A stretch of 47,636 nucleotides of DNA, from NCBI GenBank assembly GCA_000621985.1, contig KK211382.1, positions 1-47,636 of the forward strand, read 5' to 3'. Shown here piece by piece: positions 1 to 47,636 of the stretch; the first letter of the stretch is position 1; every line of letters begins with the position of its first letter. The notes under the pieces were generated by a model that saw only the letters and a list, made by a program, of their open reading frames with translations, was not told the DNA's origin and did no database searches. A program made the position numbers and the translations under genes. The DNA comes from Lachnospiraceae bacterium V9D3004 (lineage in GTDB: Bacteria; Bacillota; Clostridia; Lachnospirales; Lachnospiraceae).

Positions 1-67
<67 letters not shown>

Positions 68-374
68 AAATGTTCATCCTTTTTGCTCATACATACTTTC
101 ACAGATCGCTCTGCGCTGGCTGTATTCGCTTGATTCCTCTTGGAATCTTACGAGGTCGTTCAATTCGAACCATTGGTTATGGTTCTCTTTGGTTTCCTCT
201 GAAAATTCTTCTTATTTTTCTTGAATTTTCAGGGTTGCCTGATTATCCAGTTTTCAAAGTTCGACTGTGCTGTTCGCACTTACTTCTCATGCCGATGTTC
301 GGCATCTTATCTTGTGTTAATTGCCTGCCCGCATCCGGTAATTATCATTGCCGTTTTGCGGGTCAGCAAAAAGT
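68..374 (-). other. rRNA operon leader region
   Basis: This 300-base stretch between the rrn promoter and 16S holds no gene. On the minus strand it contains the CTTTGAAAACTGGATAA tract familiar from Firmicute rRNA leaders and spacers, plus several inverted repeats: CTGAAAATTC (199-208) with its complement at 223-232, GAACCAT (167-173) with ATGGTTC (179-185), GATTCC/GGAATC (132-147) and a GATGCCGA/TCGGCAT hairpin around 290-307. These probably form the processing stem and antitermination region of pre-16S RNA. No boxA was confidently assigned. Confidence 0.7.
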
Positions 375-403
375 ATGATATCAAAGAATCAGGCTAATGT
401 CAA
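375..403 (-). promoter_or_regulatory. rRNA operon promoter
   Basis: On the minus strand there is a perfect TTGACA -35 box (398-403), a 17-base spacer and TATCAT as -10 (375-380). It lies just after the rpoC terminator and reads toward 16S, so it is the obvious sigma-A promoter for the rRNA operon. Only one strong promoter was seen in this interval. Confidence 0.85.
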
Positions 404-423
404 CACCTTTTTTAAATTTTTTT

Positions 424-464
424 AAAAAAAGTTTTTCGCTTGGCGAGCCAAGGTCCGCCAAGCG
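424..464 (-). terminator. Intrinsic terminator after rpoC
   Basis: A perfect 9-bp stem (CGCTTGGCG at 437-445 with CGCCAAGCG at 456-464) has a 10-base loop. On the minus strand it is followed by an A/T-rich tail containing a run of seven T. It sits 35 bases past the rpoC stop and just ahead of the rrn promoter, so it separates mRNA from rRNA transcription. Confidence 0.9.
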
Positions 465-498
465 ACAATTATACATTATAATTATCAGGCAAAAACCT

Positions 499-3400
499 TT
501 ATTCTTCGGACTCTGAAGCCACACCCTCTTCTGCATTTTCTTCAGAAGCCTCTTCGGTCACTTCATCATCCTCATCATTTACAATGTCTTCAGATACTTC
601 AACAATCTCTTCTTCATTTTCTTCGGACACTGCTATCATATCATCCTCACCGATCTCTTCTGCCACTTCTTCGGATATTGTTATGGTATCATCCTCAAAG
701 TCGGTACTGAGTTCAACATTACGATAATGCTTCATACCTGTACCTGCAGGTATAAGCTTACCGATAATAACATTCTCCTTAAGGCCGATAAGCGGATCTA
801 CCTTACCCTTGATCGCAGCATCGGTAAGAACCTTGGTGGTCTCCTGGAATGATGCAGCCGAAAGGAATGAATTGGTAGCAAGTGATGCTTTCGTTATTCC
901 AAGAAGAACCTGCTTGCCCTGAGGCGGCTCAAGTCCTTCAGCCTTAAGTCTGTTCACTTCATCTTCAAATACAAGTGTATCAACCATTACGCCCGGAAGG
1001 AATGAAGAATCACCATTGTCTTCGACTCTTACCTTCTTAAGCATCTGTCTTACAATTACTTCGATATGCTTGTCGTTGATATCAACACCCTGGATACGAT
1101 ATACCTTCTGTACTTCACGAAGCATATAATCCTGCACTGCACGAATTCCTTTGATCTTAAGTATATCGTGCGGATTAACGCTACCTTCGGTAATCTCGTC
1201 TCCGGCTTCAAGTACCTGTCCTTCAAGAACTTTAATACGCGATCCGTACGGTATCAGATATGCCTTGGAGTCGTTAGTACTCTCATCCGTTATTACTACT
1301 TCACGTTTTTTCTTGGTATCCCTTATGGTTACCTTACCGCCGAATTCGGCAATTATTGCAAGTCCCTTAGGCTTTCTTGCTTCAAACAACTCCTCTACAC
1401 GAGGAAGACCCTGCGTGATATCGTCACCGGCAACACCACCCGTATGGAATGTACGCATCGTAAGCTGTGTACCGGGTTCACCGATTGACTGCGCTGCGAT
1501 AATACCAACTGCTTCACCGACCTGAACCGCCTCTCCTGTTGCCATGTTTGCACCGTAACACTTGGAACATATTCCGATGTGTGACTTACAGGTAAGGACT
1601 GTTCTGATCTTAACAGTCGCTTTATCACCTTTCTCAATTATTGCCTTGGTATTACATATACGTTCGGCACGTTTCGGAGTGATCATATGATTTGCTTTAA
1701 CTATGATCTCACCATTGTCATCATATATGGTTTCACAGGAATATCTTCCTGTAATTCTGTCCTGAAGCTTAACGATAACATCTTTACCATCCATGATACA
1801 GCTGATATCCATTCCCGGAATCTCGTCGCTGTTCTCAAGACAGTCTACTTCTCTTATTATAAGCTCCTGTGACACGTCTACAAGACGTCTTGTAAGGTAT
1901 CCCGAGTCGGCTGTACGAAGAGCCGTATCCGACAGACCCTTTCTTGCACCGTGAGCCGAGATGAAATACTCGAGAACGTCAAGTCCCTCACGGAAGTTTG
2001 ATTTAATAGGAAGCTCGATGGTTCGTCCTGATGTATCCGCCATAAGACCACGCATACCGGCAAGCTGTTTGATCTGCTTATCGGAACCACGGGCACCGGA
2101 ATCCGCCATCATATTAATATTGTTATATTTGTCAAGACCGGCTTTAAGAGCTTTTGATATATTCTCATCAGTCTCATTCCATGTGTTGATTACTGCTTTG
2201 TAGCGCTCTTCTTCTGTAAGAAGACCTCTCCTGAAGTCTTTGGAGATCTTCTCAATGGTCTTTTCCGCATCAGCAAGATAGCCTTTCTTTGCCGCAGGCA
2301 CTGTCATGTCAGATATTGATACGGTCATTGCGGCCTTTGTCGAATATTTGTATCCGAGAGCCTTGATGTTATCAAGTATCTCAGCAGTCTTGGTAGAACC
2401 GTGAGTATTGATACATCTCTCAAGAATATCCTTGATACCGCCTTTCTTAACAAGGAAATCGATCTCAAGATCAAGTGCCTTATCAGGATCACTCCTGTCA
2501 ACATATCCAAGATCCTGCGTGATCACCTCGTTGAACAAAAATCTTCCGAGAGTTGATTCTATTACTTTGGAGATCTTGTTGCCGTCGGCATCAGTTCCCT
2601 CTCTTCTTACTTTGATCCTTGAATGAAGAGAGATATATCCGTTTTCATATGCGATTATCGCTTCATTTACATTCTTGAAAAACTTACCTTCGCCAAGTGC
2701 GTTCTCACGCTCCTGAGTAAGATAATATATACCAAGGACCATATCCTGTGACGGTACCGCAACAGGACCTCCGTCCGAAGGTTTAAGCAGATTGTTAGGT
2801 GACAGGAGCAGGAATCTGCACTCTGCCTGCGCTTCAACAGATAACGGAAGATGCACAGCCATCTGGTCTCCGTCAAAGTCGGCATTGAACGCTGTACATA
2901 CAAGCGGATGAAGCTTGATGGCCTTTCCTTCTACAAGTGTAGGCTCAAATGCCTGGATTCCAAGTCTGTGAAGTGTAGGAGCACGGTTAAGCATTACCGG
3001 ATGTTCCTTGATAACCTCCTCAAGCACATCCCATACCATCGGCTGTAATCTCTCAACCATCTTCTTTGCCTGTTTTACGTTGTGCGCTTTCTCCTGGGCA
3101 ACAAGCTCTTTCATAACGAATGGCTTGAACAATTCGATTGCCATCTCTTTCGGGAGTCCGCACTGATATATCTTAAGCTCGGGACCTACAACGATAACAG
3201 AACGTCCCGAATAGTCAACACGCTTTCCGAGAAGGTTCTGACGGAAACGTCCCTGCTTTCCTTTTAACATGTCTGACAGCGATTTGAGCGGACGATTACC
3301 CGGACCTGTAACAGGTCTTCCGCGTCTGCCGTTGTCAATAAGAGCGTCAACAGCTTCCTGAAGCATTCTCTTCTCATTTCTTACGATGATGTCAGGTGCT

Positions 3401-4248
3401 CCGAGTTCAAGAAGTCTGTTAAGACGATTGTTTCGGTTTATGATCCTTCTGTACAGATCGTTCATGTCGGAAGTAGCGAATCTTCCTCCGTCAAGCTGAA
3501 CCATGGGCCTTAGATCCGGCGGGATTACAGGGATTACAGTGAGTATCATCCACTCCGGTTTATTGTCAGACTCACGGAATGCTTCTATTACTTCAAGTCT
3601 CTTAATGATCTTCGCGCTCTTCTGTCCGTTTGATTCCTTAAGCTCAGCCTTGAGTTCCTTGCTGAGTTTGTCAAGATCGATATCTTTCAGAAGCTGCATA
3701 ATAGCTTCGGCACCCATTCCGACTTTGAACTCATTGCCGTACTCGGATCTTGCCTTCTGATATTCCATCTCTGTAAGGACATCCTTATACTTCAATGAAG
3801 TATTGCCCGGATCCAACACGATATAAGATGCAAAATACAATACTTTTTCAAGTACACGCGGTGAGATCTCGAGGATGAGGCTCATCCTGCTCGGGATTCC
3901 CTTAAAATACCATATATGTGATACCGGTGCAGCAAGCGAGATGTGACCCATTCTCTCTCTTCTTACACTTGCCTTGGTTACTTCAACACCGCACTTGTCA
4001 CATACAACATTCTTGTATTTTAATTTTTTGTACTTACCGCAGAAACACTCCCAGTCCTTGCTGGGTCCGAATATTCTCTCACAGAACAGACCGTCTCTTT
4101 CCGGCTTAAGTGTTCTGTAGTTGATGGTTTCGGGTTTAAGGACCTCTCCCCTTGACCATTCGATGATCTTCTCCGGAGAAGCAAGTCCTATCTTAATAGC
4201 TTCATAAGTTATATTCTCATTATTAACACTATTGCTTATTGTTGGCAT
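499..4248 (-). CDS. rpoC: DNA-directed RNA polymerase subunit beta'
   Basis: Catalytic subunit of RNA polymerase, 1249 residues. Visible landmarks are the N-terminal zinc site (CFCGK followed by [10 protein letters not shown]), the catalytic [15 protein letters not shown] loop that binds Mg2+, the second zinc site ([11 protein letters not shown]) and the trigger-loop region (MRTFHTGG). I place the start at the ATG at 4248, because the AGGAAAGGA ribosome site is 10 bases ahead of it but only one base ahead of the in-frame GTG at 4257. The last 60 or so residues form a strongly acidic Glu/Asp tail. It follows rpoB by about 39 bases and ends at a strong terminator. The function is certain; the tail is the only unusual part. 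Confidence 0.98.
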
Positions 4249-4287
4249 TCGTTGCACGTCCTTTCCTGTACGTTTTACAACCTGTTA

Positions 4288-7200
4288 TCAAAACTTCAAA
4301 ACATCAAGATTAATCTCTTCGTCTTCGGGTTCTTCCGCTCCCACGGAGTCACCGTCCATTGCTTCGGAAAATCCCGGTCTCTTGGAAGGATCTTCCTTGT
4401 TATAACCAAAATCTTCACCTTCAATAAGTTCTCTCGTATCCTTATCGCCTTCACTGTAATCGATGTTCTCGGTCATCTTGACTTCATTTCCGTCTTCGTC
4501 AAGAACCGTAACATCAAGCGCAAGCGACTGAAGCTCTTTCAACAATACCTTAAATGATTCAGGTATTCCCGGATCCGTTATATTGTCACCCTTGATAATT
4601 GCTTCGTAAGTCTTAACACGGCCAACAACGTCATCCGACTTAACGGTAAGAATCTCCTGAAGTGTATATGCAGCACCATATGCCTCGAGTGCCCAAACTT
4701 CCATCTCACCGAATCTCTGTCCGCCAAACTGGGCTTTTCCTCCCAATGGCTGCTGGGTTACCAATGAATACGGTCCCGTTGAACGTGCATGTATCTTATC
4801 ATCAACAAGATGATGCAGCTTCAGATAATGCATGAATCCGACCGTAACCGGGCTGTCAAAGTATTCTCCGGTCCTTCCGTCACGAAGTCTTACTTTTCCG
4901 TCTCTGTTGATCGGTACTCCTGCCCATTCTTTTCTGTATTCCTCATTCTCGATAAGGAAATCAAGCAATTCCGGATTGAGTATATCTTTATACTTGTTCT
5001 TGAACTCGTCAAGCGGAGTATTAACATAGTCGTTGGCAAGCTCAAGCGTATCCATGATATCGTACTCGTCAGCTCCGTCAAATACAGGTGTTGATACATT
5101 GAAACCAAGTGCTTTGGCAGCAAGACTCAGATGTATCTCAAGTACCTGTCCGATATTCATACGCGACGGCACACCCAACGGGTTAAGAACGATATCAAGC
5201 GGTCTTCCGTTCGGAAGGAACGGCATATCTTCAACAGGAAGCACTCTGGATACAACACCCTTGTTTCCGTGACGACCTGCCATCTTATCGCCGACCTGTA
5301 TCTTTCTCTTCTGGGCAATATATATTCTTACGGTCTCGTTAACTCCCGGCGGAAGTTCATCACCGTTATCTCTTGTAAATACTTTGGCATCCACAACGAT
5401 ACCGAATTCTCCGTGAGGCACTCTTAATGAAGTATCTCTTACTTCTCTTGCCTTCTCACCGAAGATCGCACGAAGCAGTCTCTCTTCTGCAGTAAGCTCT
5501 GTCTCGCCCTTAGGCGTTACTTTTCCGACAAGGATATCACCTGCGCGCACTTCGGCACCGATCCTGATTATTCCTCTCTCATCAAGATCTTTCAGCGCAT
5601 CTTCACCAACACCCGGAACGTCTCTTGTAATATCTTCGGGTCCGAGCTTAGTCTCTCTTGCCTCAGTCTCATATTCATTAATATGAACGGATGTGTATAC
5701 ATCATCCTGAACCAGTCTCTCACTAAGGAGAACCGCATCCTCGTAGTTATATCCTTCCCATGTCATGAATCCGATGAGCGGGTTCTTTCCAAGGGCTATC
5801 TCTCCGCCTGCCGTTGAAGGTCCGTCTGCGATAACCTGACCTTTCTCGACTCTGTCGCCTTTAACAACCAACGGTCTCTGGTTCATACATGTTCCCTGGT
5901 TACTTCTTGCGAACTTCTCGAGCGGATACTCATCTATCTCTCCATCGTCATTTTTAACGATGATCATATTGGAAACCGATCTTTCAACAACACCGGACGC
6001 ATTACATACCACACAGTTTCCGGAATCCACTGCCGCCTTAAGCTCCATGCCCGTTCCGACAACCGGTGCCTCTGTTACGAGAAGCGGTACCGCCTGACGC
6101 TGCATGTTGGATCCCATAAGTGCACGGTTTGCATCGTCATTCTCAAGGAACGGGATCATTGCCGTCGCAACCGAGAATACCATCTTAGGTGATACATCCA
6201 TGAAGTCTATCTTGCTCTTCTCAAATGTGGAAGTCTCTTCCCTGAAACGACCTGATACGTTGTTATTCACAAAATGTCCTTCTTCATCAAGAGGCTCATT
6301 AGCCTGTGCAACATAGTATCTGTCTTCTTCATCTGCAGTCATATATATAACTTCATCGGTTACTTTCGGATTGGAAGGATCGGTCTTGTCTACTTTACGA
6401 TACGGTGCTTCAACGAAACCGTACTCATTTATCCTTGCATAGGAAGCAAGTGAGTTGATAAGTCCGATGTTCGGTCCTTCAGGTGTCTCGATAGGACACA
6501 TTCTTCCGTAGTGTGAATAGTGAACGTCCCTGACTTCGAATCCGGCTCTGTCTCTCGAAAGACCACCGGGTCCGAGTGCCGACAAACGTCTCTTATGTGT
6601 AAGCTCACTGAGCGGGTTGTTCTGATCCATGAACTGTGACAGCTGGGAACTTCCGAAGAATTCCTTAACAGCCGCCGTTACCGGCTTGATATTGATAAGT
6701 GACTGAACTGATACATCATCGGTATCCTGTGTTGTCATACGTTCACGAACAACTCTTTCCATACGTGACAGACCGATCCTGTACTGATTCTGGAGAAGTT
6801 CTCCTACCGCACGGATACGTCTGTTTCCGAGGTGATCGATATCGTCATTGTTACCGATACCGTACTCAAGATGTATATTATAATTAATGGAAGCAAATAT
6901 ATCTTCCTTTGTTATATTCTTCGGAATAAGTTCCGCAACATTCCTTTTGATCGCTTCGTATATCTCTTCCTCGGATTCATTCTCTTCAAGGATCCTCTTG
7001 AGGCATGGATAATATACTTCCTCGGTTATTCCGAGTTCCTTCTTATCTGCCTTTGGAAGAAATGCATTGAGATCAACCATCATATTGGAAAGTATCTTAA
7101 CGATTCTCTCTTCTGTCTGGATCCATATTGCGGGGATTGCCGCATACTGGATAGTATCAGCAAGTTCTTCGGTGATCACAGTGCCTGCTTCGGCGATCAC

Positions 7201-8181
7201 TTCACCTGTTGTTTCATCAACAACATCCTTTGCAAGTTCGAATCCTACCACTCTGTTACGGAGCGCAAGTTTTTTGTTGAACTTATATCTGCCGACTTTT
7301 GCAAGATCATATCTCTTGACATCAAAAAACATACTGTTGACAAGGTTTTCGGCACTTTCAACAGAAAACGGCTCGCCGGGTCTTAACTTTGAATACAACT
7401 CCGAAAGTCCCGACTGATAGTTATCATTATTCTTATCTGAATTAGCGGAAAGACCGTCCGAATCTCCTGAAGCATTTTTGGAATTGCCGACGGAATGCTC
7501 CTTGGATAAGCTGGCAAGGATCTTCGGTTCTTCACCGAACATCTCCAGTATCTCGGCAGCGGTTCCGACACCGAGTGCCCTGATGAATACAGTAATAGGC
7601 ACTTTTCGATTCCTGTCTACACGAACATAGAACACGTCATTAGAATCTGTCTCATATTCAAGCCATGCACCACGATTCGGGATGACCGTACTTGAGAACA
7701 GTCTCTTACCGATCTTGTCATGACCTATGGCATAATAGATTCCGGGCGAGCGAACAAGCTGGCTTACAATAACACGTTCCGCGCCGTTGATAACAAAGGT
7801 TCCTGTCTGGGTCATCAAAGGAAGATCACCCATAAAAATTCCACGTTCCTTAAACTCGTCTTTCTCCTTGTTGTGAAGCCTTACAGTTACTTTGAGAGGT
7901 GCTGCATATGTTGCATCACGCTCTTTGCATTCCTCAATGGAATACTTGATGTCTTCTGTACAAAGCTTGAAGTCAACAAATTCAAGGCTAAGTTTCCCAT
8001 TATAATCATTGATGGGAGAGATGTCCTTGAAGGCTTCCTTAAGCCCTTCTTCAAGAAACCACCCGTAAGAATTCGTCTGTACCTCAATCAGATTAGGCAT
8101 ATCAAGCACTTCTTTTCTTCTTGAGTAGCTCATTCTTACATTGTTGCCAACGTGACTTGGTCGTATTCTGTTTTTCTCCAT
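4288..8181 (-). CDS. rpoB: DNA-directed RNA polymerase subunit beta
   Basis: Beta subunit of RNA polymerase, 1297 residues, co-transcribed with rpoC. The rifampicin-binding region is intact and of the sensitive type ([28 protein letters not shown]). The [13 protein letters not shown] and [17 protein letters not shown] motifs are present. A Ser/Asn/Asp-rich stretch of about 25 residues interrupts the lobe region before LRPGEP, compared with the shorter linker I recall in Bacillus. The ATG at 8181 is preceded by AAGGAGTG. Usually rplJ-rplL lie directly upstream of rpoB; here an intergenic repeat and cysNC do. Confidence 0.98.
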
Positions 8182-8296
8182 TAACGCTTACACTCCTTAA
8201 TCTTAGAGTTTTCGGATGCTCGCTCCGTTAATAAGTTACCATTTTCCCCGCATCTTGCGGACTTCATAAAAATACATTGATTTTTACAGAATATAT

Positions 8297-8326
8297 GTTA
8301 TAATATGTTTAAATAATACGTGTAAA
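8297..8326 (-). promoter_or_regulatory. rpoB promoter
   Basis: Minus-strand TTTACA (8321-8326), an 18-base spacer and TATAAC (8297-8302) form a reasonable sigma-A promoter about 115 bases ahead of rpoB. The implied leader contains a CCGCA/TGCGG hairpin (8248-8260) and an AAAAAT/ATTTTT pair (about 8269-8286). A perfect 13-base palindrome, GGTGCATTGCACC (8328-8340), lies immediately upstream of the -35 box and could bind a regulator. Confidence 0.65.
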
Positions 8327-8410
8327 TGGTGCATTGCACCACGATGAGCACTCTACATATTATCACATTTTTTCCCCCATGTCAAGGGGATTTTTTTTTG
8401 TAACAATCAC

Positions 8411-8595
8411 GTTACTATTCACGTTGCACGTAATGTTATACGGATTTGTCGTGCTTGCATGCAAGAATCTGTATAACATTACGTGTAAGGTTCCGGTGAA
8501 ACAGGAACCGCCCCCACACCCACAGCCGTAAGCAGCGAAGCTGCGACATACGTGAAACGGATGGGCTGTGGGTTGTGGGGCACTTGAATAGTAAC
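8411..8595 (+). mobile_element. Structured inverted-repeat element, copy 1 (MITE-like)
   Basis: A 185-bp element begins GTTACTATTCAC and ends GAATAGTAAC. Stem A (CACGTAATGTTATAC paired with its exact complement, 15 bp) has a loop containing TGCTTGCATGCAAGAA. A GGTTCC/GGAACC hairpin follows. Stem B (CCCACA and CCCACAGCC paired with GGCTGTGGG and TGTGGG) encloses a short GCAGC-GAA-GCTGC hairpin. It matches copy 2 (13814-14006, opposite strand) in termini, loops and the CAGGAACCGC block, while stem A arms differ completely. No clear target duplication flanks this copy (ACAATCAC left, AACCTTAC right). No ORF of substance lies inside. Confidence 0.8.
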
Positions 8596-8608
8596 AACCT
8601 TACACAAC

Positions 8609-8650
8609 AAAAGGTATCAATCCGACATACCGGTCGGTTTGATACCTTTT
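8609..8650 (-). terminator. Intrinsic terminator after cysNC
   Basis: AAAAGGTATCAA (8609-8620) pairs with TTGATACCTTTT (about 8639-8650). An inner CCGAC/GTCGG pair extends the hairpin. The flanking A and T runs make it look bidirectional. It lies 32 bases past the cysNC stop codon. Confidence 0.85.
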
Positions 8651-8681
8651 ATATATCCTTATATCATCATCCACACTGATA

Positions 8682-10499
8682 CTACAGATGAAGCTTCTCT
8701 ATTATCTCGTCCACGCATTCTTCAATATCCCTGCCGGTGGTATCTATCTCCACATCGGGACTTACCGGTGCTTCGTAAGGACTGTTGACGCCTGTGAAGT
8801 TCGGGATCTCATTTTTCATGGCTTTTGCATAGAGTCCCTTCACGTCACGTCTCTTACATTCCTCAACAGGTGTTGACACATATACCTCATTATATGCATC
8901 ACCCAGTATTCCCGCAGCGTTCTTCCTGTCTCTCCTGTACGGCGATATAGCCGATACCATAACAATGATGCCTGCGTCGTTAAGAAGCTTTGCGGCCTCG
9001 GCGATACGTCTGATGTTCTCGGTTCTGTCCGCCTCTTTGAAGCCAAGGTTATTGTTGAGTCCGTGTCTGACATTATCACCGTCAAGTATCATTGTATGTC
9101 TGCCAAGCATAAGAAGTCTCTTCTCCAGGGCATTTGCAAGAGTTGACTTACCGGCTCCCGACAGACCCGTAAACCATACGGTCGCTGCTTTCTGACCAAG
9201 CTTTTCTTCTCTCAGTTCTCTTGTCACATCCATGTTGTGCCATATGACATTGTCGCCTCGCCTTAACTCATGCTCCACGGTTCCGCATGCTGATGTCATA
9301 TTGGTCTCGCTGTCGATAAGTATGAAGCAGCCCAATGCTTTTATCTTCTTAAATGAACTGAATACTATTCGTTCCGACATCATGATCTCGCACACACCGA
9401 TCTCGTTCTTAACGAGAGTATCGCATGCGATATGATTGCCCGTATTGATATCTATCTTGTATCTGATCCTCAGCACGGATGCCGTTATCTTCTTTGTTCC
9501 AAGCTTAAGGTAATAACTCTTGCCTGTCTTAAGAGGTTCATCATCCATCCACAGAAGCTGCCCCTTGAACAGATTGTTGGTCACTGTATCGTTACCGTTT
9601 ACAAGGACACATCCTCTTGATATATCCATCTCGCGGTTTATGACCACTGTTACGGGTTCACCCGCAGATGCCGATTCAACACGTTTGTCACATCTGTACA
9701 TCTCTTTTACAACTGCCTTTTCACCACTTGGCAGTGAAGTGATCTCTTCGCCTTCCTTCACGGTTCCCATCTCTATCTGTCCCTGGAAGCCCCTGAAGTT
9801 ACTGTTAGGTCTGCATACTCTCTGAATAGGAAGCACGAATTCCGTGTCGTCTGTCTGCTCTTCGGTATCAACGTCCTCAAGGTACTCAAGAAGCGGAACA
9901 CCGTCGAACCACGTCATATTATCGGAACCGTTAGTGATGTTGTCACCTACAGTTGCCGATACAGGTATAACATACAGGCTGTCATACTCGATCTCTTCCA
10001 TCATTTTATCTATATCTGCTTTGATCTTTTCGAACACGGCCTTGTCATAGTCTACAAGATCCATCTTATTGATAGTGAATACATAGTGCTTTATTCCCAT
10101 GAGCGCGCATATGCGGAGATGTCTTCTGGTCTGGATCATAACACCGTTTGAAGCATCTATAAGCAGCACGGCAAGATCGGCAAATGATGCGCCCACGGCC
10201 ATGTTACGAGTATATTCCTCATGTCCCGGAGTGTCGGCCACAATAAAACTTCTCTTATCGGTCGTAAAATATCTGTATGCCACATCTATGGTTATTCCCT
10301 GCTCACGTTCTGCCATGAGTCCGTCAAGAAGAAGCGAATAATCAAGTCCGCCGTCATTGCTTCCTATCTTGCTGTCCATCTCAAGCGCGCGCTTCTGGTC
10401 AGCGAATATTAGCTTGGCGTCATAGAGCATATGTCCTATAAGTGTTGATTTACCATCGTCAACGCTTCCGCATGTTATAAACTTAAGAAGGCTCTTCAT
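8682..10499 (-). CDS. cysNC: Bifunctional sulfate adenylyltransferase subunit 1 / adenylylsulfate kinase
   Basis: Fusion of CysN (GTPase subunit of ATP sulfurylase) and CysC (APS kinase), 605 residues. With CysD it makes APS and then PAPS from sulfate in the cytoplasm. The CysN part carries the G1 loop GSVDDGKS (11-18), DTPGH (89-93) and NKMD (144-147). The CysC part begins near residue 437 with the P-loop GLSGAGKS (445-452) and the DGDNVRHG motif (473-480). The start ATG overlaps the cysD stop (TAATG). This NodQ-like arrangement produces PAPS. No APS or PAPS reductase is in the window, and the gene upstream in the operon is a sulfotransferase, so the product may be used for sulfation rather than cysteine synthesis (inference). 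Confidence 0.95.
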   Translation of the reverse strand: MKSLLKFITCGSVDDGKSTLIGHMLYDAKLIFADQKRALEMDSKIGSNDGGLDYSLLLDGLMAEREQGITIDVAYRYFTTDKRSFIVADTPGHEEYTRNMAVGASFADLAVLLIDASNGVMIQTRRHLRICALMGIKHYVFTINKMDLVDYDKAVFEKIKADIDKMMEEIEYDSLYVIPVSATVGDNITNGSDNMTWFDGVPLLEYLEDVDTEEQTDDTEFVLPIQRVCRPNSNFRGFQGQIEMGTVKEGEEITSLPSGEKAVVKEMYRCDKRVESASAGEPVTVVINREMDISRGCVLVNGNDTVTNNLFKGQLLWMDDEPLKTGKSYYLKLGTKKITASVLRIRYKIDINTGNHIACDTLVKNEIGVCEIMMSERIVFSSFKKIKALGCFILIDSETNMTSACGTVEHELRRGDNVIWHNMDVTRELREEKLGQKAATVWFTGLSGAGKSTLANALEKRLLMLGRHTMILDGDNVRHGLNNNLGFKEADRTENIRRIAEAAKLLNDAGIIVMVSAISPYRRDRKNAAGILGDAYNEVYVSTPVEECKRRDVKGLYAKAMKNEIPNFTGVNSPYEAPVSPDVEIDTTGRDIEECVDEIIEKLHL

Positions 10500-11398
10500 T
10501 AGAAATATCCCTCCCTTTTTCTTCTCTCCATACTGGCATTCTCCTCATGATCGATAACACGGCTCGTTCTCTCGGAAGATACAGCACCGAGCGTCTCCTT
10601 AATGATCTCCGGAAGAGTGTCCGCATCAGATTCTATTCCGCCGGTAAGCGGGTAACAGCCGAGCGTACGGAAACGTACTTTCTTCATTTGAGGCTTCTCA
10701 CCGTCAAGAAGTCTCATGCGGTCATCATCAACCATAATGATATTGCCGTCCCTGTATACCACAGGACGTTCTTTTGCATAATAAAGCGGAACTATCGGAA
10801 TGTTCTCGCGCTCTATATACTGCCATATATCCCTCTCGGTCCAGTTGGAAAGCGGGAATACTCTCATGCTCTCCCCTTTTATGATCTGGGCATTGTATAA
10901 CTTCCACATCTCGGGTCTCTGGTTCTTCGGCTCCCAAGCATGGTTGCTGTTTCTGAAAGAGAATATCCTCTCTTTCGCCCTTGACTTCTCCTCATCACGC
11001 CTTCCGCCGCCGAATGCTGCCGTAAAGCCGTATTTGTCAAGCGCCTGCTTAAGTGCCTGTGTCTTCATGACATCAGTATATATGGAACCGTGGTCAAATG
11101 GATTGATCCCTTTCTTAACGCCGTCTTCGTTAGTATAAACGATCATCTCCATGCCGGTCTTTTCAGCGATCTTGTCACGAAACTCGATCATTTCTTTGAA
11201 CTTCCATGTTGTATCTATGTGCATAAGCGGAAACGGCGGCTTCTCCGGGTAAAATGCCTTCATTGCAAGATGAAGCATTACCGAGCTGTCTTTTCCTATT
11301 GAATACAACATTACTACCTTTTCACATTCAGCTGCCACTTCGCGCATTATATATATCGCTTCAGCTTCCAGCCTGTCAAGGTGCGATAGATTACTCAT
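10499..11398 (-). CDS. cysD: Sulfate adenylyltransferase subunit 2
   Basis: Catalytic PP-loop subunit of the CysDN ATP sulfurylase, 299 residues, the usual length. The PP-loop reads YSIGKDSSV at residues 32-40. The [16 protein letters not shown] and [11 protein letters not shown] motifs are typical of the family. The GGAGG site lies a few bases before the ATG. The stop is fused to the cysN start, which indicates translational coupling. It follows the sulfotransferase gene by 127 bases with no clear terminator between; a weak hairpin (CCAAG/CTTGG, about 11445-11468) is present in that gap. Confidence 0.96.
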
Positions 11399-11525
11399 TC
11401 TTATCCTCCTATATTAACTCTTATTGCCAATCTTATAACATCATCCAAGTCCCCGCCGCGAGGCTTGGCGCTGTATTCGGGTCTTCGCAGGTGAACAAAT
11501 ATCCTGTCCGAATCCGTATGATATG

Positions 11526-13646
11526 TTATCTTTCCTCTGCACCGCCCCGACTGATGTTAAAGCTGTGATCCGTATCGTACAGTACATCAAAACATTTCAC
11601 ATATAGATGATAACTTCCATCGGCAATATTGTCCAGCGGAATTGCCATATTATATCCGTAATTGTAGAATAATGCCGGAATATCCTGCCATGTATTGGTA
11701 TAATCCATCATATAAGTATGATCTGCGCTTACCATATACAGGTGGGTAACTATATGGTCAACTGCATAAAACATGAGTATGTTGCCCACAAGTTTAAAAT
11801 TCGTTCTTCCTATCCTTCCGGTATGATCGAGTTCTGCCCATGATCTTCCCTGTGCATACTCTTCATATTCCTTTTCCTTGACCTCACGCGGTTTGACAAC
11901 GCTTGAAGGAAATTCATTCTTTGGTTCAGCCGGAGTATTCTCTTCATTCCTGTCGGAAGGAGGAAGCGGGATCGCCCCGGACACATCGATCGGACTTATC
12001 TCTTCCGTATGATCAAGACTTCCGAATTCCTTTGTATCGTATTCAAGCGGCATTGCTATCGAATTATAGTCTATCTTATATGGATATACTCTGTAGAACT
12101 GTTTTGTGGTTCCGTACAGATTGATCAGCTCGCCGTCCATACTGTAATCATATACAAGACCTCTGCATCCTCTGTACTTCTTGTTAAGGCATCCGCTTAA
12201 CACAAGCACTCTGTCCTTTTTCTTGTCATACACTATATTGGAACGCACCGACGACTTGCGGCTCTCATATGATCTTACCATCTCAACGGTACGATATTTT
12301 TCATTTACCCTGTATATGATTCCGTAAGAATTGGGATCACCATCAAAATTCTCGGTCTTGCGCCTGCTCTGCCAGTGATTGTCATATATGGCGATCTTGA
12401 TCGTGTCGGGTTCATCGTCCGGTTCGGCCGGTATCTGGAATGAAGCATGAGCCTGATAAAACCACTTTATGTCCTCGTCATCCGGCATAAGGAGATATTC
12501 TTTCATAGGTGAATCTCTCCAGAATTCCGGGTCACCGAGCATCCACAATATCTTACCGGTACCCCAGTCAAACTTGATTATACTGTGCAGATTCCTTAAG
12601 CACACAATCACGCTGTTGTCAGGCGCATAATATGAAACCGTGTTCAGATGCGCCCAGTCCGGACTGTCCTTAACACGCTCATCATTGAATACGTTATTCA
12701 TCTCTATGGATCTTACTATGTGACCGGTCTTTCTGTCTATCTCGGCAACAACATCTTCACAGTAGTTAACAAGCGTACTCGTTGCCACAAGATAATTACC
12801 TCCCGGCGACATCTCTACGGCATCATGATGAAGCCCCTTTGCGATGTGAAGAGTCCTTCTTATCCTTCCGAGCAGATCCATCTCATGAACGTATGTGGAA
12901 TGCGGCACGCCGAATCCCGGAGTAAGCACGCCTCTGTCACTGTGGAATAATATTCCGTCAGCCATCGGAAATACACCATAATTCTTACCCGGCTTGATTA
13001 TATAATATCTTACGCGGCCTTTTGAATCGAATATATACGGAAACCATGAGTCAACGCCCGACGCATAATAAAACGGATATGCAGACTCACCATTAATTGA
13101 TAATTTTTTAACAATCCCTTTCATCTCTTCGGGAAGCTCCGGTGCTTCAATAGAAAACTTAAGTGTTCTGCTTCTCATGCCGGAACCCTTAAGCTTAATA
13201 TATATATTATTGATCCTGCCGCCGAACATTCCGACGATAGGTATTCTGTGATGTGTGGTCGGAGGAAGTTCACCGACGATCCTTGTTTCCCTGTCGCATT
13301 CCACCCACATTCTGGAACTGCATGGCTTTTTCGTTGCGAATATGGCAATTGCCGACAGCGGAACATATCCGTATGGATTCATTATTATCAACGGTTTATC
13401 TATGGAATAATCTCCGGATTCCGCAAGTTTCTGTACCACCAGTTCTCTTGCAGCAGTTCTCATCTGCATATTGACTATGCGTTTGATATCTTCGGAATGA
13501 ACATATACGTCTTTTTCGGACAATTCATCAAGATAAGGAGCTGCTTTTTCTTTCATCTCCCCGGATGTCATGATCTGAATATCAGTATTGCTTTTGAACT
13601 TGAATACACGGTGTTTGACTTTTTTTAGCTTATTGATCAGGTTCAT
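11526..13646 (-). CDS. Arylsulfate sulfotransferase family protein
   Basis: A 706-residue member of the arylsulfotransferase family. These enzymes move sulfate from an aryl sulfate to another phenol through a sulfo-histidine. The N-terminal beta domain shows the family signature NPYGYVPLSAIAIF. The propeller holds LHHDAVEMSPGGNYL (His near 273-274), DWAHLNTV (His333, Asn335), CLRNLHSI (Arg351) and WFYQAHASF (His400, likely the catalytic His). The last 150 or so residues form a Pro/Glu-rich linker and a beta-sandwich-like domain. No signal peptide or membrane segment is seen, unlike the periplasmic E. coli AssT. The start at 13646 is chosen for AAGGAGAG upstream; a longer frame from a TTG at 13742 lies upstream of the likely mRNA start. 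It is the first gene of the operon with cysD-cysNC. Confidence 0.88.
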   Translation of the reverse strand: MNLINKLKKVKHRVFKFKSNTDIQIMTSGEMKEKAAPYLDELSEKDVYVHSEDIKRIVNMQMRTAARELVVQKLAESGDYSIDKPLIIMNPYGYVPLSAIAIFATKKPCSSRMWVECDRETRIVGELPPTTHHRIPIVGMFGGRINNIYIKLKGSGMRSRTLKFSIEAPELPEEMKGIVKKLSINGESAYPFYYASGVDSWFPYIFDSKGRVRYYIIKPGKNYGVFPMADGILFHSDRGVLTPGFGVPHSTYVHEMDLLGRIRRTLHIAKGLHHDAVEMSPGGNYLVATSTLVNYCEDVVAEIDRKTGHIVRSIEMNNVFNDERVKDSPDWAHLNTVSYYAPDNSVIVCLRNLHSIIKFDWGTGKILWMLGDPEFWRDSPMKEYLLMPDDEDIKWFYQAHASFQIPAEPDDEPDTIKIAIYDNHWQSRRKTENFDGDPNSYGIIYRVNEKYRTVEMVRSYESRKSSVRSNIVYDKKKDRVLVLSGCLNKKYRGCRGLVYDYSMDGELINLYGTTKQFYRVYPYKIDYNSIAMPLEYDTKEFGSLDHTEEISPIDVSGAIPLPPSDRNEENTPAEPKNEFPSSVVKPREVKEKEYEEYAQGRSWAELDHTGRIGRTNFKLVGNILMFYAVDHIVTHLYMVSADHTYMMDYTNTWQDIPALFYNYGYNMAIPLDNIADGSYHLYVKCFDVLYDTDHSFNISRGGAEER

Positions 13647-13744
13647 ATAATGTGCTCTCTCCTTATCGTAGTGAATGATAACCGTTCCGATTGAATAAGT
13701 AACATGGATCATTGCCTCAATGCATAATAAGGCAATGTACAATA

Positions 13745-13784
13745 CCGATAATATAACATGTCAAAAGTGTCAATATAATGTCAG
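13745..13784 (-). promoter_or_regulatory. Sulfotransferase operon promoter with TGTCA repeats
   Basis: Minus-strand TTGACA (13768-13773), 17 bases, then TATCGG (13745-13750) form a candidate promoter with a weak -10. On the plus strand TGTCA occurs three times, at 13759, 13768 and 13779, spaced 9 and 11 bases, which resembles a tandem binding site. An 8-bp inverted repeat (CATTGCCT at 13710-13717 with AGGCAATG at 13730-13737) would lie at the start of the transcript. Confidence 0.45.
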
Positions 13785-13805
13785 TGTAAAAAATATAACA
13801 GATTC

Positions 13806-14014
13806 TATTTTTTGTTACTATTCACAGTTCCCCACGCCTCAACCCATAGCCCATCTGCTTCGCATCTGTCGCGGCTTCTCCGCTTATGGCTATGGGGCGT
13901 GGGAGCGGTTCCTGCTTCACAGACCCCCTTCGGATAATCAAGGCTGTTTCTTACATGCAAGCATGACGTATCAGCCTTGATTGTCCGAAGAACTGTGAAT
14001 AGTAACTATTTTTT
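13806..14014 (-). mobile_element. Structured inverted-repeat element, copy 2, with 8-bp target duplication
   Basis: The element spans 13814-14006 (193 bp). Its ends form a perfect 17-bp terminal inverted repeat, GTTACTATTCACAGTTC. Both sides carry TATTTTTT (13806-13813 and 14007-14014), a perfect 8-bp direct repeat that marks insertion. Read on the minus strand the order matches copy 1: stem A with loop TGCTTGCATGTAAGAA, the CAGGAACCGC block, then stem B (CCCACGCC and CCATAGCC paired) enclosing a GCGG/CCGC hairpin. The first base is the last base of the trkH stop codon, and the duplication includes the last trkH codons, so that reading frame survives. It contains no gene and is probably a non-autonomous transposon. 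Confidence 0.85.
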
Positions 14015-15445
14015 CCATGTCACAGGTGCAAACAAAAGCAATATCGGGAATATCTCAAGCCTTCCAACAAGCATATCCATGATCATCACACATTTGGACA
14101 ATATGGAGAAATCGGCGTAATTACCTGAAGGTCCGACCATTCCGAGTCCGGGACCGATATTATTGATCATTGCAGCCACTGACGTAAATGATGTGGTGAA
14201 TCCGAAGTCATCCCAGCTTATGATCATAAGCGAAAGGACGAATATTACTATATATACGATCAGAAATGCATTGGTTCCCTGCAGCACTTTTGCACCTACG
14301 GGCTTTCCTTCCATCTTGATGGAGTATACGCTTCTTGAATGTATGCTCTGCATTACTTCAACTTTTGCCTGTTTGATGTAAAGCATTATTCTCGATATCT
14401 TGATTCCTCCGCCGGTACTTCCCGCGCAGGCGCCCCCGAACATTATTATAACAAGAATAGTCTTTGATAATGTGGGCCATTTATCAAAATCAGCCGTTGA
14501 GAATCCGGTGGTGGTCATTATAGATGACACGGAAAATGCCGCATCTTTTATTGAAGTACCTATATCACCGCCTGCTTCTATAACGATATTCGCTGTTATG
14601 AGAACTACCGCTGCAATAAATATTCCGGCGTACGCGCGTACCTCTTCCATCTTAAAGGCATCACGCCATTTTTTATTGATAATGAAGTAATAAAATGTAA
14701 AGTTGACACCGAACAGGAACATGAAGATCGTAACAACAATCTGAATGTATACGCTGTAGCCCGCCATACTGTCACCTTTGATCCCGAATCCTCCGGTACC
14801 GGCCGTACCGAGCGCGGTACATACAGAATCAAACAAAGGCATTCCTCCAAAAAGCAGGAATAAGAGTTCGGCTACAGTTAACACAATATACATTATGTAT
14901 AGAAGTTTGGCTGTCTTTCGAAGTCTCGGAACGAGCTTACCGACAGAAGGTCCCGGGCTCTCCGCCCGCATAAGATGTATGTTGTATCCTCCGGCAAGAG
15001 GCAGGATCGCGAGCATGAACACAAGCACTCCCATACCGCCTATCCAATGTGAAAAACTCCTCCAGAACAATACCGAATTCGGCATGCTTTCCACATCACG
15101 AAGTATACTGGCACCGGTAGTCGTGAAACCGGATACTATCTCGAACAATGAATCAATATATGACGGTATCGCACCGCTTATACATAACGGCAGCGCACCG
15201 ATGATACTGAGCAAAACCCAGCTTAAAGCAACAATTACAAAACCTTCTTTAGCGTATATATGACTGTTTGCAGGTTTGCGAATGCGAAGGAGAGTTCCGA
15301 TAAGCGCAGCTCCTGCTGCACAAATGAGAAATACTACGCCCTCCGATTCACCATATATGAGCGCGACCACGACGGGCAGAACCAGAAGACCCGCTTCAAC
15401 GGATATTACCCACCCAAGCAAATATCTGATACTTTGGTAATTCAT
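14006..15445 (-). CDS. trkH: Trk potassium uptake system membrane subunit
   Basis: Ion-conducting membrane subunit of the Trk/Ktr K+ uptake system, 479 residues with about ten hydrophobic segments. The four pore-loop filters are visible: GFTTTGAS, GTAGTGGFG, TTTGFST and NNIGPGLG. The GGACAGSTGGGIK loop of the TrkH family is also present. The ATG at 15445 is preferred because AGGGG lies seven bases upstream; the TTG at 15451 is too close to it. The gene follows trkA by about 36 bases, so the two form an operon. Its TAG stop is exactly where the repeat element begins. Confidence 0.96.
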   Translation of the reverse strand: MNYQSIRYLLGWVISVEAGLLVLPVVVALIYGESEGVVFLICAAGAALIGTLLRIRKPANSHIYAKEGFVIVALSWVLLSIIGALPLCISGAIPSYIDSLFEIVSGFTTTGASILRDVESMPNSVLFWRSFSHWIGGMGVLVFMLAILPLAGGYNIHLMRAESPGPSVGKLVPRLRKTAKLLYIMYIVLTVAELLFLLFGGMPLFDSVCTALGTAGTGGFGIKGDSMAGYSVYIQIVVTIFMFLFGVNFTFYYFIINKKWRDAFKMEEVRAYAGIFIAAVVLITANIVIEAGGDIGTSIKDAAFSVSSIMTTTGFSTADFDKWPTLSKTILVIIMFGGACAGSTGGGIKISRIMLYIKQAKVEVMQSIHSRSVYSIKMEGKPVGAKVLQGTNAFLIVYIVIFVLSLMIISWDDFGFTTSFTSVAAMINNIGPGLGMVGPSGNYADFSILSKCVMIMDMLVGRLEIFPILLLFAPVTWKK

Positions 15446-15480
15446 AATCAATCCCCTAAATATATAATAAACTGAACATC

Positions 15481-16836
15481 CTAACTAAGTATATCGTTTA
15501 TATCGTCAAGTCCTTTGTGGGTTGTTACTATTACGACATTATCATTAAGATGTATTACATCTTTTCCGGTCGGGATAAATACCCTGCCCTGCCTGTATAT
15601 ACAGCAGATCAAAAGGTTATCGATCAGTTTTAATTCGTGTATGGGAATATCAATTACCCTTGCTCCGGAATTAACAACGAATTCAAGCGCCTCAACAGTG
15701 TTATCGATCATGCGGTACAACGCCCTTACCTTACTACCATATGAGTTCTGCATTGCTCTAATGTATCTTACAATGTATTCCGATGTGATATCCTTCGGGC
15801 AGACAACGCTTCCTATCGGCATGTCGGAGATTACTTCCTCAAATGATATACGGTTTATCTTGGTTATCACCTTGGCATCCGATACCATATTAACATACAG
15901 GGAAAGCATTATATTTTCCTCGTCAAGTCCCGTAAGTGAAGTGAATGCATCCGCGCTCTCGATCCCTTCTTCAAGAAGCAGCTGCTTGTCTGTTGCATCA
16001 CCGCATATTACGACGGCGTCCTCAAGAGCTTCCGAAAGGAATTCGCATCTTTTGCGGTCTGTATCTATTATCTTTACATGAATTTTTGCACGAAGAAGCT
16101 CTCTGGCAAGATAGTATCCCAGAGTTCCTCCGCCGGCTATTATTACGTTATGTATAGGTTTGAGATTGATGCCTATTTTTCTTGAGAAATTACGTGCGTT
16201 ATTCATAGGCGTAAAGAATGATATGGCATCTCCTGCCTGCAATACAAAACTACCGTCGGGAATGATTACCTTATGTTCCCTGACAACAATACATATAAGT
16301 ACTTCAGGCGATACCTTGCTTGATATATCCATTACCTTCATATTATCAAGTATACTGTTCTCGGGTATTACCACTCTTATAAGATTGACCCTTCCCCTCA
16401 TGAACGTATCTATCTCAAGCGCCGAAGGGAACTGGATCAGTTTTACGATCTCCGAAGCAGAAGCCCATTCGGGATTGACTGACATGGATAATCCAAGTTC
16501 TTCTCTTATGAAACTTATCTCATTATAATATTCAGGATTCCTTACTCTTGCTATAGTTCTGCAGTTACCTGCTTTTTTTGCGATGAGACATGAAAGCATA
16601 TTCACTTCATCCCGTCCCGCAACCGCTATTAACAGATCCGCCGTATCAACTCCGGCTTCTTTTTGAACAATGTAACTCGTTCCGTTACCTATAACTCCCA
16701 TCAGATCAAGCGATTCCGATACTTCCCTCAGAACCTCTTCATTTCTGTCGATAAGTGTGATCTCATGACCTTCCTCATCAAGCTGGTCTGCGAGCGCACG
16801 ACCCACTTTTCCGCTTCCAACAATAATTATATTCAT
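15481..16836 (-). CDS. trkA: Trk system potassium uptake protein, NAD-binding regulatory subunit
   Basis: Cytoplasmic ring-forming regulator of TrkH, 451 residues. It has two RCK_N-RCK_C repeats. The first Rossmann fold starts at the N-terminus (IIIVGSGKVGRALA) with the acidic LIDRNEE end; the second is near residue 230 (IIAGGGTLGYYLARELL with IIDTDRKR). The ATG at 16836 has GAGGA seven bases upstream, and the in-frame extension from 16896 has no such site. Trk systems gate K+ flow in response to bound nucleotides. Confidence 0.96.
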   Translation of the reverse strand: MNIIIVGSGKVGRALADQLDEEGHEITLIDRNEEVLREVSESLDLMGVIGNGTSYIVQKEAGVDTADLLIAVAGRDEVNMLSCLIAKKAGNCRTIARVRNPEYYNEISFIREELGLSMSVNPEWASASEIVKLIQFPSALEIDTFMRGRVNLIRVVIPENSILDNMKVMDISSKVSPEVLICIVVREHKVIIPDGSFVLQAGDAISFFTPMNNARNFSRKIGINLKPIHNVIIAGGGTLGYYLARELLRAKIHVKIIDTDRKRCEFLSEALEDAVVICGDATDKQLLLEEGIESADAFTSLTGLDEENIMLSLYVNMVSDAKVITKINRISFEEVISDMPIGSVVCPKDITSEYIVRYIRAMQNSYGSKVRALYRMIDNTVEALEFVVNSGARVIDIPIHELKLIDNLLICCIYRQGRVFIPTGKDVIHLNDNVVIVTTHKGLDDINDILS

Positions 16837-16887
16837 ATATTTATCCTCTGATATTCTCCATATCCTGTAACCGATAATTACAAGGGC

Positions 16888-16916
16888 ATTATACATATTA
16901 TGATATATTAAGTCAA
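16888..16916 (-). promoter_or_regulatory. trkA-trkH promoter
   Basis: Minus-strand TTGACT (16911-16916), 17 bases, TATAAT (16888-16893). This is a near-consensus sigma-A promoter, about 52 bases ahead of the trkA ATG and only 10 bases after the end of the upstream ABC gene. Confidence 0.85.
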
Positions 16917-16925
16917 GTGTGGCAC

Positions 16926-18695
16926 CTACCTGTACTGTGAGGAGTACATGCCGTAGTATGTCCCTTTCTTATCAAGGAGCTCACGGTGTGTTCCCTTTTC
17001 AACAATATTACCGTGATCGACCACAAGTATCAGATCTGCGTTTTCGATAGTTGACAGCCTGTGAGCTATGACAAAGCAGGTCTTTCCTTTCATAAGGGTG
17101 AGCATGGCTTTCTGTATCTCCTTCTCGGTCCTTGTATCGACATTTGACGTGGCTTCATCAAGTATGAGAAGGCTCGAATCATCAAGCATCGCCCGCGCGA
17201 TCGTAATAAGCTGTTTCTGGCCCTTTGATATGTTGCCTCCGTCTCCGTTGATCACTGTATCGTATCCTTCCGGCAGAGTCATTATGTACTTATGCAGTCT
17301 TGCCGCCTTCGCAGCTTCTATTATCTCCTCTTCGGTCGCGTCCTCCTTCGCATATGCGATGTTATCCCTTATCGTTCCGTTGAATATCCACGTATCCTGA
17401 AGCACCATCGTAAATGCTCTTCGAAGGCTCTGCCTCATTATATCGTGAATCTCTGTTCCGTCAAGGTATATACTGCCACGGTTGATCTCATAGAATCTCA
17501 TGAGCAGGCTTATCGTTGTGGTCTTTCCCGCACCGGTAGGTCCCACTATGGCTATTACCTGTCCGGGTTTTGCGTGAAGATCGACGTTGGTAAGAACCAT
17601 CTTGTCGGGTGTATAACCAAAATGAACATTTCTAAACTCAACATCTCCCTCAATATTCTCGGGCGCAACCGCTCCTTCTTTATCTTCTTCCTCTTCCGGT
17701 TCATCAAGAAGCCTGAACACTCTCTCGGAAGCCGCAAGCGCGGATAATATCTCGTTAAATGTATTGGCGATCTCATTTATCGGGCCGGAGAATTTTCTTG
17801 AATATAATATAAATGAAGATATATTGCCGACCGTTATCTCATTATACAGATACAATATTGAACCGACGACCGCAACAAGCGCAAGCGAAAGGTTGTTGAT
17901 AAAATTCACTCCCGGTCCCATAAGCGTTGCCATATAGTCGGCATCGTAGTAGGCATCTGCCGCCTGTCCGTTTATATCGTTAAACCTGTCGATAACCCCT
18001 TCTTCATTTGCATATGCCCTTATTGTCTTATATCCCGAAAACATCTCTTCGGTATATCCGTTCAGCCTTCCGTAGCTTAACGAACGCCTGTAGAACAACG
18101 GTCTGGTCTTTCTTCCCGTATATCTCGTATAGATTATAGCGAGAGGGAGTGTGACAAATACGACCACGATGAGTTTGCTGCTTATCACAAACATCATAAC
18201 GAGTGAGAATATTATCGTAACAAGACTTGATATTATCTGTACTACGTCCGTTGCAACCGAACTGTTGATAACATCGATATCATATGACACCCTGCTGATG
18301 ATGTCTCCTGCCTGATTCTTGTCAAAATAGCTTACGGGCAGTCTCATAAGCTTATCAAATACTTCCTGTCTCATTCGACACGACATGCTTCTTGCCACTT
18401 TTATCATGATCACGGACAATCCGTATGACATAGCCGCGGATACAAGATAGAATATAAGCATCAGCCCCGCATAATACAGAACTTTGTAAAAATCCACATT
18501 CCCCTGTCCCATGGCGATCACATCTATTGCTTTACCCGAAAGACTTGGTCCGATAAGCGCAAGAACATTACCTGCCACTGCGAGAAGGACAGCACATACA
18601 AGCATACCCCTGCACTGTGAGAAGTATGTCATTATTCTTTTTACCGCAACTTTTGCATTGCGGGGTTTGTCTGTCTTGGTACTTATCGGTGGCAT
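16926..18695 (-). CDS. ABC exporter, half-transporter with canonical ATP site residues
   Basis: A 589-residue exporter half: six-helix membrane domain (about 20-320) then ATPase. Walker A is GPTGAGKTT, the Q-loop is VLQDTW, Walker B is LLILDEATSNVD with the catalytic Glu, and the switch His is in AHRLST. The signature reads ISKGQKQL in place of LSGGQ. It lies 73 bases after its partner. In heterodimeric exporters such as BmrCD and TM287/288, a noncanonical signature in one subunit pairs with the degenerate site of the other, as seen here. The substrate cannot be deduced; multidrug or lipid-like compounds are usual. Confidence 0.93.
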   Translation of the reverse strand: MPPISTKTDKPRNAKVAVKRIMTYFSQCRGMLVCAVLLAVAGNVLALIGPSLSGKAIDVIAMGQGNVDFYKVLYYAGLMLIFYLVSAAMSYGLSVIMIKVARSMSCRMRQEVFDKLMRLPVSYFDKNQAGDIISRVSYDIDVINSSVATDVVQIISSLVTIIFSLVMMFVISSKLIVVVFVTLPLAIIYTRYTGRKTRPLFYRRSLSYGRLNGYTEEMFSGYKTIRAYANEEGVIDRFNDINGQAADAYYDADYMATLMGPGVNFINNLSLALVAVVGSILYLYNEITVGNISSFILYSRKFSGPINEIANTFNEILSALAASERVFRLLDEPEEEEDKEGAVAPENIEGDVEFRNVHFGYTPDKMVLTNVDLHAKPGQVIAIVGPTGAGKTTTISLLMRFYEINRGSIYLDGTEIHDIMRQSLRRAFTMVLQDTWIFNGTIRDNIAYAKEDATEEEIIEAAKAARLHKYIMTLPEGYDTVINGDGGNISKGQKQLITIARAMLDDSSLLILDEATSNVDTRTEKEIQKAMLTLMKGKTCFVIAHRLSTIENADLILVVDHGNIVEKGTHRELLDKKGTYYGMYSSQYR

Positions 18696-18768
18696 TACTG
18701 TCTGTTCTCCTTTTCATGTACATTCCGTGTTATGTGAATTCTTACTGTATACCAATATGTTATGTGTA

Positions 18769-20562
18769 CTACAGACTTCCCATCTGTGAGTCGGCTATAT
18801 CCCGGTACACTTCACAACACTCCATCAGTTCTTCATGACTTCCGTATCCTATCGCCTGTCCGTCTTCCATAACGAGTATATGTGTCAGATCCTTTACCGA
18901 ACTGACCCTCTGGGCGATCACGACACAGGTGCAGTCCGGATAACAGTTCTTCAGATTGTATCTGAGCTTTGCATCGGTTGCGTAGTCAAGTGCGCTTGAT
19001 GAATCGTCAAGCACGAGATATTCCGGATTGCCCGCAAGCGCTCTTGCTATCAGGATTCTCTGCCTCTGACCTCCGCTAAGGTTCATCCCCTTGATGTCAG
19101 CCATATAATCATATCCTTCTTCAAGGGTATCGATGTAGTCGCTTATAAGCGCTGCCGAAGCGGCACGTTTTACATCATCCATACCGATATCCCTGCCAAA
19201 ACTTATATTTTCCGCAAGAGTATCATTGAATATCGTATCGTTCTGGAGCACTATTCCGATATTGCTTCTAAGTGTCTTTAATCCCATATCCCTTATATCC
19301 ATGCCGTTCATGCGTATGCTTCCCGATGAAACATCATACAAACGCATAAGAAGATTCACTATAGTAGTCTTACCGCTTCCGGTAGAACCTATTATTCCTA
19401 TGGATTCTCCCGCTGCAAGCGAAAAGCTTATGTTTCTGACCTCGAATCCCCTGTTCTTTCCATGGCTTTCGTAACAGAAGCTCACATCTCGGAATTCCAG
19501 GGCAGGGGCGGTGTGGCGGGCTGAGATTCTTTCATGGGAACCGTCTTCTATGTTCCCTGTGCCGCCCACACCACCCGGCCTGTCGGCGGTTTCTGTTTCC
19601 CTCTCCTGCATCCCTCTCTCATCCTCAAGCACAAGCACCGATGCGATCCTGTCCGCAGAAGCGCCTGCTTTTGAATACATCATGAAGATTCTTCTTATAC
19701 CCATGACTGCCATTGTTATCATATTAAAATATGTCAAAAACGCAAGGATCACACCGACTTCCATACTTCCTTCATTTACCCTGGCTGCGCCGATGATAAC
19801 AACAAGCGTAAGTCCGACGTTAAGAAACAGCGTCATAACGGTTCCCGGTAACGCCATTACTTTACCGGCAAAAATATCATCATTTGTTAAATCCTTATTG
19901 TATTTATTGAATCTCGCTTTTTCATGTTCTTCTCTGGAAAGACCTTTGATCACTCGTATGCCCGTAATGTTCTCGCGCATTATACGAACTACCTGATCGA
20001 GTCTTCCCTGAACTTTTCGAAATAACGGAATTCCCTTGCGGGTTATATATATGACTGTGTATGCGAGAATCGGAACCATGCATAGAAGAACAAGTGCCAG
20101 CACCGGATCAAGAGTGACAGCAACAGATATCGCACCAACCAGCATGATAGGCGATCTTACTCCCATTCTCTGTATCATTCCGATAAAACTCTGTACATTA
20201 TAAGAATCGGAAGTCATTTCCGATATTAATGAAGGCAGAGATATATGATCAAATGTTGCGCCGCTCAGATATATCGTCCTGCAGAACAGATCATGTCTGA
20301 GCGTCCTTATAGAATCCCTTGCAGTCGCTGTTGCGATTCGGTTTCCCGTAACATTAAGCGACCTCGCGAGAAGCGCGAGAAGGGCCATCGCAACACCAAG
20401 CCATATTACCGTCACGATCTCTTTGGCCGGCGCCGCCGTATCTATCATATATTCAAGAATATATGGTATAAGAAGCTCTGCGACAACAGCCAGAAATTTG
20501 AGCAATAATGTAAGCGCTATTCTTTTTTTGTATGATGACATGTACTGCCACATCAGCTTCAT
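18769..20562 (-). CDS. ABC exporter, half-transporter with degenerate ATP site
   Basis: A 597-residue partner half: membrane domain first, then an ATPase with Walker A GSTGSGKTT and a normal LSGGQRQRI signature. Two catalytic positions are changed: Walker B ends LVLDDSSSALD (Asp in place of the catalytic Glu) and the switch His is Gln (IAQRVSSV). This is the classic degenerate subunit of a heterodimeric exporter. A Gly/Glu/Arg-rich linker of about 35 residues precedes the ATPase. It is the first gene of the pair and is divergent from the phosphate-type response regulator. Confidence 0.93.
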   Translation of the reverse strand: MKLMWQYMSSYKKRIALTLLLKFLAVVAELLIPYILEYMIDTAAPAKEIVTVIWLGVAMALLALLARSLNVTGNRIATATARDSIRTLRHDLFCRTIYLSGATFDHISLPSLISEMTSDSYNVQSFIGMIQRMGVRSPIMLVGAISVAVTLDPVLALVLLCMVPILAYTVIYITRKGIPLFRKVQGRLDQVVRIMRENITGIRVIKGLSREEHEKARFNKYNKDLTNDDIFAGKVMALPGTVMTLFLNVGLTLVVIIGAARVNEGSMEVGVILAFLTYFNMITMAVMGIRRIFMMYSKAGASADRIASVLVLEDERGMQERETETADRPGGVGGTGNIEDGSHERISARHTAPALEFRDVSFCYESHGKNRGFEVRNISFSLAAGESIGIIGSTGSGKTTIVNLLMRLYDVSSGSIRMNGMDIRDMGLKTLRSNIGIVLQNDTIFNDTLAENISFGRDIGMDDVKRAASAALISDYIDTLEEGYDYMADIKGMNLSGGQRQRILIARALAGNPEYLVLDDSSSALDYATDAKLRYNLKNCYPDCTCVVIAQRVSSVKDLTHILVMEDGQAIGYGSHEELMECCEVYRDIADSQMGSL

Positions 20563-20600
20563 ACGCTTTTCTCCTTAATATTTCATGTTCCATGAATTCA

Positions 20601-20704
20601 TATGCTGTACATTACCAGGTTCAGAAGCATACATATCCGTTAAGTGTCGTATGCTGTACTCCCCGCGTGGATAAGATTTTAACATGAAGCACGATATAAT
20701 GCAA
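20601..20704 (-). promoter_or_regulatory. ABC exporter promoter and repeated TATGCTGTAC sites
   Basis: Minus-strand TTGCAT (20699-20704), 17 bases, TAAAAT (20676-20681) is a candidate promoter for the exporter. Downstream of it, in the transcript leader, the 10-mer TATGCTGTAC occurs exactly at 20601-20610 and 20650-20659 (49 bases apart). An inverted AGCATA lies between them at 20626-20631. The arrangement suggests operator sites for an unidentified regulator. Confidence 0.45.
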
Positions 20705-20710
20705 TTTATC

Positions 20711-20740
20711 TGTACATAAAATATGTAATTATGTTATACT
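20711..20740 (+). promoter_or_regulatory. Promoter of the phosphate-type two-component operon
   Basis: TGTACA (20711-20716), an 18-base spacer and TATACT (20735-20740) lie about 45 bases before the GTG start of the response regulator. A good -10 and a moderate -35 are seen. Confidence 0.6.
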
Positions 20741-20783
20741 ATTACTATATAACCCATGGTAAATGAAACGGAGGACGTCAAAG

Positions 20784-21467
20784 GTGATCTATCTTGTCGA
20801 AGACGACAACAATATACGTGAACTTGTCGTCTATACACTTAACCATATGAAGCTTACCACAGAAGGCTTTGACAAACCTTCAGACTTCCGCAAAGCTATG
20901 GAAAAGAGCAGACCGGATCTGATCCTGCTTGACATCATGCTGCCGGAAGAAGACGGTCTGTCCATTCTCCGTGACATAAGAAGCAATTCCCTTACCGCTA
21001 GAATTCCGGTGATCATGCTCACCGCGAAGGCCGAGGAATATGATAAAGTAAAAGGACTTGAAAGCGGCGCCGACGATTACATCTCCAAACCTTTCGGCAT
21101 GATGGAGCTTGTCGCAAGAGTCAAAGCGGTCTTAAGAAGATCCGATTACAACAATATGCCTTCCGATGAAAATGCCTGGATGGATTACAATGTCGGAGAT
21201 CTGTACGTGAATCCGGCAAAACACGTTGTTCAGGTTGATGGAAATGTGATCAATCTTACGGTCAAGGAATATGATATGTTATGTATGCTTCTTGCACACA
21301 GGGGTACTGTTCTGTCAAGAGACAGGCTGCTGACAAATATATGGGGATATTCATTTGACGGTGCAAACAGAACGGTTGATGTTCACATCAGAACACTTCG
21401 TCAGAAGCTTGGAAAAGCCGGTGATTGTATTACCACGATCAGGGGCGTGGGATACCGGATAGACTGA
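20784..21467 (+). CDS. Response regulator, OmpR/PhoB family
   Basis: A 227-residue DNA-binding response regulator. The receiver domain has the acidic pair at 7-8, phospho-acceptor Asp50 (LILLDIMLP) and Lys102 (SKPFG). The winged-helix output domain ends GVGYRID. I choose the GTG at 20784 (MIYLVEDDNN) because GGAGG lies nine bases upstream and this is the usual family start; the ATG at 20763 has no such site. It forms an operon with the kinase, and the Na/Pi cotransporter downstream supports a PhoB/PhoP-like role in phosphate sensing (inference). Confidence 0.9.
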   Translation: MIYLVEDDNNIRELVVYTLNHMKLTTEGFDKPSDFRKAMEKSRPDLILLDIMLPEEDGLSILRDIRSNSLTARIPVIMLTAKAEEYDKVKGLESGADDYISKPFGMMELVARVKAVLRRSDYNNMPSDENAWMDYNVGDLYVNPAKHVVQVDGNVINLTVKEYDMLCMLLAHRGTVLSRDRLLTNIWGYSFDGANRTVDVHIRTLRQKLGKAGDCITTIRGVGYRID

Positions 21468-21546
21468 TAATATCTGTTCACCGGCGCTTAGCTGCAATGA
21501 ACCCGGGTGTTTGACATCAATTAAAAATCAAATAAGGGGTGATAAT

Positions 21547-22584
21547 ATGGAGAAAGGTATCAAATGTAAAAAAGCACATTCAATGAAATATGTTATTGCC
21601 AAAAACTGCATACTTTTGTCAATAATTGTCATGTTGTGTACGGCGGGAGGCGTATACCTGTTAGCTGACCGGCCATTTGACCAGGGCGATACGTTATTCG
21701 GTATTGTAGTACTCGTGTGCACACTGGCAGTGATCGTACTCACTTCCATCTACATTGCTTCTTCAATCTCAAATCATGTTAAGAGAGTGAATCTGTACAA
21801 TCCCATCAAGGAAACCTCTTACAAGGAACTGTACCCGATGATCGACAGAATGGATTCCCTTAACAGACAACTTGCCAATCACCTTGCCAAGCTTCAGGAA
21901 GACAATGATAATTCGGATGCAATGCGGCGTGAATTCACTGCCAATATATCACATGAATTAAAAACACCTCTCACCTCCATCTCCGGTTACTCCGAGATCA
22001 TCCGTGACGGTCTCGTAAAAAAGAATGAAGTACCCGAATTTGCAGGAAAGATCTATGATGAAGCTTCACGACTCATCACTCTGGTTGAAGATATACTGAA
22101 ACTCTCGGAACTTGATGAATGGCATGCAGGCGAAGAAGACTTAAAGGACGTTGACATATACAAACTGTCCAAGAAGATAATATCCCAGCTCGAGCCGATT
22201 GCCGCAAAGAACAAGATCACTCTGTCTCTCACCGGCAAGCATGTTAATGTCAAGGGCGTTGAACACATTTTAAATGAAATGATATATAATCTGTGCGACA
22301 ACGCGATCAAATACAACGTACCCGAAGGAAAAGTCGAGATCGCGATCAACCAGTATGTCGACGGTGTCGAACTTTCGGTCAAGGATACCGGAATCGGCAT
22401 TCCCCAGAAAGATATCAGCCACATATTCGATCGTTTCTACCGCGTTGACAAGAGCCACTCCAAAGCTATCGGCGGCACGGGCCTCGGCCTGTCCATAGTA
22501 AAGCACGGTGCCAATTTTCACGGCGCCCGCGTAAATGTAAAGAGCAAACCGGGCAAGGGCACCACGATCAGTATAACATTTTAG
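21547..22584 (+). CDS. Sensor histidine kinase, PhoR-like
   Basis: A 345-residue membrane kinase. Two hydrophobic segments near the N-terminus flank a very short external loop, so it has almost no extracellular sensor domain. The H-box is ANISHELKTPLTS, followed by the N-box (NLCDNAIKYN) and the G boxes (DTGIGIP, GGTGLGLSIVKHG). The ATG at 21547 follows AAGGGGTG; the TTG at 21511 is less likely. It partners the upstream response regulator. The lack of a sensor domain suggests signalling through a transport protein, as known for PhoR-type kinases (inference). Confidence 0.9.
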   Translation: MEKGIKCKKAHSMKYVIAKNCILLSIIVMLCTAGGVYLLADRPFDQGDTLFGIVVLVCTLAVIVLTSIYIASSISNHVKRVNLYNPIKETSYKELYPMIDRMDSLNRQLANHLAKLQEDNDNSDAMRREFTANISHELKTPLTSISGYSEIIRDGLVKKNEVPEFAGKIYDEASRLITLVEDILKLSELDEWHAGEEDLKDVDIYKLSKKIISQLEPIAAKNKITLSLTGKHVNVKGVEHILNEMIYNLCDNAIKYNVPEGKVEIAINQYVDGVELSVKDTGIGIPQKDISHIFDRFYRVDKSHSKAIGGTGLGLSIVKHGANFHGARVNVKSKPGKGTTISITF

Positions 22585-22599
22585 TTAAACGCGTAATAT

Positions 22600-22697
22600 G
22601 GGGGGTTGGTATGGGTTTACAGGCTTTATAACTGTTTGAGCGAAGCGAGTTTTATAAAGCCGAAAAACTTTTACCAACCCCTCATATACCACCCCCC
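22600..22697 (+). repeat. Nested palindrome with two alternative outer pairings
   Basis: GGGGTTGGTA (22602-22611) pairs with TACCAACCCC (22672-22681), and GGCTTTATAA (22622-22631) with TTATAAAGCC (22652-22661). The inner loop contains GAGCGAAGCGAG. A second complement of the 5' arm, ATACCACCCCCC (22686-22697), follows directly, so GGGGGGTTGGTAT can pair with either 3' arm. There is no T-tract typical of a terminator. It lies just after the kinase gene and before the Pho-box-like array. Confidence 0.7.
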
Positions 22698-22732
22698 TTC
22701 AACTAACAGCCGTCCCAGCGAACACCAGCGAT

Positions 22733-22771
22733 TTAACATAGATTTAACAATTCTCTTCAACACATTTAACG
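22733..22771 (+). promoter_or_regulatory. Pho-box-like direct-repeat array
   Basis: Four TTAACA-like hexamers on one strand: TTAACA (22733), TTAACA (22744), TCAACA (22757) and TTAACG (22766), with start-to-start spacing of 11, 13 and 9 bases, totalling three helical turns. Bacillus PhoP binds TT(A/T)ACA-type repeats at about 11-base spacing upstream of phosphate genes. The array ends 46 bases before a Na/Pi cotransporter gene, next to a PhoB/PhoR-type pair. The sequence match is seen; the binding is inferred. Confidence 0.7.
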
Positions 22772-22817
22772 AAAAAGGTGTTATTGTGAAAATAGTTTTA
22801 CCGGAGGAGAATGATAT

Positions 22818-24581
22818 ATGGAAACAATTAAGATAATAGTATCTCTGCTGGGCGGAGTTGCACTTTTTCTGTTTGGAATGTCTATAATGGGCGACGGTCT
22901 TAAGAAGGTCGCAGGCAATAAACTCGAGATCATTCTGTGGAAACTGTCAAGCAATCCTATCAAAGGAATACTTCTTGGAACCGGAGTTACCGCCGTTATC
23001 CAGAGTTCTTCCGCAACTACCGTTATGGTCATCGGTTTTGTTAACTCAGGCATGATGAAATTCAGTCAGGCCATCGGTATAGTTATGGGTTCCAACATCG
23101 GTACAAGCATTACCGGATGGGTTCTCTGTATGTCTTATATTGACGGAACTGCCGGCGGAATCGCAAGTCTTTTATCAACGGCAACTCTCAGCGCGATCAT
23201 CGCTCTTATCGGTGTCGTTTTGCGAATGTTCAGCAAGAAGGCAACACATAATTATATCGGAAGCATAATGCTCGGATTCTCGGTTCTGATGTTCGGAATG
23301 CAGCAGATGAGCGGTGCCGTTGCTCCGTTAAAAGAGAGCGAGGTATTCATCAATACGCTCACCGCATTTTCCAATCCTCTGCTCGGAATTCTCATAGGTA
23401 TCGTATTCACTGCAATATTACAGAGTTCATCCGCTTCTATCGGTATATTACAGGCATTGTCTGTTACCGGAGCGATCAACTTTTCTACCGCATTACCGAT
23501 AATCATGGGTATGGGTATCGGTGCAGCCGCACCGGTTCTCCTCTCATCAATAGGTACCAACACCAACGGTAAGAGAACAGCTTTGATATATCTGTTCAAC
23601 GACCTTGCGGGTGCAATAGTATGGGGAACTCTGTTCTATACCATCAACGCATTTGTTCATTTTGACTTCATAGATATGACTATGAATCCGGTTACGATAG
23701 CACTTGTTAATTCCGTGCTTCGAATCGGCAATATAACCGTGCTGAGCTTCTTCATACCATATATAGAGAAGCTGATATGCCTGATCATCAAAGACAATCC
23801 GGAAGAGCTTGAAGACGTCAAGGACTTCGACATGCTTGAAGACAGATTCATAGACCATCCTGCGATCGCTATCGAACAGAGCAGGCTTGCTGTTATATCA
23901 ATGGCCAAGAAAGCCAGGAAAAATGTCGGAAGAGCCATGTCACTCTTAGCTGAATTCGATGCAAAGCGCTTTGAGAAGGTTCAACGCAAAGAAGATGTCA
24001 TTGATAAATACGAAGACAAGCTCGGAACTTATCTTGTTAAACTTACTGCCGTTGAATTGCAGCGCGGGCAAAATACCCAGGTATCTCTTATACTTCACAC
24101 TATAGGAGACTTTGAACGTATCGGTGACCACGCCGTTAACATAGCTGAAGTTGCACAGGAGATAAGCGACAAGAAACTGGAATTCTCCCATGAGGCAACC
24201 CGCGAGCTTAAAGTAATCAGAAAAGCAGTTCTTGATATACTTGATCTTACCTTATATGCATATACCGAAAATGATATGGAAAAAGCATATCAGGTCGAAC
24301 CGCTTGAAGAAGTGATAGATACATTGTGTTATGAATTAAAAGCACGCCATATAAGTCGTGTACAATCCGGAAACTGTACACTTAATCAGGGATTTGTATT
24401 CAACGATCTGTTAGGTAATTATGAAAGAATAGCAGATTACTGTTCCAACATAGCAGTTGCCATGATAGAGCTACAGGCAGCCGAATTCGATACCCACCAG
24501 TATCTGAGTTCCGTAAAGGAACACGACAATGCGAACTTTACTAAGCTGTATGAAGAATACAAGCTGAAATATGTGATATGA
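22818..24581 (+). CDS. Na+/phosphate cotransporter with C-terminal PhoU domain
   Basis: A 587-residue NptA/YjbB-type transporter. Two inverted Na_Pi_cotrans repeats each carry the family motif: QSSSAT at 62-67 and QSSSAS at 202-207. The membrane part ends near residue 330. The remaining 250 residues are helical and PhoU-like (IGDFERIGDHAVNIAE and LLGNYERIADYCSNIA). GGAGGAG lies ahead of the ATG. Phosphate uptake or export is the family role; the PhoU part may link transport to the neighbouring kinase (inference). Confidence 0.92.
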   Translation: METIKIIVSLLGGVALFLFGMSIMGDGLKKVAGNKLEIILWKLSSNPIKGILLGTGVTAVIQSSSATTVMVIGFVNSGMMKFSQAIGIVMGSNIGTSITGWVLCMSYIDGTAGGIASLLSTATLSAIIALIGVVLRMFSKKATHNYIGSIMLGFSVLMFGMQQMSGAVAPLKESEVFINTLTAFSNPLLGILIGIVFTAILQSSSASIGILQALSVTGAINFSTALPIIMGMGIGAAAPVLLSSIGTNTNGKRTALIYLFNDLAGAIVWGTLFYTINAFVHFDFIDMTMNPVTIALVNSVLRIGNITVLSFFIPYIEKLICLIIKDNPEELEDVKDFDMLEDRFIDHPAIAIEQSRLAVISMAKKARKNVGRAMSLLAEFDAKRFEKVQRKEDVIDKYEDKLGTYLVKLTAVELQRGQNTQVSLILHTIGDFERIGDHAVNIAEVAQEISDKKLEFSHEATRELKVIRKAVLDILDLTLYAYTENDMEKAYQVEPLEEVIDTLCYELKARHISRVQSGNCTLNQGFVFNDLLGNYERIADYCSNIAVAMIELQAAEFDTHQYLSSVKEHDNANFTKLYEEYKLKYVI

Positions 24582-24617
24582 TTTCAGTGTACGAAACTTT
24601 TACATATACAGAAAAAT

Positions 24618-24670
24618 CGACCCCCGGGCCTGCATGTGTGTGTCGTCACATGCGAACCCGGGGGTCTTTC
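24618..24670. terminator. Strong terminator between convergent genes
   Basis: GACCCCCGGG (24619-24628) pairs with CCCGGGGGTC (24657-24666), and GCATGTG (24632-24638) with CACATGC (24647-24653), giving a 17-bp near-continuous stem. It lies between the cotransporter and the alpha-galactosidase, which converge. The adjacent T and A runs are short, so it may act in both directions. Confidence 0.8.
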
Positions 24671-24699
24671 AAATATATTGAAAAAAAGTAAGGGGGGGC

Positions 24700-26865
24700 T
24701 TATTGGCTGACCAGGTGATACAGTGATGCCTTAAAGTCGCCGAATTCTCCGTTAACCGGCAAACCTACGTTCATCAGCACATCACCGTTAATATCACGGT
24801 CAAGTTCATCCACATGATAGGTAATGCTCTCGTCAAGTCCCTGCAGTTTTACGGCAGGCATTCCGTGTGCTGCAACGGAAAGAACTTGAACATATGTTAC
24901 AAGCGCTTCCTTTTTATCTTTTGAAACTACCATATAGCAGTCATACCAGTTGTTCTCACGAAACGATGCGATCCTGTAATAATCGCCTTCTCTTACGAGA
25001 TCATTATACCGGTGATACATCTTAACCTGTCCCGGAATCTGATCTCTCTCTTCTTCAGATATCTTGGTAACATCAAGCTCGTAACCGAATGTTCCGGCAA
25101 GAGCGATCTTCCCTCTCGTATCAAACGGTGTTGTACGTCCGTTCGAATGATTCGGGCAATCCGTTACATGCGCTCCCATCGTTGATAATGGGTATATAAG
25201 CGCCGTACCTTCATGAATATACAATCTCTCTATTGCATCTGCATTGTCAGAACACCATATCTGCGGGCTGAAATAAAGCATTCCGGGATCATATCTTCCA
25301 CCGCCGCTTGAACAGTTCTCAAGAAGGATATCCGGGAATTCCGATATAAGTCTTCCCTGCATCTCATACATTGCAAGCACGAATCTGTGATATATCTCTC
25401 CCTGTCTGTCGGCAGGAAGCCCTGCTGTGTAGAGATCGGACAACGGACGGTTCATATCCCATTTCACATATTCAACGTTGGCGCTCCTTAGCACCTTCGC
25501 AATACTGTCGTATATATAATCCCGAACTTCTTTTCTTGTTATGTCAGCAACGTACTGGTTACGGCATCTTACCGGATCTCTGCCCGGTATCTCGATCGCC
25601 CAGTCAGGATGAGCACGATATATATCAGATTCGGGACATATCATCTCCGGCTCGAACCACATACCGAACTTCATACCCAGCTTGTTGACTTCGCTCACAA
25701 GATAGTTAAGTCCTCCTTTAATTTTATCTTCATTAACTACCCAATCTCCGAGCGCACGGTTATCATCAAATCTGTTGCCAAACCAGCCGTCATCAACAAC
25801 AAGCATCTCTATTCCAAGCTCCGATGCCTGCTTTGCGATAGACAGCAATTTATCCGTATCGAAATCAAAGTACGTAGCTTCCCAGTTATTTATAAGGATC
25901 GGACGCTTTTTATTGCGGTATTTGCCTCTGATAAGGTGGTTTCGGTACAGATCATGGAAGTTTCTTGTCATCCCTCCGAGGCCTTCACATGAATAAACCA
26001 TGACAACTTCCGGCGCGGTAAATATCTCGCCATGCCTTAACTTCCACTCAAAGTTATACGGGCTGATACCTGCAACCATTCTTATGCTGTCATGCTGTGT
26101 AAGTTCATATCTGATCTCGTAATTACCCGAATATACGAGATTCATGGCGAACACTTCACCAAGCGTCTGATTGGTTCCCGGAGTAACAAGAGCTGCAAAA
26201 GGATGATCCTGATGTCCCGATACACCCCTCTCAGATGAAACTCCCTGTCGGCCGTGTCCGACTTTTCTTCTCTGAATGTGTCTCTCCCTGCCCCATGAGC
26301 CATGGAGAGTAACAGCTTCAAAATCCTCGTTATTAAGATCAAGACAAGCACTTAAGACCTTGGTAAGCCTGATCACTTTGCCTGAAGTATTCCTTACTCT
26401 GACACTTCTTGTAATAACATCAACGTCTTCGAACGCTGAATATATCATCGTGACCTCAAGCCCTATAAGCTTGTCCTTCATCACAAGCTCAAGTGTCATG
26501 CAATTATTCTCTTCTGCAAATGTTGCCGGAAGTCCTTCAAGTTCCGGCTTACCTTTGTATATTTTGTGTGATAGGTATAGCGGTTCAAATGTATTGCATC
26601 CGTCTTCAGTCTTAACCTCTATACAATGCTCTCTGAAATCGCCGACTCCGGCCGTAGGATACTCCAGCCATGCGCCGTCAAAGAACCAATGCTTGTTCTT
26701 CTTGTCTATTCCCGGCATGGGGGTCGGCGAAGAGCCGCCCCTCAGCTTTTTTCCGTAATAAATGTGTACTACATGTCCGGGTTCATCTGTAACTCCCAGA
26801 ATATAGCTTGTTTTTGCAGTGTCCAGTTTGAACACTTTTTCTTTTTCATTATATGTGATACCCAT
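24700..26865 (-). CDS. Alpha-galactosidase, GH36
   Basis: A 721-residue GH36 alpha-galactosidase that releases galactose from raffinose-type sugars and galactomannan. The TIM barrel follows an N-terminal beta domain. The nucleophile is Asp470 in VKWDMNRPL. The CSSGGGRYDPGML motif starts at 518, and the acid/base Asp540 lies in WCSDNADAIERL. MVVDDGWFG-type barrel residues are near 357. There is no signal peptide, so it acts on imported sugar. It has its own transcription unit between two terminators. Galactokinase is encoded 14 kb away. Confidence 0.95.
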   Translation of the reverse strand: MGITYNEKEKVFKLDTAKTSYILGVTDEPGHVVHIYYGKKLRGGSSPTPMPGIDKKNKHWFFDGAWLEYPTAGVGDFREHCIEVKTEDGCNTFEPLYLSHKIYKGKPELEGLPATFAEENNCMTLELVMKDKLIGLEVTMIYSAFEDVDVITRSVRVRNTSGKVIRLTKVLSACLDLNNEDFEAVTLHGSWGRERHIQRRKVGHGRQGVSSERGVSGHQDHPFAALVTPGTNQTLGEVFAMNLVYSGNYEIRYELTQHDSIRMVAGISPYNFEWKLRHGEIFTAPEVVMVYSCEGLGGMTRNFHDLYRNHLIRGKYRNKKRPILINNWEATYFDFDTDKLLSIAKQASELGIEMLVVDDGWFGNRFDDNRALGDWVVNEDKIKGGLNYLVSEVNKLGMKFGMWFEPEMICPESDIYRAHPDWAIEIPGRDPVRCRNQYVADITRKEVRDYIYDSIAKVLRSANVEYVKWDMNRPLSDLYTAGLPADRQGEIYHRFVLAMYEMQGRLISEFPDILLENCSSGGGRYDPGMLYFSPQIWCSDNADAIERLYIHEGTALIYPLSTMGAHVTDCPNHSNGRTTPFDTRGKIALAGTFGYELDVTKISEEERDQIPGQVKMYHRYNDLVREGDYYRIASFRENNWYDCYMVVSKDKKEALVTYVQVLSVAAHGMPAVKLQGLDESITYHVDELDRDINGDVLMNVGLPVNGEFGDFKASLYHLVSQ

Positions 26866-26930
26866 TATTAACCCCCTGTAATAATATTACTTAATTACCC
26901 TATTTACGTTAGTGCCAATAAACTTAAACA

Positions 26931-26955
26931 GGCTAAGAGCCCCTGACTCTTAGCC
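26931..26955 (-). terminator. Terminator after the SecB-like gene
   Basis: GGCTAAGAG (26931-26939) pairs with CTCTTAGCC (26947-26955), a 9-bp stem with a 7-base loop. On the minus strand a T-rich tail follows. It ends the pta-cysK-small protein run before the alpha-galactosidase gene. Confidence 0.75.
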
Positions 26956-27022
26956 TATAATAAATTAACCAGTCTTATTAAACAATGGAATAATGTTATG
27001 TTGTTCATGTAAAACTGTGTAA

Positions 27023-27406
27023 TTACTCTTCCATCGAAAAAGTTACATCCGGTATTCTTACATTCATTCCTACCAGTGATGATATAATCTTAATCTTTTC
27101 ATTAACCAACAGGTAAACCTGGGACATGTACTTTTCCCGGATCACTTTGTCAAGATTGTCTACAAATGAGCTGACATTAACCGGTGTGTGTGTAACAAGC
27201 TCAAAAATCAACCTATCTCCCTCCGAATCCTTTGCCTGAAATATGAATTCAACTGTTGCTTTCAACGGTTCAGCCATATCAAGCAATACATTCATTCCGG
27301 TTCCTACCTCAAGCTTAACCTGAGTTCCCGGTGCATTTATAACGTTATTTTGAAATCTTACGGACTTCACTTCTGTCTGTCCGAATGTGATCTTCTTGTC
27401 GCTCAT
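27023..27406 (-). CDS. Small conserved-type protein, possibly SecB-like fold
   Basis: A 127-residue cytoplasmic protein with no membrane segment or signal. The alternating beta pattern (FQNNVINAPGTQVKLEV, ATVEFIFQAKD, RLIFELVTHTPVNV) followed by a C-terminal helix resembles the SecB chaperone fold in length and layout. The identity is too weak to assert. It follows cysK by 63 bases and ends at a terminator, so it is probably co-transcribed with cysK. Its function is unknown. Confidence 0.6.
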   Translation of the reverse strand: MSDKKITFGQTEVKSVRFQNNVINAPGTQVKLEVGTGMNVLLDMAEPLKATVEFIFQAKDSEGDRLIFELVTHTPVNVSSFVDNLDKVIREKYMSQVYLLVNEKIKIISSLVGMNVRIPDVTFSMEE

Positions 27407-27469
27407 TTATTTAATTCTCCTCTTATGTTATTGTTGTATCTGTTCATCCTGTACCCGGACCGTAAACCT

Positions 27470-28396
27470 CTAATCAAATAACGGCGTGCTGAAATATCTC
27501 TCCGCAGTGTCGGGGAGTACAGTTATAACGGTCTTGCCCTTTCCAAGCTTCTTTGCAAGCTGTATTGCCGCAAATACGTTGGTTCCGCTTGATATTCCGC
27601 ACATGATGCCTTCTTTGCTCGCAAGATCCTTGGCCGACCTGATTGCCTGCTCATCAGTTACGATAAATATCTCACTGTATATATCCATGTTCAGATTGCC
27701 GGGAATAAGACCGTCACCTATTCCCATCTGAAGGTGGGTTCCGATATTGCCGCCGGCAAGTATCGCTGCATTCTCAGGCTCTACAGCCCATATCTCGATA
27801 TCGGGATTAAGTGCCTTAAGAACTTCTCCGATCCCGCTTATGGTACCTCCCGTGCCTATTCCGGAACAAAATCCGTGTATCGGGCGTCCCATCTGTTCAA
27901 GGATCTCAACGCCTGTATGATATTTGTGGACGAGAGGATTGGATCGGTTCTCGAACTGCTGCGGTACATATACCTTTGGATCCTCATCCTGCATCTTCAT
28001 GGCGGTATCAAGACATTTCTGTATGCATTTACCAATGTCTCCGTCATCATGTATGAGCATAACCTCTGCTCCGTAATGTTCAACGAGCTTGCGGCGTTCT
28101 TCACTTACCGAATCCGGCATGATGATTATTACCTTATATCCGCGTACCGCCCCCACAAGAGCGAGACCGATTCCCTGATTGCCACTTGTAGGTTCAACGA
28201 TTACCGTGTCAGGACCGATTATTCCCTGCTTTTCCGCATCAAGTATCATATTGTATGCCGTTCTTGATTTAATAGACCCTCCGACATTTATACCTTCATA
28301 CTTAACAAAGACATCTGCACAGTCATCATCAACCATATGGTTGAGTTTTATTATCGGTGTATTGCCCATTGCCTCAAGAATATTATTATATACCAT
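27470..28396 (-). CDS. cysK: Cysteine synthase (O-acetylserine sulfhydrylase)
   Basis: A 308-residue PLP enzyme that makes cysteine from O-acetylserine and sulfide. It has the catalytic Lys in GGSIKSRTAYNM near residue 43, the TSGNQGIGLA substrate loop, the phosphate-binding GIGTGGTISGIGEVL loop and CGISSGTNV. Length is typical. It follows pta by 58 bases and is probably in the same unit, or has its own control through the palindrome in that gap. Confidence 0.96.
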   Translation of the reverse strand: MVYNNILEAMGNTPIIKLNHMVDDDCADVFVKYEGINVGGSIKSRTAYNMILDAEKQGIIGPDTVIVEPTSGNQGIGLALVGAVRGYKVIIIMPDSVSEERRKLVEHYGAEVMLIHDDGDIGKCIQKCLDTAMKMQDEDPKVYVPQQFENRSNPLVHKYHTGVEILEQMGRPIHGFCSGIGTGGTISGIGEVLKALNPDIEIWAVEPENAAILAGGNIGTHLQMGIGDGLIPGNLNMDIYSEIFIVTDEQAIRSAKDLASKEGIMCGISSGTNVFAAIQLAKKLGKGKTVITVLPDTAERYFSTPLFD

Positions 28397-28422
28397 TCAA
28401 AGTTCTCCTTAATTGCAATAAT

Positions 28423-28438
28423 GGTATCAAATGATACC
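28423..28438. promoter_or_regulatory. 16-bp perfect palindrome ahead of cysK
   Basis: GGTATCAAATGATACC is a perfect palindrome in the 58-base gap between pta and cysK, 27 bases before the cysK ATG. A two-base loop would make a poor hairpin, so a protein-binding site is more likely. The same GGTATCA arm forms the stem of the cysNC terminator, which may be coincidence. Confidence 0.45.
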
Positions 28439-28454
28439 TGTGTCGTTACATATA

Positions 28455-29435
28455 TTAATCGGCAAGCGCTGCCGTAACGATCGCCATTGAATATACTTCT
28501 TCCGGATTACATCCACGTGACAGATCATTTACCGGTGCATTAAGTCCGAGAAGGATCGGGCCGTATGCACTGAAACCGCCGAGTCTCTGTGCGATCTTAT
28601 ATCCGATATTACCTGCGTTGATATCAGGGAAAATAAATGTATTGGCATGTCCCTGAAGGATAGATTCCGGACATTTGGTCCTTGCGACTCTCGGTGATAC
28701 AGCCGCATCAAACTGGATCTCACCTTCAACAGGATAATCCTTAATAACTTCTTTTGCTTTTGCACACGCATTGCGCATCTTATCAACATCCTCACCTTTA
28801 CCTGAGCCGAATGTTGAATAACTTAAGAATGCGATCTTCGGATCTATACCGAACTTCTTTGCACATGCTGCTGCCTCTGTTGCTATCTCAACAAGCTCGT
28901 CTTCGCAAGGACTGATGTTGATCGCGCAGTCAGCCATAGCGATAACTTCATTATCGCCTGTAGCACGCTCTCTTACGAGGATGAAACATGAAGATACGAT
29001 ATTGTTGCCCGGTTTTGTCTTAATAAGCTGAAGTGCCGGTCTTACAGTATCGGCAGTTGAATATGTAGCTCCCCCGAGAAGGCAGTCAGCCTCTCCCATT
29101 TTCACAAGCATTGTGCCGAAATAATTGGACTTCGACAACATCTTCCTTGCATCTTCCGGTGTGACTCCCTTGCTCTTTCTGAGTTCACAGAACATATCAA
29201 CCATCTCATCAAATCTCTCATAACGGGCAGGATCAACTATCTTCGCCCCGCGTATATTAAAACCGCTGTCTTCAGATGCTTTCATTATGTCTTCCTCACT
29301 TCCGACAAGAAGCGGAGTAAGGAAGTTGCTCGTAAGAAGTCTTGATGAAGCCTCAAGAATTCTTGCATCGGTACCCTCGGTAAATACTATTGTTTTTGGA
29401 TTCTTCCTAAGCCCTGCAATTAATTCCCCAAACAT
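28455..29435 (-). CDS. pta: Phosphate acetyltransferase
   Basis: A 326-residue single-domain Pta that interconverts acetyl-CoA and acetyl phosphate. It has the GGATYSTADTVRPALQ motif, the FDAAVSPRVARTKCPES segment and the FPDINAGNIGYKIAQRLGG motif of the PTA family. No acetate kinase gene is adjacent, although ackA commonly follows pta. The ATG lies a few bases after AAGGATGG. Confidence 0.96.
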   Translation of the reverse strand: MFGELIAGLRKNPKTIVFTEGTDARILEASSRLLTSNFLTPLLVGSEEDIMKASEDSGFNIRGAKIVDPARYERFDEMVDMFCELRKSKGVTPEDARKMLSKSNYFGTMLVKMGEADCLLGGATYSTADTVRPALQLIKTKPGNNIVSSCFILVRERATGDNEVIAMADCAINISPCEDELVEIATEAAACAKKFGIDPKIAFLSYSTFGSGKGEDVDKMRNACAKAKEVIKDYPVEGEIQFDAAVSPRVARTKCPESILQGHANTFIFPDINAGNIGYKIAQRLGGFSAYGPILLGLNAPVNDLSRGCNPEEVYSMAIVTAALAD

Positions 29436-29473
29436 TTTTATACACCATCCTTTATTAAAAATTTAACAATACT

Positions 29474-29502
29474 AGAATACTCTCTTTTGAAGTTAAAAGC
29501 AA
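29474..29502 (-). promoter_or_regulatory. pta promoter
   Basis: Minus-strand TTGCTT (29497-29502), 17 bases, TATTCT (29474-29479), about 40 bases before the pta ATG. A moderate sigma-A match. Confidence 0.55.
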
Positions 29503-29535
29503 GGGAAAAATATATATAGAGACTGTAGGCCGTAC

Positions 29536-29564
29536 TTGCAACAATCTGTTTTATTTAATATAAT
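29536..29564 (+). promoter_or_regulatory. mutS2 promoter
   Basis: TTGCAA (29536-29541), 17 bases, TATAAT (29559-29564). A strong sigma-A match with a predicted transcript start near 29571, which puts the whole palindromic element that follows inside the mutS2 mRNA leader (about 230 bases). Confidence 0.8.
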
Positions 29565-29575
29565 AATAACTGTTA

Positions 29576-29752
29576 AGCACCCCATGAAAACCTAAGAAAT
29601 TCAGTTGGAAAGCTTGCTTTCCGAATGGAATTCTTAGGTTTTCATGGGGCGGACAAGACGCGAAGCGTCTCGGACGCCCCGATATTCCTTGTCGCTTAGC
29701 GACAAGGAACCGGGGTGCGGGACAGTTGCCGGGCATAAACACCCGGGGTGCT
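29576..29752 (+). other. Highly structured mutS2 5' leader element
   Basis: AGCACCCC (29576-29583) pairs with GGGGTGCT (29745-29752) as an outer stem. Inside are stem A (arms at about 29580-29597 and 29632-29649, CCATGAAAACC type), a short AGACGC-GAA-GCGTCT hairpin (29656-29670), and stem B (29677-29715, CTTGTCGC-TTA-GCGACAAG core). The CCCC of the outer arm can also extend stem A, so two folds compete. Its make-up of a long stem, a GC-GAA-GC hairpin and a second long stem recalls the elements at 8411, 13814 and 44714. No target duplication was found. Confidence 0.7.
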
Positions 29753-29802
29753 GTAAAGATACCTATACAAATAAAAAAGCTCCGTCAGGAGGCAGGAAAT
29801 AT

Positions 29803-32163
29803 ATGAACGATAAAGCACTTAACACGCTGGAGTATCATAAGGTCATAGATCTGCTTACCGAACTGGCCGGTTCCGCCGGTGGTAAGGAAATGTGCAGAAA
29901 GACCACTCCGCTTAAAGATATAGATACTATAAACATCGCTCAGGAACAGACCGAGAATGCTCTGACCAGAATATTCAAGCACGGCATTCCGTCTTTTCGC
30001 GGAGCAAAGGACGTAAGAGAGTCATTTCTTAGACTTAAGGTGGGCTCCTCACTTGGCATCAGAGAACTAATTTCTGTCAGTGAACTGCTCGGATGCGCCG
30101 CGTCCGTACGCAATTACAATGAAGAGGTTGAGGATTCCCTTACGGGAATGTTCCTTGAACTGTGCCCTCTTGATGACATTAAAAGAGATATAGACAGATG
30201 TATAATATCCGAAGAAGAGATAAGCGATGACGCAAGTCCCGGACTTAAGCAGGTACGACGTGCCATCAAAAATACCAACAGCAAAGTCCATGAACAGCTC
30301 AATTCCATTCTCAATTTCCAAAGAACACTTCTTCAGGAAGCAATAATCACAATGAGAAACGGACGATACTGTCTTCCCGTGAAAGCAGAGAATAAGTCTT
30401 CATTTCCGGGAATGGTGCATGACCAGTCGGCCACCGGTTCGACATTATTCATTGAGCCCATGGCTGTTGTCAAGCTTAATAATGAACTTAAAGAGCTTGA
30501 ACTCAAAGAACATGAAGAGATAGAAAAAGTACTTGCCGCACTCAGTGAGAAGGTCAGCTTTCAGAGCGATATAATCCTCAACAACTTAAGAATTCTTACG
30601 GTACTTGACTATATATTCGCAAGAGGCGCGCTCGCCAAAAATATGAACGCCTCAAGGCCCGTATTCAACAACAGAGGCTATATCAATCTGAAAAAAGCAA
30701 GACATCCCCTTATCGATCCGAAAGCTGTTGTTCCGATCGATGTGTATATCGGTGATGAATTCAGACATCTGATAATTACCGGACCGAATACAGGAGGTAA
30801 GACCGTAACTCTTAAGACAGTAGGCCTTCTGACACTTCTCGGACAGTCGGGCCTTCACATTCCGACTTTGTTCAATTCGGAATTATCCGTATTCGATGAA
30901 GTTTTCGCAGATATCGGCGACGAGCAGAGTATTGAACAGAGCCTCAGTACATTTTCAGCCCACATGACCAATATCGTGGACATTCTGAAAGAGGCTGACG
31001 ATCGTTCACTTGTACTGTTTGACGAACTCGGTGCGGGAACCGATCCGATCGAAGGCGCTGCACTTGCTATCGCCATCCTGTCAGACCTTTTGAACAAGAA
31101 TATTACAACACTTGCAACGACCCACTACAGCGAGCTAAAGCTCTATGCGCTGTCAACGGAAGGAGTTGAAAATGCAAGCTGCGAATTCAACGTTGAGACC
31201 TTAAAGCCTACGTATCACCTTCTTATCGGAATTCCAGGAAAAAGCAACGCATTTGCAATATCGGGAAAGCTTGGGCTTCCTAAGTATATAATAGATGATG
31301 CGGATTCCCGCATTGATAATGATAACAGGCACTTCGAAGATGTGCTTGGCGATATCGAAGCCGATCGTATAGAGATCGAGAAGCAGAAAGCAGAGATTGA
31401 AGAAGCAAGGAAAGAGATCACGGAACTTCGCCGTAAGATCAAAGAGAAATATGATAAGATAGATAAAAACAAGGAAAAGATCCTTCGCCGTGCAAATGAA
31501 GAAGCAAGAGATATTCTCCAGAATGCCAAAGACGAAGCCGACAAAGCCATACGACAGGCAAATAAACTCATGCAGTCATCCGGCAGTACAAAGGATCTCG
31601 AGCAGACCAGAAGCAGGCTCGGCAAGAATATAGCCGGCAAGGATTCCGCTCTCACCGAACGTAATAAAAAGCAGAATTATAAGAAAGTTGACGCAGGTGC
31701 TCTTCATATAGGTGATGAGGTTCATGTCATATCCCTCGGGCTTGACGGAACGATCACATCACTTCCCGACAGCGATGGAACCGTTGGCGTACAGATGGGG
31801 ATCCTAAGCTCTAACGTCAAGGTAAGTGATATCACCCTTAAAGCATCAGATTCAACCGCAAAAGAGCCAAAGGACAGCCGGGTTACCACATCCGGCTACA
31901 AGCTGTCAAAAGCCGCAAACATCCATCCCGAACTTAACCTTATCGGTAAGAGAGTGGATGAGGCACTTACGCTTCTTGACAAATATCTGGATGACGCTTA
32001 CCTGTCGCACCTTGCCCAGGTCACGATCATTCACGGTCGCGGTACCGGCGCCCTTAAAAATGCCGTACACTCGCACCTTAAGCATGTCAGTTACGTAAAA
32101 TCATACAGGATAGGTGAATACGGTGAAGGCGACCACGGCGTAACAATAGTAACCTTTAAGTGA
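29803..32163 (+). CDS. mutS2: Endonuclease MutS2
   Basis: A 786-residue MutS2 of typical length. The MutS core ATPase has Walker A GPNTGGKT (327-334), Walker B LVLFDELGAGTDP, and the conserved THYSELK. A long charged coiled coil follows (about 500-600), then a C-terminal Smr nuclease domain (about 710-786) with LIGKRVDEAL and the HGRGTGALK motif. MutS2 acts on recombination intermediates and, in Bacillus, rescues collided ribosomes. The start at 29803 follows AGGAGG; the frame extends 53 codons upstream but that part is the structured leader. It is followed within 19 bases by a two-component system. Confidence 0.96.
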   Translation: MNDKALNTLEYHKVIDLLTELAGSAGGKEMCRKTTPLKDIDTINIAQEQTENALTRIFKHGIPSFRGAKDVRESFLRLKVGSSLGIRELISVSELLGCAASVRNYNEEVEDSLTGMFLELCPLDDIKRDIDRCIISEEEISDDASPGLKQVRRAIKNTNSKVHEQLNSILNFQRTLLQEAIITMRNGRYCLPVKAENKSSFPGMVHDQSATGSTLFIEPMAVVKLNNELKELELKEHEEIEKVLAALSEKVSFQSDIILNNLRILTVLDYIFARGALAKNMNASRPVFNNRGYINLKKARHPLIDPKAVVPIDVYIGDEFRHLIITGPNTGGKTVTLKTVGLLTLLGQSGLHIPTLFNSELSVFDEVFADIGDEQSIEQSLSTFSAHMTNIVDILKEADDRSLVLFDELGAGTDPIEGAALAIAILSDLLNKNITTLATTHYSELKLYALSTEGVENASCEFNVETLKPTYHLLIGIPGKSNAFAISGKLGLPKYIIDDADSRIDNDNRHFEDVLGDIEADRIEIEKQKAEIEEARKEITELRRKIKEKYDKIDKNKEKILRRANEEARDILQNAKDEADKAIRQANKLMQSSGSTKDLEQTRSRLGKNIAGKDSALTERNKKQNYKKVDAGALHIGDEVHVISLGLDGTITSLPDSDGTVGVQMGILSSNVKVSDITLKASDSTAKEPKDSRVTTSGYKLSKAANIHPELNLIGKRVDEALTLLDKYLDDAYLSHLAQVTIIHGRGTGALKNAVHSHLKHVSYVKSYRIGEYGEGDHGVTIVTFK

Positions 32164-32182
32164 TACACGGGGAGGATTAATT

Positions 32183-32896
32183 ATGTCTGAAAAACAGCGT
32201 ATACTGGTAGTGGATGACGATTCCAACATTGCAGAACTGATAGCCTTATATCTTACCAAGGAATGTTTTGACACAAGAATTGTCGGTGACGGAGAAACAG
32301 CTCTTAATGTCTTCTCCTCTTACAATCCGGATCTTATTCTGCTTGACCTCATGCTTCCGGGCATTGACGGCTATGCAGTCTGCAGGGAGATCCGCAAAAC
32401 ATCGCAGGTTCCGATAATCATGCTGTCTGCCAAAGGCGAAGTGTTCGACAGGGTTCTCGGACTTGAGCTTGGCGCAGACGATTATCTGATCAAGCCATTT
32501 GACCCGAAAGAACTGATAGCCCGCACAAAAGCAGTGCTTCGAAGATTCAATCAGACTCCGGTAACTCCCGAGGTACAGGAAAAGGCACAGGATAAAGTCG
32601 TAAGATATCCGGATCTTGAGGTTAACCTCTCGAATTATTCGGTTACGTATTACGGAAATAATGTCGAGATGCCTCCAAAAGAGCTGGAGCTGCTTTATTT
32701 TCTTGCGTCCAATCCAAATCAGGTCTTCAACCGCGAACAGCTGCTTGACAATATATGGGGATACGAATATGTCGTTGATACAAGAACCGTCGACGTACAT
32801 ATCAAGAGGCTTCGCGAAAAGCTTAAAGACCATGAAGCGTGGAGTATATCCACGGTATGGGGAATCGGATACAAATTCGATGTAAAGAGGCAGTAA
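32183..32896 (+). CDS. Response regulator, OmpR family
   Basis: A 237-residue regulator. Receiver domain with acidic DDD at 11-13, phospho-acceptor Asp55 (LILLDLMLPG) and Lys104 (IKPFDP). The winged-helix output has PPKELELLYFLASNPNQVF and ends GIGYKFDV. GGGGAGGA precedes the ATG 19 bases after the mutS2 stop, so it is likely co-transcribed with mutS2. It works with the following kinase. The signal is unknown. Confidence 0.92.
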   Translation: MSEKQRILVVDDDSNIAELIALYLTKECFDTRIVGDGETALNVFSSYNPDLILLDLMLPGIDGYAVCREIRKTSQVPIIMLSAKGEVFDRVLGLELGADDYLIKPFDPKELIARTKAVLRRFNQTPVTPEVQEKAQDKVVRYPDLEVNLSNYSVTYYGNNVEMPPKELELLYFLASNPNQVFNREQLLDNIWGYEYVVDTRTVDVHIKRLREKLKDHEAWSISTVWGIGYKFDVKRQ

Positions 32897-32912
32897 AACC
32901 GGAGAGATTGTT

Positions 32913-34322
32913 ATGAAATATACATTTAGAATCCCATTTAAGATATTTTTGTGCTATTCGATCACGGTACTGGTCATAATATTCGGCTGGTCCACCGGCG
33001 GAACCCACCTGCTTAAGCATCAGGTCAGGGATAATATCGTCGGGAGGATATATGACGAGCTTAAAGTCATATCCGATAATTATATAACCGGCACCTACGG
33101 CAGTTCACTTGCAAATGATCACCTGAACAAGCACATATCCGTTATAAGCAATTATCTTAATGTCCGGATCCTTGTTGTCCGCAAAGACGGCTCCGTTACA
33201 TTTGACACCGATAATATTGGCGGAACGGACAGCGATATCAATCTGTTCGAATATGACAGCAATATTCTGTCTCAGACCATATCGGATAACGTATCGATTG
33301 AAGGATTCATTGACAGGGAATTCACCTCGGTTTCATTTCCGATCACATATAATCTGGGTATCCGCGGTTATCTTATAGGTATCGTATATGAAAATGATAT
33401 ATATTCCGACGCAGACAGCATCAATGCCGCATTTTGGCCGTATATACTTATTATAATAATAGTTGCTACGTTAGCATATGTGTTCATATACTATATGCTG
33501 GAACTTCCGATAAACAAGACGATCAAGGCTGCGAGAGAATTCAGCAACCACAATTATGAAGCAGGCTACAGATACAAACATCACGACGAATTCAAGGAAC
33601 TTAATGACATTATCAATATTATGGCCTCCGACCTTGAGAATCTCGAAGAATACCAGAAGACATTCATATCCAATATATCACATGACTTCAGATCACCTCT
33701 TACGTCCATAAGAGGTTACACGGAAGCAATGATCGACGGGACGATTCCGCCGGAGCTTCACGAAAAATACATCAATATTATAAAATTCGAGTCAGAACGT
33801 CTTACCAAACTTACGGAAAATCTTCTCACACTTGGCAATATGGATAGTCGTCGTTCCTTGGATATTACAGATTTTGACATTAATCTGGTAATCAAGCAGA
33901 TATCGATCAGCTTCGAGGGTGCATGTAAAAATAAACAGATCAAACTCATATTTGACGAACCGGCAACTATCGTATCCGCTGATTACGGAAAGATCCAACA
34001 GATATTGTATAATCTGATCGATAACGCCATCAAGTTCACAAAAGCCGAGGGCGTCATCCAGATATCGACCAAAGTAAAAAATGATAAGGTCTTCGTATCC
34101 GTCAAAGACAACGGTATCGGCATTCCCAAGGATTCTCTTGGAAAAATATGGGACAGATTCTACAAGACCGACCTCTCACGAGGTAAAGACAAAAAAGGAA
34201 CAGGCCTCGGCCTGTCCATAGTCAAAGAAATCATTAGCGCCCACGGCGAAAATATCAACGTTACCAGCACCGTAGACGTAGGCACCGAATTCACTTTCTC
34301 GCTTCCGTACAAATCTGCATGA
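32913..34322 (+). CDS. Sensor histidine kinase
   Basis: A 469-residue membrane kinase: N-terminal TM helix (about 10-28), an extracellular sensor of about 140 residues, a second TM helix (about 173-195), HAMP linker, H-box SHDFRSPLTS, N-box NLIDNAIKF, and G boxes DNGIGIP and GTGLGLSIVKE. CGGAGAG precedes the ATG. It pairs with the upstream regulator. It ends seven bases from the convergent trmL gene. Confidence 0.92.
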   Translation: MKYTFRIPFKIFLCYSITVLVIIFGWSTGGTHLLKHQVRDNIVGRIYDELKVISDNYITGTYGSSLANDHLNKHISVISNYLNVRILVVRKDGSVTFDTDNIGGTDSDINLFEYDSNILSQTISDNVSIEGFIDREFTSVSFPITYNLGIRGYLIGIVYENDIYSDADSINAAFWPYILIIIIVATLAYVFIYYMLELPINKTIKAAREFSNHNYEAGYRYKHHDEFKELNDIINIMASDLENLEEYQKTFISNISHDFRSPLTSIRGYTEAMIDGTIPPELHEKYINIIKFESERLTKLTENLLTLGNMDSRRSLDITDFDINLVIKQISISFEGACKNKQIKLIFDEPATIVSADYGKIQQILYNLIDNAIKFTKAEGVIQISTKVKNDKVFVSVKDNGIGIPKDSLGKIWDRFYKTDLSRGKDKKGTGLGLSIVKEIISAHGENINVTSTVDVGTEFTFSLPYKSA

Positions 34323-34329
34323 TATAACA

Positions 34330-34818
34330 CTACCACGTCAGTCTGTGCAGCTCTCCTTCCATGCGCATCCCCGCAAAATCATTCTGTCTGAGCGCCTCAT
34401 ACAGCACAATAGCCACCGAATTGCTGAGATTAAGCGACCTCTCGGTTCCACACATGGGAATTCTTATACAGTTATCCCTGTTATTAACAAGATATTCTTC
34501 GGGAATACCGGCACTTTCTTTTCCGAACATAATAAAACAATCCGGATCATATTCCACTTCCGTGTATACTTTCTTGGCCTTGGTAGTTGCCATGTATATC
34601 GTAATTCCGGGGTTCTTCTCAAGAAAATCACGATAGGAGATATAGGTCTTAAGCTTAAGTCTCGGCCAGTAATCAAGCCCCGCCGCTTTAACGGATCTGT
34701 CATCAATACGGAATCCGAGCGGTTCAATAAGATGAAGACATGTGTCGGTTGCAACACATGTCCTCCCAATATTACCTGTATTCTGTGGAATCTCCGGTTC
34801 AAGAAGAACTATATTCAT
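34330..34818 (-). CDS. trmL: tRNA (cytidine(34)-2'-O)-methyltransferase
   Basis: A 162-residue SPOUT methyltransferase that methylates the wobble base of certain leucine tRNAs. It has the motifs EPEIPQNTGNIGRTC, FMFGKESAGIP (SAM knot) and RIPMCGTERSLNLSNSVAI. Length is typical. It lies 16 bases after cheX, on the same strand. Confidence 0.94.
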   Translation of the reverse strand: MNIVLLEPEIPQNTGNIGRTCVATDTCLHLIEPLGFRIDDRSVKAAGLDYWPRLKLKTYISYRDFLEKNPGITIYMATTKAKKVYTEVEYDPDCFIMFGKESAGIPEEYLVNNRDNCIRIPMCGTERSLNLSNSVAIVLYEALRQNDFAGMRMEGELHRLTW

Positions 34819-34834
34819 ATTCTCATAATTCCCC

Positions 34835-35308
34835 TTAACTCTTAATTGAAAGATGCATCTCTATCTTCTTGCTTCCGCTATCATATAAAAGCGGAACGCA
34901 CAGATTCTTGGTAAAATTATTCATAAACTCAACCATACCGTGTGACAATGTAGGCGGTGTTATATCAATTCCGACTCCTTCCGAAGCAAACAGAGTCGCA
35001 GCGTTACCAAGGATCATATTACCCAATTCACATATTGCACTGCATGATAACTCGTCCATCTGCGTTATCGGCATCATACACATCTTAGATGCTATGTCAA
35101 GAACCGCTTCCAGTTCAAAACAAATCAGTACCTGTCCCTTAAGTTCTCCCGTTAAACCTATTATAATAACCCAGTCATCAGCAGCAAAGGAAGCATCTTT
35201 CATATATGGCTTGCCTATCTGTATATCAGTCAACATGCAACAATTTTGAAGTACACTTGAAGCGGACTTGAGAAACGTATTGACATGATTAGCATTAATT
35301 GTCGCCAT
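34835..35308 (-). CDS. CheX-type phosphatase domain protein
   Basis: A 157-residue single-domain protein like CheX, which dephosphorylates CheY-P in chemotaxis. The family's E-x-x-N motif is visible in CELGNMILGNAATLF. No other chemotaxis gene is in the window, so it may serve another receiver protein. It has an AGGGGGAGG-like site before the ATG and is followed by trmL. Confidence 0.8.
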   Translation of the reverse strand: MATINANHVNTFLKSASSVLQNCCMLTDIQIGKPYMKDASFAADDWVIIIGLTGELKGQVLICFELEAVLDIASKMCMMPITQMDELSCSAICELGNMILGNAATLFASEGVGIDITPPTLSHGMVEFMNNFTKNLCVPLLYDSGSKKIEMHLSIKS

Positions 35309-35427
35309 ACAGTTTACCTCCCCCTCGCTTATTTGTAAAAATATGTAAAAGAAAATATAACTTAATCAGCTTAAAAACTATTCTACCACATTTATGATAA
35401 TAATAGCAACCCTTTATAAAAAATTAA

Positions 35428-36585
35428 TTAAATTATTGATTCAATAAATTCCCCTATTCTGTCAAGAGCAACTTTCAAGTCTTCGATCGAATACGCATAT
35501 GATATTCTTAAGAATCCCTCTCCGCACGCTCCGAAAGCGGTTCCGGGAACGATTGCAACCTTCTGTTCCATCAGAAGTTTCTCAGCGAATTCATCTGATG
35601 TCATGCCGAACTTCTTAATACTTGGAAATGCATAGAATGCTCCGTAAGGCGTAAAACAGTCAAGCCCGATCTTCCCAAGTTCCTCAAGCAGGAATCGTCT
35701 TCTCTGATCATAAGATTCTTTCATTCTCTTAACGTCATTATCTCCTGCGCGAAGTGCTTCTACTGCGGCATACTGGCTTGTGGTAGGTGCACACATGATC
35801 GCATACTGATGAATCTTTAACATCTGTTTAATTATCACAGACGGGCCGGCAGCGTATCCAAGACGCCATCCTGTCATTGCATATGCCTTGGAGAATCCGT
35901 TAATAAGTATTGTTCTCTCCTTCATTCCGGGCAGAGAAGCAATGGAGACATGCTCTCCAAGATACGTAAGCTCGGAATATATCTCATCTGACAAAATGAA
36001 CAGATCATGTTTCTCGACTACTTTTGCAATAGCTTCAAGATCCGAACGTTCAAGTATCGCTCCCGTAGGATTGTTCGGGAATGGCAATACAAGTATCTTG
36101 GTCTTATCTGTTATCGCTGCTTCAAGTTTTTCGGCTGTAAGACGGAATTCATCCTCTTCTTTTAATTCGATTATTACCGGCACTCCTCCCGCAAGCTCCG
36201 TACAAGGTACGTAAGATACGTAACAGGGTTGTGGGATCAGAACTTCGTCTCCGGGGTCTAACATTGCACGAAGAGCTATGTCTATGGCTTCACTTCCGCC
36301 GACAGTTATAATAATGTCATCCGGATCATAGACTATATTCTGCCTGCGTTTTAAATATCTGCTGATCTCTACCTTCAGCTCTTTAAGTCCGGCATTTGAT
36401 GTATAGAATGTCTTTCCCTGTTCAAGAGAATAGATTCCTTCTTCTCTTATATGCCAGGGTGTATCAAAATCAGGTTCGCCAACACCGAGAGATATGGCAT
36501 CCGTCATTTCATTTACAATGTCGAAGAACTTCCTTATTCCCGATGGCTGTATTGACTGTATTACTTTTGATAAGGGATCTCTCAT
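35428..36585 (-). CDS. PLP-dependent aminotransferase, class I/II
   Basis: A 385-residue aminotransferase similar to aspartate/aromatic amino acid transaminases (PatA/AspC subgroup I-gamma). It has PNNPTGAIL, SDEIYSEL, and the PLP Lys in INGFSKAYAMTGWRLGY. The C-terminal FLRISYAYS carries the carboxylate-binding Arg. The start overlaps the Lrp-type regulator by four bases, indicating translational coupling. The exact substrate cannot be told. Confidence 0.93.
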   Translation of the reverse strand: MRDPLSKVIQSIQPSGIRKFFDIVNEMTDAISLGVGEPDFDTPWHIREEGIYSLEQGKTFYTSNAGLKELKVEISRYLKRRQNIVYDPDDIIITVGGSEAIDIALRAMLDPGDEVLIPQPCYVSYVPCTELAGGVPVIIELKEEDEFRLTAEKLEAAITDKTKILVLPFPNNPTGAILERSDLEAIAKVVEKHDLFILSDEIYSELTYLGEHVSIASLPGMKERTILINGFSKAYAMTGWRLGYAAGPSVIIKQMLKIHQYAIMCAPTTSQYAAVEALRAGDNDVKRMKESYDQRRRFLLEELGKIGLDCFTPYGAFYAFPSIKKFGMTSDEFAEKLLMEQKVAIVPGTAFGACGEGFLRISYAYSIEDLKVALDRIGEFIESII

Positions 36586-37067
36586 GGTGTTATCATCATC
36601 CTTCCGTCTTTTTTCTTGCTGCTTACCAGTGTAACACCATGTTCTTTGTATTTCTTAAGAACAAAATGCGTTGAAGTGCTGAGTACGGACTCAAGCGGCG
36701 CAAGCTTCTCATGAACGAATATAGCAACCTCTTTCATGCTCTTACCTTCTATAGTCACAGCAAGGTCAAAACCTCCGGACATAAGCGATACGCTCTCAAC
36801 CTCGTCAAACTTGTATATTCTCTCGGCGATCTTGTCGAATCCGAGCCCTCTCTGCGGAGCAACTTTTACTTCAATTATCGCCGATACACGCTCCGTATCA
36901 GCCTTATCCCAGTTAACCATTGTGGTATAACCGCATATGATTCCTTCTTTTTCCATATCCGATATCTCACGGTCAATGTCTTCCTTTGTACTTCCAAGCA
37001 TAACCGCCATCTCTTCATGGGATATGCGGCTGTTATTGTATAACAGATTCAATATTTTCTCTCTCAT
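36582..37067 (-). CDS. Lrp/AsnC family transcriptional regulator
   Basis: A 161-residue regulator: N-terminal winged helix (ILNLLYNNSRISHEEMAVML) and C-terminal RAM/AsnC ligand domain (VSAIIEVKVAPQRGLGFDKIAERIY). It probably senses an amino acid and controls the overlapping aminotransferase gene (inference from context). Confidence 0.9.
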   Translation of the reverse strand: MREKILNLLYNNSRISHEEMAVMLGSTKEDIDREISDMEKEGIICGYTTMVNWDKADTERVSAIIEVKVAPQRGLGFDKIAERIYKFDEVESVSLMSGGFDLAVTIEGKSMKEVAIFVHEKLAPLESVLSTSTHFVLKKYKEHGVTLVSSKKKDGRMMITP

Positions 37068-37088
37068 GCTATGTCACTCCTTCATATA

Positions 37089-37622
37089 TTAATAAATTCC
37101 GAGACGCTCAAGCTCATCTCCGATCCTTGTCTCAAGGTATCTGGTCTCGCCGTTATTGATAATTATCTTATCCTTGTTATCCGTGGTATATCCTATCACA
37201 TTGGCGGTTATTCCTGCTTCTTCCAATGCACGTACAAGTTCGTTGCCCCGTTCGCTTATGGCTATTATCGAACCCGTTCCGTCAAGGTAATACGGATTGA
37301 CATCAATTATCTCACAAACTTCAACTGTCTGCTGCCTTATGAAAAGTCTGTCATTGTATACCGTGATGCCGGTGGACTGCCTGTCGGCAATATCCCTCAG
37401 AGCCTTATATATACCTCCAATGGATACTTCATACGTCACTGAACCGAATCTCCCGGCAATACATAATGCCTTTTGTACCTCTTCTTGTGAAGTCGTGTAT
37501 TTTGCGGCATTTACAACGGATATTGGCAGCCTGCCTGTCAATATATCATAATAATGACCGGCTAGCACAGCGGTTCCCCGCAGGGCAACGTAGCCGGTCA
37601 TAATAATATCTCTGTTATTCAA
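37089..37622 (-). CDS. AIR synthase-related C-terminal domain protein, N-domain absent
   Basis: A 177-residue protein that corresponds to the C-terminal half of AIR-synthase/HypE-like proteins. It starts at the DIIMTGYVALRGTAVLAGHY segment and runs to ISIGGIYKAL, NPYYLDGTGSIIAIS, AGITANVIGYTT and GDELERL. The usual N-terminal ATP-binding half (about 150 residues) is missing. It begins two bases after the vanW-like stop and has no trace of the missing half upstream, so it is a true short form rather than a recent break. No hydrogenase genes are nearby. Its function is unknown. Confidence 0.75.
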   Translation of the reverse strand: MNNRDIIMTGYVALRGTAVLAGHYYDILTGRLPISVVNAAKYTTSQEEVQKALCIAGRFGSVTYEVSIGGIYKALRDIADRQSTGITVYNDRLFIRQQTVEVCEIIDVNPYYLDGTGSIIAISERGNELVRALEEAGITANVIGYTTDNKDKIIINNGETRYLETRIGDELERLGIY

Positions 37623-37624
37623 TC

Positions 37625-39340
37625 TTACTGGGCAGGGGCAGCTTCGCCGGCTGCTGCATCAGGGGCTGTTCCTTCTCCGCCTCCGGCAGCACCTCCGTCA
37701 GATGCCGAACCGTCAACAGGCTGTTCCTGAACCTGTGGTGCCGGTTCTTCCTGTACGGGTGCAGGTGCGTCAGTAGCAGGCTCTGATGCCGGTGCATCCG
37801 TTACCGGTGTATTATTTGCATCCGAAGAATTATCCTTCTTTTCAGTATTGTCCTTATCTTTCTTATCTTTGTTCTTCTTGTCTTTATCCTTGTCTTTTTC
37901 GTCTTTGTCCTTATCGTCGTCCTTCTTGGTTCCGATCGTCACATGTCTCGGTTCAGCCTGATATCTGCTGGAATTGATCTTCTCCCTTGATACTTCCACG
38001 CCATTTTCATAGACGATCTTGTACAGATTGGCAACACAACCTACATGAGCCGACTGGGTAACATGTTCGGTTCCCTCTTTCATATTCGGATCCTTGGTTA
38101 CGATATCTGCGCCCGGATCGATAGTCTGAACTTTCTCTGACACGAACTCTATCTTTCTTGATGAAGGTCTTGTCTCATGTCCGTATACCGTAAATGTAAT
38201 GGTTCCTCCTGCAGCATAACCCTGAATATATATAGGCGTATCTGTATTATTGGTGAACTTAAGATCCTTATAATCACCTGCGATGGCGGCGTCCATTGAG
38301 GCCTGAACATACGAAACGGCCATGGAATGATTCTGCCTCTGAACTATCTGGAGTTCTGCCCTTAACACTGCATTATACAGTGTTGTGGACACCTGACATA
38401 CACCGCCTCCGAGACTGTCAACAACCTGACCGTCCTGATATGAAGGCGCATCTTTGTAACCGTTGTCGGCCGAAAGCGGATATATCGTATCGGCAACGGA
38501 AAATGTCTCGCCGGGATATACTATTGAACCATCGATGAATCCGACCGCGTTCTTAAGATTGGAAGATCTCTGAACCTGAGATTCCTGATAATTGGTTGAG
38601 AACTTACCGATAACATCTTTAACTCTTCCGAAATCCTCGGATGTGTATTCCGGATCTTCTTCATTGATCACGGCAGCGACCTTTATGTTAACCGATCCGG
38701 CAGCCGCTGAAGAATTGATCTCATTTACAAGAAGTTCTCTTGTGGCAGCCTCATCTATGGTTTTGCCTACTTTACCTTTTTTTACCACAAAATTGCCATC
38801 CACGCGGCTAAGCTTCGCATTCTTCGGCTTAACTTCATACTGACGGCATTCTCTGTCTATGAATTCCTTGAACAGCTCCTCGTCAATATCAAACTGCAGG
38901 TCAACCTTTCCGGCTTCCTCAAGCGCAAATGCACCCGAGATTGCCGAATCCGTATCACATTCCGTTCCTATATCTTCGAGGGAAGCAGTAACGGTTTTCT
39001 TATTCACTTTTAATTCAACCGAACCCGATACTATTCCTGCCACGTAATTATCAAGAGCCTGATTCACTTCGGCATAATCCATTCCGCTGACATCCGTTCC
39101 GGCAATGAATACCCCGTCTTTGATCACGCCCTGTTCCTCTTCGGCAACAGGTTCGGCATCCTCTACAATGCTCACGGGATCATTTGCGGCACTGCTGTCG
39201 TCGGTGAACATCACTTTAATAAGAACAACCACGCCTACCATCAATGCCAGTATCGACGCAGTACCCATACATATCAGCAATCTGCGCTTCTTTCTTATCT
39301 CGCGCTCTCTGCTTCTCTTTCTATAACTATATTCTGACAT
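37625..39340 (-). CDS. VanW-like, peptidoglycan-binding membrane protein
   Basis: A 571-residue membrane-anchored protein. One TM helix follows a basic N-terminus (RKKRRLLICMG). Two PG_binding_4-like repeats lead to a VanW domain with GFIDGSIVYPGETFS and GGGVCQVSTTLYNAV. The last 100 residues are low complexity: a Lys/Asp run, then a Pro/Ala/Glu/Gly-rich tail. I choose the second ATG (39340), seven bases after AAGGAG. It probably acts at the cell wall. It heads the operon with the AIR-synthase-like, Lrp and aminotransferase genes. Confidence 0.9.
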   Translation of the reverse strand: MSEYSYRKRSREREIRKKRRLLICMGTASILALMVGVVVLIKVMFTDDSSAANDPVSIVEDAEPVAEEEQGVIKDGVFIAGTDVSGMDYAEVNQALDNYVAGIVSGSVELKVNKKTVTASLEDIGTECDTDSAISGAFALEEAGKVDLQFDIDEELFKEFIDRECRQYEVKPKNAKLSRVDGNFVVKKGKVGKTIDEAATRELLVNEINSSAAAGSVNIKVAAVINEEDPEYTSEDFGRVKDVIGKFSTNYQESQVQRSSNLKNAVGFIDGSIVYPGETFSVADTIYPLSADNGYKDAPSYQDGQVVDSLGGGVCQVSTTLYNAVLRAELQIVQRQNHSMAVSYVQASMDAAIAGDYKDLKFTNNTDTPIYIQGYAAGGTITFTVYGHETRPSSRKIEFVSEKVQTIDPGADIVTKDPNMKEGTEHVTQSAHVGCVANLYKIVYENGVEVSREKINSSRYQAEPRHVTIGTKKDDDKDKDEKDKDKDKKNKDKKDKDNTEKKDNSSDANNTPVTDAPASEPATDAPAPVQEEPAPQVQEQPVDGSASDGGAAGGGEGTAPDAAAGEAAPAQ

Positions 39341-39411
39341 AACCATACTCCTTGTATTTGACTTTTCAACTCAACACAGATATCATATATAAGGTAAAAG
39401 CAATACAATCT

Positions 39412-39513
39412 CTAAAATACAGTTAACATCATCATCGGAATTACCATTGCAAGTACAAGTATAATGCATATAATCGACGCTATCATTTGCTTTGTTTTGT
39501 GATTGAATTTCAT
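39412..39513 (-). CDS. 33-residue single-helix membrane peptide
   Basis: A small gene with an excellent AGGAGG site seven bases before its ATG. The peptide has a basic start (KFNHKTKQ) and one hydrophobic helix (IASIICIILVLAMVIPMMML). It lies between the vanW-like gene (same strand, 71 bases downstream) and a divergent membrane protein gene (49 bases). Peptides of this make-up occur in relatives as far as I recall, but I could not search. A longer frame from 39816 overlaps the divergent gene and is not credible. Confidence 0.65.
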   Translation of the reverse strand: MKFNHKTKQMIASIICIILVLAMVIPMMMLTVF

Positions 39514-39562
39514 AATAATGCCTCCTGTATTAAAAATATCATATATTAAAAGGTGATCAACA

Positions 39563-40207
39563 TTGAAAGTATTTATAATTATCCTGCCGCTTATGGTTCT
39601 CCTCGTATTCAGAGGAATACTCAAAAAAAGTAACAGTGAACCCGACACTTCCATGGATGAGTTCTGGGAACATGAACGTGAAGCCATGTTTGCCCGCAGC
39701 AAAGATCTGTCAAAACTTGATCTTGAATACTTCGAACCGGATACCGCATCACTGCCGTTCCACAGTGATGACTTCGTATTACCCGACGGTTCGGCTCCGG
39801 ACAGCGAACTGTTCACAATTGAACAACAGGTTCTTGAGAGATCAAAAGAACCAATGATCGATCTTCACGAAATGTCCAATACCGATCTGAAAATAGCCTA
39901 CGGTCCCAATAACTTCCCGACGCTGTCAAAGTACGACCAGAACTACCTGTACTTTGTCCGCGACCTGTTCAAATGGGGTAAATATCTGTATGACAACAAG
40001 CTTCGTGATGATGCCGTGATCGTCCTTGAATATACACTTAAGATGTCAGATGATGTCTCCGGTGCATATTCCATGCTCGGAACGATCTACCGCGACAAAG
40101 GGGAGATCGGACGCATAACCGAACTCTTACACATTGCCGAGGAATCGGACTCCATCAGCAAAGATTCCATATGCAGCAACCTTAAGGATCTTATCAATTC
40201 ATATTGA
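39563..40207 (+). CDS. Membrane-anchored protein with helical, TPR-like C-terminus
   Basis: A 214-residue protein starting at TTG with AAAGGTGA upstream. One N-terminal hydrophobic segment (VFIIILPLMVLLVF) is followed by an acidic linker and a helical region (YFVRDLFKWGKYLYDNKLRDDAVIVLEYTL, GAYSMLGTIYRDKGEI, shown in parts: DNKLRDDAVIVLEYTL and GAYSMLGTIYRDKG) that looks like one or two TPR units. Function is unknown. It diverges from the 33-residue peptide and converges on nth. Confidence 0.75.
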   Translation: MKVFIIILPLMVLLVFRGILKKSNSEPDTSMDEFWEHEREAMFARSKDLSKLDLEYFEPDTASLPFHSDDFVLPDGSAPDSELFTIEQQVLERSKEPMIDLHEMSNTDLKIAYGPNNFPTLSKYDQNYLYFVRDLFKWGKYLYDNKLRDDAVIVLEYTLKMSDDVSGAYSMLGTIYRDKGEIGRITELLHIAEESDSISKDSICSNLKDLINSY

Positions 40208-40263
40208 TCCTTTTCCAATTATCTTCTTAATATATAGCATTTTATAAATTATATCAAGTACTT

Positions 40264-40926
40264 TTATTTCTTTGCCATGCATTTTTCTTTGCACAGGTCT
40301 GACAAAAAGCATTCGCTGCACTTAGGGCTTCTCGCCGTACATATCTGTCTGCCGTGTGTTATGATCTGCATATTATATCTTATCCAGTGTTCTTTCGGCA
40401 GGTATTGCATAAGATCACTCTCGATCTTCTCCGGATCGGTATTCTTCGTTAATCCGAGCTTTCCGGATATTCTCTTTACATGTGTATCCACAACTATGCT
40501 AGGCTCACCGAATATGTTACCTCTGACCACATTGGCGGTCTTACGTCCCACACCGGCAAGACTTGTAAGATCCTCAATTGAAGAAGGCACTTCTCCTCCG
40601 AATACTTCCACGATCCGCCTTGAACATGCTACGATGTTCCTTGCCTTAGCGGAATAAAACCCGAGCGAATGGATAATACTTTCTACTTCTTGCACATCAG
40701 CCTGTGCAAGCGTCTCCGGCGTCGGATATCTCTTAAACAATTCTTTTGTAACCATATTGACCCTTGCATCCGTACACTGGGCGCTCAGAATGGTAGCGAT
40801 AAGCAGCTGCCACGCATTCGTGTGTTCAAGATAGCATATTACATCCGTTCCATAGTATTCGTCAATCCTTTTTAATATATCGGTTATTCTTGCCTTTTCT
40901 TTCGGACTGATTCTTATTTTCGCCAT
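40264..40926 (-). CDS. nth: Endonuclease III
   Basis: A 220-residue DNA glycosylase/AP lyase for oxidised pyrimidines. The helix-hairpin-helix with catalytic Lys is LAGVGRKTANVV, the catalytic Asp lies in VVDTHVKR, and the C-terminal [4Fe-4S] loop is C-x6-C-x2-C-x5-C (CTARSPKCSECFLSDLC). Length is typical. Confidence 0.96.
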   Translation of the reverse strand: MAKIRISPKEKARITDILKRIDEYYGTDVICYLEHTNAWQLLIATILSAQCTDARVNMVTKELFKRYPTPETLAQADVQEVESIIHSLGFYSAKARNIVACSRRIVEVFGGEVPSSIEDLTSLAGVGRKTANVVRGNIFGEPSIVVDTHVKRISGKLGLTKNTDPEKIESDLMQYLPKEHWIRYNMQIITHGRQICTARSPKCSECFLSDLCKEKCMAKK

Positions 40927-41075
40927 GTGATAATCCTCACAGTATTATTCACAATATTATTTTCATAGGAGATAACGATGCATTTTCTATGAATCATTCT
41001 GTACTTCGTGCTCCTTGTTCCCTTCCCCGGCTAATGTATGCCCGTTAAAGCAAGGCATCAATTGCCCGGCCGGCG

Positions 41076-42263
41076 TTACAGTCTGCGAACACCGTCTCCG
41101 ATCGACACCACATAGAAATCGGCATCATATCCCACACGTTTTTTATAAGCCCTGCCTACACGTTCTATCACGGCATCAACATGTGCGTCTTCAATAATGC
41201 TTACACAGCATCCGCCAAATCCTCCACCGGTCATTCTCACACCGTATACACCATCAAGCTTCTCAGTCTCTTCCACAAGGATGTCAAGCTCTTTGCAGGA
41301 TACCTCATAATCATCTCTTAAAGACACATGTGATTCCTTCATAAGCTTTCCGAACAGACGCATATCACCGGCCTTCAGCGCTTCTACCGCATTTATTGTT
41401 CTCCTGTTCTCATACACAGCATGTCTGGCACGCCTTACACATACCGAATCTTTGATCAGACATTTATATTCTTCGAACTGTTCCTCATTAAGCTCCCCGA
41501 GAGTTTCAATATTAATTCCTGATTTAATATCTTCAACCGCTTTTTCACACTCTCTGCGTCTTGTGTTATATTCCGAATCACAGAGGCTGTGTTTCTTATT
41601 GGTATTCATGATCACTATTTTCTTATCATCAAGTTCCACCGGCGCATATTCGTATTCAAGCGTGGCCGTGTCAAGAAATATCGCATTGTCTTTCTTTCCC
41701 ATAGCCGATGCGAACTGATCCATAATACCGCAGTTCATTCCATTATAGTTATTCTCCGAATACTGTCCTATGCGCGCTATATCAACATTCGATATACCGA
41801 ATCCGAACAGATCGGATATCATGTAGGCGGTCAGCACTTCTATCGAAGCAGAAGATGACAACCCGGCGCCAGCGGGAATGTCTCCGTAGTACAATATATC
41901 TATCCCTCTGTTCATCTTGAAGCCCCTGCTCTCAAGAGTCCACATGATACCTGCCGGATAAGCACACCATCCCGGAGCTCTGAGCGAAGTACATTCATCT
42001 AAATTAGTTTTAACGATGCCGACTCTCGATACATTTTCCGAATACAGCCTGACTGTATCGTCATTTCTTAAGCTAACGGCCGCATATGTACCTATTGTTA
42101 ATGCACATGGAAATACATGTCCTCCGTTATAATCGGTATGTTCTCCGATAAGATTGACCCGTCCCGGCGCAAAATATACGGAAACCCCTTCTTTATAACC
42201 ATATACATTATAAAATAAATCTATGATATCCGTCTTTGTGACAGATCCCAAACCTGAGCCCAT
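41076..42263 (-). CDS. galK: Galactokinase
   Basis: A 395-residue GHMP kinase that phosphorylates galactose for the Leloir pathway. Motifs: PGRVNLIGEHTDYNGG, PAGAGLSSSASIEV (ATP loop) and MTGGGFGGCCVSI. GGGAGGAGG lies before the ATG. No other gal genes are adjacent, but the GH36 enzyme in this window would supply galactose. It has a near-consensus promoter and diverges from metK. Confidence 0.96.
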   Translation of the reverse strand: MGSGLGSVTKTDIIDLFYNVYGYKEGVSVYFAPGRVNLIGEHTDYNGGHVFPCALTIGTYAAVSLRNDDTVRLYSENVSRVGIVKTNLDECTSLRAPGWCAYPAGIMWTLESRGFKMNRGIDILYYGDIPAGAGLSSSASIEVLTAYMISDLFGFGISNVDIARIGQYSENNYNGMNCGIMDQFASAMGKKDNAIFLDTATLEYEYAPVELDDKKIVIMNTNKKHSLCDSEYNTRRRECEKAVEDIKSGINIETLGELNEEQFEEYKCLIKDSVCVRRARHAVYENRRTINAVEALKAGDMRLFGKLMKESHVSLRDDYEVSCKELDILVEETEKLDGVYGVRMTGGGFGGCCVSIIEDAHVDAVIERVGRAYKKRVGYDADFYVVSIGDGVRRL

Positions 42264-42290
42264 TTAACGTTCCTCCTCCCGTTTAAATAG

Positions 42291-42319
42291 ATTGTATAGG
42301 CTTACGGGTCCGATGTCAA
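42291..42319 (-). promoter_or_regulatory. galK promoter
   Basis: Minus-strand TTGACA (42314-42319), 17 bases, TACAAT (42291-42296): near-perfect sigma-A promoter 28 bases before the galK ATG. The -35 is 14 bases from the divergent metK -35. Confidence 0.85.
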
Positions 42320-42333
42320 TTGTATTTATTCTC

Positions 42334-42362
42334 TTGAAGAAGAACCGAAAATATGTTATCCT
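42334..42362 (+). promoter_or_regulatory. metK promoter
   Basis: TTGAAG (42334-42339), 17 bases, TATCCT (42357-42362), 75 bases before the metK ATG. The leader is too short and unstructured for a SAM riboswitch, and none was seen. Confidence 0.65.
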
Positions 42363-42437
42363 CTATACAGTTAAATAGTCGATCATACGATATAACATAC
42401 AGCAAATCATTTATTTACACAGGGAGGAACATATATA

Positions 42438-43622
42438 ATGGAAAAAAGATTATTCACGTCTGAGTCAGTCACAGAAGGACATCCCGATAAAATATGCGAC
42501 CAGATATCCGATGCGATTCTTGACGCTTTGATCGAGCAGGATCCCATGAGCCGTGTTGCCTGCGAGACAGCGATCACAACAGGACTTGTTCTCATAATGG
42601 GTGAGATATCATCCAATGCCAATATAGATTATCAGAACATTATCCGCAACACGATCAATGATATCGGATACAACAATTCCGATTACGGTTTTGACTGCAA
42701 CACATGCGGCGTTATGGTTGCGCTTGACAAGCAGTCTGCGGACATAGCCATGGGTGTTGACAGCGCTTTGGAAGCACGAGAGAACACCGAAGATTACATC
42801 GGTGCCATCGGCGCCGGCGATCAGGGTATGATGTTCGGATATGCAACAAATGAAACGCCGGAATACATGCCTTATCCTATATCTCTTGCACACAAGCTCA
42901 CAAAGAGACTGTCAGAAGTCCGCAAGAACGGCACTCTCTCATATCTCAGGCCGGACGGCAAGAGCCAGGTTACGGTTGAATATGACGAGAACGGCAAACC
43001 CGTTCACATCAATGCTGTTGTTATCTCAACACAGCATGATGAGAATATTACCCAGGAACAGCTTCATGAGGATATCAGAAAATATGTCATTGATGAGGTT
43101 CTTCCCAAAGAGCTTATTAATAATGAAACAAAATATTTCATCAATCCGACAGGCAGATTCGTTATCGGCGGACCAAACGGCGACAGCGGTCTTACCGGAC
43201 GTAAGATAATTGTTGATACCTACGGCGGATATGCACGTCACGGCGGTGGAGCATTCTCCGGCAAAGACTGCACCAAGGTTGACCGTTCGGCAGCATATGC
43301 AGCCCGTTACGTAGCAAAGAATATCGTAGCCGCAGGACTTGCCGACAGATGCGAGATCCAGCTCTCTTATGCGATCGGTGTTGCCGAGCCTACATCCATT
43401 ATGGTTGATACATTCGGCACCGGTAAGATATCCGAAGAGAAATTAACCGATATGATCAAGAAAGAATTCGACTTAAGGCCTGCAGGAATCATCGAGATGC
43501 TTAACCTGAGACGTCCGATATACAGAAATACCGCAGCATACGGACATTTCGGAAGAACAGATGTGGATCTTCCATGGGAGAACACCGATAAAGCAGATGT
43601 ACTTAAAGCATATATGCAGTAA
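42438..43622 (+). CDS. metK: S-adenosylmethionine synthetase
   Basis: A 394-residue enzyme that makes SAM from methionine and ATP. Motifs: [31 protein letters not shown] (signature) and [19 protein letters not shown] (shown in parts: [20 protein letters not shown]). Length is typical. AGGGAGGA precedes the ATG. A DUF3881-like gene follows after 97 bases on the same strand. Confidence 0.97.
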
Positions 43623-43719
43623 ATGATCAGTTACCGTTAAACACCTTATTGTCAGGCGTCCCTAACGCCATTAAAGCGTATATGATCACATGTGGGATAT
43701 AGGATAGTTAGGAGTTATC

Positions 43720-44601
43720 ATGCACAGTTATCTAAAAGCTATAGGATTCAGCGATATCAAGAATCATAATGAGCTTGAACAGTTGTTGGGTGTAGTAATG
43801 ACTACACCTAATGACGTTAGTAAGATTACCCTTAACCCAAACTCGACATTCACGCATTTTTCAAAAGAATTCCTTGATTCATGCGGACTTGCCATCATCG
43901 GCACATATGATGAAAAGGGATTTTTCCATCTGGAGCATTATTACCCTTACTGTGCCGGAAGCACCATCACTTCAAGAGAATGTGTGACTATTAACAAGCG
44001 TATCGATTCCGACAGCTATACCGTCCTCTGCGACGATATGCGTCTTGGCATCACGCTCATATTCTACCTTCAGAACATATCCGATTATATTAAAAGCAAT
44101 ATATCAGAGAACATTGACCGTATGGTTAATATAAGTCTTGCAGCTCTTGCAATGGAAGGCACCGTGATCCTTGGTATCAGGTGCAACCGCAACATGAAAA
44201 ACAAGCGCAAAGCAGACACTGCCAGACGCAACAAGCTCATCAATGAAGCCAAAAAAGGTGACCAGGATGCCATCGAAAGTCTTACGATAGAAGATCTCGA
44301 TGACTATGCAATGGTCACAAGACGCTTGAAACACGAAGATGTATACTCCATCGTGGACAGCACATTCATCCCCTTCGGCGCCGAATCGGATAATTACACA
44401 ATAATCGGAACGATCATTAACTGGAATCTTCTCGTTAATTCCCTAACGGAAGAACGGGTATATTGTATGACAGTTAATTGTAACGGCCTCGTCTTCCCGG
44501 TCTACATCAACAAAAATGACCTGCTCGGCGAGCCTATGATCGGCAGACGATTCAAGGGCAATATATGGCTTCAGGGCACTATTGACTTTACAGAATTATG
44601 A
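43720..44601 (+). CDS. DUF3881-like protein
   Basis: A 293-residue soluble protein starting MHSYLKAIGFSDIKN, which I recognise as resembling the DUF3881 family found in Lachnospiraceae. It has no membrane segments or catalytic motif I know. A basic helical stretch lies near 155-185 (NMKNKRKADTARRNKL). TTAGGAG precedes the ATG. It may be co-transcribed with metK; a weak GGCGT/ACGCC hairpin in the gap is not a clear terminator. Its 3' end contains the -35 box of the tRNA promoter. Confidence 0.75.
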   Translation: MHSYLKAIGFSDIKNHNELEQLLGVVMTTPNDVSKITLNPNSTFTHFSKEFLDSCGLAIIGTYDEKGFFHLEHYYPYCAGSTITSRECVTINKRIDSDSYTVLCDDMRLGITLIFYLQNISDYIKSNISENIDRMVNISLAALAMEGTVILGIRCNRNMKNKRKADTARRNKLINEAKKGDQDAIESLTIEDLDDYAMVTRRLKHEDVYSIVDSTFIPFGAESDNYTIIGTIINWNLLVNSLTEERVYCMTVNCNGLVFPVYINKNDLLGEPMIGRRFKGNIWLQGTIDFTEL

Positions 44602-44610
44602 TGATACAAT
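44582..44610 (+). promoter_or_regulatory. tRNA-Arg promoter
   Basis: TTGACT (44582-44587), 17 bases, TACAAT (44605-44610). The -35 lies within the last codons of the upstream gene. It is a near-consensus promoter 28 bases ahead of the tRNA. Confidence 0.8.
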
Positions 44611-44638
44611 AACGATTGTTGTATTCACAACCTAACCT

Positions 44639-44710
44639 GTTCCCTTAGTTAAATGGATATAACAAGCGCCTCCTAAGCGCTAGTTGTGAGTTCGATTCTC
44701 GCAGGGAACG
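44639..44710 (+). tRNA. tRNA-Arg (anticodon CCU)
   Basis: Complete cloverleaf: acceptor GTTCCCT/AGGGAAC, D-arm GTTA/TAAC, anticodon stem AGCGC/GCGCT with loop CTCCTAA (anticodon CCU, reading AGG), T-arm GTGAG/CTCGC with loop TTCGATT, discriminator G. CCA is not encoded. A palindromic element starts three bases after the end. Confidence 0.97.
44655..44670 (+). repeat. Direct repeat of a tRNA-Arg segment, copy inside the tRNA
   Basis: The 16-mer GGATATAACAAGCGCC from the D-arm and anticodon stem of the tRNA recurs exactly at 44925-44940, 270 bases downstream. Fragments of tRNA genes left downstream often mark attachment sites of integrated elements, though integrases more often use the anticodon loop or 3' end. 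Confidence 0.75.
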
Positions 44711-44713
44711 CTC

Positions 44714-44866
44714 GCGAAAAATGAAGCAATGCAAAATAAGAGATGTAGGAAAAGCTGAGCTCGCTCAAAGCTTTTTCTATATCTCTTATTTTATAGTGCG
44801 AAGCACGCGGGCAGATGGACTCGGGGTTTCCCGGACCATCTGACTGGCATTGCTTCATTTTTTCGC
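44714..44866 (+). repeat. Palindromic element abutting tRNA-Arg
   Basis: The outer arms GCGAAAAATGAAGCAATGC (44714-44732) and their complement (44847-44866) differ by one A. Inside are stem A (arms 44733-44756 and 44769-44792), a GTGC-GAA-GCAC hairpin (44796-44806) and stem B (44812-44842; CAGATGG/CCATCTG enclosing TCGGG/CCCGA-like pairs). The architecture is the same as the mutS2 leader element, but the arm sequences are unrelated. It may be transcribed with the tRNA. Confidence 0.75.
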
Positions 44867-44876
44867 TGAAAATAAG

Positions 44877-44909
44877 CCACTTACAGCGATTTTGCTGTAG
44901 GTGGTTTTT
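44877..44909 (+). terminator. Terminator downstream of tRNA-Arg
   Basis: CCACTTACAGC pairs with GCTGTAGGTGG (11 bp with one T-G wobble) around the loop GATTTT, followed by five T. It is a good intrinsic terminator for transcripts that read through the tRNA and the palindromic element. Confidence 0.75.
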
Positions 44910-44924
44910 GCTAATACGACTATA

Positions 44925-44940
44925 GGATATAACAAGCGCC
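44925..44940 (+). repeat. Direct repeat of a tRNA-Arg segment, downstream copy
   Basis: Exact 16-base copy of tRNA positions 44655-44670. No other part of the tRNA is repeated around it. It could be a remnant of an old attachment site at the left edge of the accessory region. Confidence 0.7.
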
Positions 44941-44980
44941 AAGTAAAATTCTGCTAATAGGCAGATGTACTTTTTCACAA

Positions 44981-45068
44981 GGCTTGCTAGTCAACTACCT
45001 TTTGGTAGTTGACCCGCGGGCGTCGCCAGATGAATATGCAAGCATATTCGCCTGGCTCGTGCCTTCGC
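44981..45068 (+). repeat. Cluster of hairpins in the accessory region
   Basis: GTCAACTACC-TTTT-GGTAGTTGAC (about 44990-45013) is a perfect 10-bp hairpin. It is followed by palindromic CCGCGGG and a second hairpin, GCCAG..GAATATGC / GCATATTC..CTGGC (about 45024-45055), with a two-base mismatch. AAGGC (44980 region) can pair with GCCTT (45061 region) as an outer stem. The 11-mer TTTTGCTAATA or close forms recur near 44907, 44950 and 45086. There is no gene here; the 45,070-45,239 stretch is A/T rich with nothing I can assign. Confidence 0.55.
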
Positions 45069-45239
45069 GAGAATAAAAAGGCGATTTTGCTAATATGCCA
45101 TTTTTTTACATGAGTATTATAGGGGTTTATTAAGTGTTATTTGGTGTTATATGTTTTGTTTTCGTAATACTTAGAGCAATGAGGTTTACAAAAAAAGAAA
45201 GACTGATTATGTGATTGAATTGCAAATAGTGATATGATA

Positions 45240-45274
45240 AAAGGCTCTCCTGTCCAAGCGCCAGGAGAGCCTTT
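45240..45274 (-). terminator. Terminator after the Rpn-type gene
   Basis: AAAGGCTCTCCTG (45240-45252) pairs with CAGGAGAGCCTTT (45262-45274), a perfect 13-bp stem with flanking A/T runs. On the minus strand it terminates the gene at 45332-46315; it could also act on plus-strand transcripts. Confidence 0.88.
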
Positions 45275-45331
45275 ATGTCTTATATTATTATTTTGAAATA
45301 ACATCGTTTCTTGTCAGTTATCCTATGTTGA

Positions 45332-46315
45332 TCATACCTTTTGAAGCGAAAGAAGTTCGAGGACATATTCTTTTTTCACCTTATATTTCTCTATTATCTT
45401 CTCAATAATGTCATTATCTGATGCACCCATCATTTTCATGCCATTAATCGCTCCAGTCACTTCTTTTTCCATATATTTCTTATCCATTGATGTGCACATG
45501 TCAATTCCTCCCATCTTTTCCTCATATTCTAACCCAAGATTAACTGCACTATTCAGGAAGAATGCCGTATCCCTGTCAATCTTCCTGTGGTTGGTCTCCC
45601 TTATTACTTCATCGACATCTTTCTCCTGATGCTTAATGACCTTCATGGCAAAGCCCAGGTCCGTATGGAACTTTACAAAGTCATTTTCGCTCATATCAAC
45701 AGGCGAGATCAGATTAAGCTTATAGTCATTAAGAAAACGGTATAACCTTTCATCGGAAACGTCCAGCATCTCAAAGAGACTTCTCGGACCGTCCCATGGA
45801 GTATCACCAAGATATATGACCGCCGTAATGATAGGAATAAGCTTATCACCTTTTCTTAATCCCGAAAGGAATTCATCACTGGTCAGCTTAATCTTCAATA
45901 CTCCTTCTTCAGCTATCAGTTCTGCTTCTCCATCTCCGGATGGATCATTTCCTTTTTCTTTTCTCTTATATGACCTTCTGGATTCTTCTACCTGCTTTGA
46001 ATAACCTATCATGTCATATAAACCGTTCTTCACCGGCATTCCATAATGAACGTGTCCCTGCAGTTCCGAACCAAGTAATACATAGATTGCATTATCATCC
46101 TCTTTTGCATTCCACAGCTTTAACAAATCACGATATTTCTGCACCGGAAGTCTGGCATTATTGCCATAAGGTACGGTTATCTCTGTTGTATCTACTTCCT
46201 TAAGCCGGTCCGCTTTTATAACTTCCTCGCCATCATACAGCAGGTAATTGAATGCATCAGCGAAGATCGCGTTATTTGACATATACTTCTTGCCCTCTGT
46301 ATCTATTGATCCCAT
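45332..46315 (-). CDS. Rpn family recombination-promoting nuclease / PD-(D/E)XK transposase-like protein
   Basis: A 327-residue member of the Rpn (YhgA-like) group. The nuclease core is visible as a conserved Asp in MSNNAIFADAFNYLLYD, then IYVLLGSELQGHVHYGMPVKN (core LGSELQGHVHY, the E-x-Q form of the E-x-K motif) and VIYLGDTPWDGPRSLFEML. The C-terminal half is helical. GGGGTG lies before the ATG. Rpn proteins cut DNA and raise recombination; they are common in accessory DNA and often occur in multiple copies. It sits alone between two hairpins. Confidence 0.8.
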   Translation of the reverse strand: MGSIDTEGKKYMSNNAIFADAFNYLLYDGEEVIKADRLKEVDTTEITVPYGNNARLPVQKYRDLLKLWNAKEDDNAIYVLLGSELQGHVHYGMPVKNGLYDMIGYSKQVEESRRSYKRKEKGNDPSGDGEAELIAEEGVLKIKLTSDEFLSGLRKGDKLIPIITAVIYLGDTPWDGPRSLFEMLDVSDERLYRFLNDYKLNLISPVDMSENDFVKFHTDLGFAMKVIKHQEKDVDEVIRETNHRKIDRDTAFFLNSAVNLGLEYEEKMGGIDMCTSMDKKYMEKEVTGAINGMKMMGASDNDIIEKIIEKYKVKKEYVLELLSLQKV

Positions 46316-46417
46316 TTATCACACCCCTTACCTGATACTATTCTGCTTTTCTACAGAATAACAAATATTCTCTTATTATACAAGATACAATATTAATCTA
46401 TTATTCGTATTGCAAGA

Positions 46418-46470
46418 CAATATCAGCCACACCACTTAACACATCTGCTTGTATGGCATGGCTGATATTG
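46418..46470. repeat. 12-bp inverted repeat
   Basis: CAATATCAGCCA (46418-46429) and TGGCTGATATTG (46459-46470) are perfect complements with a 29-base interior. It sits between two minus-strand reading frames. Without a T-tract it is not an obvious terminator. Confidence 0.6.
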
Positions 46471-46486
46471 TACTATAATTGCATTG

Positions 46487-46651
46487 TCAGTCCTTGTTCA
46501 ACAGCTCCCTTAACGCTTCCTTAAGCTCCGGAGATTCCTGTATTATCTTTAGCAGCGCTTCCTTATCTATTGTCCCCTTATCACATGCTGACTTCAGGAT
46601 TATGGTGTTCAAGAAAACAACTGATTTCGTGAACACATAAAATGCAGTCAT
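46487..46651 (-). CDS. Possible small ORF or gene remnant (54 residues)
   Basis: A 54-codon frame ends in an acidic, helical segment (IDKEALLKIIQESPELKEAL). No ribosome site is seen ahead of its ATG at 46651. The C-terminal part reads like real protein, while the first 18 residues look like random translation, so this may be the 3' remnant of a larger accessory gene. I do not recognise the family. Confidence 0.35.
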   Translation of the reverse strand: MTAFYVFTKSVVFLNTIILKSACDKGTIDKEALLKIIQESPELKEALRELLNKD

Positions 46652-46709
46652 TTACACAGGAAAATGTGCTGATTTTTGTTAAAGAAATTCGGCATACCTT
46701 TTCTTGAAC
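46607..46709. repeat. Inverted repeat upstream of the recombinase relic
   Basis: GTTCAAGAAAA (46607-46617) is perfectly complementary to TTTTCTTGAAC (46699-46709). A third related half-site, TTTCGTGAAC, lies at 46626-46635 and also pairs with the first. The set ends 14 bases before the recombinase ATG and could be part of its recombination or control site. Confidence 0.5.
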
Positions 46710-46723
46710 AGGAGGCGGATATT

Positions 46724-47107
46724 ATGATCTATGGATATGCCCGCTGCTCTACTTCAGACGGTCAGGGATAAGAAGCTGATCCTCGATATCGGTGGTTCTT
46801 TCCGTGTTGACTGCTCCAAAGGTGATATGGATCCAATGACTGAAGGTATGGTAAAGATGTGGGGCGTATTTGCCGAGATGGAGCGTAATATCATATCACA
46901 ACGTGTAAGATTCGGCATGATGAACGCAGCAGCCAAAGGCAAAAATATCGGAAGACCGGAAACCACAAAGGACAGACTGCCGGATAGATTCTGGAAATAC
47001 TACAGTCTATATAAGGATAATCAGATAAATATTTCCGAATTTGCAAGAATAATGGACTGTTCACGGACTCTATCTATAAGTATATCAAGATTGCGGAGAT
47101 GGACTAA
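46724..47107 (+). pseudogene. Serine recombinase (resolvase/invertase family), degraded
   Basis: The ATG at 46724 has AGGAGG upstream and encodes the resolvase start MIYGYARCSTSDGQG, with the catalytic Ser after RCST, then a stop. Another frame continues (from about 46760) with TVRDKKLILDIGGSF, DPMTEGMVKMWGVFAEMERN, the E-helix RVRFGMMNAAAKGKNIGRP and the start of the helix-turn-helix. Compared with intact relatives, about 70 residues of the catalytic domain are missing at the junction. A second frameshift near 47064 restores SIYKYIKIAEMD and a stop that lies in a terminator stem. Two lesions make it inactive. Confidence 0.85.
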
Positions 47108-47130
47108 GTTTCCATCTCCGCCATTTTATT
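47093..47130 (+). terminator. Terminator overlapping the recombinase end
   Basis: GCGGAGATGGA (47093-47103) pairs with TCCATCTCCGC (47111-47121), followed by CATTTTATTG. It is a perfect 11-bp stem. The 5' arm contains the last codons of the ancestral recombinase frame, which supports that frame as the original one. Confidence 0.82.
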
Positions 47131-47193
47131 GTTCTGTGCGGAATGGAGATATAAAATATTCTGTTTAATATTTTGCACTTTGAGGAGGTTCAT

Positions 47194-47469
47194 ATGCGCA
47201 GGCTCAATTACAATGATGAACACTGGCAGATGGTATTGGTCAAGGGAACTGAATGCTTATTCAACGATATGAGGATTGACAAGGCTACTATTCCAAAGGG
47301 CAAATATATGTATGATCTGGCAGATGGTGACAGTGATGGAATACCCTGCAGAATGCAACCGGGCATTCTGGTTAATTTCTTCGGAACGATAATATGTGAC
47401 AAGCCATTTGTACCAGATGAGGGAGATACCGTATATCTTGATTATGAAGATTTTGGCTTTTTGGAGTAG
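47194..47469 (+). CDS. LPD28-like accessory protein
   Basis: A 91-residue acidic protein. The ATG at 47194 follows AGGAGG by five bases. The pattern ECLFNDMRIDKATIPKGKY, YDLADGDSDG, GILVNFFGTIICDKPF and a terminal acidic-aromatic segment resembles the LPD28 domain found in polyvalent proteins and cargo of conjugative elements. The molecular function is not known. It follows the broken recombinase and supports a mobile-element origin for this end of the window. Confidence 0.65.
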   Translation: MRRLNYNDEHWQMVLVKGTECLFNDMRIDKATIPKGKYMYDLADGDSDGIPCRMQPGILVNFFGTIICDKPFVPDEGDTVYLDYEDFGFLE

Positions 47470-47501
47470 ATAATCAAATTATGAATGGAGGACAACGTAA
47501 A

Positions 47502-47636
47502 ATGGTTGTAATCACAAATCCGGCATCAGTCTGCATTGACCGATGCCGAATTTCAAAAGGGGAGAGATTTTTTTGGTTCTATCTAACCCTTTACCGTATT
47601 TCTTTTTACTGTACCAGCGAATGTTTATTCACCGGA
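47502..47636 (+). CDS. Possible ORF running off the window
   Basis: An ATG at 47502 after AATGGAGGACAA (GGAGG ten bases upstream) opens 45 codons without a stop up to the window edge. The peptide is Cys- and Phe-rich and I do not recognise it. A CGGCATC/GATGCCG hairpin at about 47520-47548 lies inside, so this could instead be a terminator or another noncoding element. Confidence 0.3.
   Translation, partial: MVVITNPASVCIDRCRISKGERFFWFYLTLYRISFYCTSECLFTG

Follow-up and report, generated by a model that had tools for sequence, protein, structure and literature searches.

Two short elements in the 47,636 bp stretch of Lachnospiraceae DNA analyzed here (the window) belong to a family that very probably consists of non-autonomous IS66-type (ISBst12-like) DNA transposons (MITEs) with a separate folded core. 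The elements are about 170–225 bp long and contain no gene, and this reading is supported by ends of the form GTWACWRTTCAS, an 8 bp target-site duplication (TSD), recent insertions in multiple copies in several Lachnospiraceae, and a three-hairpin core with base changes on both sides of its pairs. Widespread and geneless, they are probably mobilized by an IS66-type transposase.

A preliminary description of this DNA reported copies at 8411–8595 (plus strand) and 13814–14006 (minus strand), and both were found there, with the following parts.

8411..8595, plus strand: copy 1, 185 bp
8411..8422, plus strand: left terminal inverted repeat of copy 1, GTTACTATTCAC
8426..8486, plus strand: hairpin A of copy 1 (predicted fold), apex GTGCTTGCATG
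8489..8509, plus strand: small middle hairpin of copy 1 (predicted fold), GGTTCC..GGAACC
8511..8580, plus strand: hairpin B of copy 1 (predicted fold), two apical sub-hairpins
8584..8595, minus strand: right terminal inverted repeat of copy 1, one mismatch to GTTACTATTCAC
13806..13813, minus strand: right target-site duplication of copy 2, AAAAAATA
13814..14006, minus strand: copy 2, 193 bp
13814..13825, plus strand: right terminal inverted repeat of copy 2, GTTACTATTCAC exact
13831..13905, minus strand: hairpin B of copy 2 (predicted fold)
13907..13927, minus strand: small middle hairpin of copy 2 (predicted fold)
13928..13990, minus strand: hairpin A of copy 2 (predicted fold), apex ATGCTTGCATG
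13995..14006, minus strand: left terminal inverted repeat of copy 2, GTTACTATTCAC exact
14007..14014, minus strand: left target-site duplication of copy 2, AAAAAATA

Both copies share one layout: the ends form an outer stem, within which lie a long hairpin A whose apex is conserved, the small middle hairpin, and hairpin B, which has two tips. The ends had been described as common to both copies, which is exact for copy 2 and subject to one mismatch at the right end of copy 1; position 14014, where the reported range ended, is the outer edge of the 8 bp target duplication (14007–14014), and the element itself stops at 14006. Copy 1 has as neighbors two genes that we take from their translations to be a cysN/C-like gene (3′ end at 8682) and rpoB (start at 8181). 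Copy 2 adjoins the 3′ end of a gene that, judging by its translation, is presumably trkH-like (ORF 14006–15451, minus strand); the TAG stop codon of this gene ends on the first G of the copy. The predicted folds have energies of −99.8 kcal/mol for copy 1 (z −11.2) and −98.2 kcal/mol for copy 2 (z −9.4), and in each case none of 200 dinucleotide shuffles was as good. Matches of the window copies to miRNAs were discounted as chance resemblance that a long hairpin can produce.

The genome containing the window (3.42 Mb) gives 26 BLAST matches with copy 1 and 42 with copy 2, fragments and self-palindromes counted, and it has at least 18 near-full-length copies including the two in the window; the end pattern matches it 47 times and the reversed pattern not once. 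A DNA similarity search gave a weak match in one of 60 other genomes. A covariance model (R1) built from 17 copies of the window genome, among them copy 1 (188 bits) and copy 2 (167 bits), matches 28 of 145 genomes at E≤1e-3, including four of nine congeners, and 69 of 397 Lachnospiraceae genomes at E≤1e-6, the window genome being counted both times; the positive genomes represent 65 of the 334 sampled genera of the family. Filters were strict in searches of more than 40 genomes, and at most 18 (145-genome search), six (397-genome R1 search), or three (transposase search) candidates were scored per genome, so copy numbers per genome are lower bounds. The 135 elements collected are a part of all R1 matches from the 145- and 397-genome searches.

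Sixty-five of these 135 elements could be used in a test for target duplication, the other 70 being dropped for want of two ends (with at most two mismatches) or 12 bp of flank. The 8 bp flanks agree at seven or eight of eight positions in 26 of the 65, including copy 2, and exactly in 15, whereas re-paired (shuffled) flanks agree equally well in 0.14%, a chance expectation of about 0.1 elements; duplication lengths of 4–7 and 9–12 bp gave nothing comparable. The elements are therefore DNA transposons, and their movement has been recent in two genomes (G084 and G091), since near-identical copies occupy different sites there. These duplications, together with the further copies in relatives, support the earlier proposal of a mobile terminal-inverted-repeat family with conserved loops. 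The orientation to host genes was counted for 114 elements after removal of short, edge, and duplicate ones, with 47 in tandem sense, 40 in tandem antisense, 11 convergent, and 16 divergent. No orientation bias is seen among these 114 insertions, which argues against a function in read-through mRNA, and a co-transcribed regulatory RNA was rejected for the same reason (47 sense versus 40 antisense). Because insertions occur in all orientations, it is probably the element and not its host that needs the fold.

That fold is maintained by covariation. In the alignment of 17 copies from the window genome 93% of cells pair, and 34 of 59 pairs are changed on both sides, a number reached by none of 500 shuffles and compared with 9–13 in slid controls. 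The preliminary description had proposed a covariance-model search as a check, and this yielded both matches across Lachnospiraceae genomes and significant covariation; it had named a lack of further copies and non-compensatory stem differences as grounds against the family, and neither occurred. The paired changes that it listed in stem B (CCCACA/TGTGGG against CCCACG/CGTGGG, ACAGCC/GGCTGT against ATAGCC/GGCTAT, and GCAGC/GCTGC against GCGG/CCGC) are present in the sequence. The arms of stem A, which it called unrelated and freely replaced, look unrelated between the two window copies outside the apex and are unrelated between genomes, but within the window genome other copies show graded, partly shared arms. 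The hairpin alignment covers 126 elements (median 37.5 aligned pairs), fewer of which enter the mismatch and identity counts, where a minimum of 20 pairs applies. Between 41 genomes, one element each, hairpin A arms have an identity of 0.31 and a complementarity to the other genome's arm of 0.32, yet the arms of one element are 0.90 complementary, a value inflated because the pairs are taken from the alignment that maximizes complementarity. The letters are thus nearly free and the pairing constrained, and the apex, the middle hairpin, and an asymmetric internal loop are conserved across copies.

Mismatches outside the apex on the modelled strand, counted as distinct events, comprise 88 G.T and 45 A.C (p = 2.4e-4). 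By genome, G.T is in excess in 22 and A.C in six, with seven ties (p = 0.004), and the 18 copies of the window genome that were found by BLAST contain 13 G.T and four A.C (p = 0.049). Equal numbers are expected for double-stranded DNA or a cruciform, since each mismatch is the other viewed from the opposite strand, and a DNA-only cruciform is disfavored by the 88 versus 45. R1, with which the copies in other genomes were collected, gives G.U a higher score than A.C and may bias these counts; a fold-blind repeat of the test gave nine hairpins in 45 elements only, with one G.T and no A.C. Strand-biased damage (deamination of an exposed strand) could also mimic the excess. Taken as a pattern of sequence, the excess favors folding of a single strand in one orientation, either RNA or single-stranded DNA, and to that extent it fits the earlier suggestion that a folded single strand is the active form. 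Hairpin tips, counted loop by genome, include 64 GNA, 19 GNRA, 10 GNYA, 28 other triloops, and 77 other tetraloops, and when read with known loop stabilities they do not tell DNA and RNA apart. We infer that the core, which is probably strand-specific, would serve the life cycle of the element itself, as a single strand folded in one defined orientation. The acting form may well be the element's own transcript, although we stop short of calling this probable; it is more likely than single-stranded DNA, which we regard as a minor candidate.

A candidate partner is provided by G084, which carries a 2308 bp element with 28 bp ends starting GTTACTTTTCACGGGG and encoding a 581-residue protein (P0002). 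The protein has an IS66 DDE domain (Pfam PF03050, 64 bits with a cut-off of 23) and scores 137 bits against NCBIfam IS66, below the cut-off of 180; its residues D330, D380, and E504, which we take to be the IS66 catalytic residues, are kept in four aligned proteins, one of them partial. Homologues (E≤1e-40) are present in 12 of 397 genomes, G084 counted. With one mismatch allowed, GTTAC-type ends lie on both sides of the IS66-like gene at eight of the 12 loci (L381–L385, L387, L389, and L390) and on one side at four; a chance match is estimated at roughly one third of loci, and by that estimate two facing ends at eight of 12 loci are beyond chance. Exact 8 bp TSDs are present at L385, where the transposase frame has no stops, and at L390; none was found at L381 and L382, L387 is at a contig edge, and L383, L384, and L389 were unscored.

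The window genome has no P0002 match at E≤1e-40 and contains a C-terminal IS66 transposase remnant (PF03050, 43.7 bits) that ends beside GTAACTGTTCAG. PF03050 is present in only three of six copy-rich genomes, with no match (E≤1e-3) in G089, G091, and G143, and canonical IS66 was for this reason rejected as the partner in copy-rich genomes; two canonical IS66 loci of G084 (L234 and L237) are without ends of GTTAC type. Two of the 12 partner genomes (G084 and G361) are also R1-positive, compared with 69 R1-positive genomes. The MITE and IS66-like ends have only about 12 bp in common, and the folded core is absent from the 15 IS66 loci searched. In six single-contig genomes the exact end pattern, which misses GTTACTTTTCAC-like ends, gave no convergent pair 1–4 kb apart, and in five other genomes the only pair among the matches listed is an IS4-type unit of G100.

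We place the elements in an IS66-type MITE class because the IS66-like loci bear ends of the same kind, two of them with exact 8 bp TSDs, and because the ends of ISDge4 (IS66 family, ISBst12 group) are nearly identical. The available text of PMC12898284 gives the ISDge4 ends as GTGACTACTCAGCA and GTAACTGCTCAGCA, beginning GTGAC and GTAAC, with an 8 bp repeat. In the available parts of PMC12898284 and PMC11946415, IS66 elements have 8 bp target repeats, and IS66 terminal repeats of 20–30 bp begin GTAA (GTAAGCG in PMC11946415). The first bases are GTAAC in G084 and in some G089 copies, and GTTAC in the window copies. The element would be bound at its ends and moved, today or formerly, by an IS66-type DDE transposase provided in trans.

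The ends of these elements are themselves targets. IS4-type elements have ends CAATGTCATTTAGTTA and their own 10 bp TSD. A transposase search in which the spacing was free placed their ends 16 bases inward of a GTWAC end at L212 (on both sides), L213, L223, L227, and L229, and 15 bases inward at L220. A scan of public genomes with the 16-base spacing fixed beforehand found at least 120 such stretches. Among the 123 matches listed, the other end is resolved in 53, the remaining 70 lying mostly near contig or locus ends. Of these 53 listed matches, 39 have a 10 bp repeat (eight or more positions agreeing) of the GTWAC end itself, eight are symmetric without a repeat (L380 being counted twice), and six are neither, although L363 and L372 look symmetric with a one-base shift. 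From these arrangements it appears that GTWAC ends receive insertions of IS4-type elements and of short elements whose ends are of IS4 type, which accounts for most such units. For this reason a 1748 bp unit in G100, itself one of the symmetric units, was not taken as the autonomous element. The IS4 family is characterized by a 10 bp TSD beside CAATG-type ends, and the GTWAC elements differ from it in their 8 bp TSD.

The core is a separate folded module between IS66-type ends, distantly similar to the Clostridiales-1 RNA motif (Rfam RF01699), which the available text of PMC2864571 (2010) lists among probable RNAs and as unlikely to be cis-regulatory. RF01699 matches copy 1 with 30.4 bits (E = 0.0009), short of the gathering cut-off of 48 bits, and does not match copy 2 at E≤10. 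Three of 20 loci of other genomes match at E≤0.01 (L250 with 40.9, L247 with 39.7, and L109 with 30.6 bits) and 17 do not. A second set of 20 loci includes four true Clostridiales-1 loci, beyond which L118 (38.7 bits), L122 (33.5 bits), and a hairpin beside L017 (31.3 bits) match, and no scanned element is at or above 48 bits, the best being 40.9. The window genome has four true Clostridiales-1 copies above the cut-off, and R1 scores 16–27 bits on three of four true Clostridiales-1 loci. A GTGCTTGCAC-like apical hairpin on a long stem is present in the elements, as it is in Clostridiales-1, and on this resemblance the two are read as a putative superfamily with a common apical hairpin, rather than the elements as members. 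The earlier statement that no described family has these features therefore needs qualification, as the ends and 8 bp duplication are of the IS66 type (ISBst12-like) and the core appears to be a distant relative of Clostridiales-1. A literature search on the end sequences, on MITEs in Lachnospiraceae, and on IS66 MITEs, mostly outside subscription journals, found no description of the family in the text available.

The elements could instead be, first and foremost, noncoding RNA genes like Clostridiales-1 whose mobility is incidental. This would agree with the RF01699 matches to copy 1 (30.4 bits), L250, L247, L109, and L122, with the apical GTGCTTGCAC hairpin and the four Clostridiales-1 copies that exceed the cut-off in the window genome, and with the strand-specific fold (G.T excess), but the 8 bp TSDs at insertion sites, the absent orientation bias, the shortfall of every scanned element from 48 bits, and the 17 of 20 loci without a match (E≤0.01) make it rather doubtful. 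Paired arms could also be kept by copying rather than selection, with fold-back during replication or repair rewriting one arm from the other. Rewriting of arms by fold-back DNA is a mechanism known in general, and it suits arms that are long and nearly perfect (median 37.5 pairs in 126 elements) and that differ almost freely between genomes (identity 0.31). It predicts equal G.T and A.C rather than 88 and 45, and it does not account for the conservation of the apex, the middle hairpin, and the asymmetric internal loop; we think it unlikely. More speculatively, and within the IS66-type MITE reading that we prefer, a large class of structured RNA with Clostridiales-1 as one settled branch might parasitize IS66-type transposases, such that the ends move the element, the RNA fold serves it (e.g. 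in recruiting or timing the transposase), and the arms can be rewritten if they remain paired; we offer this tentatively.

Other transposases have been weighed as partners. The IS4-type transposase of units such as L192 and L212 (GTTACTATTCACAGTC + CAATG...CATTG + GACTGTGAATAGTAAC) is suggested by units L192 (transposase read), L350, and L380 (recognized by their ends), which have an IS4-type element between two GTTAC-type ends with outer 8 bp flanks agreeing at seven, eight, and six of eight positions. It is disfavored because the ends of the IS4-type element, CAATGTCATTTAGTTA, and its 10 bp TSD fall inside GTWAC ends (39 of 53 resolved, among the matches listed), and it is a very improbable partner. 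Conserved hairpin tips and a strand-specific fold would also be expected of elements resembling REP/RAYT or IS200/IS605, which a Y1 transposase moves in single-stranded form, but the elements have a sharp 8 bp TSD and to our knowledge Y1 transposition (REP/RAYT, IS200/IS605) makes no target duplication, which leaves this reading with hardly any probability.

The support for mobility and covariation is stronger than the preliminary description could show. As the fold of a mobile family is kept by covariation in many genera, its purpose becomes a question that can be asked by mutation in a small transposon, and the unexplained Clostridiales-1 motif may have arisen from such a family. It also carries a warning that covariation alone, as used for finding noncoding RNAs, catches transposons as well, and it brought to light IS4-type elements that land in the ends of another transposon.

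The elements resemble ERIC, Correia, RUP, and bcr1 in being short and non-coding, with inverted ends and a fold-back structure. The ends and duplication lengths of those four differ from the ones here, where in addition one covariance model follows the fold across genera. IS1272, in the available text of PMC5678879, targets inverted repeats by an inverted-repeat-replacing insertion that can leave no TSD, as in the eight symmetric IS4-type matches; the inserting elements here are instead IS4-type, and 39 of the 53 resolved, among the matches listed, do have a 10 bp TSD. The likeness to Clostridiales-1, likewise in Clostridia, consists of an outer stem, a long hairpin A with a GTGCTTGCAC-like apex, and further hairpins that are often GAA-tipped, whereas its four copies in the window genome are without GTWAC ends and the matching elements score 30–41 bits, under the cut-off of 48. 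Among the closest are IS66 elements of the ISBst12 group: the ISDge4 end GTAACTGCTCAG (available text of PMC12898284) is nearly the same as GTAACTGTTCAG and GTTACTATTCAC, the target repeat is 8 bp in both, and elements whose ends are like those of the MITEs encode an IS66-type DDE domain. The MITEs differ from these in being short and geneless, in starting with GTTAC instead of GTAA in many subfamilies, and in carrying a folded core, for which the IS66 loci examined gave no match.

Three 18-bp remnants of the form GTTAC(A/T)(A/G)TTCACAGTAAC were recognized by eye, each with exact 8-bp repeats on either side:

L193:696, 18-bp remnant
L193:3292, 18-bp remnant
L209:1297, 18-bp remnant

The junction is identical in all three, which derive from two genomes, and these remnants are possible excision scars.

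Some GTWAC elements carry additional sequence within their hairpins. Approximately 50 extra bases with a GACCGAAGCGGAGCG-like block are present inside the middle hairpin of two elements of one genome (L162 and L165, G084) and inside hairpin B of an element of another (L129, G089); the extra stretch is a nested folded module. At G000:C7:78230-78513 (L002, L023), hairpin B is partly tandem-duplicated, adjoining a full element copy.

L031, L113 and L118 are long hairpins that have the GTGCTTGCAC-type apex of GTWAC elements with no adjoining GTWAC ends, and the apical module is found outside GTWAC elements too. The contig of the window also holds a Clostridiales-1 RNA scoring above the cut-off (91.9 bits; G000:C15:57638-57794, L029), located beyond the window. 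The end of the window itself contains:

44639-44711, tRNA-Arg
46731-47168, ORF ~2 kb past the tRNA-Arg, which we take to resemble a serine recombinase

Together these possibly mark an integrated element.

The ends of GTWAC elements host insertions of IS4-type elements of ~1.7–1.9 kb and of short elements, mostly 140–350 bp, with the same CAATG ends (L270, L280, L290, L332, and others of L261-L380). Among the 123 matches listed, from a scan in which the 16-base spacing between the IS4-type and GTWAC ends was preset, a 10-bp duplication accompanies 39 of the 53 that were resolved; six loci support an IS4-type end inside a GTWAC end without preset spacing.

In the following symmetric units, a pair of GTWAC ends encloses the IS4-type ends, and the 10-bp duplication is lacking:

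L192:1074-2821, symmetric unit, the only one listed here in which the transposase was read
L350:1218-2950, symmetric unit
L380:2240-4983, symmetric unit
L274, symmetric unit

These may reflect recombination between two insertions, or an end-replacing insertion like that of IS1272, as reported in PMC5678879.
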